Origin: Deltaproteobacteria bacterium
Lineage (GTDB): Bacteria; JAGRBM01; JAHCIT01
DNA length: 64,000 bases
Direction of reading: 5' to 3'
Assembly (NCBI GenBank): GCA_026129095.1
Contig: JAHCIT010000001.1
Coordinates: 1-64,000 of the forward strand
Shown here: positions 1-64,000 of the stretch, in pieces
Layout of the letters: every line of letters begins with the position of its first letter
How positions within the stretch are numbered: position 1 is the stretch's first letter
Program-made: the position numbers and the translations under genes
The notes under the pieces: model-generated
Seen by the model: the letters and a program-made list of their open reading frames with translations, nothing else
Databases searched by the model: none
What the model was told of the DNA's origin: nothing

Positions 1-453
<453 letters not shown>

Positions 454-524
454 TTAAGGGGTTAGAGGTGAAAATCCGGCTGGCTGCACCGGCGGGAACC
501 CCTCCCGCCCGGTGCTTCGCCACA

Positions 525-815
525 TCAGCTTTCGATGATAGCCAGCACATCCTCTTCGCGGAGGATCAGGTGCTCGACGCCTTCAATGTTGATTTCGGTC
601 CCGGCATATTTGCCGAACAGCACGATATCGCCCTTCTTCACGTCGAGGGGCTCGGTCTTGCCGCTTTCCAGCACGCGGCCCTTGCCGGCTGCCACAACCT
701 TGCCCCTGGAAGGCTTTTCCTTGGCGGCATCGGGGATGATGAGCCCGCCCTTGGTCTTTTCTTCTTCGTCCTCGCGTTTGACGAGAATCCGGTCGCCTAG
801 CGGTCGTACGGCCAT
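525..815 (-). CDS. groES: Co-chaperonin GroES (10 kDa), 96 residues
   Basis: GroES caps the GroEL cylinder and is needed for productive ATP-driven folding. The translation from the ATG at 815 begins [19 protein letters not shown] and ends [14 protein letters not shown], with the mobile loop around residues 17-34 and the [14 protein letters not shown] strand near residues 60-75. Length matches the family (about 95 residues). An in-frame ATG at 842 would add nine residues, but the start at 815 fits the family N-terminus and has GAGGA eight bases upstream. It is the first gene of groES-groL, and a 175-base leader separates it from the CIRCE-like element. Confidence 0.97.
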
Positions 816-989
816 GTGGTCTATCCTCACTTCTTCTTTCATTCAGGGTTTGGTTTCTGGTGCTTCCGGGGTTCCGGCGAGAGCCGGTGCTGCCCAGCCT
901 AACTGCCGGAAACAGGAGTGTTTTACCGTATTTCCGCCATTTTCATCGTGGCGGGCCGCCCCCAGAAGTCGCCCATCGGCCGACGGCTC

Positions 990-1016
990 TTAGCACTCCA
1001 AAGCGGGGACTGCCAA
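990..1016 (-). promoter_or_regulatory. CIRCE-like HrcA operator for groES-groL
   Basis: The plus strand reads TTAGCACTC, nine bases, then GACTGCCAA. The left arm is identical to the CIRCE consensus half TTAGCACTC; the right arm matches GAGTGCTAA at seven of nine positions and the spacer has the canonical length. It lies just downstream of the predicted groES transcription start. HrcA represses groE operons by binding this element in many bacteria. No hrcA gene is in the window. The imperfect right arm may weaken binding. Confidence 0.8.
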
Positions 1017-1032
1017 TGACCTCGGCGGGTCG

Positions 1033-1060
1033 AATGTAAATACGGGTGTGAAAACGGCAA
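1033..1060 (-). promoter_or_regulatory. Predicted sigma-70 promoter of groES-groL
   Basis: On the minus strand a TTGCCG box (1060-1055) is followed after 16 bases by TACATT (1038-1033). Each box matches its consensus at four of six positions. Transcription would begin near 1026, placing the CIRCE-like element at about +10 to +36, the arrangement typical of HrcA-repressed groE genes. The boxes are modest, so the position carries more weight than the match. Confidence 0.45.
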
Positions 1061-1160
1061 GGGGGACAGAAAAGTTTGAGGCGTGGTGAGCCGTGGCAGA
1101 GGGGCTGCACGGCCCGATATGCCGGGGGAAGATTAAAATCCAGGGGGCAAACTCCCCCTC

Positions 1161-1189
1161 TTGACGCGATACGGCAGGGTGGATATCCT
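1161..1189 (+). promoter_or_regulatory. Predicted promoter of the GntR regulator-diiron protein operon
   Basis: TTGACG (1161-1166, five of six) is separated by 17 bases from TATCCT (1184-1189, four of six). Transcription would start near 1196, exactly where a FadR-type operator begins. The promoter is divergent from the groES promoter about 100 bp away. Confidence 0.5.
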
Positions 1190-1195
1190 CCCGAC

Positions 1196-1206
1196 TGGTT
1201 GGACCA
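1196..1206 (+). promoter_or_regulatory. FadR-subfamily GntR operator, TGGTTGGACCA
   Basis: The 11-base sequence TGGTTGGACCA is a perfect inverted repeat (TGGT-TGG-ACCA) and fits the consensus TNGTNNNACNA described for the FadR subfamily of GntR regulators. It overlaps the predicted transcription start of the gene encoding just such a regulator (1297-2055). Autorepression is the likely function; this is inferred from position and motif only. Confidence 0.55.
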
Positions 1207-1296
1207 CCCGGCCAACGAGCCAGGAGCCATACCCGGTCCCGCCGGACAAAGCACACGGCCAGCCATTATATATTAAGGAAGCAGCCCGGAACCCCT

Positions 1297-2055
1297 ATGA
1301 ACTTCCAGCCGGTCAAGAAGGAAAACCTCACCGACGCCATCGTGGGCCAGGTGCGGACGGAGATCCTCAAGGGCACCTACAAGGCTGGCGACCGGCTGCC
1401 CTCGGAGCGCGAACTCGCCCTCATGTTCGCCGTGAACCGCACCACCGTGCGCGAGGCGATGGCCGAACTGGAGCACCTCGGCCTCGTGGAGCGCCGCCAG
1501 GGCGAGGGGTGCATCGTCCTCGACTACCACGAGACGGGCTCCATTGATCTCCTCCGCCACATGCTCACCCGGCCCGACATGGCCGGCCGGTTCGACCTCA
1601 AGGCCATCGAATCGGTCTGCGAGACGGCGGGGATCATCTACAGCGGCGCCGCCGAGATGGCCGCCCGGCAGATATCCCCCGGCGAGATCAAGGCGCTCCG
1701 CGAACTCTGCCGCTCGATGGACGAGGCCATCGACGCCCGCGATGTGGACCAGGCGATGGACCTGGACCGCCGGTTCCACCGCGCCGTCTTCGCCGCCACC
1801 CGGTCGATCGCGCTGGAACTGCTTTCCAACACCTTCTTCGAGATCATCCGGACCTACGAGCCCTACATCCGCATCCTCATGCAGGGGGAGATCGACCGCC
1901 ACCCGGACCGGATGCGTACCTTCTATCATCACCTTCTGGATGCCCTGCACGGCCGCGACGCCGTGCGTGCGGCGTCCCTTGTCCGCCGGATGGTCACCCC
2001 GTCCGACCCGGATCTATGGAAACAGGTCACAGGCCAGGCGGGCCACCGGAGCTGA
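1297..2055 (+). CDS. GntR-family transcriptional regulator, FadR subfamily (wHTH plus FCD ligand domain)
   Basis: A 252-residue regulator. The N-terminal winged helix (about residues 8-75) carries the GntR hallmark GDRLPSERELA followed by NRTTVREAMAELEHLGLVER. The remaining all-helical part (about 85-235) fits the FCD effector domain, with conserved acidic and histidine positions such as DLDRRFHRAVF and FYHHLLDAL that usually form a metal and ligand site. FCD regulators typically sense carboxylic acids or acyl-CoA; the ligand here is unknown. A diiron protein gene follows by 49 bp on the same strand, so that gene is the obvious target. The FadR-type operator at 1196-1206 suggests autoregulation. 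The leader of about 100 bases has no strong ribosome site close to the ATG. Confidence 0.9.
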   Translation: MNFQPVKKENLTDAIVGQVRTEILKGTYKAGDRLPSERELALMFAVNRTTVREAMAELEHLGLVERRQGEGCIVLDYHETGSIDLLRHMLTRPDMAGRFDLKAIESVCETAGIIYSGAAEMAARQISPGEIKALRELCRSMDEAIDARDVDQAMDLDRRFHRAVFAATRSIALELLSNTFFEIIRTYEPYIRILMQGEIDRHPDRMRTFYHHLLDALHGRDAVRAASLVRRMVTPSDPDLWKQVTGQAGHRS

Positions 2056-2104
2056 CGCGCTCCCCCGCAGGCGAAAACCCCCGGAACCCGAAAAGGAGGC
2101 CCCC

Positions 2105-3064
2105 ATGCCGATGCAGCTCAACAAGGAGTTCAGCCCCTACCGCCCCGAGAACCTTGTCTCGGTGGACAGTTTCCCCAAGCTCGCCTCCTCGGTGGCCGGC
2201 TCCAAGAAGGTGTTCTGGGACGACGAGAAGGTGTTCGAGGAAATCCTGTCCCGCAACGGCGGGAAGATCGACCTCACGGCCGAGGAGAAGAAGGCCATCG
2301 CCGGCCTCATGTCGATCATCTACTACGGCGAGATCGTCGCCATGCACACCTCGGCCCAGCTCGTGGGGCTGGTGCCCGACCTCGCCGCCCAGTTCGTGCT
2401 CTCCTTCCAGACGATGGAGGAGACCAAGCACGTGATGATGATGGGCCGGTACCTGAAGGCCCTCGACATCCCGATCCCCGAGATCAACCCGTGGGCGAAA
2501 AAGCTGCTCGACAGCATCCTCGCCGTGGACGACCCGGTGCTGAAGCTCCTCGGCATGAACCTGATCGTCGAGAACGTCGCCCACAGCATCTTCACGATGA
2601 TCCAGGACAACTTCGACGAGCCGGTGCTGCGCGACTGCCTGCACTACATTGACTTGGACGAGGTGAAGCATGTGGCGCTGGCCAAGAACTACCTGCCCGA
2701 ACTGCTCCGCAAGACGGGCCGGGTCCGGGCCATGCGGTTCGTCGGCTACCAGATCCTGTGGAACTACTACATGATACGGGCGCAAACCCGGATCATGGAG
2801 GACGCAAAGCCCCTCAACATCAACTGGAACAAGCAGGCCAAGCGCGACACGATCGACTGGATCAACCTGTTCAAGGAGATCCCTGAGGATGCCCGGCGCG
2901 GCCTCATCACCCCGCCCTCGCGCAAGCAGGCCGAATGGCTCATTGACTGGCTGATGCCGCCGGAAAAATTCGCCCACATCGAGGAAAAGCGCCTGCGCAT
3001 GAACGCCGAACGCCGTGCCCGGATGCAGCCGAAGATCACCGCCCCGCACGAGGGAATGAACTAG
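2105..3064 (+). CDS. Ferritin-like (R2/AurF-type) diiron-carboxylate protein
   Basis: A 319-residue all-helical protein with two copies of the E-x29-ExxH pattern of carboxylate-bridged diiron enzymes: YYGEIVAMH then METKHVMM (seen as EETKH), and VENVAHS then DLDEVKHVA. This ligand set occurs in R2-like oxidases and AurF-type N-oxygenases; the substrate cannot be read from sequence. The ATG at 2105 has AAAAGGAGGC immediately upstream. It lies 49 bp after the GntR/FCD regulator and is probably in one transcript with it. A paralogue with the same metal site spacing is at 60508-61773. The protein is soluble, with no signal peptide. Alternatives within the ferritin-like superfamily (ribonucleotide reductase R2, fatty-acid desaturase-like) are less likely, because there is no R2 tyrosyl-radical context and no R1 partner. 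Confidence 0.8.
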   Translation: MPMQLNKEFSPYRPENLVSVDSFPKLASSVAGSKKVFWDDEKVFEEILSRNGGKIDLTAEEKKAIAGLMSIIYYGEIVAMHTSAQLVGLVPDLAAQFVLSFQTMEETKHVMMMGRYLKALDIPIPEINPWAKKLLDSILAVDDPVLKLLGMNLIVENVAHSIFTMIQDNFDEPVLRDCLHYIDLDEVKHVALAKNYLPELLRKTGRVRAMRFVGYQILWNYYMIRAQTRIMEDAKPLNINWNKQAKRDTIDWINLFKEIPEDARRGLITPPSRKQAEWLIDWLMPPEKFAHIEEKRLRMNAERRARMQPKITAPHEGMN

Positions 3065-3199
3065 GGGGCCGATTACCGGACCCGGACAGCATACCTCAAG
3101 GCAGTCTTCAATCTGGTTGCAGGTCTTCCCTTTTCAAGGAGGGCCTGGCCCGTCCATGCTGGGACAGTCGCAGTCCATGAAGAAAAGACGGGTGGTTTG

Positions 3200-5128
3200 A
3201 TGGCTGGTTCGTCACCGCAGGGCGCCCCGACGTCCCTTTTCGACCGCTTTCTTGACCGTTACGAACGGGTCGTAGGCTGGCCCACAGGCCGGAAGGTCTT
3301 TCTCCTGACGAGCCTGGCGCTGGCTGTACATCTGCTCGCCTCCACCGGACTGAGAACAGCCGTTTCCCATAGCAGCCGTGTGGGAGGATTTTTCGACCCG
3401 GCCCCCCTGATCTTCATCCGCCGCGCCTGGTTTGCCTGGCTCGTCCCGTTCTTCCTCGTTTGCCTCTGGCGTATGCGCTCGAAGGGCGAGGAGCGCTGGC
3501 TCGCCCACGTTCTCATCTGGCTCTATGCCTTCACCGTCATGCTCCTGTTTCATGCGTGGGGGCAGATCACAACGGCGTACTTCTTCATCGCGCCGATGCT
3601 CACCCTGTTCGCCGCCATCGCCTTCGATACCCGCATCGGATGGTGGACCTATTTCCTGGCGACCCTGCTCACCTGCGTAATGGCGGCCGTCGATACGCTG
3701 GGGCTGATGCCTTATGCCCGCGCATTCCTCGAACGGACCCTCGATTCGCATACCCGTGCGATCTACTACGTGCCGGTTCTCTGTGTGAGCTGGGCGGGGT
3801 TCTCGCTGGTGTTCCTGCTGGTTCAGGCGACAACTGCCAGCAGGGCCCGGCTACGAGAGGCCATCGGGAAAACCTATGGAGAGCTGGCTCGCGCAAAGGA
3901 TTCACTGGCGCGGTCGAAGGCGCTCTCCATCATCGCCGGGGCGGGTGCCGCAGCCGCTCATGAACTCGGGAACCCGCTGGCCTCCAGCGGGGCGCTCCTC
4001 CAGCTCCTGCGCGAGGATCTCCCCGCTTCCATCCGCGACAGGGCCCTACCGCTCATCGAGAGGATACTGGCACGCGAAAAGCGGATTTCCGAGGTGGTCC
4101 ACCGGCTGCAGAAGGAGACCGACGACGTGATGCGGCACGAGGCGATCGGTCCCGTCCCTCCCGGATACGAAGCCGAAAGTCTGCCGGATGCGGTCCGTGG
4201 CCCGGCTTCGCTCCGCTCCACGCTCGCCGAGCGCTATGAAACCTCCACCGATTGGCCGCTGGCGCGGAAAGCGTTCTTCATGAACCTGGTTTTGCTTCCG
4301 CTCGCCCTCTTCATGAGCACAGGCGTGAGCTATGCCTGGAAGGCAGGAATCGCGGATAACCTGCTTGACCTGAACCCCCTCGTCTGGCTGCTCTGGGGAT
4401 ACGTCCTGTGGCTCGGACTGTCAGTGGCTGCGGCACGCTTCTTCATCGTGCGGAATGAAAACTCCCGCCTGCCGGCCTATCTGTCGCTGATCGGGGTATT
4501 CCTGCTCTCCTTCGGCCTGTTGCGTCTCTTCGGAACGGTCAGCAGCGCCGTGTTCGCAATCCTTCCGGGGCTCCTCATCTGTCACCTGGTCTTTCTGGAT
4601 ACGCGAATTGGATGGGCAGGATGGGCTGGTGGCACCGCCACCATCCTGCTCCTAGCCTGGGGGGATATCTCGGGTGCGTGGCACTATGCGCCACTTTTCC
4701 GGCTACGGCAGATTGACGATCAGCTGGCGCCGGTCTTCTATCTGACACTTCTGGCGACAGTATGGACCAGCTTCACGTGGGCATTCGTGCAGGTACAGCT
4801 CGCCGAGCGGCTTCGCATCTCGGAACAGCAAAAGATCGAGGAAGCCACCAGACGGCTGGCTACCGCCAAAGAAGATCTGGCACAGGCTGAAGGACGGGCC
4901 GCGGCGGGGAGCATCGTGATGGAGCTGATCCCGAAACTGCTTGGTCCGTTGCAGGAAAACGAACCCGATCTCAGGGCCTTGGAACGGGAACTGGCGGCCG
5001 TTCCGGGTGGTGCGGCCAGGGGAGAGCTGGATGTGCTGGCGAGGATCCTGAAGGCGGAAGCCAGGGCCGCCACCATGGCCGGACAACTGGAGAAACTGTC
5101 CGTGCCCGTGGCCGGCGCTCCGGCCTGA
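3200..5128 (+). CDS. Tandemly duplicated membrane sensor with kinase-like dimerisation segments but no ATPase domain
   Basis: This 642-residue protein is an internal duplication. Half one (about 15-310) has around six membrane segments, a coiled coil (215-240) and a HisKA-like helix with HELGNPLASS (H254). Half two (about 340-640) again has six membrane segments, a coiled coil (535-565) and a degenerate helix without the histidine. The halves align on RYERVVGWPTGRK (20-32) versus RYETSTDWPLARK (345-357) and on DTRIGW (143-148 and 467-472). Neither half has the N, G1 or G2 boxes of a HATPase, so it cannot autophosphorylate by itself. The layout of membrane domain, coiled coil and H-box resembles the complete kinase at 48372-49751. 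The start could be the TTG one codon earlier. Function is unknown: a phosphoacceptor in trans, a regulator of kinases, or a decayed pair. Confidence 0.8.
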   Translation: MAGSSPQGAPTSLFDRFLDRYERVVGWPTGRKVFLLTSLALAVHLLASTGLRTAVSHSSRVGGFFDPAPLIFIRRAWFAWLVPFFLVCLWRMRSKGEERWLAHVLIWLYAFTVMLLFHAWGQITTAYFFIAPMLTLFAAIAFDTRIGWWTYFLATLLTCVMAAVDTLGLMPYARAFLERTLDSHTRAIYYVPVLCVSWAGFSLVFLLVQATTASRARLREAIGKTYGELARAKDSLARSKALSIIAGAGAAAAHELGNPLASSGALLQLLREDLPASIRDRALPLIERILAREKRISEVVHRLQKETDDVMRHEAIGPVPPGYEAESLPDAVRGPASLRSTLAERYETSTDWPLARKAFFMNLVLLPLALFMSTGVSYAWKAGIADNLLDLNPLVWLLWGYVLWLGLSVAAARFFIVRNENSRLPAYLSLIGVFLLSFGLLRLFGTVSSAVFAILPGLLICHLVFLDTRIGWAGWAGGTATILLLAWGDISGAWHYAPLFRLRQIDDQLAPVFYLTLLATVWTSFTWAFVQVQLAERLRISEQQKIEEATRRLATAKEDLAQAEGRAAAGSIVMELIPKLLGPLQENEPDLRALERELAAVPGGAARGELDVLARILKAEARAATMAGQLEKLSVPVAGAPA

Positions 5129-5149
5129 AACCGCGCCTTTTACTCCTCA

Positions 5150-5977
5150 CTACTCGAACCCAAGGCCCGCGTAGCCGACGACGGCAGTGAGGTCGCCGCT
5201 CACGTCGCCGCTGGTGGCGTAGTCCAGAAGCTCGGCGCGGGTCGCGCCGAGGCGGCGGACCGCCTCCAGCATGGCGGTAATCGGCTGGTAGCCGCAGACG
5301 GAGAGGTCTTTCTCCTCGACCGTCCGGAACAGCTTTTCGGGGTCCAGCTCCAGCATGGCGTCAATGGCCAGCCGGTCGAGCTGCCGGGTGAGGGCGTCAG
5401 GGAGGTAATGGTTCATGTCGCTGGAGACGACGATGAGGATCTGCCGTCCGGCCGCCTCGCGGGCGCGGGCGATGCTCCGGGCAATATCGGCGCCGGCGGC
5501 GCGGAGTTCCTGCAAGGAGAGACCCCCAAGGGTGATGGGGACGATCTTCAGCCGGGGGTTTCGTTCCAGAAGGAACGGAAGCTGGACTTCAAGGGCATGC
5601 TCACGCACGTGGGCCATGACGTCGGGGCGCAGGATAGCCGATCCAGTTACCAGCTCCCGGGCCAACTCTTCGTCGACCGGCACGTCGCCCAGCGGCGTTC
5701 GCCAGGCCCCTGAAGTCCACACTGCCGCCCGGGCCCCGAGCCCGGTGTGGTTCGGTCCGATGAGCACCGCCGTGTCCGGCACATTGGCCGACGCGGCTAC
5801 TGCTCCCGCCACGGAACCCGAGTACACGTAGCCCGCATGGGGCATGACGATCGCCAGAAAGTTTCGGGGGGATTTATTCCGGCGGAGATACTCGCGGACC
5901 GTGGCGTCCAGTTCCACTCTTCGCGCCGGATAGAATCTACCGGCGACTGCGGGCTCACGTATGTTCGTGTCCTTCAT
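5150..5977 (-). CDS. MEMO1-family protein (AmmeMemoRadiSam system protein B)
   Basis: A 275-residue protein opening with REPAVAGRFYP, the hallmark N-terminus of the MEMO family. Conserved putative metal or active-site residues are present: PHAGY (H47), NHTG (H77), SSDMNHY (H190) and VCGYQP (C228), with EHALEVQLPFL at 127-136. The fold is related to extradiol dioxygenases, but bacterial members are usually annotated only as protein B of the AmmeMemoRadiSam system; the AMMECR1 and radical-SAM partners are not in the window. It converges tail-to-tail on the duplicated sensor gene (21 bp gap) and lies downstream of the 23-codon basic peptide gene on the same strand. No good ribosome site is visible before the ATG. 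Confidence 0.9.
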   Translation of the reverse strand: MKDTNIREPAVAGRFYPARRVELDATVREYLRRNKSPRNFLAIVMPHAGYVYSGSVAGAVAASANVPDTAVLIGPNHTGLGARAAVWTSGAWRTPLGDVPVDEELARELVTGSAILRPDVMAHVREHALEVQLPFLLERNPRLKIVPITLGGLSLQELRAAGADIARSIARAREAAGRQILIVVSSDMNHYLPDALTRQLDRLAIDAMLELDPEKLFRTVEEKDLSVCGYQPITAMLEAVRRLGATRAELLDYATSGDVSGDLTAVVGYAGLGFE

Positions 5978-6005
5978 TGAAGCAGATGGGAACCGGAACC
6001 GGGTA

Positions 6006-6029
6006 GAAGAAGCGCACTAGCGCTTCTTC
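6006..6029 (-). terminator. Perfect 10-bp hairpin overlapping the stop codon of the basic peptide gene
   Basis: GAAGAAGCGC and GCGCTTCTTC form a perfect 10-bp stem around a four-base loop. The loop contains the TAG stop of the peptide gene at 6017-6088. There is no U-run after it, so it may be a weak terminator, a transcript-stabilising hairpin, or simply a structure that separates this gene from the MEMO gene 28 bp downstream. Confidence 0.5.
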
Positions 6030-6088
6030 GCTTTCTTCGCGGGCTTCTTCTTGGCCGTCTTCTTAGCTGCTTTCTTCTTTGCTGCCAC
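6017..6088 (-). CDS. 23-residue lysine/alanine-rich basic peptide (histone H1-tail-like)
   Basis: A very short gene starting at GTG (6088-6086). The product begins MAAKKKAAKKTAKKK and ends AKKAKKR, with 13 basic residues out of 23 and KKxAKK repeats like the tails of bacterial H1-like proteins. Three signals support it as a real gene. There is a strong ribosome site AAGGAGGT nine bases before the GTG. A promoter TTGCAA-18-TACAAT lies at 6160-6131, giving a leader of about 36 bases. A perfect hairpin overlaps the stop. The product would bind nucleic acid or ribosomes by charge; that is inference. It could instead be a leader controlling the MEMO gene downstream. Confidence 0.6.
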   Translation of the reverse strand: MAAKKKAAKKTAKKKPAKKAKKR

Positions 6089-6130
6089 CGCCTGGTTACC
6101 TCCTTTCGACAGATTTCGGCGAATGAATGA

Positions 6131-6160
6131 ATTGTAAGGATATCGGGCACCCAATTGCAA
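6131..6160 (-). promoter_or_regulatory. Promoter of the basic peptide gene
   Basis: On the minus strand TTGCAA (6160-6155) and TACAAT (6136-6131, five of six) are separated by 18 bases in an AT-richer island of the otherwise GC-rich sequence. The predicted start near 6124 leaves about 36 bases to the GTG at 6088. Confidence 0.6.
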
Positions 6161-6257
6161 TAAGAATCGACAGGTTCCGGCGGTCTGTCGCGCCCCGGCC
6201 GGCGGCTCCCTTGCGGGCATGTCAGCAGGGACGGTATGCTTTTCTCCGCGTGCACCG

Positions 6258-6725
6258 ATGAGTGATCCCGTTTCACAGCGTCCCGCGTCCGGGCTCTCGC
6301 CGATACTCGGCGACGAGATCGACGCGCTCCGCCGCCGCGCGGAGATCGACCTCGACGTGCTGATGCGCGAGCACAAGTACGAACTCGACCAGATCCTGCA
6401 GCAGCAGAAGTCGGCGCTTCGCGCCGTGATGCTTCTGGCGCTCACCGTTGTCTTTCTTGCCGCCGGTGCCGTTTTCTGGCTCCGGTCCGCCGACCTTGAG
6501 AGTCTGGACCGCCAGCGCACGGAACTGTCGCTCCTGTCGGCAGAGCTTCGCCGCAAGAACGAGGAGGCGCAGGCCCTGGTGGAATCGTTCCGCGAGATCG
6601 AGCGGGCCTGGAAGCGGCGGCTTCTGGACGCCTCGGGACTCCGCCACCAGGAGGATGCCGCCCTGCCCCTGCTGGAAAGCGCCCCGGCGGCCGGACCGGC
6701 CGCGCCCCCCCCTGCCGCCCCCTAG
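6258..6725 (+). CDS. Small single-pass membrane protein with flanking coiled coils
   Basis: A 155-residue protein I do not recognise. Residues 18-52 form a charged coiled coil (LGDEIDALRRRAEIDL), 56-75 a single membrane helix, 78-125 a second coiled coil, and the C-terminus is Ala/Pro-rich. An ATG 39 bases upstream (6219) is also in frame; I prefer 6258 because MSDPVSQ starts a normal cytoplasmic N-terminus, but neither start has a clear ribosome site. It precedes the LysM/SPOR protein by 119 bp on the same strand, and both are probably envelope proteins. Divergent from the basic peptide gene. Confidence 0.7.
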   Translation: MSDPVSQRPASGLSPILGDEIDALRRRAEIDLDVLMREHKYELDQILQQQKSALRAVMLLALTVVFLAAGAVFWLRSADLESLDRQRTELSLLSAELRRKNEEAQALVESFREIERAWKRRLLDASGLRHQEDAALPLLESAPAAGPAAPPPAAP

Positions 6726-6844
6726 AACCCCGGTGCCGCGCCCTGCATGGACACCTACCCCGATTTCTGGTATCTCTTAACGAAAGCCGCAGGTTATGGC
6801 CGCCGCCCCGGACGGGGACAGCCGCCAGGAGAGTTGGACGATAG

Positions 6845-7579
6845 ATGGATGCCAACCGGAAGAAGATAGTCGTTGTCGGCGGGGCCCTCGTGGTCGCGCT
6901 CGTGCTGGTCCTGTTTGTGGTCCTGTTCTTCCTGGGCGGGGAGCCCGAGCCCCGGCCGGTCGCCGTGACGCCTCCCCCGCCGGTCGAGGCTCCGCCGCCA
7001 AAGGCCGAGGAACCCAAGCCCGAAGCCAAGCCGCAGCGGCTGGCGAGCTATACGGTCAAGAAGGGCGCCACGATGGAGGACATCGCTGCCCGCCCGGACA
7101 TCTACGGCAAGGGCGACGACTGGTGGGTCTTGTGGCAGGCGAACCCCGACGCCGTTTCCCATGCCTTCCAGACCGAGGGCGGGAAATGGGTGGCCATCGT
7201 CCGCGCCGGCAAGACGCTGAAGGTGCCAGAACCCAAGGCCCTCTCCCAGATGGACAAGAATTCGCTCACGGCTGCCGTCCAGCCTTATGCCGTCCAGTTC
7301 GCCTCGTTCCCCAGCGCGGGCGAGGCAAACCGCCTGCTGGCATCGCTCTCGGCCAGCGGCGCGGCGGATTTCTACGTCACGCCCCGCTATGTGGATGGGG
7401 TCAACTACCACCGCGTTCGCGCCGGGTTCTTCAGGAACTGGAACGAGGCCGAGCGGTTCGGCGCCACTTTCACCCAGTCGAACAGCGCGGCCGATGACTA
7501 CTACGTGACCGAGCCGCGCCCGGAAGAGGTCCGCGACCAGAACGCCGCGCTCCTCCGGAAATACAAGGGTGGCGAGTAG
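6845..7579 (+). CDS. Membrane-anchored LysM-like and SPOR-domain protein
   Basis: A 244-residue type II membrane protein. A short cytoplasmic MDANRKK is followed by a membrane helix (8-31), a Pro/Glu-rich periplasmic linker (32-65), and a LysM-like module (68-127, YTVKKGATMEDIAARPDIYG to AGKTLKVPEP, with the WWVLWQANPD loop). The last domain is SPOR-like (147-212, PYAVQFASFPSAGEANRLLA). Both domains bind peptidoglycan, SPOR preferring denuded glycan at division septa, so a role in cell-wall remodelling or division is likely. GGAGA lies about a dozen bases before the ATG. Its stop codon abuts that of the convergent dGTPase gene with no gap. Confidence 0.85.
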   Translation: MDANRKKIVVVGGALVVALVLVLFVVLFFLGGEPEPRPVAVTPPPPVEAPPPKAEEPKPEAKPQRLASYTVKKGATMEDIAARPDIYGKGDDWWVLWQANPDAVSHAFQTEGGKWVAIVRAGKTLKVPEPKALSQMDKNSLTAAVQPYAVQFASFPSAGEANRLLASLSASGAADFYVTPRYVDGVNYHRVRAGFFRNWNEAERFGATFTQSNSAADDYYVTEPRPEEVRDQNAALLRKYKGGE

Positions 7580-8743
7580 CTACTTCCCCCGGATCCGGTC
7601 CCTCGTCTGGTAAGCGTAGCGGTCGGTCATGCCGGCCACGTAGTCGCACACGCACCGGTGCAGCCCCTTCTTGCCGATCCTCGACCGGTAGGTATCGGGC
7701 AGCTCGTCCGGGCGTTCCGCGAAATAGAGAAACACCTCGCTCACCACGCTGTCGCTTTCCCGGTGATGGGCCTCCACCCTGGGATGCTGGTAGAGGTTCC
7801 GGTAGAGATGGGCCTTGAGCTGGCGGCGGAGGACGTCGGTCCCCTCCGGCAGGGCGGTGAGCCAGCCGCCGCGGCTGCGGATATCGTCGGCCGTGGCGAC
7901 ACGGGCCGCCTCCACCCGGCGGGAGGTTTCCCCCGCCAGTTCGCCGATCAGGTGGCCGATGAGCCACCGGATCGCTGTCAGGCGCAACACCTTCTCGCGC
8001 ATCTTCGGGGTCCGGGTGGCGGGCGTCTCGCCCGAATCCCTCAGGCGGCGGCGGGCCTCCTCCAGTGCCATCGCCCACAGTTCGACCTTTGCCAGCGCGT
8101 CCGCGTCCAGAAGACCCGACTCCAGCCCGTCGTCTATGTCGTGGTTGAGGTAGGCGATCTCGTCGGCGAGGTCGATGAGCTGCGCCTCCAGCGAGGGCGG
8201 CCTTGAAGGGTCGAGCCGTTCGATCCGTTTGCAGCTTCTGAATGGCTTTCCGGGCGAATGCTTGAGGATTCCCTCCCGCGTCACCCAGGTGAGGTTGATT
8301 CCCGGGAAGCCGGGATAGCGGGTTTCCAGTTCCTCGACGATCCTGAGCGACTGGAGGTTGTGTTCGAACCCGCCGTGTTCCCGCATCAGGCCGTTCAGGA
8401 CGGCCTCCCCCGAGTGGCCGAACGGCGGATGCCCCAGGTCATGCGACAGCGCGAGCGCCTCGGCGAGATCCTCGTTCAGGCGGAGGCGGCGGGCGATGGC
8501 GCGGCTCACCTGGGCGACCTCGATCGAATGGGTGAGGCGCGTGCGGTAGTAGTCGCCCTCGTGGTTGACGAACACCTGGGTCTTGTATTCGAGCCGCCGG
8601 AACGCTCCCGTGTGAATGATCCGGTCCCGGTCCCGCTCAAAGTCCGGGCGGCCGTCATTGTGGGTTTCCGGGTAGCGCCGCCCCCTGACGTCCGGGTGCC
8701 GTTCGGCCCACGGGGCCAAGGGGATGTTTTCGGCGGCGGTCAT
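7580..8743 (-). CDS. dgt: dGTP triphosphohydrolase-like HD-domain protein
   Basis: A 387-residue HD-superfamily phosphohydrolase that cleaves dNTPs (classically dGTP) to the nucleoside and triphosphate. The N-terminus has the family motif IIHTGAFRRLEYKTQVF (42-58). The metal site is RLTHSIEVAQ (H72), LSHDLGHPPFGHSG (H101, D102, H105, H110), and a later aspartate in ADEIAYLNHDIDDGL. Length matches the short non-enterobacterial type, and the enzyme is probably cytoplasmic and tetrameric. It follows the TPR protein gene by 20 bp on the same strand and may be translationally coupled to it, since no ribosome site of its own is apparent. Confidence 0.93.
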   Translation of the reverse strand: MTAAENIPLAPWAERHPDVRGRRYPETHNDGRPDFERDRDRIIHTGAFRRLEYKTQVFVNHEGDYYRTRLTHSIEVAQVSRAIARRLRLNEDLAEALALSHDLGHPPFGHSGEAVLNGLMREHGGFEHNLQSLRIVEELETRYPGFPGINLTWVTREGILKHSPGKPFRSCKRIERLDPSRPPSLEAQLIDLADEIAYLNHDIDDGLESGLLDADALAKVELWAMALEEARRRLRDSGETPATRTPKMREKVLRLTAIRWLIGHLIGELAGETSRRVEAARVATADDIRSRGGWLTALPEGTDVLRRQLKAHLYRNLYQHPRVEAHHRESDSVVSEVFLYFAERPDELPDTYRSRIGKKGLHRCVCDYVAGMTDRYAYQTRDRIRGK

Positions 8744-8763
8744 CGCTGGCGGCAGGAGGCCTT

Positions 8764-10047
8764 TCAGTACCGCTTCAGTGTTTCCACGAGTTCCCTGATG
8801 GATGGTGCATCCGCCGAACGGGGAGCCAGCTCCAGGTATTTCTCGAAATGGGCGCGGGCCTGCGGGTAGTCGTTGCGCTCGTAGAAGTCGTAGCCAAGGT
8901 TGTAGTAGGCCGGCGCGAACGAGGGATCCGTGCGGATCGCCTGCCTGAGATATTCGAGATACAGGGCCCGGTCGGTGGTTTCGAGCTTGAGTCCCTCGTT
9001 GAACCAGCGGGCCGCCTTCCAGTCCTTCTGTTCGGCCGACGGCTGGAAACCGGACGGTTCCGGCTGAACGGGTGCAGGGACCGGCGTCACCACCGGAGCC
9101 GCCGGTTCGGGCTCGCCCAGATGGCGCCGGAGTTCGGCGATCACGGTCCTGACCCCGAACGATTCCGGGGCGTCAGGCTTCATCTTCAGGAACCTTTCAA
9201 ACTCGCCGAGCGCGTCCCGGTACTGCTTGCGCTGGTAGAAAAGCTCGCCGAGCGCGTAGTGCGGCTCCGCAAACTGGGGATCCAGGGCGGAAGCCTTGAG
9301 ATAGTAGTCGCGCTCGCGGTCGGAATAGTCGCCAAGACGGACTCCCAGGTTGAACAGTTCCCTTGCCTGCCGGACCGGATCGGCCTTCCTCACCGGCGCG
9401 GCGGGAGCCGGCTGTGTCGAGGCCTGTGGAGAAGCGGCCGGTTTGGCCGCCGGCGCAGCGGCGGGGGGCTCAGGGGCCGGAGCCGAGAGCGTCACCGCCT
9501 TCGCCGGGGCAGAGGCCGTCTGCTGGACGATCTTCTTCGCCTCGGCCGAGAGGTCGTCCTGGACCCCGAACAGGTCGCTCCGGGTGGAACGGAGCTTTTT
9601 CACCGTCTCGGTGCTGGTGTCGCCGACAACCATGTTGAACCGGTACACCTCGCCCGACTGCTGGTAGCTGCCCCAGATGATGAAGCGGGCCCCCGCCGAA
9701 CGGGCCAGATCGAACGCCTCGTCGAAACCGGGTTCCGTTGAGGCCGAAATGCCCTTCTCGCGGCGCAGACGTTCCATCTCGCTGCGGGGGATGGTTTCCA
9801 CCGCTCCGGGGGAGGCGATTTCGTATTCAATGGCGCTGGCGACCCCTTCAGCTTCGGCCGGGGCGGCGGCCCCGCCCACTTTCACCGGCGGGATCACCAG
9901 AACGCGGACCGGCTCCCGGCCCCACAGGGAGGACGACAGCACCAGCACCAGGAGTCCGCTGAACTTCCATAAACGGGAAACAGGGTATGAACCGGCCAAT
10001 TTGATCTTTCCTTCCGGGGCCTTCATAAATATACACGTAGGACGCAT
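8764..10047 (-). CDS. Exported TPR protein with a TolB/CsgG-like N-terminal domain
   Basis: A 427-residue protein. A hydrophobic export segment lies at 28-43. Residues 46-175 resemble the TolB/CsgG/FlgO-type N-terminal domain (RVLVIPPVKVGG, ETIPRSEMERLRREKG, GARFIIWGSYQQSG). An Ala/Pro linker (178-222) is followed by TPRs in two blocks, 226-290 and 343-410, with canonical FAEPHYALGELFYQRKQY and FAPAYYNLGYDFYERNDY. I chose the ATG at 10047 because GGAAGG lies close upstream; a start at 10026 is possible. The periplasmic or outer-membrane role is unknown; the architecture suggests a scaffold. It is divergent from cysE and upstream of dgt. Confidence 0.75.
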   Translation of the reverse strand: MRPTCIFMKAPEGKIKLAGSYPVSRLWKFSGLLVLVLSSSLWGREPVRVLVIPPVKVGGAAAPAEAEGVASAIEYEIASPGAVETIPRSEMERLRREKGISASTEPGFDEAFDLARSAGARFIIWGSYQQSGEVYRFNMVVGDTSTETVKKLRSTRSDLFGVQDDLSAEAKKIVQQTASAPAKAVTLSAPAPEPPAAAPAAKPAASPQASTQPAPAAPVRKADPVRQARELFNLGVRLGDYSDRERDYYLKASALDPQFAEPHYALGELFYQRKQYRDALGEFERFLKMKPDAPESFGVRTVIAELRRHLGEPEPAAPVVTPVPAPVQPEPSGFQPSAEQKDWKAARWFNEGLKLETTDRALYLEYLRQAIRTDPSFAPAYYNLGYDFYERNDYPQARAHFEKYLELAPRSADAPSIRELVETLKRY

Positions 10048-10136
10048 CCGGCCTTCCTTATGTATCAGGAAGGAGAGGATAGCGTCCCGGACCCCCGGTT
10101 GAAATGGGGGCCGGGCACGGACCGGGACCCGTGCCC

Positions 10137-10940
10137 ATGCCGATAATAGTGGTGGACCGGAAGGACAAGTCAGGGCCCGTGCCCAGCATCTTCCAGCACA
10201 TTCGCGAAGACATCCGCAATGTATTTGAACGGGATCCGGCCGCACGCAGCACGGCCGAGGTGCTCCTCTGCTATCCGGGGCTCCATGCCCTGTGGATGCA
10301 CCGGGCGGCCCACGGCCTGTGGAACCGGAACCTCAAGCTCTCGGCCCGGATGCTCAGCCACTTCTCGCGCTTCGCCACCGGCATCGAGATCCACCCCGGT
10401 GCCTCCATCGGGCGGCGGGTATTCATCGATCACGGCATGGGCGTGGTGATCGGCGAGACGGCGGAGATCGGGGACGACGTGCTGATGTACCACGGCGTCA
10501 CCCTTGGCGGCACGAGCCTCGAAAAGGGCAAGCGTCATCCCACGATCGGCGATCATGTGGTGATCGGAAACGGCGCCCGGATCATCGGCCCGGTCCAGAT
10601 CGGCCACCACACCAAGATCGGGGCCGGTTCGGTTGTCGTGAAGGAGATCCCCCCGCACTCGGTTGTGGTCGGCATCCCCGGCCGGATCGTCCATACCGAC
10701 ACTCCGGAGAACCGGGCCGACGAGGAGCGGATGCTCCAGGACCAGAGCGTCATGCCCGACCCCGACGAGGCACGGATCGAGGCACTTCAGGCCCGCAATG
10801 CCGAACTGGAGAGCGCCCTCGACAAGCTCCAGCAGGAACTGGACCGGCTGCAGGGCCAGTTCGACCGGGCCCGCGGCGGCGGCGACCTGCTCGCCACCGT
10901 GGACCAGATTCGCGGTCCCCGCCGGCTGGGTACCAAGTAA
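10137..10940 (+). CDS. cysE: Serine O-acetyltransferase
   Basis: CysE transfers acetyl from acetyl-CoA to L-serine, the first step of cysteine synthesis. The N-terminal helical part has [18 protein letters not shown] and [12 protein letters not shown]. The left-handed beta-helix of hexapeptide repeats runs from about [11 protein letters not shown] to [13 protein letters not shown], with the active-site [16 protein letters not shown] and the HGVTLGGTS loop. The C-terminus adds a coiled coil of roughly 50 residues. An ATG 33 bases upstream (10104) and a GTG at 10131 are also in frame; the true start is uncertain, and short CysE proteins begin near 10137. The cysteine desulfurase follows by 15 bp, so cysteine is made and then used as sulfur donor from one transcript. 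Confidence 0.93.
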
Positions 10941-10955
10941 GACGTCTCCCCGCTT

Positions 10956-12074
10956 GTGACCCGTACCTATCTCGACTGGAACGCCACCGCCCCCGTCCGC
11001 CCGGAGGCGCGGGAGGCCGCCCTGAAGGCCCTGGACCTTTCCGGCAATCCGTCCAGCATCCACCAGGAGGGGCGTGAGGCCCGTCGAGTGCGCGAATTGG
11101 CCCGCGAAGCAGCCGCCCGCTGGCTCGGAACCAGTCCCGAAGCCATCATCTTTACCAGCGGCGGCACTGAATCGAATGCTGCCGCCATCTACGGCCTGTT
11201 CCGGACGGCCAGCGGCAGCCACCGGATCCTTGTGTCAGCCACCGAGCACCCGAGCGTGCTCGAAAACGCCCGCCTCACCGCGGCCCGCTTCGGCGGCGAA
11301 CTGGTCTTGCTGCCGGTGGACCGGAGTGGGGTTCTTCCTCCCGGCCCGCTGGAGCGGGAACTGGCCAAGGGCGCGACGCTGGTGTCGGTCCACGCCGCCA
11401 ACAACGAGACCGGAGTGCTGTTTCCCGTGGACGAAATTGTCCATCAGGCCCGCGCCGCCGGGGTTCCGGTCCATGTGGATGCGACCCAGTGGCCGGGGCG
11501 GCTCCCCCTGCCCTCTGGCCTGTGGGGCGCCGACCTCCTCACCTTTTCCGGTCACAAGCTGGGGGCGCTGAAAGGCGCAGGGATTCTGGTGAATCCCGGA
11601 CGCAGGCCGCTGGAACCGCTCATCACTGGCGGCCCCCAGGAGCGGGGACGGCGGGCCGGGACGGAAAACCTTGCTGCCATTGCATCCCTTGGCGCGGCCA
11701 CTGAGGCGATCCGGACTACCGGAGAAGCCGAGTTCGCCCATCTGGCCGCACTTGACCGGTGGATGACTGGCCGGCTTGCCGGGTCACCGTGGAAGCCCGT
11801 CACGGACGATGCCCCCCGCCTGCCGAACACATGGAATCTCACCCTGGACCAGGATGCGGAGCCGGTCATACAGGCGCTCGATCTGGAAGGGTTCGCCGTC
11901 TCGTCAGGGTCGGCCTGCTCGTCCGGATCGGTAGAACCCAGCCACGTGCTGCTGGCCATGGGCCTTTCCCCAGCCGAAGCACGCCGCTCGCTCCGCATCA
12001 GCGCCGGGCGGCTCACCACGACAGAAGATCTGGAAAACGTCCTGAAAGCCCTGGAACGGGTCTGCCGGAGATAA
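10956..12074 (+). CDS. Cysteine desulfurase (NifS/IscS type)
   Basis: A 372-residue PLP enzyme that converts cysteine to alanine and hands persulfide sulfur to iron-sulfur, thiamine or tRNA pathways. Visible active-site elements are TSGGTESNAAAI (68-79), TEHPSV with the PLP-stacking H98, HVDATQ with D175, SGHKLGALKG with Schiff-base K201, and the catalytic-loop cysteine C321 in SSGSACSSG, followed by EPSHVLLAMG. The short cysteine loop with the C-x-SG signature is that of group I (IscS/NifS) enzymes. It starts with GTG 15 bp after cysE. No iscU or iscA gene is adjacent, so its sulfur acceptor is not shown; thiS at 51656 is one possible client. Confidence 0.93.
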   Translation: MTRTYLDWNATAPVRPEAREAALKALDLSGNPSSIHQEGREARRVRELAREAAARWLGTSPEAIIFTSGGTESNAAAIYGLFRTASGSHRILVSATEHPSVLENARLTAARFGGELVLLPVDRSGVLPPGPLERELAKGATLVSVHAANNETGVLFPVDEIVHQARAAGVPVHVDATQWPGRLPLPSGLWGADLLTFSGHKLGALKGAGILVNPGRRPLEPLITGGPQERGRRAGTENLAAIASLGAATEAIRTTGEAEFAHLAALDRWMTGRLAGSPWKPVTDDAPRLPNTWNLTLDQDAEPVIQALDLEGFAVSSGSACSSGSVEPSHVLLAMGLSPAEARRSLRISAGRLTTTEDLENVLKALERVCRR

Positions 12075-12109
12075 CCTCCCCCCGCCCCGCCTGCTGGCGG
12101 GACGGGAGG
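12075..12109 (+). terminator. GC-rich hairpin after the cysteine desulfurase gene
   Basis: CCTCCC and GGGAGG pair at the outside and CCGCC and GGCGG inside, with a TGCT loop, beginning directly after the TAA stop. There is no U-run on either strand, so it is a probable but weak intrinsic terminator. It sits between two convergent genes and could serve both. Confidence 0.5.
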
Positions 12110-12131
12110 CCGGAACACCGCGGTCAGGAGA

Positions 12132-15100
12132 TCAGGCCTGTTTCCGGCGCCGCCGGATACGTCCTGCCGCTCCCGCGAGCGCCATCACAAGGCCAATCGC
12201 CGCGCCGGGATCCGTGGCACCGGCCGCGCAGCCGCCACCCTTCTTGGTGGGGTTTCCGGGCGTTCCGCCGCCACCACTGCCGCCGCTGCCGGCCGCCAGC
12301 ACGTTGATGAAGAACGGACCGATCGTGGTCGAGCTGGTGCCGTCGGAAACAATGTAGAAGATGTTGTTGTAGAGGCGGATATCCGTCGCTTCCGGCGTTC
12401 CGGACAGAACCCCTGTCGAGCTGTTCAGCGTGAGCCAGTCAGGCTTGTTCAGCATCGTGATCGTCAGGGTGTCGGTTTCCGGATCAGAGATGGTCGGACT
12501 GAAGGAGTACAGCTGGCCCACCACTGCCGCGGAGGCCGGTGTGCCCGTCACGACCGGCGGCTGGTTTATCTCGATATCAAACGAGGGGAGCGCCACCGGG
12601 GCGTTCACGCCGTCCGATATCCAGATGATGATGTTCGTGTACGGGCTGTTCGCCAGATGGGCGGGAACCGAGGACAGCGGTGAGCCGCCTAGCGATCCAT
12701 TGCCCGTCAGGTTGAACGTGCTGCCGTCGCAGGGAGCGCCGGTATCGCCCGCGAAGACTGCCCAAGCCGGCAGGTTCTCGATGCAGAACCGCAGGTCGTC
12801 GTAAGCCTCCGCATTCACGACCGTCGGCGTGAAGCTGTAGGTCCGGTCAAGACCGGCGCGGGGCGCCGGTACGCCGGAAATCACCGGGATCCCGTTCACG
12901 ATGATGGTCAGCGGGTTGACGTAGTAAACCGGATCGAAGTTGCCGTCGGTCACGCCCACCCTGATCTCGTAGGAACCGACATCGGCCGAAGTCAGGCCGC
13001 CCGGGGCGACCGATACCGTTCCGTCGGCCGAGTTGAACACCAGCCAGTCGGGCTGGCCCTGGATCACGAACAGCAGGTTGGCGTTCTCGCCCGGATCGTC
13101 ATCATTGGCCGTCCACTGGATGTTCGCCAGCTCGTCGGTCGTGAGGTCTTCGGCCACAACATAAGACGCCTGGACCATGCCGGTGAAGTTGATCGTCGGC
13201 CGCGAATTCACGATGATCGTGAAGGCCGGGAGCAGCACCGGCTGGTTTACGCCGTCGCTCACCCAGATCCGGATGTCCACGTACGAACCCTGGTCGCCGT
13301 CCACCGGGACCCCGCTGATATTGCCGCTCGTCGCCGGGAGGAAGGCCGGGTAGACGCCAGCGTCGCAGGTGGCCCAGTACGGACAGTTCTCGACGGCGAA
13401 CTCCAGTGCGTCGCCGTCCAGATCATAGACGTCGGGCGTGAATCCGGCCGGCGAGTGGTAATCGCTATTGATCGCCACCATCGTTGCGGGGCCGCCGGAG
13501 ATCACCGGCGGGCTGTTTACGACGATATCGAAGGCTGGCAGGGAGACCGGCGGGTTGATGCCGTCCGTCACCGAGATGACGATGTTCTGGTACGGGCTGT
13601 TGGTGCTGTCGGCACGGATCGGCGTGCCCCACAGGCGGCCCGTTGAAGGGTCGAAGAAGGCCCATGCCGGCTTGTTCGCAATGCTGTAGACAAGCGTGTC
13701 GTCATCCGGATCGGTCGCCACCGGATCAAACGAGTACAGGATGCCCGGATTGGCGACGGTACCCGGCGTGGCCGGGTCGAATACCGGCGGCAGGTTCGGC
13801 CGGATCACAACGACCTCGAAGGCCGCCGAGGCCACCGCCAAGTTCAGCGGATCCTTCACCGAGATCACGATTCCCGAATAGGTGCCGGCGTCGGCGATGC
13901 CGGGGGTTCCCGTCAGGACGCCGGTCGAGGGGTTGAAGCCTGCCCAGGGCGGCCGGTTCTGGATCGTGTAAACGAGCAGCGGTATGTCGCCGGCCTCGAA
14001 GGTGTCGGTTCCGCCCGGATTGCAGGTAAACAGGTTGCCGGCCAGCACGACGTCGTCGCCGCACGGCGTCGTAAAGCTCGGCGGGCCGTTCACGTACAGG
14101 CTCGGAATGACGAGCTGGACCGGATCGTTCACGCCATCGGTCACCTCGATGGTGACATTCAGGCTGGCCACGCCCGCATCCAGGATGCTGGGCGTTCCGC
14201 TGAGGACACCCGTGCTCGGGTCGATGCCCATCCAGCCCGGGTTGTTGATGACCGAGAAGGTAAGCACATCGCCCGCGTCAGGGTCGCTCGCGATCGGCGC
14301 GAACGTGTAGTCCACGCCTGTCGGTATGTTCGCCGGCGAGGTGCCGGAGATCGCCGGCGAACGGTTCACCAGTATGGAGAACGGAGCCAGCTCGACCGGT
14401 GCGAAGTTGCCATCGGTAACGGCGATGATGACGTTCTCGTACAGGCCGCCGTCGCTGGGCAGCGGACGTCCTGGCTGGTTGGTGAGCGCGCCGGTCGTCT
14501 GATTGAACTGGGCCCATGCGGGCAGGTTCTGGACCGACCAGATGAGGGTTTCGCCGTCCGCATCCACCGCCGAGACTGTCGTCGAGTAGGGAGTCAGCGG
14601 GCTCACCGGAACGACAGTCTGCGGGCTGCCAGGCTGAAATGACGGCACGGGCGGCGTGTTCACTATGATCGTGAACGGCCCGATCGACGAGGGGACATTC
14701 GGCAGCACCGCGTCGCGCACCCATATCCGGATGCCCGCATAGGCGCCGCGGTCCCCGGCCGCCGGGGTGCCGCTGATTTCACCGGTACCGGCGGCAAAGG
14801 CCGGGTAAACACCACCGTCGCAGGTGGCCCACGCCGGGCATTCCTCGATGGAGAACTGCATGGCATCGCCATTGGGATCGGTCGCCACCGGCGTGAAGCT
14901 GAAGGGCGAACCGACAGCCGCAAAGGCGGGCGGCACGCCGGAGATCACCGGCGGGCTGTTCACGACGATATCGAACGGCGCCAGCGAGGCCGACTGGAGC
15001 GTCATGGTATCCCGGATCGTGATGATGATGTTCGTATAGGGGCTGTTCGTCGCGTCAGCCACGATCGGCGTTCCGGACAGGGCTCCGGTCGCCGTATTGA

Positions 15101-18100
15101 ACGTCGCCCAGGCCGGCTTGTTGGTGATCTCGTAGGCGACGGGATTGTTCACCGGGCTCGATCCCGTCGGCGTGAACGAGTAGGCCTGACCGGGGACCGC
15201 GAAGGTCGCCGGCGTTCCGCTGATAACCGGATCGCCCGTCACGGTGATCGTGAAGGCCGGGAGCGCGGTCGTCTGGAATCCGTCCGTGACGGAGATCGTG
15301 ATATTCGTGTGGAAGCCCGCGTTGGCCGCCAGCGGCGTGCCGGTGAGCTGGCCCTGTGACGGACTGAACGACAGCCACGAGGGCCGGTTGGTGACCGAAT
15401 AGGTGAGCGTGTCGCCGTCCCCGTCGGTCGCCGTCACAACGAGCCCGGCGGGGTATTCGTACGGCGTTCCGACCGGCACCGAGAGATCCGGCGTGAGGCC
15501 GGCGGCCGTGAACGCCGGACGGCTGTTCACCCGGATATTGAAGTTGAGCGTGTTCGACACGAGGGGGATGGGGTTGCTGGTCCCGTCGTCCGCCTCGATC
15601 TGGATGGCGTAGACGCCGGCGTCGGCATCGCTCGGGGTGCCGGTGATGGCTCCCGTATTCGGGTTGCACAGCGCCCAGGTGGGGCAGGTGCCCAGGAAGT
15701 CGAACACGAGCGTGTCGCCGTTCGGGTCGGTTGCGACCGGCGTGAAGCTGAACGCCGTGTCCGGCACCGCACGCGGGACCGTGCCCGCCGACAGGACCGG
15801 CGCACCGTTCACCTTGATGCTGAACGGGCTGGTGGAAACCACCGGGAACACGTTGTCGGTCACCGAGATCACGATGCCGGTGTAGAGGCCCACGTCCGCA
15901 CCGGTCAGGTTGCCGTTCGAGGTGATCGAACCCGTGAGCTGGTCGAACGAGGCCCAGGCCGGGCGGTTCGTGATCGAGTACAGGACGACGCCGGGCGTGG
16001 GCGTGGGCGTGAAGGTATAGGGCGAGCCCACGTTCACCACATCGGGGTTGGCGGCCGGGGCATCCACCGTGGGCGGCGTGTGCACGATGATGGTGAACAT
16101 CGGGTACGAGACGTACGTCGCGCCGCCGTCGTCGCTCACGCTCACCTCGACGAACTGGTAGGTGCCGCCGTCAGCCAGGACCGGGGTGCCGGTCATGTTG
16201 CCGGTGCCGGGCGCGCAGGCCGGGAAGTCGCCGCCGCCGAAGGTCAGCCACGCGGGGCGGTTCCGGATGCGCCAGCAGAAGGGTGCGGTGTCATCGAAGT
16301 CGAACACCGACGGGGTGTATCCACCCGCGCCGCCGTAGTTGCTTCCGACGGAAACCTGGGTCGGCGGAACCGGTGTGCCCAGCACGGGGAGCGAGTTCAC
16401 GTCGATGCTGAATACGGGGAGCGCCACCGGCGGATTCAGGCCGTCGCTCACCTCGATCACGATGCCGCCATACACGGCCGAATCGAGCTGGCTCGGCGTT
16501 CCGCTGAGGCGGCCCGTCGTGGAGTCGAACAGCGCCCAGGGGGGCTGGTTCGTGATCGCGAAGGTGAGCACGTCGTTTTCAGGGTCGGTCGTCACGGGCT
16601 GGAAGACGTAAGGCTGGTTGGGCTGCGCACGCAGGGCAGGCGTTCCGGAGATCACCGGCGGCGCATTGACCGTGATCGTGAAGGCCGGGAGCGAAACCGC
16701 CGGGTTGTATGGGTCCGCAACGCTGATGACGATGCCGGTGTAGATGCCGCTGTCGGCAGGCGTGGGCGTTCCCGACAGATAACCCGTCGCCGCATTGAAG
16801 GTCATCCAGATCGGCCGGTTCACGATCGAGTAGGCGAGGAAATCGGCTTCCGGATCGGTCGCCAGCGGCAGCGCCACCGGGAACTCGAAGAAGTCGCCCG
16901 CGATGAGCTGCGTATCAGCGGGCGTGTCGTTGAACGCGGGCGGTCCGTTGACCTCGATCGTGTAGCTCACCGGAGCGGTTGTGACCGTTCCGTCAGACAA
17001 TTCGATGTCGAAGGTGTACGAGCCCACGTCCGGAAGGCCCGGCTGGCCGCTGATCGTCCCGGTGGACGGGTTGCAAACCGCCCAGGACGGACACCCGGGG
17101 TTCGAGAAGATGAAGGTGAACGTCTCCGGATTGGCCGGGGGCTGGTGGTTCGGATCGGAGAACGTCGGCGTGAAGGAGTAGTTCACACCCGGCACGGCGA
17201 TGGGCGGCGTCGTCGCCGTCAGGACCGGCGATCCGTTCACCTTGATCGTGAACGGCGGGAGCGAGGCCTCGCCGCCATTGCTGTCGTAAACGGTGATGAC
17301 GATGTTCTCGTACCGGCCGATGTCGGCAACCGACGTGGAGCCCGACAGGGCGCCCGTCACGGTGTTGAACACGGCCCAGGGGGGCTGGTTGTCGATCCGG
17401 TACAGGAGGCCCTGCGGCACACCATCCGGATCGGAAGCGACCGGGGTAAACGTCGGGTAGGCGTTGCCCGCCTGAACGACCGTGGCCGGAATACCGGAGA
17501 TGACCGGCGGCGTGTTGACGACGATGAGGAACCGGAGTTCCACCGGCGGCGAGAACCCGTCGTCCGCATAAAGGATGAACAGGTAGCTGCCGGTATCGGC
17601 CGTCGTGGGCGTGCCGTCGATCAGCACTTCGTACGGGTCGCCGGGGTCCACCGGCGGCGTGACGACCGGGGCGTTCAGCCAGCCCGACTGGTCATCCACG
17701 GTGATGACAAGGGCGTCGCCATCCAGGTCCACGGCGTTGGCAATGAACGTGTACAGGGCGCCCGGCGGAGCCTGGGTGACCGAGGTGGTCGAGATCACCG
17801 GCGGCGCATTGACGCGGATACTGAAGATGAGCGGCGCGGATGCGACGATACCGTCGTCCGCGGTGATCTCGATCCCGGCGTACAGCCCCGAATCGTCCAC
17901 GATGGGAGATCCGGACAGCCTGCCGGTAGCCGTGTCGAAATCGGCCCAGGCGGGGCGGTTCACGATCGAGAAGGTGAGCACGTCTCCCGAGGAATCGACC
18001 GCCGTGGGAGTGAACTCGAATGGCTCGTTCGGACGGATAACTGCGGCGGGCGAACCAGACAGTATCGGCGGCGTGTTCACGCGGATCGAGAACGGATCCA

Positions 18101-21100
18101 GACAGACCGGCAGACTGTTGAAGTCGGTCACGCAGATAACGATATCGTTGTAATTGCCGCCATCTGCAAGGGCAGGAGTGCCGCTCAGGTTCCCGGTGAT
18201 TGTGTCGAACACGGCCCAGGAGGGCTTGTTCGTGATCGAGAACCGGAGCGTGTCGAGCGCCGGGGACTCGGGATCGACCGCGACCGGCGTGAATCCGCCG
18301 CCACCGTTGTACGGATTACCCGCCGACACCAGCGTGTCGGGCGTGCCGCTGATCGTCGGCGGCGTATTCACGACAATGGTGAAGGGGTCGAGGTAGACCG
18401 TCTGGATGCCGTCGGTGACGCCGATCCGGATGCCCACGTAGGTGCCGCGATCGGCCACCAGCGGCGTGCCGGACAGTTCGCCCGTTACCGGGTTGATGCT
18501 CAGCCACGACGGGATATCCGTACCGACGAAGGTCAGCGTGTCGAGCGGATCAATGTCCCATCCGAAGAACGTGTACGAATAGGGAACGGCGATATTGGCG
18601 ATGCCCGGCGGATCACCCTCGATATAGGGCAGCGTGTTCACGATGATGGAGAACGGCCCCAGCACATACGGCGCGTTGACGCCATCGGAAACCGAAATGG
18701 TGATGTTGCTTTCGACGCCATAGTCCACCGCGCCCGGCACGCCATACAGGCGGCCGGTCGTGTAGTCGAAGAAGGCCCAGCTCGGCTTGTTCACGATGTC
18801 ATACGTGAAGGGCCGGTTCGGATTCTGCGGATGGGCGTTCGTATCCGGCAGGAACGAGTATTCCTCGTTCGTGTTGGCGATGGCCGGCGGGATGCCGCTC
18901 AGGGTTGGCGGCGTGCGGGTCAGGTCCACCGACAGCGCCGCGCTGATCTGGAACTGGTTCACGCCGTCCGTCACGGTCAGGATGTACCCGCCCGTTCCAA
19001 AGTGCCCGCCGCCCGGTTGACAGGTGATCGTATTGATCCCGGCGTTCAGCGTCACCATCTGCGGAAGCGAAACATTCTGGAAATCATGCGAGTAGCTCTG
19101 GCCGGTCACCGTCACGCCGTCGCCCTCAAGATCGTTAATGATATATGTGACGACCGTCGGCACATACCGGGGACAGGCGAGATCCGGCCACGGCGATGTG
19201 AAGGTGAGCTGGGGCGTTCCGTTCACGTATACGGAGAAGGGCGCGGATAGCGTCGTGTTGTAACCATCGGTCACCTGAATCTGGATGTTGCTATAGGTGT
19301 TACCGGCTTCCGAGGCGGGCGCATTGGACGCCACCAGGAAGTTGATGAACCCGCCGGACGTTTGCTGCACCAGCGGGGTCATGAACGTCGGAGCATTCAC
19401 CAGCGACATCGTGAGCTGGCTGCGGGCATTATCCGGGTCATCGATGGTAACCGGGTATTGCCTTGGTTGCCCGTCGGTCGGAACCTGTGCCGGAGCAGCA
19501 AACGATACCGCCGGAGGAGCGTTCACCACCAGCCGGATCGGCGTGATTGGAACGACGAAGTTTCCGTCCGTCACGTTGATCTCGATCAGGTAGAGTCCGG
19601 TTTCGTCGATAAAGGCGTTCAGGACCGGAGTTCCGGAGATTTCGCCCGTCTCGGAGTTGATCGCGAGCCAGGTCACCGTGTCGTCCGAGAACAGGAGATC
19701 GGCCACTGGAGCGACGAGTGGATCCGTATAGGACGACCCGCCCCGAACTCCCGTGATCTCGCGGACCTGGAGCGAGAAAGCGAGGATGTCACCGTCCACA
19801 TCGCCCGACGCCGGCGTGAAGCTGAACAGCACGTTCGGCGGGATAATCGGCACCGGAGCGCCGCTGATCGTCGGCGGCGAATTCACGATGATGAAGAACG
19901 GCGGGAGCGTCACGTTGTAGTTGCCGTCGGTGACGCCGATGACGATTCCTTCGTACTTGCCTTCGGGTGTTGCACCACCGCCGTCGTCCGTAATCTCGCC
20001 CGTGGCCGGGTTGAACAGCGCCCAGGACGGCAGGTTCTGCACGGTGAACACCAGCACATCGGCCGGATCCAGATCGAAGGCGGTGGGGGCGAACGAGTAG
20101 GGATCGCCCGTTGCCACCTGCGTGACGGGTGCCGGCGCTTCCAGGATCGGGGGCATGTTCACCCGGAGCGTGAATGGCGCCAGATTCACCGGACCTGCGA
20201 CTCCGTCGGAGACCGAAATCTCGATCAGGTAGTCGCCGCGATCCGCAGCGATCGGCGTGCCGTAAAGCTGGCCGGTCGCCGTGTCGAAATTCGCCCATTC
20301 CGGACGGTCCACGATGGCGAAACTGTAGGCCGACGAATCGCCACCCGTCGCCGCCGGCTGGAAGCTGTAGAGCTGCCCCGGAACCGCCAGAAGGTCGGGG
20401 GTGCCGCTGATCTGGAGCGGTGCACGAACCGTCACAGTGAAGCTGGAAGTACAGACCGGCGCGCCAAACCCGTCGGAAACGCAGATCGCGAAGGTCGAGC
20501 TGGTGCCGCCAAATCCGGCTGGATCGCCGGAGAGGAGTCCCGTCGCCGGTACGAATGCCGCCCAGGCCGGCAGGGTGCCCGTGAAGGAATAGGTCAGGAC
20601 ATCCAGTTCCGGGTCGGTGGCATCGTTGGCCGGGAATAACACCGTCGCACCGGCGGCATCAGACAGGATGACGTTCACCGGGCTTGCGGTCGCAAACGAC
20701 GGGGCGCCGTTCACCTCGATGTCGAACGGGGCAAGCGACACCCAGTTCGCGCCGCCATCATCGCTGACGCGGATTTCGACGTTGTTGTAGGTGCCGGTAT
20801 CGGCCTGTGTCGGATTGCCGGTCAGCGCGCCGGTATTGACATCAAACGCGGCCCACGCCGGCAGGTTCAGGACGCTGAATACCAGCGCGTCGCCATTCGG
20901 ATCGCTGGCAGTCGGCGTGAAGCTGTAGGCCGAGCCCGCACGGACGAACCCCGCCGGGGTGCCGCCAATAACGGGATCGCCGTCGATCTTGACGGTGAAC
21001 GCACCAAGCGCAACGGCCGGATTGATACCATCCGAAACGCTGATGATGATGTTGGTGAAGTTGCCGATCTGGGCCGCCGGAGCCGGACCGCTGGTGAGCG

Positions 21101-24100
21101 CACCGGTCGTCGTGTCGAAGTTGGTCCATGAGGGCTGGTTCGCGATGGACCAGATCAGCGTGTCGCCATCCGGGTCGGTAGCGTTCACTGCCACCGCGAG
21201 GTTGTTGCCCGGATCAACCGAATAGACGGTATTCGGCTGGAGCGTGATGTCCGGCGGGTTGTTCAGGCTGACGGTGATGATGACCGTCGCGATGTCTGTT
21301 CCGTCGTCCAGGTCGAACTCGACGTTCCAGTCGGGACCAATATCCCAGTCAGCAAGCGTTGGCGTGCCGGAAATGGTGCCGGTCAGCATGTTGCAGACGG
21401 CCCACGGCGGGCAGTTGCGGAGATCATCAATGACGACCGTGTCCCCGTTCGGGTCACTGATCGCCGGCGTGAAGGTGAACAGGAACCCCGGCCGGGCCAG
21501 CGACGGCTGATTCGTGATGGTCGCCAGGCCGTTCACGATGATGGAGAAGGACGCCATCGTCACCGGGGCGTTGATGCCGTCGGTCACTGTGATCGTCACG
21601 TTCAGGTAGTTCCCGATTTCGGCTGCAGTTACCGGGGCGCTGGTGAGCGCGCCCGTCGTACCATTGAAACTGGACCAGGGCGGCTGGTTGGTGATGGTCC
21701 AGGTCAGGGTATCGCCATCCGTGTCGTTGGCCGTGGCGGTGAAGTTCAATGAATCGCCCACGGAGAGCGCAATCACGCCCGGCGACGGGACCGTGAACAC
21801 CGGCGGATCGTTCACCAGGATATCGAAAGCGGGCAGGTCGACGGTCGTCACGCCGCCGTCGTCGCTCACGCTGATGATGATGTTGCTATAGGTTCCGGCA
21901 TCGGCCAGCGAGGGTATGCCACGCAGTTCGCCGGTTGCCGCGTTGAAGGTCGCCCAGGGCGGCTGGTTCTGGATCGAGAACGTGAGCGTATCGTTGTTAA
22001 CATCACTCGCCGTCGGCGTGAACGAATAGAGCGAGCCCGGAGTCACCAGCGTGGGCGGGTTGCCGGAGATCACCGGCAGGCCGTTCACCCTGATGTCCAG
22101 GGTTTTCGAAACCGATCCGCCATTGCCGTCGTTCGCCGTCACGACGACGCCGTTGTAGTTCCCGGCCACATTCGCAGTCGCTGTTCCCTGCGCGTAGATG
22201 AGCCCCAGCGACGAATCGAAGCTGGCCCAGGCCGGCAGATTCGCCACCGTGTAGACGAGCGGGTCTCCGTCGTCGTCCAGCGCGTAAGGCTCGGCAAGGT
22301 CAACTACGAAAGATTCGTAAGGATCGCCCGCCTGGATCGCCGTGATGTCCGTGTAGAAGGGGTTAAAATACGGCGCCGAGTTGACGATGATGGTGAACGG
22401 ATTGAGGTAGACCGTGGGCGTGATGCCGTCCGAAATGGAAACCTGGATGGCGTAGGATCCGTTATCGGCACCACCGGCGTCCGGAGTGCCATCAATGGCG
22501 AACAGGTAAACCCCGCCCGGAGTCGGATTACCGGGGTAGGGATCCAGCATCGCCCATCCCGGCGTCGTCACCTGGACGTTCAGTGCATCGCCATCCGCAT
22601 CGACTGCCGAAATAATGATCCATACCGGATCTCCCGGCGTGACCATGACCATGCCCGATACCAGCGGATGGGAGTCGGACAGTATATCCCCCGTCGGCTG
22701 CGAATTGACCGTCAATGTGAACACGAGCGGAGCCGAGGTCAGGCCGCCGCTGTCGGTGGCGGTGATCTCGATGCCCGCGTAGGTGCCGCCGTCATCCACG
22801 ATGGGCGTTCCCGACAGGGTGCCGGTCGTCTCGTCGAAGAACGCCCATTCAGGTTTGTTCGTGATGGCGAAGGTAAGCGCATCGCCGTTGGGATCGTTCG
22901 CCACGGGAGTGAAGGTGAACGGCTGGTTCGGCCGCAGTTCGGTCACCGGCGTTCCGGTCAGCACCGGCGAGCCGTTCACGTGGATCGAGAACGGCGCCAG
23001 CGACACGGGCGCGAAGTTGCTGTCGGTCACCGAGATGATGATGTTGCCGTAAGTGCCGGCATCGCCCTCGCCCGGTGTTCCGGTCAGCGCGCCGGTGAAC
23101 TCGTTGAAATCGGCCCAGGGCGGCTTGTTCTGGACCGAATAGAGGAGCGGTGTCAGGCCCGGTGCGTTCGTGTAGGCCGACACCCGGTAGACATCATCCG
23201 CCGTGAAGACGGCGCCGCCCGAGAGCGCCGGGTTCAGCGTGAGGTCCGTCGCCGCGATGCCGCCCGCGTCGATGACGCTGGAGGCGGACGGATCAACGCT
23301 CAGGTTCTCCACCAGGTCGCCGGCCGCGAGCACCGGCGAGAGCGCGGTGAAATCAATGCCGGTGTCTTCCAGCGTCGTGGCCGAGCCGCCCGTGGCAAGG
23401 CCGGAGAAGATGCCGTCCGGATCGTTCACGACCGGGACAAACAGCGGATACGGATCGCCCGCGTTGACCGAGGCGGCTGGTGCCAGCGGCGCGGTGATGA
23501 CCGGCGGCTGGTTCACGATGATCGTGAACGGCGGGAGCGAGACGGTTTCCGGGCCCGCGCTGTCCTGGACCGACAGCACGATGTCAACAAAGCTGCCGCC
23601 CGACGTCGGCGCGATGTTGGTGACCGTTCCGGTGACGGGGTTCAGCGATGCCCACGGCGGCAGGTAGTTCACCGTCCAGGCGAGCACGTCGCCCTCCGGA
23701 TCGAAGGCGGTCACGGTGCTGGAGTAGCCGCCGGCGAGGACGCCCTGCAGCACCGAGATCACCGGCATGCCCGCCGGGAACGATGGCACCGGCAGGCTGT
23801 TCACGCGGATATTGAACGCGCCAAGGCTGACCGGCGTGTTCGTTCCGTCGGTCACCGTGATGTTGATGCCGTTGTAGTCGCCCGCGTCGATCTGGAGCGG
23901 CGTGCCCGAGATGTTGCCGTTGCCGGGATCGAACAGGGCCCACGGCGGCAGGTTCACGACCGAGTAGGTGAGATCGTCAGCCTCCGGGTCGGTCACCGCC
24001 GGCGTGAAGGAGTACAGCACACCGGGATAGGCGCGGGTTTCCGGCGTGCCGCTGATTGCCGGCGGGCCATTGACCGAGATGCTGAACGGCGCGAGCGAGA

Positions 24101-27100
24101 CGGGCGCATAGACGTTGTCGGTCACTGAAATGATGATGTTGGTGTAGGTGCCCGCGTCGGCGGCCGTGGCTGTACCGGTGATGGAGCCCGTCACGGTGTT
24201 GAAGGTCATCCACGGCGGCAGGTTCTGCACGGAGAACGAGAGCGGGTCGAGATCCGGATCGTTCGTCACCGGCGTGAAGGTGTAAAGCACACCCACTCCG
24301 GCGGTGGGATTCGGGATGCCGGAAATCGTGGGCGGACTGTTCACGGTGACCGTGAAAGCCGCCAGCGACACGGCCGGCCAGTACGGATCCTGGACCGTGA
24401 TGATGACGTTCGCATAGGAGCCGGTCACCGTCACCGGGTTGCTGCACAGTTCCCCCGCGCCGCAGGGTGCGCCGTCGAAGGCCGCCCAGGCTGGTAGGTT
24501 GCTGATCGAATACACCACCGGGTCGCCGTCCGGGTCGAGCACGTCGGGCGTGAACGAGTACGGCTGGCCCGCGCCGATGAACAGCGTGGGGGCGCCGGAG
24601 ATCGAAGGCGGCGAGTTGACGCGGATCGAGAAGGGCGCAAGCGAGACGGGCGAGTTATTCCCGTCGCTCACCGAAATGACGATACCGGCGTAGTTGCCCG
24701 AATCGGCCTGCGTCGGGTTGCCGGTGAGCGCGCCGGTGGCCGTGTCGAACGTGGCCCATGCCGGACGGTTCGTGATGGAGAACACCAGGACATCGGCATC
24801 CTGGTCGACGGCCGTGGGCCTGAACTCGTACGCATCGCCCGGCCGCACGAGCGTCGCGGGGGTGCCCGTCAGTGACGGCCGGTTGTTCTGGCCGATATAG
24901 AGGGCGCCGTCGCTCAGGCGCTGGTAGAGCTTGCGGGCCGCCGGCATCGTGATGTTGATGCCGCGGCTCACCTTGCCGGCCTGCACCGCCACCACGCCGG
25001 GGCGGGTAACATCGTTGTGGATGCTCCGGCTTGCGCCGGTGGTCACTCCGGCGGGGCACTCCGCGTCGGAGGCGATCCGGTAGTAGTCGCCGGCGGCGAA
25101 CGACTGGCCGCCCGACAGGGCGCCCGAGAAGCTGATGACGTTCTGGGTGATTCCGGCAACGGCGATCGTCGAATCGCCCAGCACGGCCGTCGAACCGACC
25201 TTCTCGACCAGCATGCCGTCGGCAATTCCAGTCGTGGTGAAGTCGCGGCTCGTGTCGATGAGGGTCAGCGTCGAGCCTCCCGTGGCAATGCCGGTGATGC
25301 CGTCACAGGGCAGTTCCACGCGGTCCGGACTGCCAAGGTCAACCGTATCGACCCGCTCGAAAACGCCGCCCGGGCTGCCGCTGTACAGGTCGCCCGAATC
25401 AAGGCTGACCGCGCTGGAGTATCCGCGTCCGCTCACCTTCGCGAGATACGAACGGACCACCTGCGAGACGTCCCCGACACTGCCGTCGAGGTCCATCGCA
25501 AACACCAGGTATTTGGCCGTGCCCTTGCCGGGATTCACCGGGAGGCCCGAGATGAGGTAGCAGCCCGAACCGCCCGTCGAGGCAATCGTCGGATCCGGGT
25601 CGGAAAACTCATGTACGCCATCCGTACGGGTGGGGAACTCAAGATCGATTTCCAGCGGGTCGATGGCGAGCGTGCGGATCGCATGGCAGCGGGCCGCCAC
25701 AGCGGGATCGGCCGGGTGACCGAAGTTCGTGCCGGATACCGCTTCCTTGTATTCGCGGCAGTAACGGTGAACGGCGCTGTCCGGGTCCACGGGCGCGCCG
25801 GTCAGCGAGCCCACCACGTCACGCTCGGCGAGCGGCTGGTATACCGAGTTCTCGTCGGAGTTGCGGCCGTCGATTTCGACCGCAACGATGCTGAGGCCGT
25901 GCACGGGATCGCCGTTGGCGTCCCGCACGCAACCGGCGATGGCGGCGGTTCCGCCGATGACTCCGTCCACGATCTCGTAGCTGTCACCATTGATGAACTG
26001 GTTGACCGTGCCGCCAACCAGCCCGTTCACGATGATCACGCTGCCGGACACGTATTCAACCGTGCCCCACGACCTGTCGGTCAGGTTGTGGACCGCATCG
26101 CCAGGCGCGACGCCGGCAAGGCCGAAGTCTTTTGACAGATCAAACAGGAACCGGGTGTTGGGGAACGAGGTGATGAACGGGGGAGTGTCGTCAATCACCG
26201 CATAGCGCTGCCCGCCCTGCCAGACGTTCGATGATCCGCCAGTGAGCGGTCCCGCCAGAGTCAGCCGGTCGCTGGCAATCACCGCGATGACGCCCGAGGA
26301 ACCATCGGTGATATTGTACAGGCGGTCGCCGATGTTCAGCCCGGCAATGGAGGTGAAGTCCGACTGCGAATCGGCGATCATGACGGTCGTGCTCGCGCCA
26401 CCCGGGAAATCGCCGGTAATTTCATACTGGTCGCCCGGCTGGAAGTTGATGACCGTCCCGCTGCAGCGGACATAGGACGTCCCAACCGCTGTCACGGTGC
26501 AGGAGAGCCCCTGCGTGACATTCCGGAGAGTGGCGCCCATCGGCACCCCCGACGCCGAGAAACTGGCCGCCGCATCCCACAGTTCGTTGGAGACGCCGCT
26601 CGTGGTGGTGATGTTGGGGCCAACCAAACGGAACTGGTTCAGCCGGTTCCAGACGTTCGATGTGCCTCCGGAAAGACCGGCGACCATCTGCACCGTGTTC
26701 CCGTATGCCGGAGCCGAAAGAACCGTGCCCGAGGAACCATCGGTCACGTTCTGGACGATATCCCCCGGACTGACGCCCACCGCGAAGAAGTTGACCGTGG
26801 TTGAGGTCAGGTCGCCGGTCGCACCGGGCCCGGAGATGTTGTTCCCGATAATCCGGTAGCTGTCGCCTGCCAGCCAGCCCGACGGCAGGTTCGTGTGGGT
26901 GATGGACGAAAAGGGCGTCAGCGGAGCAACCGTCACTGTCGCCTGCTCACCGGTGGTTTCGTTGATCACCAGGTCGCCCGCAGCAACGGAGCCGAACGGA
27001 TTCAGAGGATCCACGAGCGAGGTCGCCGTGCTGGCAGCGTCCGCCAGTCCACGCATGTGGGGCAGATGAACCCCCGTCGACACGCCATCGGCCGTGCCGG

Positions 27101-28730
27101 CAATGATGCCGAGCGTCCGGCCCGTGATGCCGTTCCGGGCAGAGTTGGTGTTGCGCAACGTTCCGTAGATGCGGAAGCTGTCGCCCGCCACGAAGATGTC
27201 GGCCGTCAGCGTGAGCTGCGTTGCGGCGACCGCCGTAACGTCGGTCTGGGCGCCGGTGGTCTCGTTCACCACCACGTCGCCAACCCGGACGCCAACCCGC
27301 GTGAAATCCCACCCGAACACGTTGTATTCGAGTGCACTCGCCACCGTCGCCGTTGCATTCCCCTGCAGGTCGTTCAGGACCGTACCGGGATACATCATCA
27401 GCATGGCGGCCTCGTCGTCGGCTTCCAGTATCCGGATCAGGCTGTTCTGGTCGCGGGGAAAATCCTCCCGGATCGGGAACATGGAGGGCTGCATGAACTC
27501 GTTCTCGGCCGCGAAGATGGGCGAGTGGTCAAGCCCCATCGCCAGACCCATCGCCTGCGTCAGCAGTCCTTCCATTCCGGCCGAGAAACCCGAATCGATG
27601 GTGGAAAGCGCCGTCGCCGTGACCAGGATATCCGCGTCCCGGATCACGCCATGCGCCATGCCGCGGGCGCGGCCGGAAATGTTCCGGACGCCGTCCCTGT
27701 CCACCGCGGGGAGGACCACCATCATCACTCCGGACGGAAGGTTCAGCTCCTGGCCGATGGATCCCGTGGAATCGTCGTACACGATCTGGCTGATTCCGTC
27801 GGCCGGGTTCAGCGCGAAGCCGAGATCCACGTCGTGATGGTCGATGTCGTAAATACTGGTGCCACCCGCGCCGCCGATCACAAAGTAGTCGTCGGTTCCC
27901 CGCAGCGGGAGCCGTTCCCAGTAAAGGTCGGAGGGGTCAAACACCGTGATGTTGGGGGTCACCGCCGGATTGAAGTCGAACTGGCTGGCAGAACTGATCT
28001 GGCCGGCGAAATCGCCGTCGCACGGATGCATGTCCGCATGGGTGAACATGAAACCGACACGGGTGGGGCCGGCTGTCCCCAAGCTGCCGACACCGTTCGG
28101 GCTGTCGCCGCTCCGCTGGGTCTGGACTTCGTTCCAGGTGCTCATCGCCACCAGCGCGGCGCGAATCGGCCCGACAATGCTCGTTTCGGTCGTGGACCGG
28201 AGGATGATCCGGTACCCGCTGGACGAATTCAGCGGATCAATCGCCTGCTCGGTGATCGACAGTTCGGGGCAGCGGAACCCCGCGCTCTGGTTCGAGTCGA
28301 TCACGTAGGTCACCACCGGGCCATCCACCTGCGACTGCCGCAGGTAGGAGCCACCGGGCGTGAGGACCGGAGCGGTCCGGCCATCGCGCCTCATGTAGGC
28401 GACCGGGTTGTGGAACTGGCTGGCAGGATCGTCGGGATCGAGCGGGAAGCCTTTGCCGTAAACCATCTCGAGGCCCTGGCCACCGGTGGCATTGCTGGCA
28501 GTCACCGGATAGATGCCCGGAGCCGACTGCCCCCGCACCGTGTCGGCGAGCCGGTCCCACCGCATCATGAGGATGCCGTCGGTATCCGGGTCGGCGTCGC
28601 AGCGGGTCGAGGCCGGATCGCAGAAGAATGCCTTCTGAACCCAGCCGGACGCCGGATCGGGGCGCGAGCCGACCGATACCAGCGCGACAGCCGCCGCCAG
28701 TGCAAGATACGCAGATATACGCTTCATCAT
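12132..28730 (-). CDS. Giant secreted protein, 5,532 residues: pseudo-matrixin domain, novel repeat modules, 43 Ig-like (He_PIG) repeats, sorting tail
   Basis: A single uninterrupted gene. After a signal peptide (about 1-24), residues 100-450 look like a matrixin (PVVTYVIDSNQSAG, ALVAMSTWNEV), but the zinc motif is QAMGLAMGLDHS (392-403), lacking the first two histidines and the glutamate. Residues 470-940 hold six copies of a module with the pattern GDxVxNxTdG...GDxYRI; two more copies occur at about 1165-1220 and inside Ig repeat 6. Residues 1284-5480 contain 43 repeats of about 97 residues with the pattern YSFTP-DPNGD-LTFSI-NxPxWA-F-TGxLSGTP, the putative-Ig (He_PIG) type. A Gly-rich linker, C5501, a hydrophobic stretch and RIRRRR end the protein, like MYXO-CTERM tails. 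AGGAAGGA precedes the ATG. A 219-residue secreted protein is encoded 48 bp upstream. A surface adhesin or filament role is inferred. Confidence 0.93.
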   Translation of the reverse strand: MMKRISAYLALAAAVALVSVGSRPDPASGWVQKAFFCDPASTRCDADPDTDGILMMRWDRLADTVRGQSAPGIYPVTASNATGGQGLEMVYGKGFPLDPDDPASQFHNPVAYMRRDGRTAPVLTPGGSYLRQSQVDGPVVTYVIDSNQSAGFRCPELSITEQAIDPLNSSSGYRIILRSTTETSIVGPIRAALVAMSTWNEVQTQRSGDSPNGVGSLGTAGPTRVGFMFTHADMHPCDGDFAGQISSASQFDFNPAVTPNITVFDPSDLYWERLPLRGTDDYFVIGGAGGTSIYDIDHHDVDLGFALNPADGISQIVYDDSTGSIGQELNLPSGVMMVVLPAVDRDGVRNISGRARGMAHGVIRDADILVTATALSTIDSGFSAGMEGLLTQAMGLAMGLDHSPIFAAENEFMQPSMFPIREDFPRDQNSLIRILEADDEAAMLMMYPGTVLNDLQGNATATVASALEYNVFGWDFTRVGVRVGDVVVNETTGAQTDVTAVAATQLTLTADIFVAGDSFRIYGTLRNTNSARNGITGRTLGIIAGTADGVSTGVHLPHMRGLADAASTATSLVDPLNPFGSVAAGDLVINETTGEQATVTVAPLTPFSSITHTNLPSGWLAGDSYRIIGNNISGPGATGDLTSTTVNFFAVGVSPGDIVQNVTDGSSGTVLSAPAYGNTVQMVAGLSGGTSNVWNRLNQFRLVGPNITTTSGVSNELWDAAASFSASGVPMGATLRNVTQGLSCTVTAVGTSYVRCSGTVINFQPGDQYEITGDFPGGASTTVMIADSQSDFTSIAGLNIGDRLYNITDGSSGVIAVIASDRLTLAGPLTGGSSNVWQGGQRYAVIDDTPPFITSFPNTRFLFDLSKDFGLAGVAPGDAVHNLTDRSWGTVEYVSGSVIIVNGLVGGTVNQFINGDSYEIVDGVIGGTAAIAGCVRDANGDPVHGLSIVAVEIDGRNSDENSVYQPLAERDVVGSLTGAPVDPDSAVHRYCREYKEAVSGTNFGHPADPAVAARCHAIRTLAIDPLEIDLEFPTRTDGVHEFSDPDPTIASTGGSGCYLISGLPVNPGKGTAKYLVFAMDLDGSVGDVSQVVRSYLAKVSGRGYSSAVSLDSGDLYSGSPGGVFERVDTVDLGSPDRVELPCDGITGIATGGSTLTLIDTSRDFTTTGIADGMLVEKVGSTAVLGDSTIAVAGITQNVISFSGALSGGQSFAAGDYYRIASDAECPAGVTTGASRSIHNDVTRPGVVAVQAGKVSRGINITMPAARKLYQRLSDGALYIGQNNRPSLTGTPATLVRPGDAYEFRPTAVDQDADVLVFSITNRPAWATFDTATGALTGNPTQADSGNYAGIVISVSDGNNSPVSLAPFSIRVNSPPSISGAPTLFIGAGQPYSFTPDVLDPDGDPVVYSISNLPAWAAFDGAPCGAGELCSNPVTVTGSYANVIITVQDPYWPAVSLAAFTVTVNSPPTISGIPNPTAGVGVLYTFTPVTNDPDLDPLSFSVQNLPPWMTFNTVTGSITGTATAADAGTYTNIIISVTDNVYAPVSLAPFSISVNGPPAISGTPETRAYPGVLYSFTPAVTDPEADDLTYSVVNLPPWALFDPGNGNISGTPLQIDAGDYNGINITVTDGTNTPVSLGAFNIRVNSLPVPSFPAGMPVISVLQGVLAGGYSSTVTAFDPEGDVLAWTVNYLPPWASLNPVTGTVTNIAPTSGGSFVDIVLSVQDSAGPETVSLPPFTIIVNQPPVITAPLAPAASVNAGDPYPLFVPVVNDPDGIFSGLATGGSATTLEDTGIDFTALSPVLAAGDLVENLSVDPSASSVIDAGGIAATDLTLNPALSGGAVFTADDVYRVSAYTNAPGLTPLLYSVQNKPPWADFNEFTGALTGTPGEGDAGTYGNIIISVTDSNFAPVSLAPFSIHVNGSPVLTGTPVTELRPNQPFTFTPVANDPNGDALTFAITNKPEWAFFDETTGTLSGTPIVDDGGTYAGIEITATDSGGLTSAPLVFTLTVNSQPTGDILSDSHPLVSGMVMVTPGDPVWIIISAVDADGDALNVQVTTPGWAMLDPYPGNPTPGGVYLFAIDGTPDAGGADNGSYAIQVSISDGITPTVYLNPFTIIVNSAPYFNPFYTDITAIQAGDPYESFVVDLAEPYALDDDGDPLVYTVANLPAWASFDSSLGLIYAQGTATANVAGNYNGVVVTANDGNGGSVSKTLDIRVNGLPVISGNPPTLVTPGSLYSFTPTASDVNNDTLTFSIQNQPPWATFNAATGELRGIPSLADAGTYSNIIISVSDDGGVTTVDLPAFDILVNDPPVFTVPSPGVIALSVGDSLNFTATANDTDGDTLTWTITNQPPWSSFNGTTGALTSAPVTAAEIGNYLNVTITVTDGINAPVTMASFSIIVNGLATITNQPSLARPGFLFTFTPAISDPNGDTVVIDDLRNCPPWAVCNMLTGTISGTPTLADWDIGPDWNVEFDLDDGTDIATVIITVSLNNPPDITLQPNTVYSVDPGNNLAVAVNATDPDGDTLIWSIANQPSWTNFDTTTGALTSGPAPAAQIGNFTNIIISVSDGINPAVALGAFTVKIDGDPVIGGTPAGFVRAGSAYSFTPTASDPNGDALVFSVLNLPAWAAFDVNTGALTGNPTQADTGTYNNVEIRVSDDGGANWVSLAPFDIEVNGAPSFATASPVNVILSDAAGATVLFPANDATDPELDVLTYSFTGTLPAWAAFVPATGLLSGDPAGFGGTSSTFAICVSDGFGAPVCTSSFTVTVRAPLQISGTPDLLAVPGQLYSFQPAATGGDSSAYSFAIVDRPEWANFDTATGQLYGTPIAADRGDYLIEISVSDGVAGPVNLAPFTLRVNMPPILEAPAPVTQVATGDPYSFAPTAFDLDPADVLVFTVQNLPSWALFNPATGEITDDGGGATPEGKYEGIVIGVTDGNYNVTLPPFFIIVNSPPTISGAPVPIIPPNVLFSFTPASGDVDGDILAFSLQVREITGVRGGSSYTDPLVAPVADLLFSDDTVTWLAINSETGEISGTPVLNAFIDETGLYLIEINVTDGNFVVPITPIRLVVNAPPAVSFAAPAQVPTDGQPRQYPVTIDDPDNARSQLTMSLVNAPTFMTPLVQQTSGGFINFLVASNAPASEAGNTYSNIQIQVTDGYNTTLSAPFSVYVNGTPQLTFTSPWPDLACPRYVPTVVTYIINDLEGDGVTVTGQSYSHDFQNVSLPQMVTLNAGINTITCQPGGGHFGTGGYILTVTDGVNQFQISAALSVDLTRTPPTLSGIPPAIANTNEEYSFLPDTNAHPQNPNRPFTYDIVNKPSWAFFDYTTGRLYGVPGAVDYGVESNITISVSDGVNAPYVLGPFSIIVNTLPYIEGDPPGIANIAVPYSYTFFGWDIDPLDTLTFVGTDIPSWLSINPVTGELSGTPLVADRGTYVGIRIGVTDGIQTVYLDPFTIVVNTPPTISGTPDTLVSAGNPYNGGGGFTPVAVDPESPALDTLRFSITNKPSWAVFDTITGNLSGTPALADGGNYNDIVICVTDFNSLPVCLDPFSIRVNTPPILSGSPAAVIRPNEPFEFTPTAVDSSGDVLTFSIVNRPAWADFDTATGRLSGSPIVDDSGLYAGIEITADDGIVASAPLIFSIRVNAPPVISTTSVTQAPPGALYTFIANAVDLDGDALVITVDDQSGWLNAPVVTPPVDPGDPYEVLIDGTPTTADTGSYLFILYADDGFSPPVELRFLIVVNTPPVISGIPATVVQAGNAYPTFTPVASDPDGVPQGLLYRIDNQPPWAVFNTVTGALSGSTSVADIGRYENIVITVYDSNGGEASLPPFTIKVNGSPVLTATTPPIAVPGVNYSFTPTFSDPNHQPPANPETFTFIFSNPGCPSWAVCNPSTGTISGQPGLPDVGSYTFDIELSDGTVTTAPVSYTIEVNGPPAFNDTPADTQLIAGDFFEFPVALPLATDPEADFLAYSIVNRPIWMTFNAATGYLSGTPTPADSGIYTGIVISVADPYNPAVSLPAFTITVNAPPVISGTPALRAQPNQPYVFQPVTTDPENDVLTFAITNQPPWALFDSTTGRLSGTPSQLDSAVYGGIVIEVSDGLNPPVALPVFSIDVNSLPVLGTPVPPTQVSVGSNYGGAGGYTPSVFDFDDTAPFCWRIRNRPAWLTFGGGDFPACAPGTGNMTGTPVLADGGTYQFVEVSVSDDGGATYVSYPMFTIIVHTPPTVDAPAANPDVVNVGSPYTFTPTPTPGVVLYSITNRPAWASFDQLTGSITSNGNLTGADVGLYTGIVISVTDNVFPVVSTSPFSIKVNGAPVLSAGTVPRAVPDTAFSFTPVATDPNGDTLVFDFLGTCPTWALCNPNTGAITGTPSDADAGVYAIQIEADDGTSNPIPLVSNTLNFNIRVNSRPAFTAAGLTPDLSVPVGTPYEYPAGLVVTATDGDGDTLTYSVTNRPSWLSFSPSQGQLTGTPLAANAGFHTNITISVTDGFQTTALPAFTITVTGDPVISGTPATFAVPGQAYSFTPTGSSPVNNPVAYEITNKPAWATFNTATGALSGTPIVADATNSPYTNIIITIRDTMTLQSASLAPFDIVVNSPPVISGVPPAFAAVGSPFSFTPVATDPNGDAMQFSIEECPAWATCDGGVYPAFAAGTGEISGTPAAGDRGAYAGIRIWVRDAVLPNVPSSIGPFTIIVNTPPVPSFQPGSPQTVVPVSPLTPYSTTVSAVDADGETLIWSVQNLPAWAQFNQTTGALTNQPGRPLPSDGGLYENVIIAVTDGNFAPVELAPFSILVNRSPAISGTSPANIPTGVDYTFAPIASDPDAGDVLTFSVINNPGWMGIDPSTGVLSGTPSILDAGVASLNVTIEVTDGVNDPVQLVIPSLYVNGPPSFTTPCGDDVVLAGNLFTCNPGGTDTFEAGDIPLLVYTIQNRPPWAGFNPSTGVLTGTPGIADAGTYSGIVISVKDPLNLAVASAAFEVVVIRPNLPPVFDPATPGTVANPGILYSFDPVATDPDDDTLVYSIANKPAWAFFDPSTGRLWGTPIRADSTNSPYQNIVISVTDGINPPVSLPAFDIVVNSPPVISGGPATMVAINSDYHSPAGFTPDVYDLDGDALEFAVENCPYWATCDAGVYPAFLPATSGNISGVPVDGDQGSYVDIRIWVSDGVNQPVLLPAFTIIVNSRPTINFTGMVQASYVVAEDLTTDELANIQWTANDDDPGENANLLFVIQGQPDWLVFNSADGTVSVAPGGLTSADVGSYEIRVGVTDGNFDPVYYVNPLTIIVNGIPVISGVPAPRAGLDRTYSFTPTVVNAEAYDDLRFCIENLPAWAVFAGDTGAPCDGSTFNLTGNGSLGGSPLSSVPAHLANSPYTNIIIWISDGVNAPVALPSFDIEINQPPVVTGTPASAAVVGQLYSFSPTISDPETDTLTITMLNKPDWLTLNSSTGVLSGTPEATDIRLYNNIFYIVSDGTSSTTIGPFFINVLAAGSGGSGGGGTPGNPTKKGGGCAAGATDPGAAIGLVMALAGAAGRIRRRRKQA
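12135..12290 (-). other. C-terminal sorting-like tail of the giant protein (Gly linker, Cys, hydrophobic helix, Arg cluster)
   Basis: The last 52 residues are a Gly/Ser/Pro linker, KKGGGCAAG with a lone cysteine, a hydrophobic stretch AIGLVMALAGAAG and then RIRRRRKQA. This order (Cys, membrane segment, Arg cluster at the extreme end) is that of MYXO-CTERM and similar bacterial C-terminal sorting signals, which lead to surface anchoring. The exact MYXO-CTERM consensus is not fully matched. Confidence 0.6.
12291..24881 (-). repeat. 43 tandem Ig-like (He_PIG-type) repeats within the giant gene
   Basis: Counting conserved junctions of the type VNxPPxIsGtP gives 43 units averaging about 293 bp (97 residues). 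The units are diverged from each other at DNA level but share the order YxFTPxaxDpdGD, LxFSIxNxPxWAxFdxxTGxLsGTP, DxGxYxxIxIxVsDG and FxIxVN. Some are longer because of insertions: repeat 6 contains a foreign module, and repeats 18, 35, 40 and 42 have extra loops. Confidence 0.85.
25970..27305 (-). repeat. Six tandem copies of a second repeat module within the giant gene
   Basis: Six units of about 45-75 residues share the pattern DF-G-GDxVxNxTdGssGtV, then LxLxgxLxGG, then GDxYRIxg. Clear examples are VGDVVVNETTGAQTDV to AGDSFRIYG, and PGDIVQNVTDGSSGTV to NQFRLVG. Two more copies lie at about 25074-25230 and 23170-23350. I do not recognise this module as a named domain. Confidence 0.7.
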
Positions 28731-28778
28731 GGCTAGTTCCTTCCTGGTTCAGGGGGACTTTCCATACCCCCTGGCAGG

Positions 28779-29438
28779 TCACTTCCTTTTCGGTTTCCCG
28801 GTATCCGTTTCCGGTTTGGCGGCTGCGGCCGCCGGCCTGGCAGCACCGGATTTCCCGGTGGCTGCGGTAATAAGACTGATCACTTCATCCAGCGTCAGGC
28901 CGGAGATATGCGGCTTGTCCTGCTGGCGAACCTGCCTGACCTCCTGGTCGTAGACCCGGACAATACCGGGGCTGGCGATGACGGTTTCCGGCTCGCGCGA
29001 CGAGGGGCGCGTCACTTCCATCACGCCCTGCTTCCAGCCGACGGTGGTGCGGAACCCGTTCTCGAACTCCGGGGTCACAAACAGCAGGTATTTCTGTCCC
29101 TGCACGAACCGCGGAGCGCCCGGCACGGTGACATTCATCTCGCCGCGCTGGCCGCCCAGCACACGGATGGACAGATCCTCGAGGGGCGGCTCGCCCAGAA
29201 TGTTCGTCTGCACATCGAAACGGCTGACCGTGAACACCCGTGCCCCGGTCGCATCCAGATGAGACGACTGGCCGACACAGGTTGCCACCACCACATGCTC
29301 GGATTCGTCGATCAGATCCCGGAGCGTGCGTTTTTCAACCAGAGCGCGAACAGGAAGCGCCGTGACGGCAGCCACAGCTACCGTCAAAAGACACAGGAAC
29401 CGGAAGACCCTCCGGTCCTTCCATGTAAGAAGATTCAT
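28779..29438 (-). CDS. Secreted 219-residue partner of the giant protein
   Basis: The N-terminus has a charged NLLTWKDRR, then a hydrophobic export segment (about 11-30) ending ALPVRALVEK. The mature part has LRDLIDESEHVVVATC, TVSRFDVQTNILGE, SIRVLGGQRGEMNVTVPGAP and GQKYLLFVTPE, a beta-rich pattern I associate with small exported proteins found beside matrixin-type proteins in deltaproteobacteria. The C-terminus (about 185-219) is Ala/Lys-rich and probably disordered. I chose the ATG at 29438 because it gives a proper signal peptide; 13 upstream in-frame residues are unlikely. It precedes the giant gene by 48 bp on the same strand and is almost certainly co-transcribed, so the two may form one exported system. 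Confidence 0.75.
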   Translation of the reverse strand: MNLLTWKDRRVFRFLCLLTVAVAAVTALPVRALVEKRTLRDLIDESEHVVVATCVGQSSHLDATGARVFTVSRFDVQTNILGEPPLEDLSIRVLGGQRGEMNVTVPGAPRFVQGQKYLLFVTPEFENGFRTTVGWKQGVMEVTRPSSREPETVIASPGIVRVYDQEVRQVRQQDKPHISGLTLDEVISLITAATGKSGAARPAAAAAKPETDTGKPKRK

Positions 29439-29705
29439 GGCCGTTTCATGATAAGGGTGCTGGCCAGAGGCCGTCAAGCATTCTCCCGTGTGTTTACGCG
29501 GACTTACCCCGAAAAAGTGTGGTTTATATTACAGTTCCAGAACGGATTACCGGTGCATTTATGTAAGCATTTGTACACCAGGGACAGAAACTGCCCGGAT
29601 ACCGGAATCATTAACGCCGGAAACGCCGTTTGCGGCTGTTCATGAAAGCCGCCCACCTCGCCTTTTTTCGAAACAGGTGTAACAACTACCGCAACCCGGA
29701 CACCT
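29439..29705. other. Divergent intergenic region between the giant-protein operon and the Hsp70 gene
   Basis: These 267 bases are AT-richer than their surroundings around 29510-29610 and must hold both promoters. I see two imperfect direct copies, GCATTTATGTA and GCATTTGTACA (from about 29566), but no pair of boxes I would call confidently. No open reading frame is convincing. Confidence 0.4.
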
Positions 29706-31502
29706 ATGGCTCCCATCATCGGCATTGACCTCGGCACCTCGAACACCTGTTTCGCCTTCCATGACGGCGGGAAGGTAACAGTGGTGCCCGCCGTTGACGG
29801 AAAGAACACCATGCCGTCGGTCGTCCACCGGACCACCGACGGCAAATGGATTACCGGCGCACCGGCGCTGAGATATCTCGGAACGGCGCCGGAGCGGACC
29901 TTCACGGCGGTGAAGCGGCTTGTCGGGCGGCGGTTCCTGCCGCAGGAACTGGCCGCTGTCCAGCCACAGTTCGGCTACCGGCTCGTCAGCGGTCCCGACC
30001 GGGAACCGCTGGCGGAAGTGAACGGCGAGCGGTTGCGCCTCGAGGAGATCCAGGCGGTGCTGCTCTCGGAGGTGAAGTCCCGGGCCTCGGATGTGGCCGG
30101 CGAGGAGGTCCGGGAAGCGGTCCTGACCGTGCCCGCCTTTTTCACCGAGAAACAGCGGGCCGCACTCAGGGATGCCGGCCGCATTGCGGGCCTGCTGGTC
30201 CGCAAGATCGTGAGCGAGCCGACGGCCGCCGCCGTGGCCTACGGCCTGGGGCGCGGCGCGAACAAGCGGGTGCTCGTCTTCGACCTGGGCGGTGGCACGT
30301 TCGACATCACGGTGATCGAGGCGAAGGAAGGCAACTTCACCGTCATCGCCACCGACGGCGACACGCAGCTGGGGGGCGAGGATTTCGACAACCGGCTGGT
30401 GGACTACCTCGCCGACCTGTTCCTGAAGAAATACCCCGGCATCGACCTCCGCAAGGATCCCGCGTCGAGGGCCCGCGTCAAGGAGGCCGCCGAGCGGGCC
30501 AAGTGCGAGCTCTCGACCGCCAAGCAGTCGGCCATCAACCTGCCGTTCATCACCGTCATCGATGGCCAGCCGGTGCACTTCGAGGGCGAGGTGACGCGAA
30601 GCCTGCTGGAAGGCACCACGGACATGCTGGTCCTGAGAGCCGTGAAGATCGTCGAGCGGGTGCTCGCCAACCAGAACCTGAAAAAGGAGAACCTGGACGA
30701 GATCCTCATGGTGGGCGGCATGACCCGGATGCCGAAGATCCTCGCCACGGCAGAGAAGGTTCTCGGGCGGCCGCCCTCCCGCGGCGTCAATCCGGACGAG
30801 GCGGTCGCCATCGGCGCGGCGACGATCGGCCAGTGGATCAGCGAGGCGGGGTCCAGGCACCGGCTGACCGATGTGGTGCCGCTTCCGCTCGGTCTCACCG
30901 CCGCCGGCAACAGGATGAGCGTGCTGATCGACCGGAACACGCCGACACCGGCCGAGGCGAAGAAGGTCTTCACCACCAGCCGGGACGGGCAGGACCGGAT
31001 CAAGATTCACGTGCGGCAGGGCGAGCACCCCGAGGCCACCCAGAACGAACTGCTCGGCGCGTTCAATCTGATGCTGAGCGAGCCGGGCCCCAAGGGCACG
31101 GCAAAGATCGAGGTCGAGTTCAGGCTGGACGATTCGGGCATCCTCACCGTGGCGGCCCACGACACGGCCACCGGCTCGAAGCAGGAAGTGGTCATCGAGC
31201 CGGGCGGCGAGACGGACACCAGCGGCGTCGCCGACAACTTCGAGTCGGCCCGGAACCGCATGGCCCGTTTCGGGGCCATCCGGAAACAGCTTGAACAGGT
31301 GGAAGAGCTGATCCGCAGCTTCTCGCAGAACATCCAGAAGAAGGACCGCGACGATATCGAGGAAAAGCTCCGCCGGGCGCGGGCGGCCATCGTGCTGAAC
31401 GACCTCGCCCGGGCCGAGACGCTGGTCAAGTCGGTCGGCGATGCGGCCATGAAGTTCTACGAGCGGCTCGATGCGGCCAGCAGCAGCGGCGCTCCCGCCT
31501 GA
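29706..31502 (+). CDS. Hsp70-family chaperone (DnaK paralogue), 598 residues
   Basis: An ATP-dependent chaperone of the Hsp70 family. The ATPase domain shows [14 protein letters not shown] (5-18), [14 protein letters not shown] (141-154), [10 protein letters not shown] (171-180), [12 protein letters not shown] (191-202) and [11 protein letters not shown] (335-345). The substrate-binding beta domain is about 385-510, and a shortened helical lid runs to a Ser/Gly/Ala end without the acidic DnaK tail. DnaK is usually about 640 residues, so this is a slightly short paralogue. No grpE or dnaJ is adjacent; a canonical dnaK probably lies elsewhere. It is divergent from the giant-protein operon and upstream of comEC by 127 bp. 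Confidence 0.9.
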
Positions 31503-31629
31503 CCGGCCCGCCGTTCGGAATCTGAACCGGAACCGCCGGACGGCCGCCACTTCTCCCTGATATCCCCCGTGATTCCTGCCGGATAGCGGTGCCGCACACG
31601 GGGCACCGGTTTTGCGCCCGTCCCCGTTG

Positions 31630-34005
31630 ATGAAGGGCTGGTGGACACGCTGGCAACAGGACCGGGTGATCCCCCAGGGGAAGACCACCACCCTTGCCGC
31701 CTTCCGCCGGGCCATCTTCTGGTGGCTGGGCGATTCTGCCGCCACCGGGTTCAGTCCACGGAACCTGCTGCTCGCCGCCTTCATCGCCGGCACGGTACTC
31801 GGCTGGCACCAGCAGTTCGTTCTCTCCGCCGTTCTCGTCGCGGTGGGCGGCCTCGGATTCCACCATCATGCCCGGACGATCACAGCCGGTTTTGCCGCCG
31901 GTCTCCTCATTGGCCACGCGGCCCACCGGGAACCACCGCCGGTTTCGACAGCCACGGCCCTGCTCACGGTCGAGGTGGCGGGCCTTCCGGTCCGAATGGC
32001 CGGTGTCTGGTGGATCGACACGAAAGTGATCTCTGCCGGTCATGCAGAAGTTCCGGCAACACCGCTGGAACCCGGAGACCGGGTGCGTCTGGAACTGCGC
32101 GGGAATGGCAGCAGCGGTACAAACCCCTGGCGATGGGTGCGTACCGACCGGCTCACCACCAGGGCGCGGGTGTATCCGCTCGTCCCGAGCTTCAACCCCG
32201 GCGCCTTCGACCGGGACCGGTATCTCGCGCAGAAGGGATTCCGGGCGCGGGCCGTGGCTGATCTGCTTCCAGACGGCGACGGAGGCCCCGCCATTGTCCG
32301 CACGCCTTCGGCGCACTGGATTGCCGCGCTGGACCGCTTCCGGCTGGCGGCGGGACGGGAACTGAACCGGCACGGACCGGGCGGACGGCTCCTGGCGGCA
32401 CTCGCGCTGGGACTCAGAAATGACGTCGACCCGGCCACCACACGGCAAATGAACCGGCTGGGACTCGCACACCTGCTCTCGATCAGCGGCGTCCATTTCA
32501 CGATGTTTGCCATCTGGGTCATCCTGCTGATCGAACTGGTGCTGGGCCGGAGCCAGTCCATCACGCTGCGGCTCCCCGTACGGAGAATCGCCGTCGGGCT
32601 CGCCGTACCGGTGCTGTTTTCATACACGGTCCTCACCGGCGCGCAGACCGGAACCGTGCGGGCGTTCATCATGTTCCTCGCCGCCTCGGGCGCGGTGATT
32701 TCCGGACGGCGACATGCGATGGCCGACGCGCTGCTCCTCGCCGCGGCGCTCATGCTCCTTCACGATCCCTCGCAGGCAGGCGACCTGTCGTTCCAGCTCT
32801 CGTTCCTGTCGATGCTGGGGATCGCGCTCGTCCCTTCCGTTTCCACCGGAGCGGCGGAATCGGCCGCTGTTCACCCGCTCCGGAAACTCGTTACCGGATC
32901 GGTCGTCATGTCGGCAGCCGCGACGCTGCTGACCGCACCGCTCGTCATTTCCACCTTTCACCAGCTTCCGCTGTCGGGGCTCGCCGCCAACGCGGTCATC
33001 CTGCCGGTCATCGAAACGGCCCTGCTTCCGGCCGGTGTCATCGGGACACTCGCGGCGGGAATCCTGCCGGATACCCTGCGGCCCTACCTGCCGGGACTGC
33101 TGGGACCGATCTGTCAGGGACTCGACGGGCTGATCCGGACCGGAGACCGGTGGCTGCCCGGCCCCCTGCCGCTGGGGGCACCTCCGGCAACGGCGACGGC
33201 CGTCTTTTATTTGCTTGCCGCACTGTCGGCCCTGGCCCTGAGAAACGGACGCGCCCTGCCCGCCTTCCTGACGGTGATCCTTGCCACCACGGTTCTCGTT
33301 TTCGCCTGCCACCGGTCCGCCGCGCACGAGCGGATCACCGTTCTGGACGGCCCCCATTCCCCCGGACTGGTCTGGATGCGGCCGGGTACGCCTCCCCTGT
33401 GGCTTTACCCCGGAACCCGGCAGCCGCCGAATTCACTGCTCCGGACGGTCCACGAAACCCTTGCCCACCACGGCGTGCGGGAGGAGGTGATCTTCCTCGC
33501 GCCGCGCCTCCGCATGGCGGAACGCTCCCGGTTCCACTGGCGCGATCAGAGTTTCCGGCGGGCCGGACCCGAGGAAACCGCCGGCGGGATCGAGCCGGTC
33601 ACGGTCTCCGGCGAAACGCTCGCCGTGATCCTCAATGCCGGAGGCCGCCGGGTGCTGGCAGACTTCACCGGTACCCGGTGGCGTCCGGCGCTCATCAGGC
33701 CGTGGGGACGCGTGGATGGCTGGGTGTGCCTCGCGGCCGGATGCAGCACACCCTCCGCGGCATCCCGCGAGGAAACGCCCATCGTCATGGCCGGGCCGAA
33801 GCCGGGACGCATGGACCGCCCCGCCCTGTGGACCCGCACGCACGGGCAAGTTGTACTGGAGCCTGCGCGAAACGGATTCGCCGTGCAGACCGCCCGGATG
33901 CGTCCGCGCACCGGACGGACTGGCAGGTCAGAACGCCAGCCGGATCACCCGGTCGTAGACCCAGTTGGGCATCAGCCGCACGATCCGCATGACCAGCGCC
34001 AGTAG
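31630..34005 (+). CDS. comEC: ComEC/Rec2-family DNA uptake channel with a degenerate C-terminal metallo-hydrolase domain
   Basis: A polytopic inner-membrane protein of about 791 residues. N-terminal membrane helices are followed by a DUF4131/OB-like periplasmic part (PLEPGDRVRLELRG, FDRDRYLAQKGFRARA). The Competence domain is clear: LAALALGLRNDVDPATTRQMNRLGLAHLLSISGVHF, then GAQTGTVRAFIMFL and DLSFQLSFLSMLGIAL. The C-terminal region (about 560-790) should be a metallo-beta-lactamase domain, but it lacks HxHxDH and the usual GQGDA start, so it looks inactive. The start could be the ATG at 31630 or an in-frame TTG at 31612. Its last 78 bases overlap the convergent SDR gene. Confidence 0.85.
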   Translation: MKGWWTRWQQDRVIPQGKTTTLAAFRRAIFWWLGDSAATGFSPRNLLLAAFIAGTVLGWHQQFVLSAVLVAVGGLGFHHHARTITAGFAAGLLIGHAAHREPPPVSTATALLTVEVAGLPVRMAGVWWIDTKVISAGHAEVPATPLEPGDRVRLELRGNGSSGTNPWRWVRTDRLTTRARVYPLVPSFNPGAFDRDRYLAQKGFRARAVADLLPDGDGGPAIVRTPSAHWIAALDRFRLAAGRELNRHGPGGRLLAALALGLRNDVDPATTRQMNRLGLAHLLSISGVHFTMFAIWVILLIELVLGRSQSITLRLPVRRIAVGLAVPVLFSYTVLTGAQTGTVRAFIMFLAASGAVISGRRHAMADALLLAAALMLLHDPSQAGDLSFQLSFLSMLGIALVPSVSTGAAESAAVHPLRKLVTGSVVMSAAATLLTAPLVISTFHQLPLSGLAANAVILPVIETALLPAGVIGTLAAGILPDTLRPYLPGLLGPICQGLDGLIRTGDRWLPGPLPLGAPPATATAVFYLLAALSALALRNGRALPAFLTVILATTVLVFACHRSAAHERITVLDGPHSPGLVWMRPGTPPLWLYPGTRQPPNSLLRTVHETLAHHGVREEVIFLAPRLRMAERSRFHWRDQSFRRAGPEETAGGIEPVTVSGETLAVILNAGGRRVLADFTGTRWRPALIRPWGRVDGWVCLAAGCSTPSAASREETPIVMAGPKPGRMDRPALWTRTHGQVVLEPARNGFAVQTARMRPRTGRTGRSERQPDHPVVDPVGHQPHDPHDQRQ

Positions 34006-34692
34006 GAAGGGAAAGTCCACCTGCGAGCGGCCGGCGAGAATACCGGTTGCCATGATCCGGGCCGCTTCGTCGGCTTCCATCAGGAACGGCATCGGGAACC
34101 GGTTCTTCTCGGTCATCGGCGTCCGGACAAAACCGGGATCAATGTTGACGGCTGCAATTCCCCTAGGCCGGAGCTGGACCCGGAGCGACTCCATGCAGGT
34201 CCGCATGGCGGCCTTCACCGCGGAATAGGTTCCGCCGAACGGAAGTCCCCGCCAGCCCGCAAGGGATGAAACAGCCACGATGGTCCCCTCGCTGCGAGCC
34301 TTCATGCCGGGCAGCACGGCATCGAAGGCGTGAAGCATCCCCATGAAGTTCAGTTCGAAGGTCCGGCGGGCAGCCGGGGCGAGCGGTTCGTCTGCTTTCG
34401 GTTCAAAGCTGCCGCCCGCATTGGCAACCATGATCGCGGCCGGGCCCAGTTCCGCTTCAAGCCGCTGCACCGCCACCTGAACCGAAGCCGCATCGGTCAC
34501 GTCAACGGCCGCCCAGGCAGCCTTGCCCCCGGCACGGGCGATGGCGGCCGCCACCTCCGCCAGTTCCGGCTCCCGCCGGGCCAGCAGGCCCACAGGCCGG
34601 CCGCGGCGGCCGAACTCGATGGCCAGCGCCCGGCCGATGCCGCTCGAAGCGCCGGTGATGATGACTGCGTGCGCGGCAGAACCGGAAGGCAT
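33928..34692 (-). CDS. Short-chain dehydrogenase/reductase (SDR)
   Basis: A 254-residue classical SDR that oxidises or reduces a substrate with NAD(P). It has the dinucleotide-binding TGASSGIG (13-20), NAG (91-93), a catalytic serine in VSSLAG (142-143) and YSAVK (Y156, K160). The arginines after the glycine-rich loop (RRGRP) suggest NADP preference. The C-terminal part VDFPFLLALVMRIVRLMPNW is hydrophobic and may associate with membrane, as in lipid-modifying SDRs. It begins 6 bp after ispA ends and is probably the third gene of xseB-ispA-SDR. Substrate unknown. The 3' end overlaps comEC by 78 bases in the opposite direction. Confidence 0.88.
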   Translation of the reverse strand: MPSGSAAHAVIITGASSGIGRALAIEFGRRGRPVGLLARREPELAEVAAAIARAGGKAAWAAVDVTDAASVQVAVQRLEAELGPAAIMVANAGGSFEPKADEPLAPAARRTFELNFMGMLHAFDAVLPGMKARSEGTIVAVSSLAGWRGLPFGGTYSAVKAAMRTCMESLRVQLRPRGIAAVNIDPGFVRTPMTEKNRFPMPFLMEADEAARIMATGILAGRSQVDFPFLLALVMRIVRLMPNWVYDRVIRLAF

Positions 34693-34698
34693 GACCTG

Positions 34699-35655
34699 TC
34701 AGTGGGTCCGTTCCACCACGTAGGTGGCCAGTGAGCGCAGGGGATCCGCTCGGCGGTCGAACTTCCGGAGCGAAAGCACGGCGCGGGCGGCCGTATCGCG
34801 GGCGGCCTTGCGCGAGCCGTCTATTCCCAGAAGCTGCGGGAAGGTCATCTTGTCCTCGGCGATATCACTCCTGGCCGTCTTGCCAAGCGTCTTTTCGTCG
34901 GCAGTGAGATCCAGCACGTCGTCGGTGATCTGGAACGCGAGTCCGATCAGCCGGCCGTAGTTGGAGAGGGCCTTGCGCTGGGCACTCGTGGCACCGGCGA
35001 GGATTGCGCCCCCCTCCACCGATGCCGCGATGAGCGCGCCGGTCTTGCACAGGTGCAGCCGCTCCAGTTCCGTACGGCTCAGCTTCTTTCCCTCAGCGGC
35101 GAGATCAAGCATCTGCCCGCGAATCATCCCCTTGTAGCCAGAAGCCTCGGCCAGCAGCCGCGAGAACTCCAGTACCCAAACCGGCGAGAGCCGGCGGCGG
35201 TGACTCGAATCCGAACAGATGGCGAATGCCTCCGTCAGCAGGCCGTCCCCGGCCAGTATCGCAGCAGCCTCGCCGAAAACCTTGTGGCTGGTTGGCCGTC
35301 CACGGCGAAGGTCGTCATCATCCATCGCCGGCAGGTCGTCGTGGATCAGCGAATAGGTATGAATGAGCTCGATCGCGCAGGCGAACGGAAGCGCCAGATC
35401 GGAGTTGCCTCCCACGGCCTCGGACGCCGCCAGCGTCAGCACCGGCCGCAGGCGCTTGCCGCCGGCGAACAGGCTGTACCGCATCGATTTCGCGATGCCG
35501 GCGTCCCCGGCCGACTCCCGCGGGGCGACACGCTTCAGCGCGATTTCCACGCGCCGGGCCTGTCTCTTGAGGTAGTTGGCGAATGTCTCTCCGCCCAGGA
35601 AACCGGCCGGCAGCGGCCGCCGCGATTCAGTTTTCCTCGACGTCGTCTTCGTCAT
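34699..35655 (-). CDS. ispA: Polyprenyl (farnesyl/geranyl) diphosphate synthase
   Basis: A 318-residue prenyltransferase that condenses isopentenyl diphosphate with allylic diphosphates. It contains GGKRLRP (65-71), the first aspartate-rich motif DDLPAMDDDDLRRG (106-119) and the second motif QITDDVLDL (242-250). The two-residue insertion between the aspartates of the first motif is that of bacterial short-chain (IspA-type) synthases. The ATG at 35655 lies inside the end of xseB (29-base overlap), a common gene pair in bacteria, so translation is probably coupled. Product length (C15 versus C10 or C20) cannot be fixed by eye. Confidence 0.92.
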   Translation of the reverse strand: MTKTTSRKTESRRPLPAGFLGGETFANYLKRQARRVEIALKRVAPRESAGDAGIAKSMRYSLFAGGKRLRPVLTLAASEAVGGNSDLALPFACAIELIHTYSLIHDDLPAMDDDDLRRGRPTSHKVFGEAAAILAGDGLLTEAFAICSDSSHRRRLSPVWVLEFSRLLAEASGYKGMIRGQMLDLAAEGKKLSRTELERLHLCKTGALIAASVEGGAILAGATSAQRKALSNYGRLIGLAFQITDDVLDLTADEKTLGKTARSDIAEDKMTFPQLLGIDGSRKAARDTAARAVLSLRKFDRRADPLRSLATYVVERTH

Positions 35656-35986
35656 CAAAATCCGGCCCCTCTTCTCCGTCATCATCCCCGATGCTGCCGC
35701 CTTCCAGCACATCCCCGGCATCCAGCTCGCGGCGCTCGGCCCCTGCCCGGCCCTTGCGGACCAGAAGCTCCACCCGCTTCTCCGCCGTTTCCAGCCGGTC
35801 GAGCAGTTCTTTCGACAGGTTCATGCCTTCCTCGAACAGGCCGATGGCCTCTTCGAGGCGCAGATCCTCGCCCTCCATCCGTTCGACCAGCAGTTCAAGC
35901 CGCTTGAGCTGGTCCTCGAATGAAGCGCCGGCATGACCGGCGGTCCCGGAATCCCGGGACTCCCGTTTGCGGCGTGAAGCAGTCAG
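35627..35986 (-). CDS. xseB: Exodeoxyribonuclease VII small subunit, probably starting at CTG
   Basis: XseB is the helical small subunit of exonuclease VII. The conserved core FEDQLKRLELLVERMEGEDL then LEEAIGLFEEG is present. The first ATG (35878) falls in the middle of this core, so the real start must be upstream. No ATG, GTG or TTG lies in frame between it and a plausible N-terminus. However, a CTG at 35986-35984 is preceded by AAGGAG with seven bases between, which gives 119 residues. The C-terminus is a long acidic tail (DDDGEEGPDFDDEDDVEEN) unusual for XseB. ispA overlaps its end. The large subunit xseA is not in the window. Confidence 0.8.
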   Translation of the reverse strand: MTASRRKRESRDSGTAGHAGASFEDQLKRLELLVERMEGEDLRLEEAIGLFEEGMNLSKELLDRLETAEKRVELLVRKGRAGAERRELDAGDVLEGGSIGDDDGEEGPDFDDEDDVEEN

Positions 35987-36276
35987 GGGAGTTCTCCTTC
36001 TAAGGAGTAGTCGGCGCTTGAGCGCACATGAGCGGGGCGGACGCTATGCCCGGTCACTCGCCGGGTCAAGACAGAAATTGCGCGAACTGCGGCAAATTCG
36101 CGCGGGCGGGCAGGCCGCATTGCGGCATGAACAGAAATCCCCACTGGTTACAATAACTTGTTCGCAAGGTGGCGTTGCTGCTATTCTTCGCAATGACGCC
36201 ATTAGAGATCTGAAGGCATTTTTCCGGCCTGCCAGGGGCCGGGTGCCACTTTCCAGATCAGGAGAACCCCCGACCC

Positions 36277-39200
36277 GTGCATCGCACCATTCTTACCCGG
36301 ACCACCATTGTCCTCTGCTTCCTGCTTGCACCGGCCGCTTCCCGGCCTGCCCATGCCCTTAATGTCGAGTGGGACAACACTTTCGGAAGCCGCGGGCAGG
36401 CGGCCGGCCAGTTCAACATCCCCGCGGGCGGGGCCGTCGACGCGCAGGGCAACTACCACATCACGGACAACCGGGGCGGACGGGTCGTGGTGTTCGACAA
36501 GACGGGAAAGTTCCAGAGGGAATACGGGACCAACTCCACGCCGAAGCTCGCCCGGCCCTGGGGCATCGCGATCAGCCCCGCGACAGGAAAGATTTTCGTC
36601 GCTGACAACGACCAGCACCTTCTGTTCGTCTTCGCCCCTGACGGAAAACTGATCGAAACCCTTGGCGGCCGCGGCTCGAACCCCGGCTCGCTCCGGGATC
36701 CGCAGGGTGTGGCCATCCGCCACGGCGGGCGGGTTTATGTGGCAGACACCGGCAACGGCCGGATCTCCGTATTCGGCGAAGATGGCCTCTTCCTCGGCGT
36801 GTTCGGGCCGGAATCAAAGGGCACGGGCGCGACCCTCAAGAAGCCCGTAGATGTGGCGGTGGACCCGGAGGAAAACATCTACGTTGCCGACTCCGGTCTC
36901 AGGGAGGTCGTGATCTTCAACAGGGACTGGCGGCGGCTCACGAAGATCGGCCGGGACCGGGGTTTTAGCGAACCGGCCGCCGTCGCCACCGACGCCAACG
37001 GGACAGTGGCGATGCTGGACGCCGACAGCCAGCGCATTTTCCACTTCGCACCGGGACAGAAGCCCCTCCAGACGTTCGGATCTTCCGGAAGCGCACAGGC
37101 GCAGTTCCGGAGCGCACTCGGACTGGTATTCGACGACGTGAACGGACGGTTCGTTGTCGTGGACACCGGCAACCAGCGGGTCCAGACATTCCGCCACCGC
37201 GACCGCGAGGGGCAGACTCCGCGGCCAAATTACCGGCCCGAATACACGCTGGAATTCGTCCGGTCCATCACCGTCAAGGCCGACGACATCGATGTAGGCG
37301 ACGGCAAGATATTCGCGCTGGATTCCAGAGGGAAAACCATCCGCGTACTCACCACCGAAGGCGCCGCAGTGAACAGCATTGCGCTCAAGTGGGAATCAAA
37401 GGATGCCGTGGAGGATCCCGCCAATATCCTCTACCACGCGGGAACGGTTTACGTGACCGACCGCGGAGCCCATGACGTCAAGATGTTCGATGCAGGCGGC
37501 ACCTTCAAAGGCCGGATGGGGGCCAGGGGTTCGGCCCCCGGCCAGCTCCGCGACCCCAGGGGCATGTTCGCCAGCGACCGGTTTCTCTTCATTGTGGACC
37601 GGGGCAACGACCGCGTCTCGCTGTTCAGTCCGAATGGCGGCTTCGTCACGATCAACCAGTCGAAGGGATCGGGTGCTCTCAGCAAGCCTGTCGATCTCGT
37701 CGCGGATGCGGACGGCAACCTGTACGTGCTGGACGAGGGACCGAACCGGCTGATGAAATATTCCCAGAACAGCCAGTTCCTGAACGCACTCTGCCGGGAC
37801 GGATACGGTCCCGGCTCGCTGGACCGGCCGGCCGCCATCGAGATGGACCGGATGGAGATGTTCTACATCCTCGACCGCAACGGTATCAGCATCGTTGACA
37901 AGGAGTGCAAACCGATGGCCGGGTTTGGCGGCGGCATCGATGGGAAGGGCAAGGGCCGCTACACGGCGACCGGTGGCCTCGCCGTGGACGATTCCAAGGG
38001 AACCTTCATCTACTTTTCCGATCCCGCCAATGACGCGATCCAGGTCGTGACGTTCAAGCAGACGCCATCGGCGGCGGTCGGTCTCACGCTGACGACGGGC
38101 CGCGAAGGCGCCACGCTCTCCTGGACCGGCACGGCGGAGGCGTTCCGGCAGGCCTGGGAAATCCAGGGAGCGGCCAAGCCCGAAGGGCCGTTCACGAAAA
38201 TCGCCGACGCGAAGCAGCCGCCCTTCGAGCTCAAATACCCGGTCGAGAACGACCCCACCTGCTTCCGCGTGGTGGCCCGCAGTTTCTCCGGGGTCGAAAG
38301 CACCCCGTCGAACGTCGTCATCGACATTTTCCGGCAGGCGAACCTGCTGTTCGCCGCCCGGCAGTTCGACGTGGCGCTGGCCCGCGCAGACGAGCATCTC
38401 GCCGGTTATCCAGACCAGCCCGACGCCCTGTTCCTGAAGGCGCGGTCGCTGGTGGAACTGAAGCGTGCGCCCGAGGCAGCCGAAATCTTCCGAAAGCTGG
38501 CGCAGGTGGAGGGATACGGCGAAAGAGCGCTGGAAGAACTGGGGCGCATCTACCTCGCCGATGCGAAATACAAGGAGGCCGGGGACATTGCGACGCAGCT
38601 TCTCACGCTGAACGACCTGTCGGTAGCCGCCCACAAGATGCTGGCCACCGTGGCGCTCGAAACGGGCCAGCTTGACGATGCGATTGCCAAATCCTCCCGG
38701 GCGGCCGCCATCAACGCAAACGACACCGAGGCTCTCGATATCCAGGCCCGCGCCTACCTGAAGAAGGGGCTTCCCGGCGAAGCAATCAAGATCTATACGA
38801 ACGCGCTCAAGATCAACAAGACCGATCCGGTCCTCTATATCGGCCTGTCATCGGCGCTAATTTCCATCGGACAGCCGGCCCAGGCCGTCCCGTATCTCCA
38901 GTGGGTCGTCAAGCAGCAGCCGGACAACATCCGGAGCCGCGAGCTTCTGGCCCGCGCCCTGCTCGCCGCCAAGCAGCCTTCGGCCGCGCTCGAACAGGCC
39001 GAGGCCGTCAAGCGGCTGGGCCCGGAACAGGCCGTGGGACATGAACTGGCGGGTTTTGCCGCACGCGACCTGAATGACATGCCGAAGGCAATCCTCGAAC
39101 TGGAGCAGGCAGCCCGCAAGGAGCCCCAGAATCCGCGTTACCAGATCCAGCTCGGACTCCTGTACCGCGCGGCCAACCGGCCCGGAGACGCCAACCTCGC

Positions 39201-40134
39201 CTTCCAGAAGGCAATCGCACTGACCCCGAACACCGCTCCCGAACGCCGGGTGCTGGCCGACCAGCTTTTCCAGGCGCAGCTCTATCCGCTGGCGACCGTC
39301 GAATACGACAACGTCTTCCGGCTCGACCCCAAGCAGACGGATGCTGTGCTGCTGTCGGCCGAATCCTACTATCTGTCCAACCGGATGGAGCCCGCCCGCA
39401 ATGCCTACCTGAAGGCGCTCGACGTGAACCCAAACGCGGGACTGGCCCACTACCGGCTTGGTTCCATGCACATGAGCGCCAAGGAGTACGAGCAGGCGGT
39501 GCCGAGATTCCTTCTGGCCTCGCGGATCGAGCCGGCGCAGCACGCCTACCACGCCATGCTGGGCGACGCCTACATGGGACTTGGCGACGCCAAATCCGCC
39601 ACGGATGCCTACCGGACAGCCACCGAGATCGAGCCCGGCAACGCGACCTACCAGGCCAAGTACGGACAGGCCAAGGCGAAATACGACGCCGCCCCCTACG
39701 AACGGACCGGCCCGCTGGAGATCGTGAACCTGACCATTCCCGATCTCGTGCAGTCAGCCTTCGAGCAGTACCGGCAGTCAGGTGCGCTGGAGATGAGGTT
39801 CAGCAACCGCGCCGGCGAGGATCTCTACCAGGTGAAGGTGAAGTTCCAGGTTCCGGGGCTCACTGCCTATCCCTACGAGGACCAGCTCACCGTGCTGAAG
39901 CCGAAGGACACGCAAGCCCTGACGATCAAGCCACGGTTCAACCAGGCGGCGCTCGACCTGCCGGGTGACACCTTCGCCGTCGCCTCGTTCGAGATCAGCT
40001 ACTATTTCCAGAAGCGCGTCAGGACGTTCAACATCTACCGCTCGCTGCTCATCCGGGCCGACCTGTCGAAACCGGCAGTCCCTCCGGGCGCTGTGCCCTC
40101 ACCGGTTCCGGCGGCCACGCCGGGCTTCCGGTAA
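36277..40134 (+). CDS. Secreted NHL beta-propeller and TPR protein, 1,285 residues
   Basis: The protein starts at GTG with AGGAG about 12 bases upstream. A signal peptide (1-28, ending PAHALN) is followed by two or so NHL propellers (about 30-595) with repeats such as LARPWGIAISPATGKIFVAD and LRDPQGVAIRHGGRVYVADT. A fibronectin-like segment (598-685, ATLSWTGTAEAFRQAW) comes next, then about a dozen TPRs (690-1135, for example PGDANLAFQKAIALTPN). A C-terminal beta domain (1142-1285) carries YQVKVKFQVPGL and FEISYYFQKRVRTFNIYRSL. It is probably periplasmic or surface-exposed, assembling partners through propeller and TPR surfaces; no enzyme motif is seen. Divergent from xseB. Confidence 0.85.
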   Translation: MHRTILTRTTIVLCFLLAPAASRPAHALNVEWDNTFGSRGQAAGQFNIPAGGAVDAQGNYHITDNRGGRVVVFDKTGKFQREYGTNSTPKLARPWGIAISPATGKIFVADNDQHLLFVFAPDGKLIETLGGRGSNPGSLRDPQGVAIRHGGRVYVADTGNGRISVFGEDGLFLGVFGPESKGTGATLKKPVDVAVDPEENIYVADSGLREVVIFNRDWRRLTKIGRDRGFSEPAAVATDANGTVAMLDADSQRIFHFAPGQKPLQTFGSSGSAQAQFRSALGLVFDDVNGRFVVVDTGNQRVQTFRHRDREGQTPRPNYRPEYTLEFVRSITVKADDIDVGDGKIFALDSRGKTIRVLTTEGAAVNSIALKWESKDAVEDPANILYHAGTVYVTDRGAHDVKMFDAGGTFKGRMGARGSAPGQLRDPRGMFASDRFLFIVDRGNDRVSLFSPNGGFVTINQSKGSGALSKPVDLVADADGNLYVLDEGPNRLMKYSQNSQFLNALCRDGYGPGSLDRPAAIEMDRMEMFYILDRNGISIVDKECKPMAGFGGGIDGKGKGRYTATGGLAVDDSKGTFIYFSDPANDAIQVVTFKQTPSAAVGLTLTTGREGATLSWTGTAEAFRQAWEIQGAAKPEGPFTKIADAKQPPFELKYPVENDPTCFRVVARSFSGVESTPSNVVIDIFRQANLLFAARQFDVALARADEHLAGYPDQPDALFLKARSLVELKRAPEAAEIFRKLAQVEGYGERALEELGRIYLADAKYKEAGDIATQLLTLNDLSVAAHKMLATVALETGQLDDAIAKSSRAAAINANDTEALDIQARAYLKKGLPGEAIKIYTNALKINKTDPVLYIGLSSALISIGQPAQAVPYLQWVVKQQPDNIRSRELLARALLAAKQPSAALEQAEAVKRLGPEQAVGHELAGFAARDLNDMPKAILELEQAARKEPQNPRYQIQLGLLYRAANRPGDANLAFQKAIALTPNTAPERRVLADQLFQAQLYPLATVEYDNVFRLDPKQTDAVLLSAESYYLSNRMEPARNAYLKALDVNPNAGLAHYRLGSMHMSAKEYEQAVPRFLLASRIEPAQHAYHAMLGDAYMGLGDAKSATDAYRTATEIEPGNATYQAKYGQAKAKYDAAPYERTGPLEIVNLTIPDLVQSAFEQYRQSGALEMRFSNRAGEDLYQVKVKFQVPGLTAYPYEDQLTVLKPKDTQALTIKPRFNQAALDLPGDTFAVASFEISYYFQKRVRTFNIYRSLLIRADLSKPAVPPGAVPSPVPAATPGFR

Positions 40135-40142
40135 GACAGCAT

Positions 40143-40382
40143 TCACGCCGCCGCCAGCGCCACCCGTATCACCCGGCCGGCCGGGCCCGCTTCCCAGCGG
40201 GCCACGATCTGACCGGCAGGACTGGTCGCGCAGAGGGCCTCGCCCGGCCTCAAAAGGTGCAGGGCCAGGATTTCCGCCTCGGCGAGCGTCCCTTGCAGGG
40301 GGAGAGGCTTTTCCCGGGGCGAGCCCTTCTGTATCAGGACGAAATTGAGGGTCTCGCCATCTGGCTGTTCCTGAGCTGCCAT
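40143..40382 (-). CDS. 79-residue conserved-looking small protein of unknown function
   Basis: I do not recognise the family. The product has a soluble, mixed alpha/beta look: NFVLIQKGSP, LQGTLAEAEILALHLLRPGEAL and GQIVARWEAGPAGRVIRVALA. The gene is well supported. GGAGG lies six bases before the ATG, a promoter TTGACT-17-TACCCT precedes it, and an AT-rich UP-like tract lies beyond that. It converges on the NHL/TPR gene with an 8 bp gap. A 9-bp imperfect palindrome between promoter and ribosome site (40402-40423) could be an operator or leader hairpin. Confidence 0.75.
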   Translation of the reverse strand: MAAQEQPDGETLNFVLIQKGSPREKPLPLQGTLAEAEILALHLLRPGEALCATSPAGQIVARWEAGPAGRVIRVALAAA

Positions 40383-40401
40383 AGGTGCCTCCTCTCCTCA
40401 C

Positions 40402-40423
40402 CGATAACGCATCGCGTCTATCG
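40402..40423 (-). promoter_or_regulatory. Imperfect palindrome in the leader of the 79-residue gene
   Basis: CGATAACGC and GCGTCTATCG form nine base pairs with one bulged base and a three-base centre, lying between the predicted transcription start and the ribosome site. It may be an operator at the start of transcription or a leader hairpin. Confidence 0.35.
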
Positions 40424-40425
40424 CA

Positions 40426-40454
40426 AGGGTAAGCACTATGACGCGATCAGTCAA
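40426..40454 (-). promoter_or_regulatory. Promoter of the 79-residue protein gene
   Basis: TTGACT (40454-40449, five of six) and TACCCT (40431-40426, three of six) are separated by 17 bases. The upstream 50 bases are AT-rich, like an UP element. The predicted leader is about 37 bases. Confidence 0.5.
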
Positions 40455-40621
40455 GAAAAGAATTCATAACAGCATTTTCCGGATTTATATTTAATTTCAG
40501 GTAGTTATGTAGGATACCCAGCAACCAGAAAGTGCGGTTTTCGGGCACCATTTCTGACGCGGCGCGTATTGTGGGACCAGCCCAGTAGGCGGACAATGGC
40601 ACTTACATAGCTAAAGGTGTG

Positions 40622-40685
40622 GCGGCCGGAGGGCCGCAATCTCCCCTCTGATGGGAGTGGCCCCCGGCAAGGTGACCGGGGGCCA
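40622..40685 (-). terminator. Three consecutive GC-rich hairpins after tldD
   Basis: Immediately after the tldD stop, the minus strand carries TGGCCCCCGG with CCGGGGGCCA (10-bp perfect stem, 8-base loop, 40658-40685). Next come CTCCC with GGGAG (40641-40657) and GCGGCC with GGCCGC (40622-40637). None is followed by a U-run. The cluster probably ends or protects the tldD transcript. Confidence 0.6.
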
Positions 40686-40700
40686 CGTAGTTCAGGGGGA

Positions 40701-42092
40701 TCAGTTCAGTTCGCCACCGACGATGATCTCAGGGATCCGGATGGTGGGCTGGGCATCGGAGACGGGAACGGCCTGCCCGTTTTTGCCGCAGGTACCGATG
40801 CCGAAGCCCAGGTCCGTGCCCACCCTGTCGATCTCCCGCAGGATGCGGGGACCGTTGCCGGTGAGCGTGGCGCCGCGGACGGCTGGGCCCCGCTGGCCAT
40901 TTTCGATGAGATACCCCTCGGATACCTCGAAAACGAAATCTCCGTTCACGGTGTTCACCTGTCCGCCTCCCATGCGGGTGACGAGCAGGCCCCGGTCCAC
41001 CGACTTCACGATGGCGGCAGGATCATCCTCGCCGGAGGCGATATAGGTATTGGTCATGCGGACCATCGGCAGGTGCTCGTAACTCTGGCGGCGGCCATTG
41101 CCGGTGGACTGGGTGCCGTCCTTCATGGCCGACAGGCGCGAGGAGAGGTAACGCTTCAGGACTCCGTTCTCCACCAGCACGTTCCGGCCCGATTTCACTC
41201 CCTCGTCGTCGAACGAGAACGTGCCGCGCCGGTTCGGGATCGTGCCGTCATCGACCACGGTAATGAGATCGCTCGCCACCTTCTCGCCCAGCTTGCCGCC
41301 GTATACCGAGAGCCCCTCGTTGGCGAGATCGGCCTCCAGGCCGTGCCCGATCGCCTCGTGAATCATGGTGCCGCCGGCCTCGGCCGCCATGACCACGGCC
41401 ATGCGGCCGCCCTGCATGGGCCGGGCGTCAAGGTTGCGGAGAACCCGTGCGGCAGCCGTTTTGGCCACCTCATCGGGCGGATGCTGGTCGAACAGCTCGA
41501 AACCGATCGTCCCACCTGCCGGCTCGTAGGCCGTCTGGAGCACACCGCCCTTTTCTCCGACCACCTGCACCGAAAAGAGGACGTGCGTACGGGTATCGGT
41601 GGCCCATTCGCCCGCCGAGTTGACGACCGTCACGTCCTGCACAAGATCGCGGAGCAGCACCCGGACCTGCCGGATGGCGGGTGACTGGCGTGCGGCCCGG
41701 TCGCCAGTCTCCAGCATGGATATCTTCCTGGCGAGCGCCACTGTCGAGGGTTTCCGGCCGATCTTGTTCAGGAATGCCGGACGCGATTTCTTGAAGTTGA
41801 ACGTGCGTTTCTGGCCCGGTTCGCCACCGGCGCCCTCGGAGGCGACGAACGCGGCGATCTCGGCGAGGTTCTTTTCCGACAGATCGTTCGTATAGGCATA
41901 GACCTCGCGCCGGTTCCGGATCAGCCGGATGCCGCAGCCCGTATCCTGCCCGGAAAGCACATTGTCCAGCCGCCCGTCATCATAGGAGAGCGTCGAGGCT
42001 TTGCGGCTTTCGATGAATATGTCGGCAAACTCCCCGCCCCTGGCCAATGCCACGGCGAGCACCTTCTTGGCGGTGGTATCCTTGATCGTCAT
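40701..42092 (-). CDS. tldD: TldD-family metalloprotease
   Basis: TldD acts with TldE/PmbA as a zinc protease that degrades or matures unfolded or modified peptides. This 463-residue protein has the catalytic HEAIGH (245-250; HExxxH), the following GLEADLAN, and the C-terminal CGKNGQ segment whose cysteine is a conserved zinc ligand in TldD. These features mark it as the active TldD subunit and not the partner subunit. TldE is not next to it. It is divergent from the HIT gene (254 bp between starts) and is followed by a cluster of hairpins. The start codon ATG at 42092 gives the usual N-terminal length. Confidence 0.92.
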   Translation of the reverse strand: MTIKDTTAKKVLAVALARGGEFADIFIESRKASTLSYDDGRLDNVLSGQDTGCGIRLIRNRREVYAYTNDLSEKNLAEIAAFVASEGAGGEPGQKRTFNFKKSRPAFLNKIGRKPSTVALARKISMLETGDRAARQSPAIRQVRVLLRDLVQDVTVVNSAGEWATDTRTHVLFSVQVVGEKGGVLQTAYEPAGGTIGFELFDQHPPDEVAKTAAARVLRNLDARPMQGGRMAVVMAAEAGGTMIHEAIGHGLEADLANEGLSVYGGKLGEKVASDLITVVDDGTIPNRRGTFSFDDEGVKSGRNVLVENGVLKRYLSSRLSAMKDGTQSTGNGRRQSYEHLPMVRMTNTYIASGEDDPAAIVKSVDRGLLVTRMGGGQVNTVNGDFVFEVSEGYLIENGQRGPAVRGATLTGNGPRILREIDRVGTDLGFGIGTCGKNGQAVPVSDAQPTIRIPEIIVGGELN

Positions 42093-42346
42093 CCGGTTCT
42101 GTTTCGCCCTGCCTGGAGGTTTCGCATCCGCCAGCGGCCGGTTAAGGGTAATCCCCTGCCCCGCCCGGGCGGGCAGCTTGGAACCCTAGCACATCCTTCC
42201 GACAAGTGATGGAACCCCCCGAAAAGTTGCCCAAAAACCGGGGAAATGGCCCCGGAAGGCATTTCCAGGCCCTCTATATTACAGCTGGCCGGTTTGCTCC
42301 GGACAGCCGCCCGGACCTATAAAGCCCTCCGCGAAAGGTGGCCCGC

Positions 42347-42700
42347 ATGGCTGACGACAAGAACTGCCTCTTCTGCAAGATTGCCCGCAAGGAGATCCCT
42401 GCAAAGATCCTCCACGAGGATGACCGGTGTGTCGCCTTCCATGACATCAACCCGCAGGCTCCGGTCCATTTCCTGGTGATCCCGAAACGGCATATCCCTG
42501 GCTTGAACGAAATCACCCCCGGAGATTCGGACGAAATCGGCCACATTTTACAGACGATCCGCGAACTGGCAAAAAAAACCGGCATCTCCGGCAACGGATA
42601 TCGCGTCATCAATAACGTGGGCAGTTACGGCGGCCAGACCGTCTTCCACATCCACTTTCATGTGCTCGGCGGCAGGGCACTCGCCTGGCCTCCCGGCTGA
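42347..42700 (+). CDS. HIT-family nucleotide-binding hydrolase (HINT type)
   Basis: A 117-residue histidine-triad protein, typically hydrolysing purine nucleoside phosphoramidates. It opens with the zinc-type CLFCKIARKEIPAKILHED, continues with HFLVIPKRHIPGLNE, and ends with the triad HIHFHVLGGR. The ATG at 42347 is preferred to an in-frame GTG nine bases upstream because of the AAAGG spaced ahead of it and family length. The MFS transporter follows after 6 bp, suggesting one transcript. Confidence 0.93.
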   Translation: MADDKNCLFCKIARKEIPAKILHEDDRCVAFHDINPQAPVHFLVIPKRHIPGLNEITPGDSDEIGHILQTIRELAKKTGISGNGYRVINNVGSYGGQTVFHIHFHVLGGRALAWPPG

Positions 42701-42706
42701 AACCAT

Positions 42707-43933
42707 TTGAACGGCCAGCTCCCGGGCTCTGCACCCGACTGGCGGGCGCTTCGTCCGACCGTCATCGCGCTGCTCGGCCTCATCCTGCCGATGATGCTGA
42801 CCTTCGTGCTGCCCAAGCGGCTCGAGGATCTCGGCGCGCCACTGGACACCGTCGGACGCATCATGAGCATGTGGGGATGGGCGCCGATGCTCCTCATCCC
42901 CATCATCGGGCATTTCATGGACCGGTACGGGCGCAAGCCCTTTGCCCTGACGGGCGCGCTTCTCATGGCCATTTCCTCCATTGGCTTCGCCCTCGCCAGC
43001 ACACCGGACTGGCCGGTCTATGCCTGCCGGGCGGTCCAGGGACTTGGATTCGTGATGGGCTACACCGCGATCACCGCCGCACAGGCCGATCTCTCGCCCG
43101 GCAGCGTGCTTCCGCGGGTGTACCTCGTCACCGGCATCTGGGCCCTCCTCATGCATGTCATCGGGCCGGTCGCGGGTGAACTGATCTACCGCCAATTCGG
43201 TTACGCCCCGGTGGCCTGGCTCGCCCTCGCGGCCTCGCTCGTTGCAGCCGGCATGATCCTGGTACTGCCCGAGAGCCGGACGGCAAATCCGGCAGGCACA
43301 CCCCCGGAAGCCCCAAACGGGATCATCCGGTTCATGCGAGAGCGGGGAATCCTGCCCGTCCTGTTTTTCAATCTGGTGGAAGTTGCCGCCTACACGGCCA
43401 CTGTCACCTTCATCATGACGTTCGCGCGTGCGCAGGGGCTTCCGTCCACGCGGCTCTTCTTCTTTGCCTACCCATTGATGGGGATAGCCCTGCGGCTCCT
43501 GTTCAGCCGCGCACCGGGCAGGTTCGGAACGCAGCGGGTGATCTACGCCACGATGATCTTCTATGTCGCGGGTATCGGATCGCTCGCCTGGCTGCAAACG
43601 CCTGCACATCTGTTCATCGCCGGACTCGCCGTGGGCGCCGGGATCACGTTCGTTAACCCGCTTCTCTCGGCCCTTGCTATCGAACGGGCCGGCGACCCGG
43701 CCTACACCGGACGGATCAGCGGATGGTTCGTGTTCGCCTGGTGTCTGGGCGGAACGCTCGCGCCGCTCCTGTTCGGTATCGTCGCCGGGAACGCGGGCTA
43801 CCCGGCCATGTTCCTCTCCGTGGCGGCGATGCTGCTCGCGGGCAACCTCCTTTTCGCCTGGAGCGACTGGCGGCTGGCAAGGATAGTTTCCGCTCCCCTG
43901 TTTCCGCCCATGCGGGGAACGCCGCTCCGCTGA
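42707..43933 (+). CDS. Major facilitator superfamily transporter
   Basis: A 408-residue inner-membrane transporter with 12 predicted helices. The MFS loop-2 signature GHFMDRYGRKPFALTGALL is present around residues 70-90, and a long cytoplasmic loop (ESRTANPAGTPPEAPNG) separates the halves. The substrate is not apparent; the pattern resembles drug/metabolite efflux proteins. It starts at a TTG 6 bp after the HIT gene without a strong ribosome site, consistent with translational coupling. Its role with HIT is unclear. Confidence 0.85.
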   Translation: MNGQLPGSAPDWRALRPTVIALLGLILPMMLTFVLPKRLEDLGAPLDTVGRIMSMWGWAPMLLIPIIGHFMDRYGRKPFALTGALLMAISSIGFALASTPDWPVYACRAVQGLGFVMGYTAITAAQADLSPGSVLPRVYLVTGIWALLMHVIGPVAGELIYRQFGYAPVAWLALAASLVAAGMILVLPESRTANPAGTPPEAPNGIIRFMRERGILPVLFFNLVEVAAYTATVTFIMTFARAQGLPSTRLFFFAYPLMGIALRLLFSRAPGRFGTQRVIYATMIFYVAGIGSLAWLQTPAHLFIAGLAVGAGITFVNPLLSALAIERAGDPAYTGRISGWFVFAWCLGGTLAPLLFGIVAGNAGYPAMFLSVAAMLLAGNLLFAWSDWRLARIVSAPLFPPMRGTPLR

Positions 43934-43978
43934 TCCGCCCTTGGATCGCCGGATTCATCCGCCCATAATCGGCAGGTC

Positions 43979-44470
43979 ATGGCCCGGAAAACCGTACCCC
44001 GTCTCCCCCGCAATCCGGTTGTACCCAAGGCGCACCGCTCGGGCGCAGGCGCCCACCGGTCCCCGCTCGACTACCGGCGGAGCGGCGCCCGCGCCGACAT
44101 TGACGAGCAACTCGGCGAGGCACCCCCCATCATCTATCACCTGGTTCCCGAACCCTACTACCGGGGAATCGCGCCGGAAGAACCCTACGTGAGCGAACGC
44201 TACTATGACGAAGGGTTTATCCATTTCACCGCGCCCGTGGCCGAACTGGCCGCTGCCGGAAACCGCCACTACCGCAGCGACCCGAGGCCGTATCTCATGC
44301 TCGAAGTGGATGAGCTGATGCTCACCGCACCTGTCCGGTACGAAGACCCCGGCCGGATCTTCCCGCACCTCTATGGCCCCTTGAACCGGGATGCGATCAC
44401 CACCGTCCGGCATTTCCGCCGGGCCGCGGACGGCACTTTCATCGGGCCAGGAGAACCGGCCGAGACATGA
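43979..44470 (+). CDS. DUF952-family protein
   Basis: A 163-residue protein. After a basic N-terminus rich in Arg/Pro (residues 1-45) comes the DUF952 core: IIYHLVPEPYY, YYDEGFIHFTAPVAELA, RPYLMLEVDELML and PHLYGPLNRDAITTVRHFRR. The conserved IYHLV, GFIH and FPHLYGPL elements are those of DUF952, a fold related to ADP-ribosyltransferases; no activity is established. In typical members the EGFIHCS motif has a cysteine that is phenylalanine-threonine here. It converges on the exported protein gene at 44486. Confidence 0.8.
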   Translation: MARKTVPRLPRNPVVPKAHRSGAGAHRSPLDYRRSGARADIDEQLGEAPPIIYHLVPEPYYRGIAPEEPYVSERYYDEGFIHFTAPVAELAAAGNRHYRSDPRPYLMLEVDELMLTAPVRYEDPGRIFPHLYGPLNRDAITTVRHFRRAADGTFIGPGEPAET

Positions 44471-44485
44471 CAGGCGGGCGGAGAG

Positions 44486-45283
44486 CTACCGGTCGAACAG
44501 GTCAACCTGCCTGAAATCGGCTGGCGGGCTGAATGCGCTTGAAGGTACCTGCGCCGAACCCGATTCCCGCAACTCCAGATGCACGCGAAGACTGGCGTTC
44601 GGTCCCCCGGAACCCGTAGACCGTTCCACAACGGCCGGCACGCCAAACTGCGAGAACGGGAAATCCAGTGGCCAGGGGAAGGTGCCGAATATCCCGATGA
44701 TGCGCTGGCCGCCGGTGGCGGCTGCCACGGTTTCCTCCAGCTGGGCAAGCGCCTCGGCCGCCGGACCGGACAGCGCCGCATCGGCGCAAACCGACAGCTG
44801 GACCTCGCTGCCGATACGTCCATCCACGAACGCGCACTTGCTGGCGGCATCGCGGCCGCGGCGTGCGGTCGATATCCACCGGAGCGGATCAATTCCCTTG
44901 GCTCGCCGCTGCCGCTCGGCCAGTTCCCTCAGTGCGGGAGGAAACTGCGCCACCGCGTCGGCGGCGATCTGGTTCACGCTGCGCATGTGGTCCATATAGG
45001 CCCCAAGCTGGGCGTAGCCGAAGGTTTTTGCGGTCCGTTCGATATAGAGCAGTTCGCCTGACTTGACGTTGATCACGTGGATTTCCCGCGGCGAGACGGC
45101 CCGCACGCGATTGCCCCGGACCTCGACCGTGACCTGCTCGCCGGCTGGACGCTTCAGATCCGCCGAGGGTTCATATCCTTCGGCCCAGTACTCGTAAGTG
45201 AACCGGAAACCCTCATCCTGTGCCGCCGCAGGCCAGGCACAAAAAAACATTACCGCCAGCAGAACCTTCAGATGCTTTTCCAT
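44486..45283 (-). CDS. Exported protein of unknown function, 265 residues
   Basis: A clear signal peptide (1-21, VLLAVMFFCAWPAAAQ) precedes a mature domain with FRFTYEYWAEGYE, QVTVEVRGNRVRAVSP, EIHVINVKSGELLYIERTAKTFGY and DHMRSV. This pattern of strand-rich start plus a line reporting a bound state resembles DUF4412-like exported proteins, but I would not assign a family. Two cysteines (in SKCAFVD and SVCADAAL) could form a disulfide. It lies between DUF952 (convergent) and prmA (divergent, 53 bp). Confidence 0.75.
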   Translation of the reverse strand: MEKHLKVLLAVMFFCAWPAAAQDEGFRFTYEYWAEGYEPSADLKRPAGEQVTVEVRGNRVRAVSPREIHVINVKSGELLYIERTAKTFGYAQLGAYMDHMRSVNQIAADAVAQFPPALRELAERQRRAKGIDPLRWISTARRGRDAASKCAFVDGRIGSEVQLSVCADAALSGPAAEALAQLEETVAAATGGQRIIGIFGTFPWPLDFPFSQFGVPAVVERSTGSGGPNASLRVHLELRESGSAQVPSSAFSPPADFRQVDLFDR

Positions 45284-45336
45284 GCCGGAGATATTAACCG
45301 GGCCTGCGGACGTTTTCAGCCCCCGGAAGCAGACTC

Positions 45337-46296
45337 ATGGCGACTCCACCCGACGACCCGCTTGGAACCACGACCGGTTGGATCGAGGTCGAACTGGCCC
45401 TCGATCCCCGCCTGGCCGACGAGGCCAGCGCGCTCCTGTTCGCGCATGGAGCCACCGGTGCCGAGGAGCTGCCGCCGGAAGAAGGCCGTGCCCGGCTCCG
45501 GGCGTGGTTTCCGGTTACCGTGGAGCCGCAGTCGTCCGAAATCTGGCTGTCGGACCTGTACCGTTCCGCCGCCCAGGTCCATACGGATTTGAAACCGGTA
45601 CGGGTGCGGATCAGTTCAGTCGAGGAAAAGGACTGGGCCGAGAGCTGGAAATCCTGCTTCGCGCCACTCCGGGTCGGCCGGCTGCTCCGGATCCTGCCGT
45701 CGTGGCTCGATGCAGGCGATACCGGGCGCGACCCGTCGCTGTCGCCGGACGCACGCATCGTCCGCCTCGATCCCGGCATGGCGTTCGGAACCGGCACCCA
45801 TCCTACCACGTTCATGTGCCTTGAGCATCTGGAACAGCTGGCCCGCGACCGGCGGTGCGAACTCGGAAGGATTTGGGACTGGGGAACCGGAAGCGGAATC
45901 CTCGCCATCGCAGCGGCGAAACTGGGCGGCGCGTCCGTGCTCGGAACCGACACATCGGCCCAAGCCATCCAGGCGGCCCAGGACAACGCCCGGCTGAATG
46001 ATGCCGGGAACGCGACCGGGTTCGTCCACCGTCCGGTCTCCCGGATCGAGGGACCGTTCGACCTGATCCTGGCCAATCTGTATGCCGAAGTGCTGCTCAA
46101 GGACGGGCCCGAAGCGCTGAAGCGGCTCGCGCCGGGCGGCACGTTCATTGCCAGCGGGTTTGTGGCCGAGCGTGCCACCGAAATCGAGAAGATGCTCGCC
46201 AGTGCCGGGCTCCTGGAGGTTGCACGGGCCTCCAGACGCGATTCGGTGCAAACCGACACGGAGGAGTGGGTATCCCTCCGGTGGGTTCGACCCTAG
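45337..46296 (+). CDS. prmA: Ribosomal protein L11 methyltransferase
   Basis: PrmA trimethylates ribosomal protein L11 using S-adenosylmethionine. The N-terminal substrate domain has WIEVELALDPRLADEAS and EEKDWAESWKSCFAPLRVG. The catalytic domain has LDPGMAFGTGTHPTT (144-158), motif I WDWGTGSGILAIAAAKLG (180-197), the acidic VLGTDTS and FDLILANLYAEVL (241-253). Length (319) is somewhat above the usual 290-300 because of an extended linker. It converges on the DUF4124 gene (25 bp). Confidence 0.93.
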   Translation: MATPPDDPLGTTTGWIEVELALDPRLADEASALLFAHGATGAEELPPEEGRARLRAWFPVTVEPQSSEIWLSDLYRSAAQVHTDLKPVRVRISSVEEKDWAESWKSCFAPLRVGRLLRILPSWLDAGDTGRDPSLSPDARIVRLDPGMAFGTGTHPTTFMCLEHLEQLARDRRCELGRIWDWGTGSGILAIAAAKLGGASVLGTDTSAQAIQAAQDNARLNDAGNATGFVHRPVSRIEGPFDLILANLYAEVLLKDGPEALKRLAPGGTFIASGFVAERATEIEKMLASAGLLEVARASRRDSVQTDTEEWVSLRWVRP

Positions 46297-46321
46297 CCGG
46301 TCCTGAAACAGCCGGCCCGCA

Positions 46322-47218
46322 TCAATATCCGCGAATCCGCCGCACCAGAAGAAACCCGAGCACCACCGACGCCGCCAGCAGCACGGCCAGCCCCACCACA
46401 GCGCCCATGATCCAGGGGTGTTCGAGGTCGCTTACCGAAAATGCCTCCATCCGGACTGGACCGGAGAGGCTCTGCCAGCCCACCAGGACCTCCTGGGAAA
46501 TGGGGTCATAATAGAAGTAGTCGCCGGTCCATCGAAGCATGGCCGTGCCGGACGGCCCCATGATGTACTGGACGTAGGCTGCAGGCGCCTTGTCATCAGA
46601 AGATCCGCGCACGAGGAACATCACGACAACGTGGCCTGACGGGATGATGACCGGCCCCATCGCATCCTCCCGCCGGAGCTTTTCAGGGGGATGCTCTTTC
46701 CCATAATCCTGTGCCAGTTGCAGCGCCGTCACCAGGGCCGAGAGCCGGCTCTTCGGCTTTTGCCCGGGCCATGTGCGAATCTGGACCTTCGCATCCGCGC
46801 TGCTAAAAAAGAACTCGCCGCCGGGACCGGTTCCCTGGCCCAGTTCGCGGAACTCCTCCTCTTTCCAGACGCCCCTGTCGGACGAGAACGCCCGGGGCAG
46901 CTCGAAGGAGGACTCCACGGTGGACAGGATCACCGCCCTTTTTCCGGGCGAGGCGACCCGCTCCGTCCCCGCCTCCTGCCCCGCCTCGGCCGTATCCGGC
47001 TCGCCCGTCCCGGACCTCAGCACGCGTGCCCCCCGGACCGTCGTCCGGCCCCGGTACTGTGGCGGCACCTTGGAGAACTCGTCGGTGAAGTGGTTGACTC
47101 CCTGGTCATCCACCCATTCGTAGTAGTCTTTGGCGGCAAGATGAGACGGCGCAGCCGCCGCCAGCATCGCTGCACCAATCATCAGGGCGCAAAATACGGC
47201 CCGGCTCTCTAGCCTCAT
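46322..47218 (-). CDS. Exported DUF4124-containing membrane protein
   Basis: A 298-residue protein with a signal peptide (1-29), the DUF4124 motif YYEWVDDQGVNHFTDEFSKVPPQYR (given here as YYEWVDDQGVNHF and KVPPQYR, about 32-56), a central beta-rich domain (90-250) and a C-terminal membrane helix (about 268-291) ending RRIRGY. DUF4124 is a small periplasmic module of unknown function common in Gram-negative envelopes. A second DUF4124 protein, fused to a thioredoxin fold, is at 59711-60457. It diverges from ispH by 184 bp. Confidence 0.82.
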   Translation of the reverse strand: MRLESRAVFCALMIGAAMLAAAAPSHLAAKDYYEWVDDQGVNHFTDEFSKVPPQYRGRTTVRGARVLRSGTGEPDTAEAGQEAGTERVASPGKRAVILSTVESSFELPRAFSSDRGVWKEEEFRELGQGTGPGGEFFFSSADAKVQIRTWPGQKPKSRLSALVTALQLAQDYGKEHPPEKLRREDAMGPVIIPSGHVVVMFLVRGSSDDKAPAAYVQYIMGPSGTAMLRWTGDYFYYDPISQEVLVGWQSLSGPVRMEAFSVSDLEHPWIMGAVVGLAVLLAASVVLGFLLVRRIRGY

Positions 47219-47402
47219 GGTTGGTTCCCCTCCGGATAACCAGCGTAAAGTTCAGGTCTGACGTCCGGGTCATTTGTAACCGCCAGCCTGCCAACTGGCA
47301 AAATCCGGCATTTCGGCGGGTGACGGGACACCGCCTCGCGGCAGACTTGAACCCCTGTCCCCCCCATGCCCATATTCAGGCCGGAGGCACCGGACCCTAT
47401 CT

Positions 47403-48293
47403 ATGGAAGTCATCGTGGCAAAGAGCGGCGGATTCTGCTGGGGCGTTGAGCGGGCAATCGATATCGCCCGCAAGGTTGCCGAAGAGAATCCCCAGCTCAG
47501 GGTTTCGACCTATGGCCCGCTCGTCCACAACGAGGAGGCCCTGAAGCCCCTGCGCGACCTCGGTGTCACGGCAGTGAAAGCCGAACCCGATCCCAAGGTG
47601 GAAACCTGGCAGACCGACGCCGTCGTGCTCCGCGCCCACGGCATCACCCCGCACGAACGCAACCGGATCAAGTCGATCCGCACCGAGGGCCGCCAGGTGT
47701 TCGATGGTACCTGCCCGGATGTGGGCATCATCCACGCCACCGTGAAGAAACACATCAACAAGGGTTACAACGTCATCGTGGTGGGCGACGCCGGACATGC
47801 CGAGACGGACGGCATCATGGGCTATACGCCGGCCGGGCGCGGCATGATCGTGGAAAATCCCGAACAGGCTTCCAGTGTGAACTTCCCGGTGGACCAGCCG
47901 ATCTGTGCCGTTTCGCAGTCGACGCAGGAGGCCGAGAACTTCTGGGCCATCGTGGACGCGCTCAAGGTACGATATCCGCATCTGGAACCGTTCAACACGA
48001 TCTGCGAGGCAACCACCTCGCGGCAGACCGACCTCAAGGAACTGATCGAAACCTGCGATGCCGTGATTGTCATCGGCGCGCACCACTCCGCCAACACCTG
48101 CCGCCTCGCCCAGATGTCGAGGGACCGGGGCCGGGTGACCTACCACATCGAGAACGAGAGCGAACTCAATCTCGAGGAACTGCGCCAGTACCGGCGCATC
48201 GGTATCACCGCCGGGGCTTCCACTCCGCCGGCGGCCATGTACCGCGTGAAGGCCCTTCTGGATCCGCTCGAACCCCTGAACCGGGCCTCCTGA
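47403..48293 (+). CDS. ispH: 4-Hydroxy-3-methylbut-2-enyl diphosphate reductase
   Basis: IspH is the last enzyme of the MEP isoprenoid pathway, making IPP and DMAPP with a [4Fe-4S] cluster. The three cluster cysteines are present: GGFCWGVERA (C12), DGTCPDV (C104) and NTICEATTSRQ (C201). The diphosphate-binding histidines (VHNEE, RAHG, GHAE with E134) and SQST (171-174) are intact. The start MEVIVAKSGGFCWG agrees with family N-termini; a GGAGG 14 bases upstream is rather far. The sensor kinase follows by 78 bp. With ispA at 34.7 kb it shows the organism uses the MEP route. Confidence 0.95.
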   Translation: MEVIVAKSGGFCWGVERAIDIARKVAEENPQLRVSTYGPLVHNEEALKPLRDLGVTAVKAEPDPKVETWQTDAVVLRAHGITPHERNRIKSIRTEGRQVFDGTCPDVGIIHATVKKHINKGYNVIVVGDAGHAETDGIMGYTPAGRGMIVENPEQASSVNFPVDQPICAVSQSTQEAENFWAIVDALKVRYPHLEPFNTICEATTSRQTDLKELIETCDAVIVIGAHHSANTCRLAQMSRDRGRVTYHIENESELNLEELRQYRRIGITAGASTPPAAMYRVKALLDPLEPLNRAS

Positions 48294-48371
48294 GCGGCTT
48301 CAGCCGGGGTTCCGCCCGGTCTTGCGCCGCAGTTTGCTGTTTCACTGGCCACCTTCGATAATCCCGCCGCT

Positions 48372-49751
48372 GTGCTGTCAGCCACCGACATCGAGCTCCG
48401 GCAGTTCGTGAACTCCCAATGGGCCCTGCGCGGCAGGATCGTGGGCTATATCGGCCTCGCCTTCAGCTTCTTCCTGCTCGCCTATGACTGGGCGCTCTAT
48501 CCCGAAGTCTGGATGCAGACATCACTTGTCCGGGCCGTGCAGGCAGTGGCGATCATCGCCCTGCTCATCGCAAGCCTGAGAGAGGACTGGTGGCATCTAG
48601 CGGCCTATTACGTGACAACGGGAATTCTCGTCTTCATCGCGGGAGTCGATATCGTCCTGCATATCCAGGGCGCACAGGCCACCACTGACCGCGCCTTCGC
48701 CTACACCGCAACGACGTTCGTTATTTTCTACCTGCTGCCAGTTCAGCGGGCGGAGGGCGCGATCTACCTGGCCGCGACATACGCAAGCTATTTCCTGTGC
48801 GGGTATTTCTGGGGATACCCGCCGAACCTGTTCGCCGCCCCGTATCTCATCCAGGCCGGTATCGTCGTCAGTGTCGGCATCATCGGAAACAGGGTCTTTC
48901 TGAAAACCAAGCGCGAGGAGATCGAGGCAAACGCCCGCCTGCGGGAGCGCACCGATGAGCTGGCCCGCGCCAAGTCCGCGCTGGAAAAGACCTTGGAGGA
49001 ACTCCGTGCGTCGCAGGCCGCGCTCTCCCGTGCCGAGGGGCTCGCCGCCGTCAGCGAGTTCGTCAACGGCGTCGCCCACGAGATCAACAATCCGATGGCC
49101 AGCGCCCGGAGCCTCATGGAAACCCTTGCCGAGGATATCGAAATCCTGCGCCGGGACGGACCCGCCGCCGTCCGGCAGGAAGACCTCGTCCGGTCCCTCG
49201 ACGGGGCCCGCGCCGAAATCGACCGGGCCCGGACACTGATCCGCGAGGTCCGGACGCTCTCCCAGGAGGTCCGGAACTCGCCTGACAGCGTGGACCTGCG
49301 CCAGCTCCTGCGGGAAGTCATCAACGAGGTCAGGACCGGGAGCGCCGCCACGGCCAGCATCCAGATGGGCGGTCCGGGAGAACCTGGCCCGCTTGTGATC
49401 CGCGCCCACTACGCACGGCTCCGGCGCGTATTCCTCAACCTGCTCGACAATGCCATCGCCGCCGAGCAGAAGGCCGGTCACATTCCGGACATCAGCATCA
49501 GGCTGGAGCTGGCATCCGGCCGGGTAAACGTGACGGTGGCGGACCACGGGACGGGCATCCAGCCCGATATCCAGGAAAAGATTTTCCAGCCGTTCTTCAC
49601 CACCCGGCGCACCGAGCACCGGCCCGGCCTCGGACTGTACATCGCCCATGAAATCGTACGCTCGCTGGGCGGCCGGATTACCGTCGTCTCGGCGGTCGGC
49701 GAAGGTTCAAGCTTCCAGGTGGACCTGCCGGTGGAACGGACGGCTGCCTGA
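48372..49751 (+). CDS. Membrane sensor histidine kinase
   Basis: A complete 459-residue kinase. Six membrane helices (about 22-175) are followed by a long coiled coil (180-222) and HisKA with VNGVAHEINNPMASA (H236). The HATPase has the N-box FLNLLDNAI (N360), G1 DHGTGI (391-396), F-box FQPFFTT and G2 GLGLYIAHEIV. The phosphorylated histidine with the HEINNP signature and missing PAS/HAMP domains suggest that sensing is within the membrane. There is no response regulator next to it. It starts with GTG 78 bp after ispH and precedes a glycosyltransferase by 18 bp. Its layout matches each half of the protein at 3200-5128, which could be a partner. Confidence 0.9.
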   Translation: MLSATDIELRQFVNSQWALRGRIVGYIGLAFSFFLLAYDWALYPEVWMQTSLVRAVQAVAIIALLIASLREDWWHLAAYYVTTGILVFIAGVDIVLHIQGAQATTDRAFAYTATTFVIFYLLPVQRAEGAIYLAATYASYFLCGYFWGYPPNLFAAPYLIQAGIVVSVGIIGNRVFLKTKREEIEANARLRERTDELARAKSALEKTLEELRASQAALSRAEGLAAVSEFVNGVAHEINNPMASARSLMETLAEDIEILRRDGPAAVRQEDLVRSLDGARAEIDRARTLIREVRTLSQEVRNSPDSVDLRQLLREVINEVRTGSAATASIQMGGPGEPGPLVIRAHYARLRRVFLNLLDNAIAAEQKAGHIPDISIRLELASGRVNVTVADHGTGIQPDIQEKIFQPFFTTRRTEHRPGLGLYIAHEIVRSLGGRITVVSAVGEGSSFQVDLPVERTAA

Positions 49752-49769
49752 CGGCAGCCGGCAGCGGCC

Positions 49770-50894
49770 GTGAAGATTCTCCTTGTTGCCGATTCGCTCG
49801 CCGGAGAACATGGGCGTCCGTTCTACGTGAAAGGGCTGGCTGCCCAGCTCGCCGCCGCCGGACACACGGTATCGGTCTATTGCGAGGAAGCAGGAGATTC
49901 CGGCGCTCCACCCGGCACGGCGTTTCTCTCGCCGCAGGAGTTCATGGATGCGCTCCCCGGTTCCGGCGCCGTTCACCTGCATCTGCCGGTTTCACCGGCG
50001 ACAGCCCTTTTGGCCGCCGGCCATCCCCGGCTTGTCATCCACCCCCATGACTACGGGTTCTGCTGTCCGGCCGGAACGCTGTACCTGCCGGGCTCGTCAC
50101 GGCTCTGTCACCGGCAGACGGGGCTGCTCTGCTACCTGTGGGCAATCGAGGAAGGATGCACATCCGCGGCGCCGGGCCCGTTTGCCCGCCGTTACATGGA
50201 TGCACGAAAACTCAAGTCCCTTGCCGGCCTGAACCGGGCCCGATGGATCGCCTCCACCCCACGCATGGCCCGCGCACTGGCCGACAGCGGGATTCCCGAA
50301 GACCGCATCCATGCGGCGGGCACTGCCGTTCCGGCCCCGCCGGAAGTCTCCGAGCCGCCGGCAAACGGCCCCGTCTTTTTTGCCGGCACGGTGGAGGAAA
50401 AGTCCGGCATCTTCGACCTGCTCGACATCGTGCTGGTCAACGACGTGGACCTCCATGTCGCCGGGGACGGTCCCGACCTGGAAAAATTCCGGCTGGCCGT
50501 GGAAAGAGCTGATCTCGGACGGAAGGTGCACCTGCTCGGCGACCCCGGATGGTCCGGACGGCAGGCCGAATATGCAAAGGCACGGTTCGTCGTGCTGCCC
50601 GACCGGTGGGACAACAGCCTGCCGTGGGCCGCCGCCGAGGCGGCCGCCAGTGGAAGGGCCATCGTGGGCTACCAGGTGGAAGGTGCGCCCGCGTGGTGCC
50701 GCCATCCGGAAACCGCGCTGCTCGCCGATCGTGCGTATGTCCATGAACTGTCCGGCGCGGCGAAGCTGATGATCGCCGAACCTGACCGGTGCCGCCGCAT
50801 GGGTGAGGCCGCCCGGCGTCTTTACGACTCGGAACTGTCGTGGCCGGTCCACCTGAAAAGGATCATGGACGTATACGGCCGGCTCACGGCCTGA
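49770..50894 (+). CDS. GT-B fold glycosyltransferase (group 1-like)
   Basis: A 374-residue protein with two Rossmann-like halves. It starts with GTG, MKILLVADSLAGEHGRPFYV, a glycine-rich N-terminal acceptor region. A cysteine-rich insert lies around 100-135 (HDYGFCCPAGTLYL, RLCHRQTGLLC). The donor half has VFFAGTVEEKSGIFDLLD, LHVAGDGPDLEKF and VVLPDRWDNSLPWAAAEAAASGRAIVG, with the E-x7-E-like donor site expected of GT4 enzymes. Donor and acceptor are unknown. It overlaps nothing, follows the kinase by 18 bp and converges on the TetR gene by 6 bp. Confidence 0.83.
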   Translation: MKILLVADSLAGEHGRPFYVKGLAAQLAAAGHTVSVYCEEAGDSGAPPGTAFLSPQEFMDALPGSGAVHLHLPVSPATALLAAGHPRLVIHPHDYGFCCPAGTLYLPGSSRLCHRQTGLLCYLWAIEEGCTSAAPGPFARRYMDARKLKSLAGLNRARWIASTPRMARALADSGIPEDRIHAAGTAVPAPPEVSEPPANGPVFFAGTVEEKSGIFDLLDIVLVNDVDLHVAGDGPDLEKFRLAVERADLGRKVHLLGDPGWSGRQAEYAKARFVVLPDRWDNSLPWAAAEAAASGRAIVGYQVEGAPAWCRHPETALLADRAYVHELSGAAKLMIAEPDRCRRMGEAARRLYDSELSWPVHLKRIMDVYGRLTA

Positions 50895-50900
50895 CCTGTT

Positions 50901-51488
50901 TCAGGTCTTGAGTCCCCGGATGAACACGTCGGCGATCTGGCGGCCGCAATCAGCCAGGTCGAACCGCTTCCGCTTCGACTTGAGCCACAGGACCGTGACC
51001 TCGCTCAGCGAGCCGTACAGGGCCGTCTTGATTACCTCGGCCTCGATATCCTTGCGGAACACGCCCGAATTCTGTCCCTCGATGATCAGCTCCGACACCA
51101 TGTCCAGGTAGGCGAAAAACTTCTTTGGCACGTATTCCTTCATGAACTTGCTCGACTGCCGGAGCTCGATTGTGATGACCTCGACGAGCTTGGGAAACTT
51201 CTCGACGGTCTCGAAGTGGTGGCGGATGAACAGCCGTATCTTGTCCTCCGGGCTGCCGCCGGAGGCGACCGCCGAACGGATGTTCTGGAGATGCCGCTCG
51301 ACCATGTACTCGAAGATCTGGATCAGGATATCGTCCTTGTTCTTGAAGTAGAGATAGATCGTGCCGTCGGCCACTTCCGCCTGCCGGGCAATCTCGGAAA
51401 TCTTGGCGTTGAAAAAACCCTTTTCGGCGAAAGTCCGCGTGGCGGCTTCCAGAATGCGTTCCCGCTTGTCCAGGGTCCGGTTACTCAT
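50901..51488 (-). CDS. TetR-family regulator resembling Bacillus FadR (YsiA), fatty-acid degradation repressor
   Basis: A 195-residue TetR regulator. The DNA-binding domain (about 6-52) reads RERILEAATRTFAEKGFFNAKISEIARQAEVADGTIYLYF (shown as RERILEAATRTFAEKG and VADGTIYLYFKNKDDIL). The ligand domain has FETVEKFPKLVEVITIELRQSS and SEVTVLWLKS. The whole strongly recalls Bacillus subtilis FadR, which binds long-chain acyl-CoA. I chose ATG 51488 with GGGAGG upstream over an ATG 54 bases earlier. A perfect 18-base palindrome, TGAATGAACGCTCATTCA, lies upstream at 51571-51588, so autorepression is likely; targets elsewhere are predicted to be beta-oxidation genes. Confidence 0.9.
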   Translation of the reverse strand: MSNRTLDKRERILEAATRTFAEKGFFNAKISEIARQAEVADGTIYLYFKNKDDILIQIFEYMVERHLQNIRSAVASGGSPEDKIRLFIRHHFETVEKFPKLVEVITIELRQSSKFMKEYVPKKFFAYLDMVSELIIEGQNSGVFRKDIEAEVIKTALYGSLSEVTVLWLKSKRKRFDLADCGRQIADVFIRGLKT

Positions 51489-51570
51489 GAAAACCTGTTC
51501 CTCCCGTGCCGGTTGAAGGCGGGCGGCCGGCGGGACTACCATGCGGCCAGTAACGGCGGGCGCAGCCGGC

Positions 51571-51588
51571 TGAATGAACGCTCATTCA
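51571..51588. promoter_or_regulatory. FadR-like TetR operator, TGAATGA-ACGC-TCATTCA
   Basis: A perfect inverted repeat with seven-base arms and a four-base centre. It lies 83 bp upstream of the TetR start and 67 bp upstream of thiS. The arms equal those of the B. subtilis FadR (YsiA) consensus TGAATGAMTANTCATTCA as I recall it; the middle differs. It can control the TetR gene, thiS-aroC, or both. Confidence 0.7.
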
Positions 51589-51655
51589 TACCGCTCCAGG
51601 CCCGCCCGGTCAAGGAGTCCGCCCCTTCAGCCGGAGCGGTGTCACGGGAATCCCG

Positions 51656-51856
51656 ATGCAGGTAATCGTCAATGGAGAGCCGGTTGAACTGGACAAACCG
51701 GTCACGGTAGGCGAACTTCTCGGCCGCTATGGCCTTGTCCCGGCGCGTGTCGCCGTCGAGGTCAACCAGCGGATAGTTCCCAGGGCCGACTATGGCCGCA
51801 CGGTTCTGGACGACGGAAACCAGATCGAGATCGTCCAGTTCGTCGGTGGCGGCTGA
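51656..51856 (+). CDS. thiS: Sulfur carrier protein ThiS
   Basis: A 66-residue ubiquitin-fold protein that, after thiocarboxylation of its C-terminal glycine, donates sulfur for the thiazole of thiamine. It starts MQVIVNGEPVELDKPVTV, has the RVAVEVNQRIVPR strand, and ends QFVGGG with the required Gly-Gly terminus. It is 36 bp upstream of aroC. ThiF, ThiG and ThiH are not in the window, so it is a detached carrier; sulfur could come from the desulfurase at 10956. The start has no strong ribosome site. Confidence 0.92.
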   Translation: MQVIVNGEPVELDKPVTVGELLGRYGLVPARVAVEVNQRIVPRADYGRTVLDDGNQIEIVQFVGGG

Positions 51857-51892
51857 TCCTGCATGAAACCCTGAAACGGCGGTAGACCTCAC

Positions 51893-52984
51893 TTGGCATC
51901 CAACTCGTTCGGCACACTGTTCAGATACACCACATGGGGCGAGAGCCACGGGCCCGCCGTTGGCGTGGTGATCGATGGCGTGCCGTCCCGGGTGGAGCTG
52001 TCGGAAGCCGACATCCAGCAAGAGCTGGACCGGCGGCGCCCCGGACAGTCGAAGCTGGTCACCCAGCGGCAGGAAGCCGACCGGTGCGAGATTCTCTCCG
52101 GTGTGTTCCGGGGACTGACGACCGGCGCGCCGGTGTCGGTCATCGTCCGCAACACTGATGCCCAGTCCGCCAAGTACGACGAGATCGAGCATCTCTACCG
52201 CCCGGGCCACGCCGACTACGTTTATGATTTCAAGTACGGCCACCGGGACCACCGGGGCGGGGGACGGTCAAGCGCCCGGGAAACGGTGGGGCGGGTGGCG
52301 GCCGGGGCCATTGCCAGAAAGATTCTCGCGCCGCACGGCATCCGGTTCCATGCCGGTGTCATATCGGTCAGGGATATCGTCGCCGCCGAACGGCGCTGGG
52401 ATACGGTGGAGCAGAACCCCGTCAGGTGCCCGGATCCGGAGGCGGCGGGCCGCATGGCCGAGGCGATCGATGCGGCGCGCAAGAGCCGTAACTCGCTGGG
52501 CGGCGTCGTTGAACTGGTGATATCGGGTCTTCCGGCCGGCATCGGCGAGCCTATTTACGACAAGCTGGACGCCCTGCTGGCCTATGGAATGATGACGCTG
52601 AACGCGGTGAAAGGCGTCGAGATCGGCGCCGGTTTCGCCAGCACGCGGATGACCGGTCTCGAAAACAACGACGAGATGGAAACCGTCAGCGGCAAGCCCG
52701 TGTTCCGCAGCAACCATGCCGGCGGGATCCTGGCGGGCATCTCCACCGGCCAGGACGTGATTGTTCGGGTTGCCATCAAGCCGACTGCTTCCATCGCCCA
52801 GGACCAGCACACCATCGACCGGAATGGCGAAAACGGCAAGATCCTGGTCGAAGGCCGCCACGACCCCTGCCTGTGTCCCCGGGCCGTTCCGGTCATAGAG
52901 GCCATCGCGGCGGTCGTCGTCTGCGACCTGTGGCTGAGGGTGCAGGGTTATCCGGTGGCCGGAGGCTTCCGTTGCCAGCCGTGA
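51893..52984 (+). CDS. aroC: Chorismate synthase
   Basis: AroC converts EPSP to chorismate with reduced FMN, the last shikimate step. The 363-residue protein begins ASNSFGTLFRYTTWGESHGPAVG and has the family signatures YRPGHADY, DHRGGGRSSARETVGRVAAGA, and HAGVISV. It carries RSNHAGGILAGISTGQ and HDPCLCPRAVPVIEAM-like residues (HDPCLCPRAVPVIEA) near the C-terminus. Annotation starts at TTG 51893 because the family N-terminus begins there; the ribosome site is weak. Together with aroK at 54.7 kb it gives two steps of aromatic amino-acid synthesis in this region. Confidence 0.95.
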   Translation: MASNSFGTLFRYTTWGESHGPAVGVVIDGVPSRVELSEADIQQELDRRRPGQSKLVTQRQEADRCEILSGVFRGLTTGAPVSVIVRNTDAQSAKYDEIEHLYRPGHADYVYDFKYGHRDHRGGGRSSARETVGRVAAGAIARKILAPHGIRFHAGVISVRDIVAAERRWDTVEQNPVRCPDPEAAGRMAEAIDAARKSRNSLGGVVELVISGLPAGIGEPIYDKLDALLAYGMMTLNAVKGVEIGAGFASTRMTGLENNDEMETVSGKPVFRSNHAGGILAGISTGQDVIVRVAIKPTASIAQDQHTIDRNGENGKILVEGRHDPCLCPRAVPVIEAIAAVVVCDLWLRVQGYPVAGGFRCQP

Positions 52985-53040
52985 AACTGGTGGTATAACG
53001 TAGGGCCTTGAGACGCCCCTGAGAGGTAACGCGCTGCGCT

Positions 53041-53550
53041 ATGGGAATTCCTCCCCCCAAACCCGTCCGAGGGATGATTCCGGGTTACAACCACAACATC
53101 CGGTTCGCCGACGAGATCTGGCACATCCAGACCGAGGATTCGGGCCGCAACAACCCGCACATCATCACCCTGCTCTACAAGGGCGGGAACATCATCGCCC
53201 GCAAGAAGGTGAGCTACGCCGACATACTGGAAAACCAGAATGTTGAGGACGTTGTCCGCAGCCTGATGCAGGAGCAGCACAAGGCGATGCTGCGGGATCT
53301 CAAAGGGGGCGTGTTTTCCGGCAAGGCCCCGGAAGCGGCCGCCCCGAAGGCTCCGGCAGCGGCCGTCCCAGCGGCTGCCCCTACGGCAGCAGCCCCGGTC
53401 CCCGAACATGTGCCGCCCGCCGAGACGCCGATGTTCGACCTGGATAATAGTGAAGTTGACTCCCCATTCGGCGCCGACCTTATTTCCAACAAGAGTCTGG
53501 ACGAAGTCATCCTCGGCTATCTGGCGATGGAACTAAAAGAAGATAAGTGA
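53041..53550 (+). CDS. Conserved small protein of a deltaproteobacterial-type family, 169 residues
   Basis: The N-terminal 90 residues form a conserved domain: NHNIRFADEIWHIQTEDSG, NNPHIITLLYKGGNIIARKK, then VEDVVRSLMQEQHKAMLRDL. I recall this pattern (NHN-HVQTEDSG-NPHI-HLF-GG-I and QEQHKAML) in unnamed small proteins of myxobacteria and relatives. An Ala/Pro-rich linker (100-135) is followed by an acidic C-terminal helix (DLISNKSLDEVILGYLAMEL). GAGAGGT precedes the ATG by about 11 bases. No catalytic motif is seen; function unknown. It is followed by an AT-rich region with an inverted repeat. Confidence 0.75.
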   Translation: MGIPPPKPVRGMIPGYNHNIRFADEIWHIQTEDSGRNNPHIITLLYKGGNIIARKKVSYADILENQNVEDVVRSLMQEQHKAMLRDLKGGVFSGKAPEAAAPKAPAAAVPAAAPTAAAPVPEHVPPAETPMFDLDNSEVDSPFGADLISNKSLDEVILGYLAMELKEDK

Positions 53551-53667
53551 GAGGTGTCACTGTAATAGTTTGACACATTGAATTTTTCCCGACTGGCCGC
53601 CGCCCCATTGAAAGAACAATTTAATATGTAACTATTGCCGTGTGCAGAATTACGGCGGATTTGATAA

Positions 53668-53685
53668 CGTAATGTTTCAATTACG
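53668..53685. promoter_or_regulatory. Inverted repeat CGTAAT-N6-ATTACG upstream of the Xre regulator
   Basis: CGTAAT (53668-53673) and ATTACG (53680-53685) are perfect inverted arms spaced by six bases, in an AT-rich 212-base intergenic region. A third ATTACG half-site lies at 53649-53654. Placed 78 bp upstream of the Xre gene, it is a candidate operator for that regulator. Confidence 0.45.
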
Positions 53686-53762
53686 GGATTAATTTCGACT
53701 GTCATTCTGTGCAGCGACAGTTTCGAACTGGCGTAAAACAGGCGGGGGAACGGCAGGTCATC

Positions 53763-54104
53763 ATGGCGAAACAGCTATCCATCGGGCTCCGCATCCGCGG
53801 GCTGCGCGAATCCAGGGGGCTCTCCCAGTCAGATGTGGCCGGGGGATCCGGGCTCAAGAAGGAATACATTTCCCGAATCGAAAATGAGCATATTATTCCG
53901 ACCTTCAGCACGCTCGAATCCATCGCAAACGGACTCAAGGTTGATGTAATTGATATTGTCAAATACGGAAATAATACAGTTGTCATTCGCCCTTCCGATG
54001 AAGAAAAAAAATGGGCGAGACTGTTTCAGCATCTGATGAGGAAAAGAAACACGGCCGAACGCCGCCGGGTCATCAAAGCGGTGGAAAGACTGATCCTGTC
54101 CTGA
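53763..54104 (+). CDS. Xre-family helix-turn-helix regulator
   Basis: A 113-residue protein. The HTH_3 domain (about 7-62) reads IGLRIRGLRESRGLSQSDVA, KKEYISRIENEHIIPTFSTLESIANGLKVDVIDI. The C-terminal half is charged (DEEKKWARLFQHLMRKRNTAERRRVIKAVERLI) and probably helical for dimerisation. The ATG at 53763 is preferred to one 54 bases upstream because it starts the domain directly. Similar compact Xre proteins act as repressors of neighbouring or their own genes; CGTAAT-type sites lie upstream. It converges on the PilZ gene by 21 bp. Confidence 0.9.
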   Translation: MAKQLSIGLRIRGLRESRGLSQSDVAGGSGLKKEYISRIENEHIIPTFSTLESIANGLKVDVIDIVKYGNNTVVIRPSDEEKKWARLFQHLMRKRNTAERRRVIKAVERLILS

Positions 54105-54125
54105 GCAAAGCCGGGGAGCCCGCCG

Positions 54126-54509
54126 CTATTCGTCCAGGGCACCCGCTTCCGTAATCCGCTCGATGTAGAGTTCAAAAATCTCCCGGTCCTCGGTCTTGAG
54201 GTCGATGATTTCGAGTCCGAGTCCGGCGGGCCGGCCAGCCGCCCCGGCCTGCTCCTGATCCAGCACCCATGCCACCCGCCCGTGCAGGGTGATCTCGCGC
54301 TCCGTGTGGGGGAGACACAGCACCACCTCCACCGGATCCTCGCGGTCAAGCCGAAGGCCCGTCTGGACGAAAATGCCGCCCTTGGAAATGTTAATCGTAT
54401 ATTCCTGGGCGAACGCCCGCGGGGTACGGAATCGTACCTTCAACCGGGCCTTGTAGCGGCCCTGACGGCGCCTGTCCTGCTCGTTCTTCTTCAAAGGATA
54501 TGCCGGCAT
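54126..54509 (-). CDS. PilZ-domain protein (possible c-di-GMP binder)
   Basis: A 127-residue protein with one PilZ domain: DRRRQGRYKARLKVRFRTPR (the RxxxR arginines), YTINISKGGIFVQTG (the NxSxxG loop), then EVVLCLPHTEREITLHGRVAWV and GLGLEIIDLKTEDREIFELYIERI. Both c-di-GMP-binding motifs are recognisable: R(R)xxR and [D/N]xSxxG. The ATG at 54509 has GAGGT nine bases upstream; a GTG at 54527 is less likely. Partner and output are unknown. It is in the same direction as aroK, downstream of it by 171 bp. Confidence 0.88.
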   Translation of the reverse strand: MPAYPLKKNEQDRRRQGRYKARLKVRFRTPRAFAQEYTINISKGGIFVQTGLRLDREDPVEVVLCLPHTEREITLHGRVAWVLDQEQAGAAGRPAGLGLEIIDLKTEDREIFELYIERITEAGALDE

Positions 54510-54680
54510 ACTGCGATACCTCGCCACCGGTCCGTTCTGCCCGCCACAGGAGATAACGCGCGGCGGCCATCTGGGTTACATTTTTATTCTCTCCGGAAAT
54601 GCGGTCAACGACATTGATCATGCTTTTGCCACATGAACGCCGATTTATTCTGGAGGCGTACAATAATGAGCCTGTAGGGC

Positions 54681-55229
54681 CTAATTGGGCAGCCGGTAAC
54701 GGGTAGCGAGCAGTGAAACCAGTTCGTTTTGAACCGCATCCTTGGTCATGCCGTCGGTATGGAGCTGGAACTCGGCCCGGCCGTAGTAGGGCATCCTGCG
54801 TTCCATGAGCTCGCGGGCCTTTCTGGCCGGATCGTCCCCTTCGAGGAGCGGACGGCGAACCCTGTGACTGGCGTTGGCCTGCCGGTAGACGGCCGTCTCG
54901 GGCTTCACCAGCAGGGCGATGACCGGCCCCAGCCGCCGGATGAGCGGCCAGTTTTCCTCCCGGCTGACCAGTCCCCCGCCCGTGCTGACAACATGGTGGC
55001 GGGGGCCGCTGTCCACGAACCGTTGCAGGGTTTCGGTCTCGATCCGCCGGAACGCCTCTTCGCCGTCCTGGGCGATAATATCTCCTGGCTTCCTGCCGGT
55101 CGTCCCGGCAATCAGCTCGTCCGTGTCCATGAGCCGCCAACCCCACCGTTTCGCAAACAGGCGAGCCTGAGTTGATTTCCCCGCGGTCGGGAAACCGATC
55201 AGGACGAGATTGTCGAAGGTATCCGGCAT
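54681..55229 (-). CDS. aroK: Shikimate kinase
   Basis: Phosphorylates shikimate with ATP. This 182-residue P-loop protein has LIGFPTAGKSTQARLFAKRWG (Walker A GFPTAGKST, 12-20), DTDELI (35-40, shikimate-binding Asp), the conserved FRRIETETL (E.F.R.E region) and VVSTGGGLV (87-95), and the lid RVRRPLLEGDD. The phenylalanine-proline P-loop (GFPTAGKS) is slightly off the usual GPMGAGKS. The adjacent thioesterase gene starts upstream on the same strand with 7 bp between them. Pathway partner aroC is 2 kb away on the plus strand. Confidence 0.93.
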   Translation of the reverse strand: MPDTFDNLVLIGFPTAGKSTQARLFAKRWGWRLMDTDELIAGTTGRKPGDIIAQDGEEAFRRIETETLQRFVDSGPRHHVVSTGGGLVSREENWPLIRRLGPVIALLVKPETAVYRQANASHRVRRPLLEGDDPARKARELMERRMPYYGRAEFQLHTDGMTKDAVQNELVSLLATRYRLPN

Positions 55230-55236
55230 GAGCCCG

Positions 55237-55644
55237 TCAGCCCTGCTTGGCGCGGTCCCGGTTCTGGATATAGTAGGCGCCCGTGGCCCTGGCGAGGAGC
55301 TTGCCGTCAGAGCCAGTCACCTCGGCCTCGCCATAGGCCACCGTCCTCTGCCGTTCGACGATACGGGCCGTGACGGTAATCTTTCCGTCCTTCACCGTGC
55401 GGAAGTAGTGAATCGACAGGTTGAGCGTCGCGGGCAGCTCTCCGGCGGAGAGGTCCAGCAGGCCGAACAGGGCGGCACCGAGAGCCTGATCGCAGACGTA
55501 GAACATGACTCCGCCATGGAGCCGCCGGGCCGCGCTGTGCATGGCCGGCGTGCAGTCGAAACTGTATATGGCCTTTCCGGGCTCTATCTTGTCGGGCTTG
55601 TGGCCGATGATCCGGTCGAGTTCATTGAGCGGGCTGTCAATCAT
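55237..55644 (-). CDS. PaaI-type hotdog-fold thioesterase
   Basis: A 135-residue single-domain hotdog protein likely to hydrolyse acyl-CoA. Signature elements are ALHGGVMFYVCDQALGAAL-like HGGVMFYVCDQALGAAL (HGG and D near residues 43-55), TLNLSIHYFRTVKDGKITVTARIV and YGEAEVTGSDGKLLARATGAYY. The ATG at 55644 begins MIDSPLNELDRIIG; upstream in-frame sequence is not typical. It precedes aroK by 7 bp and diverges from bcp by 163 bp. Confidence 0.88.
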   Translation of the reverse strand: MIDSPLNELDRIIGHKPDKIEPGKAIYSFDCTPAMHSAARRLHGGVMFYVCDQALGAALFGLLDLSAGELPATLNLSIHYFRTVKDGKITVTARIVERQRTVAYGEAEVTGSDGKLLARATGAYYIQNRDRAKQG

Positions 55645-55807
55645 ATGGCTGGTCCGGCCCGACTCTAGACGGATGCAAAGCGGCAGGTCCAACCACACCA
55701 CTGCACAGCCAGAAGCCACTCGATGGCCATTGACCCCTGCGAGGACATCATGCTCGAATCGCGCCGCCGCCGGCTGACCGGGTGGCAGGCAAGGGAGACA
55801 GGTGCAA

Positions 55808-56266
55808 ATGGCAGCGATCAAAGAGGGCCAGAAGGCCCCGGACTTCACCCTGGAGAGCGACAGCGGCGAGAAGGTCACCCTTTCCAGGCTCAAGGGACAG
55901 AAGGTCGTGCTGTTCTTCTACCCCAAGGACATGACGCCCGGTTGTACCATCGAGGCGTGCGACTTCCGGGACAACTATCCGAAGTTCAAGAAGAAGGGCG
56001 TGGCCGTGTTCGGCGTCTCCAAGCTGAACGCGAAGTCGAAGGCCAAATTCCGCGACAAGCACAAGCTGAACTATCCGCTGCTGGCTGACGAGGATCTCAA
56101 GGTGGTCACCAGCTGGGGCATCCTCAAGGACAAGGTGATGTACGGGAAAAAGGTCAAGGGAATCGAACGCACGACCGTCCTGATCGGCGAAGACGGCAAG
56201 ATCGGGAAAATCTGGCCGAAAGTGCAGATCGAGGGGCACGTGGAAGAGGTTCTGAAGGCCCTCTAG
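55808..56266 (+). CDS. bcp: Thiol peroxidase of the bacterioferritin-comigratory (BCP/PrxQ) type
   Basis: Reduces hydroperoxides with thioredoxin. The 152-residue protein has APDFTLESDSGEKVTLS, the peroxidatic motif FFYPKDMTPGCTIEACDFRD (peroxidatic Cys in PGCT and the resolving Cys five residues on in EAC, the alpha-2 type), and later GVSKLNAKS and TVLIGEDGKIGKIW. The ATG at 55808 follows GGGAG; an in-frame GTG six bases earlier is less likely. The adenylate cyclase follows by 48 bp. A second peroxiredoxin is 1.6 kb downstream. Confidence 0.94.
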   Translation: MAAIKEGQKAPDFTLESDSGEKVTLSRLKGQKVVLFFYPKDMTPGCTIEACDFRDNYPKFKKKGVAVFGVSKLNAKSKAKFRDKHKLNYPLLADEDLKVVTSWGILKDKVMYGKKVKGIERTTVLIGEDGKIGKIWPKVQIEGHVEEVLKAL

Positions 56267-56314
56267 GCAGGCGTTTCCCCGGCTCCAGCCCACCGGCTAC
56301 ACTCCGGTCCATAT

Positions 56315-57697
56315 ATGACCGCCCCGGCCGCCACCGAAACCCTGCCGATCCTTCCCGGCGAAGTCGATGCGGGAGCATCGCCAAAGGCCTGCCTGCTGAC
56401 CGGACGGCTCACGGGGCGCCGCTACCAGCAACTGGTCAAGTCCGCTCCACAGGACATCCGGGAATCGATCGACACGGTTGAGCGCAACCGTGCGGTCCAG
56501 CTCCAGTATCTCCGCATCCTCGCCTACGCCGTCCCCAGCATCCCGTTTGCGCTGATCTATCACGAGCTGATGCAGCTCTTCATCATCGTGCCGCTCTGCA
56601 TGATTTCCCTGAACGCGCTGTGCATTCCGCTCGTTCGCAGTGTGCCGTGGTTCCGGGGACTCAACGCAGCCCTCTTCGTGATGGACATAATCATTACCGA
56701 AGCGTTCGTCTGGCAGCTCGGGCTCGTCACCACGCACAGCATCTTCTTCCTGCCGCTCATCATCATGGCGATGGTGGTGTTCCTGCCTACCCGGACGGCG
56801 GGTGCCCTGACATTCGCCATGACCGCCACGCACCTGACACTCATTGTCCTTCAGGGGATGGGGCTGCTGCCGCTTGGGCCAATGCTGCGGCAGTCGGGGC
56901 TGGATGCCGGTATCATCAGGGAGATTGTCACGCAGAAGGATGTGCTGCTTTCCTCGTTTATCTTCTCGTCGGCACTCCTGCCCGGGACGTTCTTCGGCAC
57001 CTACTGGCTGTTCAAGCTGCTTCGCCAGAGGGAATACGAGCTTGCGCGGTCCAATGCCCTGATCCGCCGCTATGTGCCCCACCAGCTTGCCGACCAGCTC
57101 GAGGCCGGAGAACTGCCAGACACCAGCGCGCATGAACGAAAGAAACTGGTCATTTTCTTTTCGGACATACAGGGCTTCACCCAGGCAGCCGACCAGCTTG
57201 AGGCCGAGGAGTTCTCCCGCATCCTGAACGAGTACCTGCAGGAGATGACCGCCATTGCCAGCGTGCACGGGGGCACGATCGACAAGTTCATCGGTGACGC
57301 CATCCTGATCTTCTTTGGCGCGCCCAAGGCGACCAGCGACCAGGACCATGCGCTGAGGTGCGTTCGCATGGCCGTCGACATGCAGAAGCGGGTCGGCGAA
57401 CTGAACGACAAGTGGTTCAACGAGGGGATCCAGGTGCCCTTCCGCGTCCGGATGGGAATCAATGCCGGTGTCGCCACGGTCGGGAGTTTCGGTTCCACCG
57501 GCCGCATGGACTACACGGCCATCGGCAACCAGGTGAACCTCGCCTCCCGGCTCCAGACCCACTGCGAACCCGGGAAGATTCTCCTCAGCCATGCCGCCTG
57601 GGCCCTGGTCAAGGACCACCTTCCCTGCATCGAAAAGGGCGAAATACAGGTCAAGGGCATCCACTATCCGGTGCGGACCTACGAAGTCGCCGGGTGA
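56315..57697 (+). CDS. Class III adenylate cyclase with N-terminal membrane domain
   Basis: A 460-residue membrane protein. About six helices span residues 65-232, followed by a short linker and the cyclase homology domain (277-455). The metal aspartates are in FFSDIQGFT (D284) and KFIGDAIL (D328); K324 and D399 (MDYTAIG) are the residues expected to select ATP, and N407 and R412 (NQVNLASRLQ) are the transition-state residues. All catalytic positions are therefore present, so it should make cAMP. No CRP-type receptor is in the window. It follows bcp by 48 bp and lies before a peroxiredoxin with an inverted repeat upstream. Confidence 0.92.
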   Translation: MTAPAATETLPILPGEVDAGASPKACLLTGRLTGRRYQQLVKSAPQDIRESIDTVERNRAVQLQYLRILAYAVPSIPFALIYHELMQLFIIVPLCMISLNALCIPLVRSVPWFRGLNAALFVMDIIITEAFVWQLGLVTTHSIFFLPLIIMAMVVFLPTRTAGALTFAMTATHLTLIVLQGMGLLPLGPMLRQSGLDAGIIREIVTQKDVLLSSFIFSSALLPGTFFGTYWLFKLLRQREYELARSNALIRRYVPHQLADQLEAGELPDTSAHERKKLVIFFSDIQGFTQAADQLEAEEFSRILNEYLQEMTAIASVHGGTIDKFIGDAILIFFGAPKATSDQDHALRCVRMAVDMQKRVGELNDKWFNEGIQVPFRVRMGINAGVATVGSFGSTGRMDYTAIGNQVNLASRLQTHCEPGKILLSHAAWALVKDHLPCIEKGEIQVKGIHYPVRTYEVAG

Positions 57698-57765
57698 TCC
57701 TTCCGGCAGCCAGTCAGGCCATCCGGACACCGGCGCAACCGTATTGCATTCCCCACACCCCTTGG

Positions 57766-57790
57766 ATACCTAACCCGCCCAATGAGGTAT
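57766..57790. promoter_or_regulatory. Inverted repeat ATACCT-N13-AGGTAT upstream of the second peroxiredoxin
   Basis: Perfect six-base arms at 57766-57771 and 57785-57790 lie about 75 bp upstream of the peroxiredoxin start. The spacing does not match OxyR as I know it. It is a candidate operator, with low certainty. Confidence 0.3.
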
Positions 57791-57864
57791 GTGCCGGGAC
57801 GGGTTTCCCGGCCCTGATGCCGGACTTCCCGGCTGCCAGCGAATGAAGAAGGAAGGTTCAAGAG

Positions 57865-58497
57865 ATGACACTGCAACTGGGCGCCAAGGTGCCTGATTTC
57901 GAAGCCAATACGACCCACGGCCCGATCAAGCTTTCCGGGTTCAAGGGAAAATGGATCGTCCTGTTTTCCCACCCGGCCGATTTCACTCCGGTCTGTTCGA
58001 CCGAGTTCGCCGGTTTCGCCGAACGCTTCGAGGAGTTCGACAAGCGCGGTGTGCAGCTGATCGGCGTGTCGATCGACTCGGTCTACTCGCACATCGCCTG
58101 GGTCCGCGACATCGAGAAGAACTTCAAGGTCAAGGTGAAGTTCCCGGTCGTCGCCGACCTGGACCAGAAGGTCGCCCGCCTGTTCGGCATGGTACACGAA
58201 CCGATGGCCGTGACGGCCGCCGTGCGGTGCGTGTTCTTCATTGATCCGGAAATGACCCTTCGTGCGATGATCTACTATCCGCTATCCACGGGCCGGAACA
58301 TCGACGAGGTGGTTCGCGTGATCGACGCGCTCCAGCTCAACACCAAGGCGGGCGTCGCAACGCCGGCCAACTGGAAACCAGGCGATGACGTGATTGTCCC
58401 CGCGCCGGTCACCCAGCAGGCCGCCGAGGAGCGGGCCAAGGACAGCTCGCTCAAGGTGACGGAGTGGTATCTGTCGAGGAAGGCACAGCCCAGGTAA
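57865..58497 (+). CDS. Peroxiredoxin, Prx6/1-Cys-like (AhpC/TSA family)
   Basis: A 210-residue peroxiredoxin with VPDFEANTTHGPIKLSGFKG, the active-site SHPADFTPVCSTEFAGF (peroxidatic Cys in PVCST) and GVSIDSVYSHIAWVRDIE. The C-terminal DDVIVPAPVTQQAAEERAKD and YLSRKAQPR follow, as in Prx6-type enzymes; another Cys is in AAVRCVFFI. The ribosome site AAGGAAGG precedes the ATG. It differs from the BCP-type protein upstream, giving the locus two classes of peroxidase. Two hairpins follow the gene. Confidence 0.92.
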   Translation: MTLQLGAKVPDFEANTTHGPIKLSGFKGKWIVLFSHPADFTPVCSTEFAGFAERFEEFDKRGVQLIGVSIDSVYSHIAWVRDIEKNFKVKVKFPVVADLDQKVARLFGMVHEPMAVTAAVRCVFFIDPEMTLRAMIYYPLSTGRNIDEVVRVIDALQLNTKAGVATPANWKPGDDVIVPAPVTQQAAEERAKDSSLKVTEWYLSRKAQPR

Positions 58498-58511
58498 TCC
58501 ACCGTAACCAT

Positions 58512-58584
58512 CCGGCGTTTTTCAAGCGCCGGTCCAACAGTCTGAACTTGCACATTGGCCCCCGAATCCGTCAGGGTTCGGGGG
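58512..58584 (+). terminator. Two hairpins after the peroxiredoxin gene
   Basis: The first (58512-58532) pairs CCGGCG with CGCCGG around a nine-base, U-rich loop. The second (58559-58584) pairs CCCCCGAATCC with GGGTTCGGGGG (eleven pairs including one G-T) around GTCA. No U-run follows, so termination is probable but not certain. Confidence 0.6.
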
Positions 58585-58636
58585 TCGATGCCTTCAGGGG
58601 CCGCGAGGCCCCGGAACGCTGCGGATCCGCTAACCG

Positions 58637-59203
58637 ATGGACGATACCAAGCCTCCTGCCACAGAACCCCTGTTTCCGCCCGCCCTGGCGGAAGTACCCG
58701 ATGAAATCCCCGCCGGCCTGCTCGAACCGGACGGAAGCTTCATGCCGGACTACGATCCGCCACCGCGTCCGTTCGGGGTGTGGGTGGCATCGGCCCTGGC
58801 GGCAGCGGCCGCATTCTACTCGGCTGGCCGCATGCTGTCGGCCGTCAGCGGAGCCGATATGGTCGGCTTCCTCATTAACGGCGGCGCGGCCTGGGCCTAT
58901 GGCTTCTCGGCGCTCGGACTGTTCAGGGGCGACCCCCGCGGCCACACGACCTACATTGTCCTTCTGCTGGTGAATCTCGTTTTTTTCTCGGCCTTCACGG
59001 TCCTCTGCGCGCTGATCGCCAGCAACACCATGCCGCAGCTCCTGTCCCTGCTCGGCGACGATCCCGGCTGGCAGGAGTTTGTGCGGAACGCCGCCCTGGC
59101 GATGCTCGCCGCTTCGGCAGCGGTGCTCGGCGGCGTGGGACTGCTGCTCACCTGGCTGGAAAGCGACCGCGTCCGTGAGTGGGTTGGCAAGGATGCCGGC
59201 TGA
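58637..59203 (+). CDS. Four-helix membrane protein of unknown function
   Basis: 188 residues. A Pro-rich cytoplasmic N-terminus (1-45, PPALAEVPDEIPAG) is followed by predicted helices at 47-66, 74-95, 104-127 and 149-173 and a short basic-acidic tail (ESDRVREWVGKDAG). I do not recognise the family. The next gene's ATG lies inside its last codons (11-base overlap), so the two are almost surely translated together and may form a membrane complex. Confidence 0.75.
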   Translation: MDDTKPPATEPLFPPALAEVPDEIPAGLLEPDGSFMPDYDPPPRPFGVWVASALAAAAAFYSAGRMLSAVSGADMVGFLINGGAAWAYGFSALGLFRGDPRGHTTYIVLLLVNLVFFSAFTVLCALIASNTMPQLLSLLGDDPGWQEFVRNAALAMLAASAAVLGGVGLLLTWLESDRVREWVGKDAG

Positions 59204-59678
59204 GTCCAGAACCTATCCCCGCAGCCAGTTCGCCCGCACCGCCTGGGGTCTCCTGTTCATCATCGCACTGATCGTGACCGCCGCCGGCATCTTCGGCCTC
59301 GGCACGGGCATCAGTTCCATCGGCGAGTCGAAGGCGGCCACCATTTTCAGGTGGCTCGGCGTGAGCGTCCCTGTCACCGCCCTGGGGAGCTGGGGCCTGT
59401 GGAAGATCGCCTTCTGGACCAAGGGGGTCACGCTGCACGATAACCGGCTCACCCTGGAGCAGGCTGCCGCCGAGGAAGAACTGGCCTACGAGAATCTCGC
59501 ACGAATCATCTGCATCCCCTACCGGGACCGCTGGCGCATCGCGCTCGTTGACCATGAAGGAACCGGCTACCGGTTCCAGTGGCCCGACCTCGACTGGGCC
59601 GAGGATCTCTCCCGCCGGACCGGGATACCCATCGAGGGGGGACGCGAGTTCGTCCAGACTCCGCCCCAGCCGGGCTGA
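59193..59678 (+). CDS. Two-helix membrane protein overlapping the previous gene
   Basis: 161 residues with membrane helices at about 17-38 and 55-76 and a C-terminal soluble domain (77-161) containing GVTLHDNRLTLEQ, YENLARIICIPYRDRWRIALVDHEG and YRFQWPDLDWAEDLSRRTG. That domain resembles PH-like or similar bacterial membrane-associated folds, but I cannot name it. The start ATG at 59193 is within the last codons of the upstream gene. The DUF4124-thioredoxin gene follows by 32 bp. Confidence 0.75.
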   Translation: MPAESRTYPRSQFARTAWGLLFIIALIVTAAGIFGLGTGISSIGESKAATIFRWLGVSVPVTALGSWGLWKIAFWTKGVTLHDNRLTLEQAAAEEELAYENLARIICIPYRDRWRIALVDHEGTGYRFQWPDLDWAEDLSRRTGIPIEGGREFVQTPPQPG

Positions 59679-59710
59679 CTCCCCTCTTCCGGTCCCCGGA
59701 CGATCCCTGT

Positions 59711-60457
59711 ATGATGACGGCAATGGTTATCCGGATTTCCCTCATGTCTGCCGTCTTCACGGCGGTCCTGGTAGCTATAGTTTCCGCGGCAGCCGTCCCC
59801 GCACTGGCCAAGGAGCTCTACCAGTACCGCGACCGGTGGGGGATGCTCCACATCGTCGACTCCCTGCAGAAGGTTCCCCCGGAATACCAGGACAAGGCCG
59901 AACAGGTAGACGGGAAAACACCCCGGCGCGGATCGTTCACGGTGCAGGAGTCTCCGGTCGTCAACGAAAAGCCGGCGGCACCCGCCGCCCCAAAGCCGGT
60001 GCTCCGGCCCGACGGCAGGCAGGGCACGTTCGATGTCATGCGGTTCCGGATTGCTGGCGAGAAAGAGACGGCCTCACGCTGGGAGCCGAGCACGGGGGCC
60101 TTCCGCAAGGAGCCCTTTCATGTGGTCGTCGCTGCCTCCTGGTGCCCTCACTGCATCCGGCTGATCGACGAGATCAGCCGTAATCCCGCGCTGAAGGCAA
60201 AGGTGGACGGCATCCTGTTCTACGAGGACGAGGTTCTCTCCCGCGAGAAACGGCGCACTGGCGTGCCCAGGACCAGCATTGATACGGACAAGGAGTCCCG
60301 CCTCGTCTATCCGGCGGAGCTCGCCGCATACGGTTCACTCCCGATGTATTTCATCCGTCCGGGGACGTTCGGCCATCTCGTCAGGGGATTTCCCACCATC
60401 CTGCGTTGCGAGCGTTCGGGGTGCAGGCAGGCCAGCCGGAACAGCCTGCTGCCATGA
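59711..60457 (+). CDS. Exported DUF4124-thioredoxin-fold fusion
   Basis: A 248-residue exported protein. A signal peptide (about 1-33) precedes a DUF4124 module (35-60, ELYQYRDRWGMLHIVDS, KVPPEYQ), a Lys/Pro/Ala linker (70-105), and a thioredoxin- or glutaredoxin-like domain with VVAASWCPHCIRLIDEI (CPHC, 145-148) and a possible cis-proline at LPMYF (P211). The C-terminal region (GHLVRGFPTILRCERSGC) has a second cysteine pair. It is probably a periplasmic thiol oxidoreductase. The start is uncertain among ATGs at 59711, 59714 and 59723. The stop overlaps the poly-A of the terminator for the opposite gene. Confidence 0.82.
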   Translation: MMTAMVIRISLMSAVFTAVLVAIVSAAAVPALAKELYQYRDRWGMLHIVDSLQKVPPEYQDKAEQVDGKTPRRGSFTVQESPVVNEKPAAPAAPKPVLRPDGRQGTFDVMRFRIAGEKETASRWEPSTGAFRKEPFHVVVAASWCPHCIRLIDEISRNPALKAKVDGILFYEDEVLSREKRRTGVPRTSIDTDKESRLVYPAELAAYGSLPMYFIRPGTFGHLVRGFPTILRCERSGCRQASRNSLLP

Positions 60458-60487
60458 AAAACGGCGGACGGGAACCCCCGTCCGCCG
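60457..60487 (-). terminator. Rho-independent terminator of the second diiron protein gene
   Basis: An 11-bp perfect stem (CGGCGGACGGG with CCCGTCCGCCG) and a four-base loop is followed on the minus strand by TTTTT (60461-60457). It is the classic intrinsic terminator and the clearest in the window, lying 20 bp after the diiron gene stop. Confidence 0.9.
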
Positions 60488-60507
60488 CCGGGCCGGCGAG
60501 TGCCGGC

Positions 60508-61773
60508 CTATGCCTGGGCAGGCTCACCAAGCGCCAGAAACCGCGATACGGCATCCAGCGCCTTCTGTTTGGCGGGGTCCAGCGCACGGTTGAGATACCC
60601 GCGCACCGGATCCTCGGTCCCGAACACTTCCTCTTCCAGCCGCTTCATTTCCACGTCACGGATCACCGTCTTGTCGAGGGTAAAATCCGTAAAACCGGGA
60701 TAGCTGTCCCGGAGCACACCCTTGCGGTAGGCGTTGATCGCCAGGTTGTAGGCGCGCATGGCGTCCTTCCGGTTCAGGGTCGTATAGAAGCCGCTCCGTT
60801 CGGAGAGCCGGAACACCTTGTCAAGGCACTTCCCGCCAAACTCGTAGATGTCGATGCCGATCTCGCGGGCGTCGTCTTCCACCTCGAACAGGAGCCCGAA
60901 GAGCGGGACGAGCATCCAGCCCCGGCGGAGCTGCCGTATGGGGGAATGCCGCTCCAGGAACGACAGCGGCGCTTCCTTCGTGTAGCTCTGCGGGAAGCCC
61001 GAATGGCGCGATTCGTCGAGGTGAAACATTTTCAGGACGTTTTCCAATCCGGGAAAAGTCGCAAAGGTCGAAAAGAAGTTCATCGCGACCGATTCGACGA
61101 CGACGTTCATTCCAAACAGCCGGTTGATGGGGCTGGCCTTGAGGACGCCTTCCAGAAGCTGGAAATCCCATGCGCTCTGCGGGTAGATGCGATCGATCCG
61201 CTTCACCAGTTCCCGCATGACGATGAAGTGCTTGGCCTCCTCCATCACCTGCATGGCCATGGCGAGCTTGGGCCCCGTGCCTTTCACCACTGGAAGCAGC
61301 GAGGCGCTGGTAAAGAGGGCATAGGCCTCGCCATGCAGGATGATCGAAAGGAGCCGGGCCAGGGCCTTGCGCTGGCCCGGCGTGTAGTGCCGGCGGATGG
61401 TCTCCTCGAACTTTTTCGAGGCGATCTCGGCCCGCATGCGGCTGATTTCCCGCAAGGTCGCCGCCGCCGGATCGGCATGGTCACGGAGTTCCTCGCCGGA
61501 GGCGTCATGGAAGCCGAGTTCGGGTGCAACCACTTCCGCCTTCCACAGGCGGCGGAGCGCCGTCTCGTAGTTGCGGTGGGTGATCCCTTCCATGTCGCCG
61601 CCGGTGAACGTCGCGGTCCTGTCGTCATAGGGAAGTGCCCGGCGCGGCAGCCGCACGGCCTTTTCCAGTACTGTCCCGAGCCTGTGAACCGCCGCCGGGA
61701 CCGGATTGCTGCCCGCCCCTGCCGTCAGGCCCTGAACCGTCACCTTCCGCTGGGCGCTGGTACCCTTCGCCAT
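60508..61773 (-). CDS. Second ferritin-like diiron-carboxylate protein, 421 residues
   Basis: Paralogue of the protein at 2105-3064. Metal ligands are HGEAYALF then MEEAKHFIV (E-x29-ExxH), and VVESVAMNFF then LDESRHSGF (E-x26-ExxH). The protein has an extra N-terminal arm of about 60 residues (Thr/Ala-rich, then LPRRALPYDDR) and a longer C-terminal helical part. Its function is an inferred oxygenase or oxidase on an unknown substrate. GGAGG is eight bases before the ATG. A perfect 22-base palindrome (61813-61834) lies 40-60 bp upstream, and a strong terminator follows. It lies downstream of a multi-spanning permease gene (105 bp), possibly under its own promoter. Confidence 0.8.
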   Translation of the reverse strand: MAKGTSAQRKVTVQGLTAGAGSNPVPAAVHRLGTVLEKAVRLPRRALPYDDRTATFTGGDMEGITHRNYETALRRLWKAEVVAPELGFHDASGEELRDHADPAAATLREISRMRAEIASKKFEETIRRHYTPGQRKALARLLSIILHGEAYALFTSASLLPVVKGTGPKLAMAMQVMEEAKHFIVMRELVKRIDRIYPQSAWDFQLLEGVLKASPINRLFGMNVVVESVAMNFFSTFATFPGLENVLKMFHLDESRHSGFPQSYTKEAPLSFLERHSPIRQLRRGWMLVPLFGLLFEVEDDAREIGIDIYEFGGKCLDKVFRLSERSGFYTTLNRKDAMRAYNLAINAYRKGVLRDSYPGFTDFTLDKTVIRDVEMKRLEEEVFGTEDPVRGYLNRALDPAKQKALDAVSRFLALGEPAQA

Positions 61774-61812
61774 GTGTGTTTCCTCCCTGACCGGCGGCTA
61801 CGACAGCGCACC

Positions 61813-61834
61813 GTGTCATCCGCAATGATGACAC
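61813..61834. promoter_or_regulatory. Perfect palindrome GTGTCATC-N6-GATGACAC upstream of the second diiron gene
   Basis: Arms of eight bases are identical after reverse-complementing, with the six-base centre CGCAAT. The element is 40-61 bp upstream of the ATG at 61773, where a repressor or activator site is expected. It is not of FadR-type GntR or FadR-type TetR form. The binding protein is unknown. Confidence 0.65.
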
Positions 61835-61878
61835 TCGCGTCAGTCAGGGATTATGACGTGGATCAACCTCGCAAGAAC

Positions 61879-63267
61879 TTATCCCGCCCGGCGGCCCTGG
61901 CCACCGCCACCGCCACCACCGCCGCCCGGACCACGGCCGCCACCACCACCCATTCCTCGCCCGCCACCGGAGCCACGGCCCATTCCCCCGCCACCACCGG
62001 AACCCGGTGAAGCGGGTGGTTCAGCCGGCGCAGGCGGCTCGACAGCCGCCGGTTCACTCGCCTCATCATCCGGTCCGGCTGGCTCCAGGCCGGCCGTCAC
62101 CTTGAACCGGCGCAGCGACTTCATCACGCCGAAGCTCACGACCCCGCTCGCCGCGCCAAATCCCAGATGCACCAGCGCCAGGGGTGCAGCAATCGCATAG
62201 AAGGCATCCGGCGCACCAATCGCCACGGCGATGACCACGATGGTGGTAAAACGTCCGAACGCTGCGAGAAATCCCAGCACGCCGTAGGCCAGCGCACCGT
62301 TCACCTTGCGCGCCATGACCCGCGTCAGCGGAAGTAGCAGGTCAATGATGATGCCGGGGACAATATGCTTGAACACCTCGAAAATGCCGTACCGGCCGTC
62401 TCCCATGAGAAAGCTGATGATGCCCATGCTGGCACCGACGAGCGTCGCGCCCCAGCGTGTATGGGTCAGTTCGGCTGCCAGCAGGTACATCGGGAGCAGG
62501 AGCACCGTCTTGTGACCCGGAGCAAAGGGCAGGCCCGGCAGCACCTTCAGCCACTTGAGCGTGAGCATGGCCAGCGTCATGCCGGCGATGACACCGAGAT
62601 CGGCCGAACGCTCCGCCGGGAGCCCCGGATGATGCGTACGCGTATAGTCGCGGGCCCGCTCCAGGTTCCGCAACATTCCGTCGGTCAGCACGCTGAGATC
62701 GCCCTTCATGATCTCTTTCAGGATGACCGTCGCCTTCTTGTTGCGTCCCCGGCCTCCCCCGCCGCCCATGCCGCGGCCGCCGCCATCTTCGAGTTTCTTC
62801 GCCTGTTCCGGCTCCAGCAGATGCAGGGTCGTGTCGAGCGCGAGCGCCAGCGAGTTCGGCAGGAAGATCCCCCTCAGGCCATCCACGAACTCGCCGGACC
62901 TGAGTCCCCGGCGGACCAGCATGCTGGTAAAGATGGCAATGTATATCCGCAGGCACATGAGCAGGCCGTCATGCAGGCCCGCTTCGGACAGTTCCAGTGT
63001 CCATCTGGTGACAGGGACAGTGAGCGAATACCAGTCTCCGTCTCCCCCTTCTTCCGGGAAAAAGACGAACATCAGCACGATGACCGAGAAGAAGAAGAAC
63101 AGCCTCGAAAAGAGCCGGACGATCTCGCCAGGCGGGTTGCGCGTTGCGCCCCAGAGCACGAACTGGAAACCCAGAACGGCGATCACCCAGCGCAGGTCAT
63201 GGAGGAAGAAGACGCCGACGGCGACCCCGATCAGGTAGAGGACGCGTGCGGTTGGCGGAATTCGCAT
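61879..63267 (-). CDS. Polytopic membrane protein, putative fused ECF-type transporter with Gly-rich segments
   Basis: 462 residues. The N-terminal half (1-150, about four to five helices, with LVRRGLRSGEFVDGLRGIFLPNSLALALDTTLHLLE) resembles the energy-coupling T protein of ECF transporters. A central loop (162-174) is GGGRGMGGGGGRG. The second half (220-385) has about six helices (LGVIAGMTLAMLTLKWLKVLPG, FEVFKHIVPGIIIDLLLP) like an ECF S component. A tail (421-462) repeats GGGRGMGGGGGRGP. The ATG at 63267 has GGAG about eight bases upstream. ATPases are not nearby, so the transporter reading is tentative. Confidence 0.7.
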   Translation of the reverse strand: MRIPPTARVLYLIGVAVGVFFLHDLRWVIAVLGFQFVLWGATRNPPGEIVRLFSRLFFFFSVIVLMFVFFPEEGGDGDWYSLTVPVTRWTLELSEAGLHDGLLMCLRIYIAIFTSMLVRRGLRSGEFVDGLRGIFLPNSLALALDTTLHLLEPEQAKKLEDGGGRGMGGGGGRGRNKKATVILKEIMKGDLSVLTDGMLRNLERARDYTRTHHPGLPAERSADLGVIAGMTLAMLTLKWLKVLPGLPFAPGHKTVLLLPMYLLAAELTHTRWGATLVGASMGIISFLMGDGRYGIFEVFKHIVPGIIIDLLLPLTRVMARKVNGALAYGVLGFLAAFGRFTTIVVIAVAIGAPDAFYAIAAPLALVHLGFGAASGVVSFGVMKSLRRFKVTAGLEPAGPDDEASEPAAVEPPAPAEPPASPGSGGGGGMGRGSGGGRGMGGGGGRGPGGGGGGGGGQGRRAG

Positions 63268-63368
63268 AAATGGGGCTCCGGGCCGATGCCTGCCGGATTT
63301 CATGAACCCGGCAGCAGGGCCCGGAGCACCCTAGCCGGTCACATGACCGGCGGCGAGGAAATGCCTTT

Positions 63369-63905
63369 TTATGCCCGGACCAGCTTCCAGCTCCGGAGGA
63401 ACGGAACGATGGTCTTCAGGTCGAAGTAGAGGATCCCGCTGCCCACGGTCTTGCCCGAACCCTTTTCGGTGATGTCCGTATACAGCGTCGTCATCCCCTT
63501 CTGGAAGTTGAGCCAGTTGCGGTGTTTCTCGCCGTGCAGGTGGTACGCCTTGCCGTCCGGGCCCGTGAAGTCGAGGTCATAGATCATCATGCCGCGGCTC
63601 CGGACGAGATTCATCTCGATCGCGCCGCTGGCGGGCAGGTCGCCCGGGATCCCCTCGATCCGGAGAGATCCTTCGAGTTGCGCGGTCCGGAACACGCCCT
63701 TGCCAGACGACTTCCGCAGGAAAGCGGCCAGATCCGGGGCGTGGGCACGCAGGTCGAACTCCACACGGGCGCTCCGTCCAGCGATGGGACCATCCGTGAA
63801 GGTGCAGTCGCCCGCCATGATCTCGTGAAACTCGAACCCACGGCCGGCCAGCAGGCCGCCCGGGGCTGAAACGGGGGAGTGGTGGGCTGTCGTTGCGGTT
63901 GCCAT
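63369..63905 (-). CDS. Stand-alone domain like that following GMC oxidoreductases
   Basis: 178 residues. After an Ala/Pro-rich start come GRGFEFHEIMAGDCTFTDGP, ARVEFDLRAHAPDLAAFL, RTAQLEGSLRIEGIPG and DLDFTGPDGKAYHLHGEKHRNW. The C-terminal part has GMTTLYTDITEKGSGKTVGSGILYFDLKTIVPFLRSW. I recall this order (EIM-G, PDG..Y-L-G-K, TTLY, GxLxFDLK) at the C-terminus of GMC-type oxidoreductases. AAGGAG precedes the ATG. The gene to the right, on the same strand, ends 49 bp upstream and could be the enzyme itself. It is followed by a 101-base gap and then the ECF-like gene. Confidence 0.7.
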   Translation of the reverse strand: MATATTAHHSPVSAPGGLLAGRGFEFHEIMAGDCTFTDGPIAGRSARVEFDLRAHAPDLAAFLRKSSGKGVFRTAQLEGSLRIEGIPGDLPASGAIEMNLVRSRGMMIYDLDFTGPDGKAYHLHGEKHRNWLNFQKGMTTLYTDITEKGSGKTVGSGILYFDLKTIVPFLRSWKLVRA

Positions 63906-63953
63906 ATGGTTTCTCCTTGCAGCTGAACCGGGGTTCGCTGTGCGTGTTATGTG

Positions 63954-64000
63954 TCAGGCAGCCTCGCGGCCGCTCAGGGTTTCCATGCTCCGGATGCGCT
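63954..64000 (-). CDS. C-terminal end of an upstream gene cut by the right edge
   Basis: The minus strand reads to a TGA at 63954-63956 with the last residues RIRSMETLSGREAA. It is in an open frame for all 14 codons available and lies 49 bp before the next gene, so it could be the end of a real gene. Fourteen codons cannot establish this; given the neighbour it may be a GMC oxidoreductase. Confidence 0.3.
   Translation of the reverse strand, partial: RIRSMETLSGREAA

Follow-up and report, generated by a model that had tools for sequence, protein, structure and literature searches.

A 5,532-residue bacterial Ig-repeat protein with a putative pseudo-matrixin head and a guest module shared with phage structural proteins

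One gene takes up 16.6 kb of the 64,000-nucleotide stretch of deltaproteobacterial DNA analyzed here (the window; positions 1 to 64,000 of contig JAHCIT010000001.1, assembly GCA_026129095.1). The source phylum of this bacterium is barely sampled. The locus raises the question of what a protein of such size is built from, whether its parts occur elsewhere, and what it may do for the cell.

The giant gene and its Ig array

The gene (12132..28730, minus strand) is an uninterrupted frame that runs from 28730 to 12132 and encodes 5,532 amino acids from an ATG start. A Shine-Dalgarno sequence (CAGGAAGGA), rated good or strong, lies 5' of the start (CAGGAAGGAACTAGCC-ATG), and the translation opens with a signal peptide-like segment, MMKRISAYLALAAAVALVSVG (residues 1-29; 28644..28730, minus strand). 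Third-position GC of the frame is 0.84, and its coding score is the highest within the window. A 1,056-amino-acid frame on the plus strand (16080..19250), antisense to the giant gene, was attributed to GC-rich codon usage and given no weight. Collapse or chimerism of the assembly through the repeats is unlikely, because the repeats are diverged, exact DNA repeats are 25 bp at longest, and the gene is located 12 kb inside a 618,770-bp contig. Tandem Repeats Finder returned just two short two-copy arrays and no long tandem array, and an assembly artefact was rejected as unlikely from these observations.

Most of the protein is an array of He_PIG-type Ig domains that spans residues 1284-5477 (12300..24881, minus strand), recognized with Pfam and with an HMM made from the protein's own repeats. 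Pfam He_PIG (PF05345) gave 31 individual matches along the frame (E<=1e-3, most above 24 bits), including multiple ones over the curated cut-off, and reached E 6.7e-104 when one third of the protein was scored. The own-repeat HMM found 44 stretches at E<1e-3 over residues 1284-5477. Two pairs of these are the split halves of single domains and one more is weak, which gives 42-43 Ig domains of about 97 residues each. Several of the domains keep paired cysteines. Pairwise identity among full-length units averages 39%, with a maximum of 62%, and neighboring copies are no closer (38%) than distant ones (39%). A recent expansion of the repeats was rejected, since adjacent copies are no more similar than distant ones. 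An earlier, preliminary description had reported a single gene of 5,532 residues at 12132-28730, with 43 Ig repeats of about 97 residues behind a non-Ig head of roughly 1,280 residues, and had regarded the diverged array as old rather than recent. The one open frame, its coordinates and the repeat count all held, the head measured 1,283 residues, and the age of the array agrees with the mean identity and the lack of excess similarity between neighbors.

The preliminary description had also proposed that the same architecture be sought in related genomes. No orthologue of the whole architecture was found in 60 sampled genomes searched with the head, in GTDB contigs searched by peptide pattern, or in order-mate G001, the other genome of the phylum examined. 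G001 is without the head, the guest module described below and the upstream gene. It does encode a 2,558-amino-acid He_PIG protein, broken by a contig end, that has a different head and no guest modules (L039:3-7676, contig C178). The second giant of the source genome (L011/L012; G000 contig C17, 8233-21102, minus strand) is a 4,290-amino-acid Rhs/YD-repeat-like protein that also bears He_PIG domains and FG-GAP-like repeats, and a protein of 1,845 amino acids (L013:5257-10791) has at least one strong He_PIG domain.

The head, the upstream gene and the sorting tail

Residues of about 130-452 (27375..28343, minus strand) form a predicted matrixin (M10 zincin-like) domain, identified through alignments and a match to an intact secreted matrixin of the distant genome G049 (E 1.4e-5), which in turn matches matrix metalloproteinase-16 (MMP-16) in the PDB (E 3e-5). 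When six sequences are aligned, the THEvGHllGfDHS of matrixins reads TQAMGLAMGLDHS in the giant, and the zinc motif HExxHxxGxxH is replaced by QAMGLAMGLDH (residues 392-402; 27525..27557, minus strand). The catalytic Glu and the first two zinc His are gone (H-E-H to Q-A-L). Retained are the Thr, both Gly and the third His, as well as the ADI strand before the motif and the LxxDD region after it. With the catalytic Glu and two of the three zinc ligands lost, the sequence rules out ordinary zincin catalysis. We read the head as a matrixin-derived pseudo-protease and not as a protease; the preliminary description had proposed a pseudo-protease, and the alignments give it a family. The predicted link to matrixins draws on a single distant relative, on the region of the motif and on the neighborhood of the gene; BLASTP of the head directly against the active matrixin paralogue of its own genome returned nothing.

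Farther along the head, residues 927-1283 (24882..25952, minus strand) make up a linker region, interrupted by one guest module, that resembles a carboxypeptidase-regulatory-like domain. The match to Pfam CarboxypepD_reg is weak (E 0.21), and a domain similar to the linker comes after the intact matrixins of L038 and L110.

A small secreted protein is encoded 48 bp ahead of the giant gene (28779..29477, minus strand), and it matched no Pfam or NCBIfam family. Homologues were found in 31 of 386 sampled genomes, and they adjoin intact matrixins at 19 of the 30 loci checked, with a frame containing HExxHxxGxxH within 1.5 kb of the homologue; the motif occurred twice in 463 kb of control loci. These results suggest that the giant is a degenerate and greatly extended member of a two-gene secreted matrixin cassette. 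The association also makes a partner of secreted bacterial matrixins directly testable. Some cassette matrixins bear a regulatory-like or PKD/Ig-like domain and a Cys-TM-Arg tail (L105, L108, L110), a tail with which the active cousins L105 and L108 also end. The source genome itself encodes an active matrixin on contig C2 (L017), with an intact HELGHLIGFGH and a GGGGGGCSAG...RYRR tail. There, a 633-codon frame (L017:259-2160, G000) runs from the matrixin and its MYXO-CTERM-like tail into a homologue of the upstream protein without a stop; it is either a fused polyprotein or two genes sharing one frame.

The retention of the upstream partner gene beside a dead protease would fit a head that still works. 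It could be a metalloprotease of an atypical kind, or it could serve matrixins as a decoy or an inhibitor-binding domain, and the small upstream protein would then be its regulator. NCBIfam has another family of inactivated, MYXO-CTERM-anchored metalloproteases, which indicates that dead copies are kept repeatedly. We nevertheless consider a working head of this kind unlikely, given the missing catalytic Glu and the two missing zinc His.

At the other end of the protein, a C-terminal tail consists of GGGCAAGATDPG, with Cys at residue 5501, a hydrophobic helix and RIRRRRKQA (12135..12248, minus strand). It was recognized by the MYXO-CTERM model TIGR03901 at 25.3 bits against a cut-off of 20, a score that falls to 17.8 bits when the tail is scored within a longer piece. 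The sorting tail that had been noticed from the letters is accordingly of the MYXO-CTERM type. In M. xanthus, a CPBP myxosortase processes such tails, and type II secretion brings the proteins to the cell surface (PMC11980579). The source genome encodes a candidate sortase, the CPBP protein L048, which comes closest to the myxosortase group and scores under the curated cut-offs of all named myxosortase families (74.3 bits against 100 for Mrt_core; 68.6 bits against 75 for MrtJ). The type II secretin GspD, the component of the secretion system that was scored, is encoded elsewhere in the genome (487 bits, cut-off 351).

The guest module in the giant protein, other bacteria and phages

A genome-wide search with a profile of a beta-rich module of about 70 residues (threshold E<1e-3) found eight copies, all within the giant gene, at E 6e-19 to 6e-29; a wider profile, A5, retrieved them again. 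Copies 1 to 6 (27162..27362, E 2.5e-19; 26844..27050, E 6e-19; 26619..26837, E 1.6e-24; 26412..26606, E 3.6e-23; 26190..26399, E 6.5e-26; 25965..26180, E 6.4e-29; all minus strand) form a tandem row that separates the dead protease from the linker domain, and none of them is nested. Copy 7 (25071..25295, minus strand; E 1.5e-22) is nested in the linker domain, and copy 8 (23178..23402, minus strand; E 9.2e-22 and alignment) is nested in Ig domain 6. That domain (residues 1742-1919; 22974..23507, minus strand) is split exactly between its DPDG loop and its PLLYSV strand, and uninterrupted Ig neighbors align on both sides of the module without loss. The preliminary description had noted a second repeat family, which these eight copies bear out; their sharing with phage virion proteins and the nesting of two of them had gone unnoticed.

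AlphaFold, run with 48 module sequences, predicted a five-stranded beta-rich fold for copy 6 (pLDDT 89.6, pTM 0.78). Foldseek with this model found nothing at E<1e-3, the PDB included. The best PDB matches were small beta-barrels of ATP synthases and pyruvate kinase (TM 0.5-0.6), and the best BFVD matches were phage proteins (TM about 0.7). Matches to fatty-acid-binding proteins (E 0.011-0.023) were considered chance. A single-sequence fold of the nested Ig domain with its module was unusable (pLDDT 31).

Identity among the giant's module copies is 21-43%. Such strong divergence, along with the dead active site and the absence of the giant from G001, would also fit a decaying gene, in which an inactivated protease is followed by a neutral, drifting repeat tail and no surface structure is expressed. 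We regard decay as very improbable, because the 16.6-kb frame holds no stop and has strong codon bias, paired cysteines are retained in several Ig domains, and the sorting tail is intact.

Outside the giant, 84,980 species genomes were scanned for the module by pattern and tblastn. Eisenbacteria carry it inside a right-handed beta-helix protein, and Gammaproteobacteria and Nitrospirae carry it inside multiheme c-type cytochromes. Gammaproteobacteria also carry tandem copies inside pilin-like proteins, a label read from N-terminal sequences that have no Pfam match. The module is rare in cellular genomes: a sample of 386, the source genome included, gave one other strong match. Three of the cytochromes (L042, L043, L044) are very large multiheme proteins with a LamG-like domain, of a type common to Gammaproteobacteria and Nitrospirae, and the module interrupts them in similar places.

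In a scan of viral contigs, the module turned up in structural proteins of 24 IMG/VR contigs. These host proteins include tail (nozzle) proteins, a head-tail adaptor and a further protein of the tail. In the T7-gp12-like nozzle of L054, the module forms an insertion of 77 residues when compared with tail tubular protein B of Rhizobium phage RHEph21. With tblastn, homologues of L054 were found in 2,531 phage records; the best among the matches listed align in two segments that together span about 90% of it. The module thus lies inside an otherwise complete host domain both in this nozzle and in Ig domain 6 of the giant. Isolate phages and plasmids gave no match at E<0.01 in tblastn with two different module queries, so the phage evidence rests on the IMG/VR contigs.

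The iterated module profile has 59 members. None of 48 members defines a family in Pfam, and two PHROGs families pick up just one member each; as far as Pfam, PHROGs and the literature searched show, the module family is undescribed. We read the module from these alignments as a promiscuous guest domain of unrelated extracytoplasmic and phage structural proteins. The giant exposes, in this way, a domain family that is common to virions and bacterial surfaces and for which neither Pfam nor PHROGs has a dedicated model.

How the module came to occupy these hosts can be read in two ways. It may be a guest domain that spreads horizontally, passing in frame between phage virion proteins and extracellular proteins of unrelated bacteria, probably carried by phages, and entering loops in such a way that the host fold stays intact; we hold this to be an evenly balanced proposition. 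Alternatively, in a reading that we rate at somewhat under even, the module is not mobile; it has long belonged to phage virion and surface proteins, and its nested positions go back to ancient insertions that were inherited vertically. Near-identical phage relatives (L126-L128) keep the module at the same place, as would be consistent with vertical inheritance, a 90%-identical host relative also has it, and no pair with a filled and an empty site was seen among close relatives; the copies in the giant are old as well. Against this stands the identity between modules in unrelated host proteins, which for the bacterial beta-helix and cytochrome copies reaches 61-70%. In addition, L055 and L067, both phrog_376 nozzles, carry modules at three different alignment positions, and the nozzle of L054 provides a fourth insertion site. 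In a tree of limited resolution, the bacterial cytochrome and beta-helix copies fall among those of phages, and half of the copies in the giant group with the pilin-like ones. A module that is accommodated by a cytochrome, a phage nozzle, a beta-helix protein and an Ig fold offers domain insertion as a natural experiment.

Proposed role and comparison with known systems

We consider it probable that the giant is a cell-surface stalk or adhesin that arose from a secreted matrixin cassette, is sorted by its MYXO-CTERM tail, and carries a dead, binding head and guest modules. A surface-binding stalk is suggested by the architecture, by the loss of catalysis and by the extracytoplasmic or virion setting of all recognized module hosts. 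The precursor would be exported via Sec, and the MYXO-CTERM helix would retain it in the inner membrane. The CPBP myxosortase would cut it at or behind Cys5501, after lipidation as proposed for M. xanthus, type II secretion would carry it outside, and the lipidated C-terminus would then anchor it. At about 4 nm per domain, the 43 Ig domains would extend over roughly 170-190 nm and may hold the head away from the cell. The matrixin fold of the head most likely binds rather than cuts, since it can no longer cleave, and the guest modules would most likely add surface-binding capacity, for example glycan-binding. Should the module recognize a common surface ligand, phage attachment and bacterial adhesion would be connected through it.

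Known systems share parts of this design. The preliminary description had called the architecture one without a known name, and it is less orphaned than that, as NCBIfam holds two families of MYXO-CTERM-anchored metalloproteases, NF041905 (active) and NF041938 (dead), which like the giant join a secreted zincin to a MYXO-CTERM tail. The giant itself matches neither model, NF041938 not even at E 10. The two models cover about 280-325 residues and, unlike the giant, are without an Ig array or guest modules, and the motif has been lost differently (QAMGL in the giant, RSIGE in the NF041938 family name). Cassette matrixins of other genomes do match the NF041905 and NF041938 models, below their cut-offs.

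The tail, with its Cys, transmembrane helix and Arg-rich end, is like those of the M. xanthus MYXO-CTERM proteins processed by MrtX, and a CPBP protease and a type II secretin are likewise present in the giant's genome, although its candidate sortase falls below the curated cut-offs (PMC11980579). Its size alone is not surprising, because proteins of more than 5,000 amino acids are known in tens of thousands (PMC11573180). He_PIG/Ig giant adhesins and other huge surface proteins also run to thousands of residues with Ig repeats, a signal peptide and an anchor, whereas the pseudo-matrixin head and the nested guest modules are peculiar to the giant (PMC11573180). The giant is a variation on known things, an Ig stalk and a MYXO-CTERM pseudo-protease. 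Giant Ig proteins themselves are common, and what this one appears to illustrate is a secreted protease cassette turned into a dead-headed surface stalk.

Promiscuous Ig-like domains occur in tailed-phage structural proteins. Hoc is a case of an Ig-like phage structural protein (PMC10385173). Like these domains, the guest module is a small beta domain, optional in unrelated virion proteins. Unlike them, it belongs to another sequence family with no Pfam model, is usually nested in its host protein, and is common to bacterial cytochromes, pilin-like proteins and giant Ig proteins.

Follow-up and report, generated by a model that had tools for sequence, protein, structure and literature searches.

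The Ig-like domains of phages (Fraser et al. 2006) are small all-beta accessory domains found in many classes of tail proteins, and one of them sits between the strands of a tail tube protein; an accessory role in surface contact has been proposed for them (PMC9022992). Domain mosaicism is well documented for tail proteins (PMC10684548). More generally, domain insertion is described as a common architecture in a survey of families serving as inserted modules (PMC13114784). Here we analysed a stretch of 64,000 nucleotides from a deltaproteobacterial draft genome (contig JAHCIT010000001.1, positions 1 to 64,000; hereafter the window), in which a module of this kind interrupts a repeat of a giant gene. 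The phage Ig-like domains are its closest analogue in behaviour, as the module is also a small all-beta accessory domain occurring across tail proteins. Unlike them, the module is modelled as a small barrel; its sequence matches no Ig family, and it extends to surface proteins of bacteria and archaea. It further differs from the inserted-module families of the survey (PMC13114784) in that its family lies outside Pfam, PHROGs and NCBIfam. The repeats that surround it resemble, in sequence (PF05345) and in fold, the He_PIG/cadherin-like repeats of bacterial adhesins such as SraP, with the difference that repeat 6 alone holds an inserted module.

All the modules of the window are carried by a single open reading frame on the minus strand. 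Its product comprises a signal peptide (recognised by eye), an N-terminal region, eight modules of ~70 aa, 43 cadherin/He_PIG-like repeats and a MYXO-CTERM-like tail. A Pfam match to PF05345 (He_PIG) was obtained on repeat 1, and structure comparison of the host fold returned cadherins and the cadherin-like region of SraP; the match of the C-terminal tail to MYXO-CTERM was weak (18.5 bits against a cut-off of 20). The giant protein would be a surface-anchored adhesin. The features on which the analysis bears are the following:

12132-28730, minus strand: giant open reading frame of 5532 aa, carrying all modules of the window
25965-27362, minus strand: head modules 1-6, arranged in series, with a spacer of ~37 aa between modules 1 and 2
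25071-25292, minus strand: module 7 (aa 1147-1220), isolated amid other sequence, closest kin of module 8
12288-24893, minus strand: array of 43 cadherin-like repeats spanning aa 1280-5481, of which 42 lack a module
22977-23513, minus strand: host repeat 6 with its insert (aa 1740-1918)
23412-23513, minus strand: 5' half of repeat 6 (NQPPVI...VVNDPDG; aa 1740-1773), 17.2 bits, pLDDT ~79-93
23154-23411, minus strand: whole insertion in repeat 6 (~86 aa, aa 1774-1859), placed from the alignment gap, edges within 1-2 codons on either side
23178-23402, minus strand: module 8, the nested core, placed from profile matches and modelled by AlphaFold2 (pLDDT 95.2, pTM 0.83)
22977-23153, minus strand: 3' half of repeat 6 (TPLLYSVQNKPPWA...FSIHV; aa 1860-1918), pLDDT mostly >90

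The sequence-only reading had placed a copy of the module inside repeat 6, at 23170-23430. The insertion itself was confirmed, as the copy lies in frame on the minus strand, is matched by the module profile and splits its host repeat; the position was essentially right, with boundaries slightly shifted relative to the actual ones (~23154-23411). The host sequence breaks off after NDPDG and picks up again at TPLLYSVQNKPPWA, the frame being kept throughout (PVVNDPDG at 23412-23435 and LLYSVQNKPPWA at 23112-23147, minus strand). Because ~86 residues interrupt it, repeat 6 is 179 aa long, compared to a median of 94 aa (range 89-120) for the other 42 repeats. A repeat HMM built from these 42 repeats of the giant gene matched both sides of the insert, with 17.2 bits for the 5' half and 82.1 bits for the 3' half, and alignment of repeats 5-7 with other repeat triplets opened a single clean gap, located between DPDG and TPLLYSV. 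As a global aligner misplaces the modules in a joint repeat-module alignment, repeat and module were folded separately. AlphaFold2 run on the triplet alignment modelled host strands with confidence before the insert (pLDDT ~79-93) as well as after it (mostly >90); in the joint model of repeat and module, the pLDDT of the insert itself fell below 50 because the alignment rows do not cover it. The possibility that the segment is an integral part of the repeat, named in the sequence-only reading, was tested against the 42 paralogous repeats, all of which lack the segment, and in other host genes. No orthologue of the giant gene was found: the phylum is represented by two genomes in the set, the other one having neither a match to the N-terminal region nor the module, and a genome scan with the N-terminal 1280 aa yielded 20 pattern matches and no relative. 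The insertion in the giant gene was judged against the 42 uninterrupted paralogous repeats only. There is good support for repeat 6 being interrupted by a complete foreign module.

The identity of the insert was established with two profiles. The profile of modules 1-7 gave it 31.2 bits, against 12.9 bits for the highest-scoring of 2,000 shuffles and at most 3.6 bits for the other 42 repeats. An HMM built from the phage-contig copies alone found all eight window modules in place (i-E of 1e-4 for the insert). Shuffle controls matter for this second search because its composition bias was high; none of 200 shuffled whole proteins was matched. The match of module 8 to the family profile spans the full ~70 positions and, when modelled with the alignment of its relatives, it forms a small beta-barrel with the scores given above; module 8 is thus predicted with high confidence to fold as a separate domain. 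The family is uncatalogued: no significant match to the module was obtained in Pfam (best Gp77, 13.7 bits against a cut-off of 27) or in PHROGs (best E 0.025), and NCBIfam returned none with either a consensus-like copy or the N-terminal 1280 aa as the query. Sequence searches of the PDB yielded no match with the phage-type profile and chance-level matches only with the broad profile, and a literature search with module sequence strings found none. The structural matches listed for the module model are mostly barrels. The best solved one covers residues 394-470 of the tailspike depolymerase of Acinetobacter phage Solidus (PDB 24qj; Z 9.1, 72 residues at 2.2 A), although the two share 14% identity and no sequence-profile match. 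The model also resembles small barrels of other phage tail proteins, the Mystique tail tube (9n71, 106-178), the Chi tail tip (8vjh, 236-310) and T5 pb9, with Z-scores of 5.6-6.6, a range in which F1-ATPase and other unrelated barrels score too.

The sequence-only reading had considered the modules within one gene, a frame that turned out to be too narrow, as the module is also spread over the tail proteins of phages and the surface proteins of cells. In IMG/VR, whose contigs are predicted to be viral and may in some cases be cellular, we found 78 module loci with 104 copies in 86 ORFs. These ORFs fall into 49 host clusters by blastp, a number that remote homology between hosts may bring down when converted into host families. 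One of the phage-contig hosts is a tail fibre whose N-terminus is of the T7 type; others are a pectate-lyase tailspike, a major tail protein and a phrog_5302 tail protein. The module is also present in Eisenbacteria, WOR-3, Planctomycetota, Gammaproteobacteria, candidate-phyla bacteria, Elusimicrobia and Thermoplasmatota archaea, these named genomes being metagenome bins of which single assignments may be wrong. Bacterial and archaeal hosts comprise beta-helix proteins, multihaem c-type cytochromes (NCBIfam) and a protein with a VWA domain (recognised by eye). Because it is found within many unrelated phage tail and cellular surface proteins, the module behaves as a widely re-used insertion domain. 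A tblastn search of plasmid and phage collections with one module gave no match, and no phage match was obtained for one of the host tail proteins (locus L061). In five loci (L134, L137, L138, L141 and L152) the module lies between the haem-binding motifs of long multihaem c-type cytochromes. Six others (L131, L132, L147, L149, L154 and L145) encode one beta-helix protein common to bacteria and Thermoplasmatota archaea, in which as many as two nested modules occupy fixed places, L145 being devoid of the first.

Within its genome, the module was found in the giant gene alone. Of ~110 modules compared, module 8 is the best match to module 7 and vice versa, with a score of 125 compared to 84 and 104 for the next best matches and a similarity z of 14, and they have an extra segment in common. 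The insert had been paired, from the letters alone, with a copy at about 25074-25270, and this pairing held (25071-25292); however, that copy is not a head module but the seventh, isolated one, outside the six serial head modules. At the DNA level, modules 7 and 8 align well over a 21-bp leader only (19/21), and their synonymous similarity is at background: codons are the same at 19 of 33 identical residues, compared to 15.4 expected (P = 0.13). Since synonymous codons match at background only, the copying of one module into the other would be old. The earlier claim of domain shuffling within one gene has the mutual best match and the common segment in its favour, whereas the synonymous sites are saturated and the module tree, with its long branches, gave no resolution. 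Shuffling of module 8 within the giant gene, from module 7 or the reverse, therefore has support that falls short of proof.

We favour, with a probability of about 0.8, the reading that a complete, independently folding beta-barrel of ~75 aa has been placed in frame within a loop of one cadherin-like repeat, that it would stem from an old copying event between modules 7 and 8, and that it would serve as an accessory surface domain. Within this adhesin-like protein, module 8 is most likely an inserted accessory domain. It would be an old copy of module 7, or the reverse, made within the giant gene by a rare in-frame event of illegitimate recombination. The loop would have accepted it without the host fold being broken, as the repeat still closes around the module. 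The module may project sideways from the long cadherin-like stalk and have an accessory role at the surface, in ligand contact or in spacing, in the way supposed for the Ig-like domains of phage tails. Alternatively, module 8 might have an outside origin of its own, such as a phage tail gene, and resemble module 7 through a shared source. The frequency of the family in phage-derived contigs fits such an origin, as do modules 3, 5 and 6, which are closer to phage copies than to one another, and the synonymous sites, which give no support to recent intragenic copying. However, the mutual best match of modules 7 and 8 and the extra segment common to both argue against separate acquisition, which is in our view unlikely.

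The nesting itself could be disputed by reading the region as three units in series, first a truncated repeat, then a module and then a full repeat. Global aligners can indeed pair the last strand of the module and the linker with the start of a repeat, and TNAPGLTPLLYSV is a faint echo of TNDPDLDPLSFSV. Nevertheless, the stretch NQPPVI...VVNDPDG is itself matched as a repeat start by the repeat HMM, both halves of the repeat are modelled with confidence, and a serial arrangement would strip the barrel of the last strand of the module, which belongs to the barrel in the model. We thus regard a serial arrangement as very improbable and retain the nested one.

Hosts with and without the module at one site were then compared. 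The tail protein of locus L072 is interrupted by the module at a site that the homologue in Methanosarcina virus MetMV crosses without a break. Five more comparisons among the fetched loci gave aligned flanks and a subject without the module: L089/L059, L067/L112, L068/L064, L135/L139, and the beta-helix proteins, in which five bacterial or archaeal proteins with the module were compared to L145 without it. In total, six comparisons revealed homologues lacking the module at the same site, all in hosts other than the giant gene; for the beta-helix protein of L143, the search for module-free homologues returned a module match only. No clear target-site duplication was seen at the junctions inspected, and copies of the module in unrelated hosts share ~60% of their bases (5-95%: 54-66%). 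The history of the module is one of domain gain and loss over long times and not of recent mobility. Among the copies compared, there were no near-identical DNA copies at unrelated sites. That several hosts have or lack the module at one and the same site, and that its distribution over phages, bacteria and archaea is patchy, might suggest a mobile DNA element spreading in frame by its own mechanism. This is most improbable, and both an intein and a mobile element were rejected, given the low base identity, the junctions without clear duplication, the confinement of the module to one gene of the genome, and an insert of 86 aa, too small for a nuclease or an intein. An assembly artefact can be practically dismissed, even though the genome is a draft of 23 contigs, because the frame is open throughout, the module residues are well conserved and the DNA has diverged from every other copy. 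The MetMV homologue (L157, 1001-2470) carries another insertion of ~75 aa at a different site ('...ALAIGQKLVITGTTNNNATVTVKAIVSPTKITV...'), perhaps a second insertion module.

Beyond the giant gene, it is conceivable, though doubtful, that a dedicated insertion module has been moved, largely via phages, into the loops of cadherin-like repeats, beta-helices, VWA domains, multihaem cytochromes and tail fibres across bacteria, archaea and their viruses, providing each host protein with the same kind of added surface. Although domain insertion itself is common, it is unusual for one small domain to turn up within so many unrelated folds, to be shared between the tail proteins of phages and the surface proteins of cells from two domains of life, and yet to have no entry in the main family libraries. 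Its description would improve the annotation of phage tail proteins, in which the module stretch now reads as unknown. As natural host pairs with and without the module exist, its role and what makes a loop accept the domain become testable.

Several minor observations were made on the giant gene and its surroundings. Repeat 18 (19524-19883, aa 2950-3069) reaches 120 aa and includes an extension of ~25 residues that has no match to the module. In the N-terminal region, EGLLTQAMGLAMGLDHSPI (27516-27572) recalls by eye the zinc-metallopeptidase motif HExxHxxGxxH minus its first histidine; it has no Pfam match. Two plus-strand ORFs oppose the giant gene, at 16080-19250 (1056 aa) and 26895-28736 (613 aa); neither has a Pfam match and they look like by-products of a GC-rich coding sequence. 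A second giant protein of the same genome is encoded on contig C17 (locus L025), in a frame of 4293 aa that joins cadherin-like repeats to an RHS/YD-repeat core. Finally, a minus-strand ORF at 29640-31793 matches PF10712 (NAD-GH; E 2.6e-71) and lies opposite an Hsp70/DnaK gene on the plus strand (29706-31502; PF00012, E 3e-156); the Pfam family PF10712 probably rests on antisense ORFs of dnaK.
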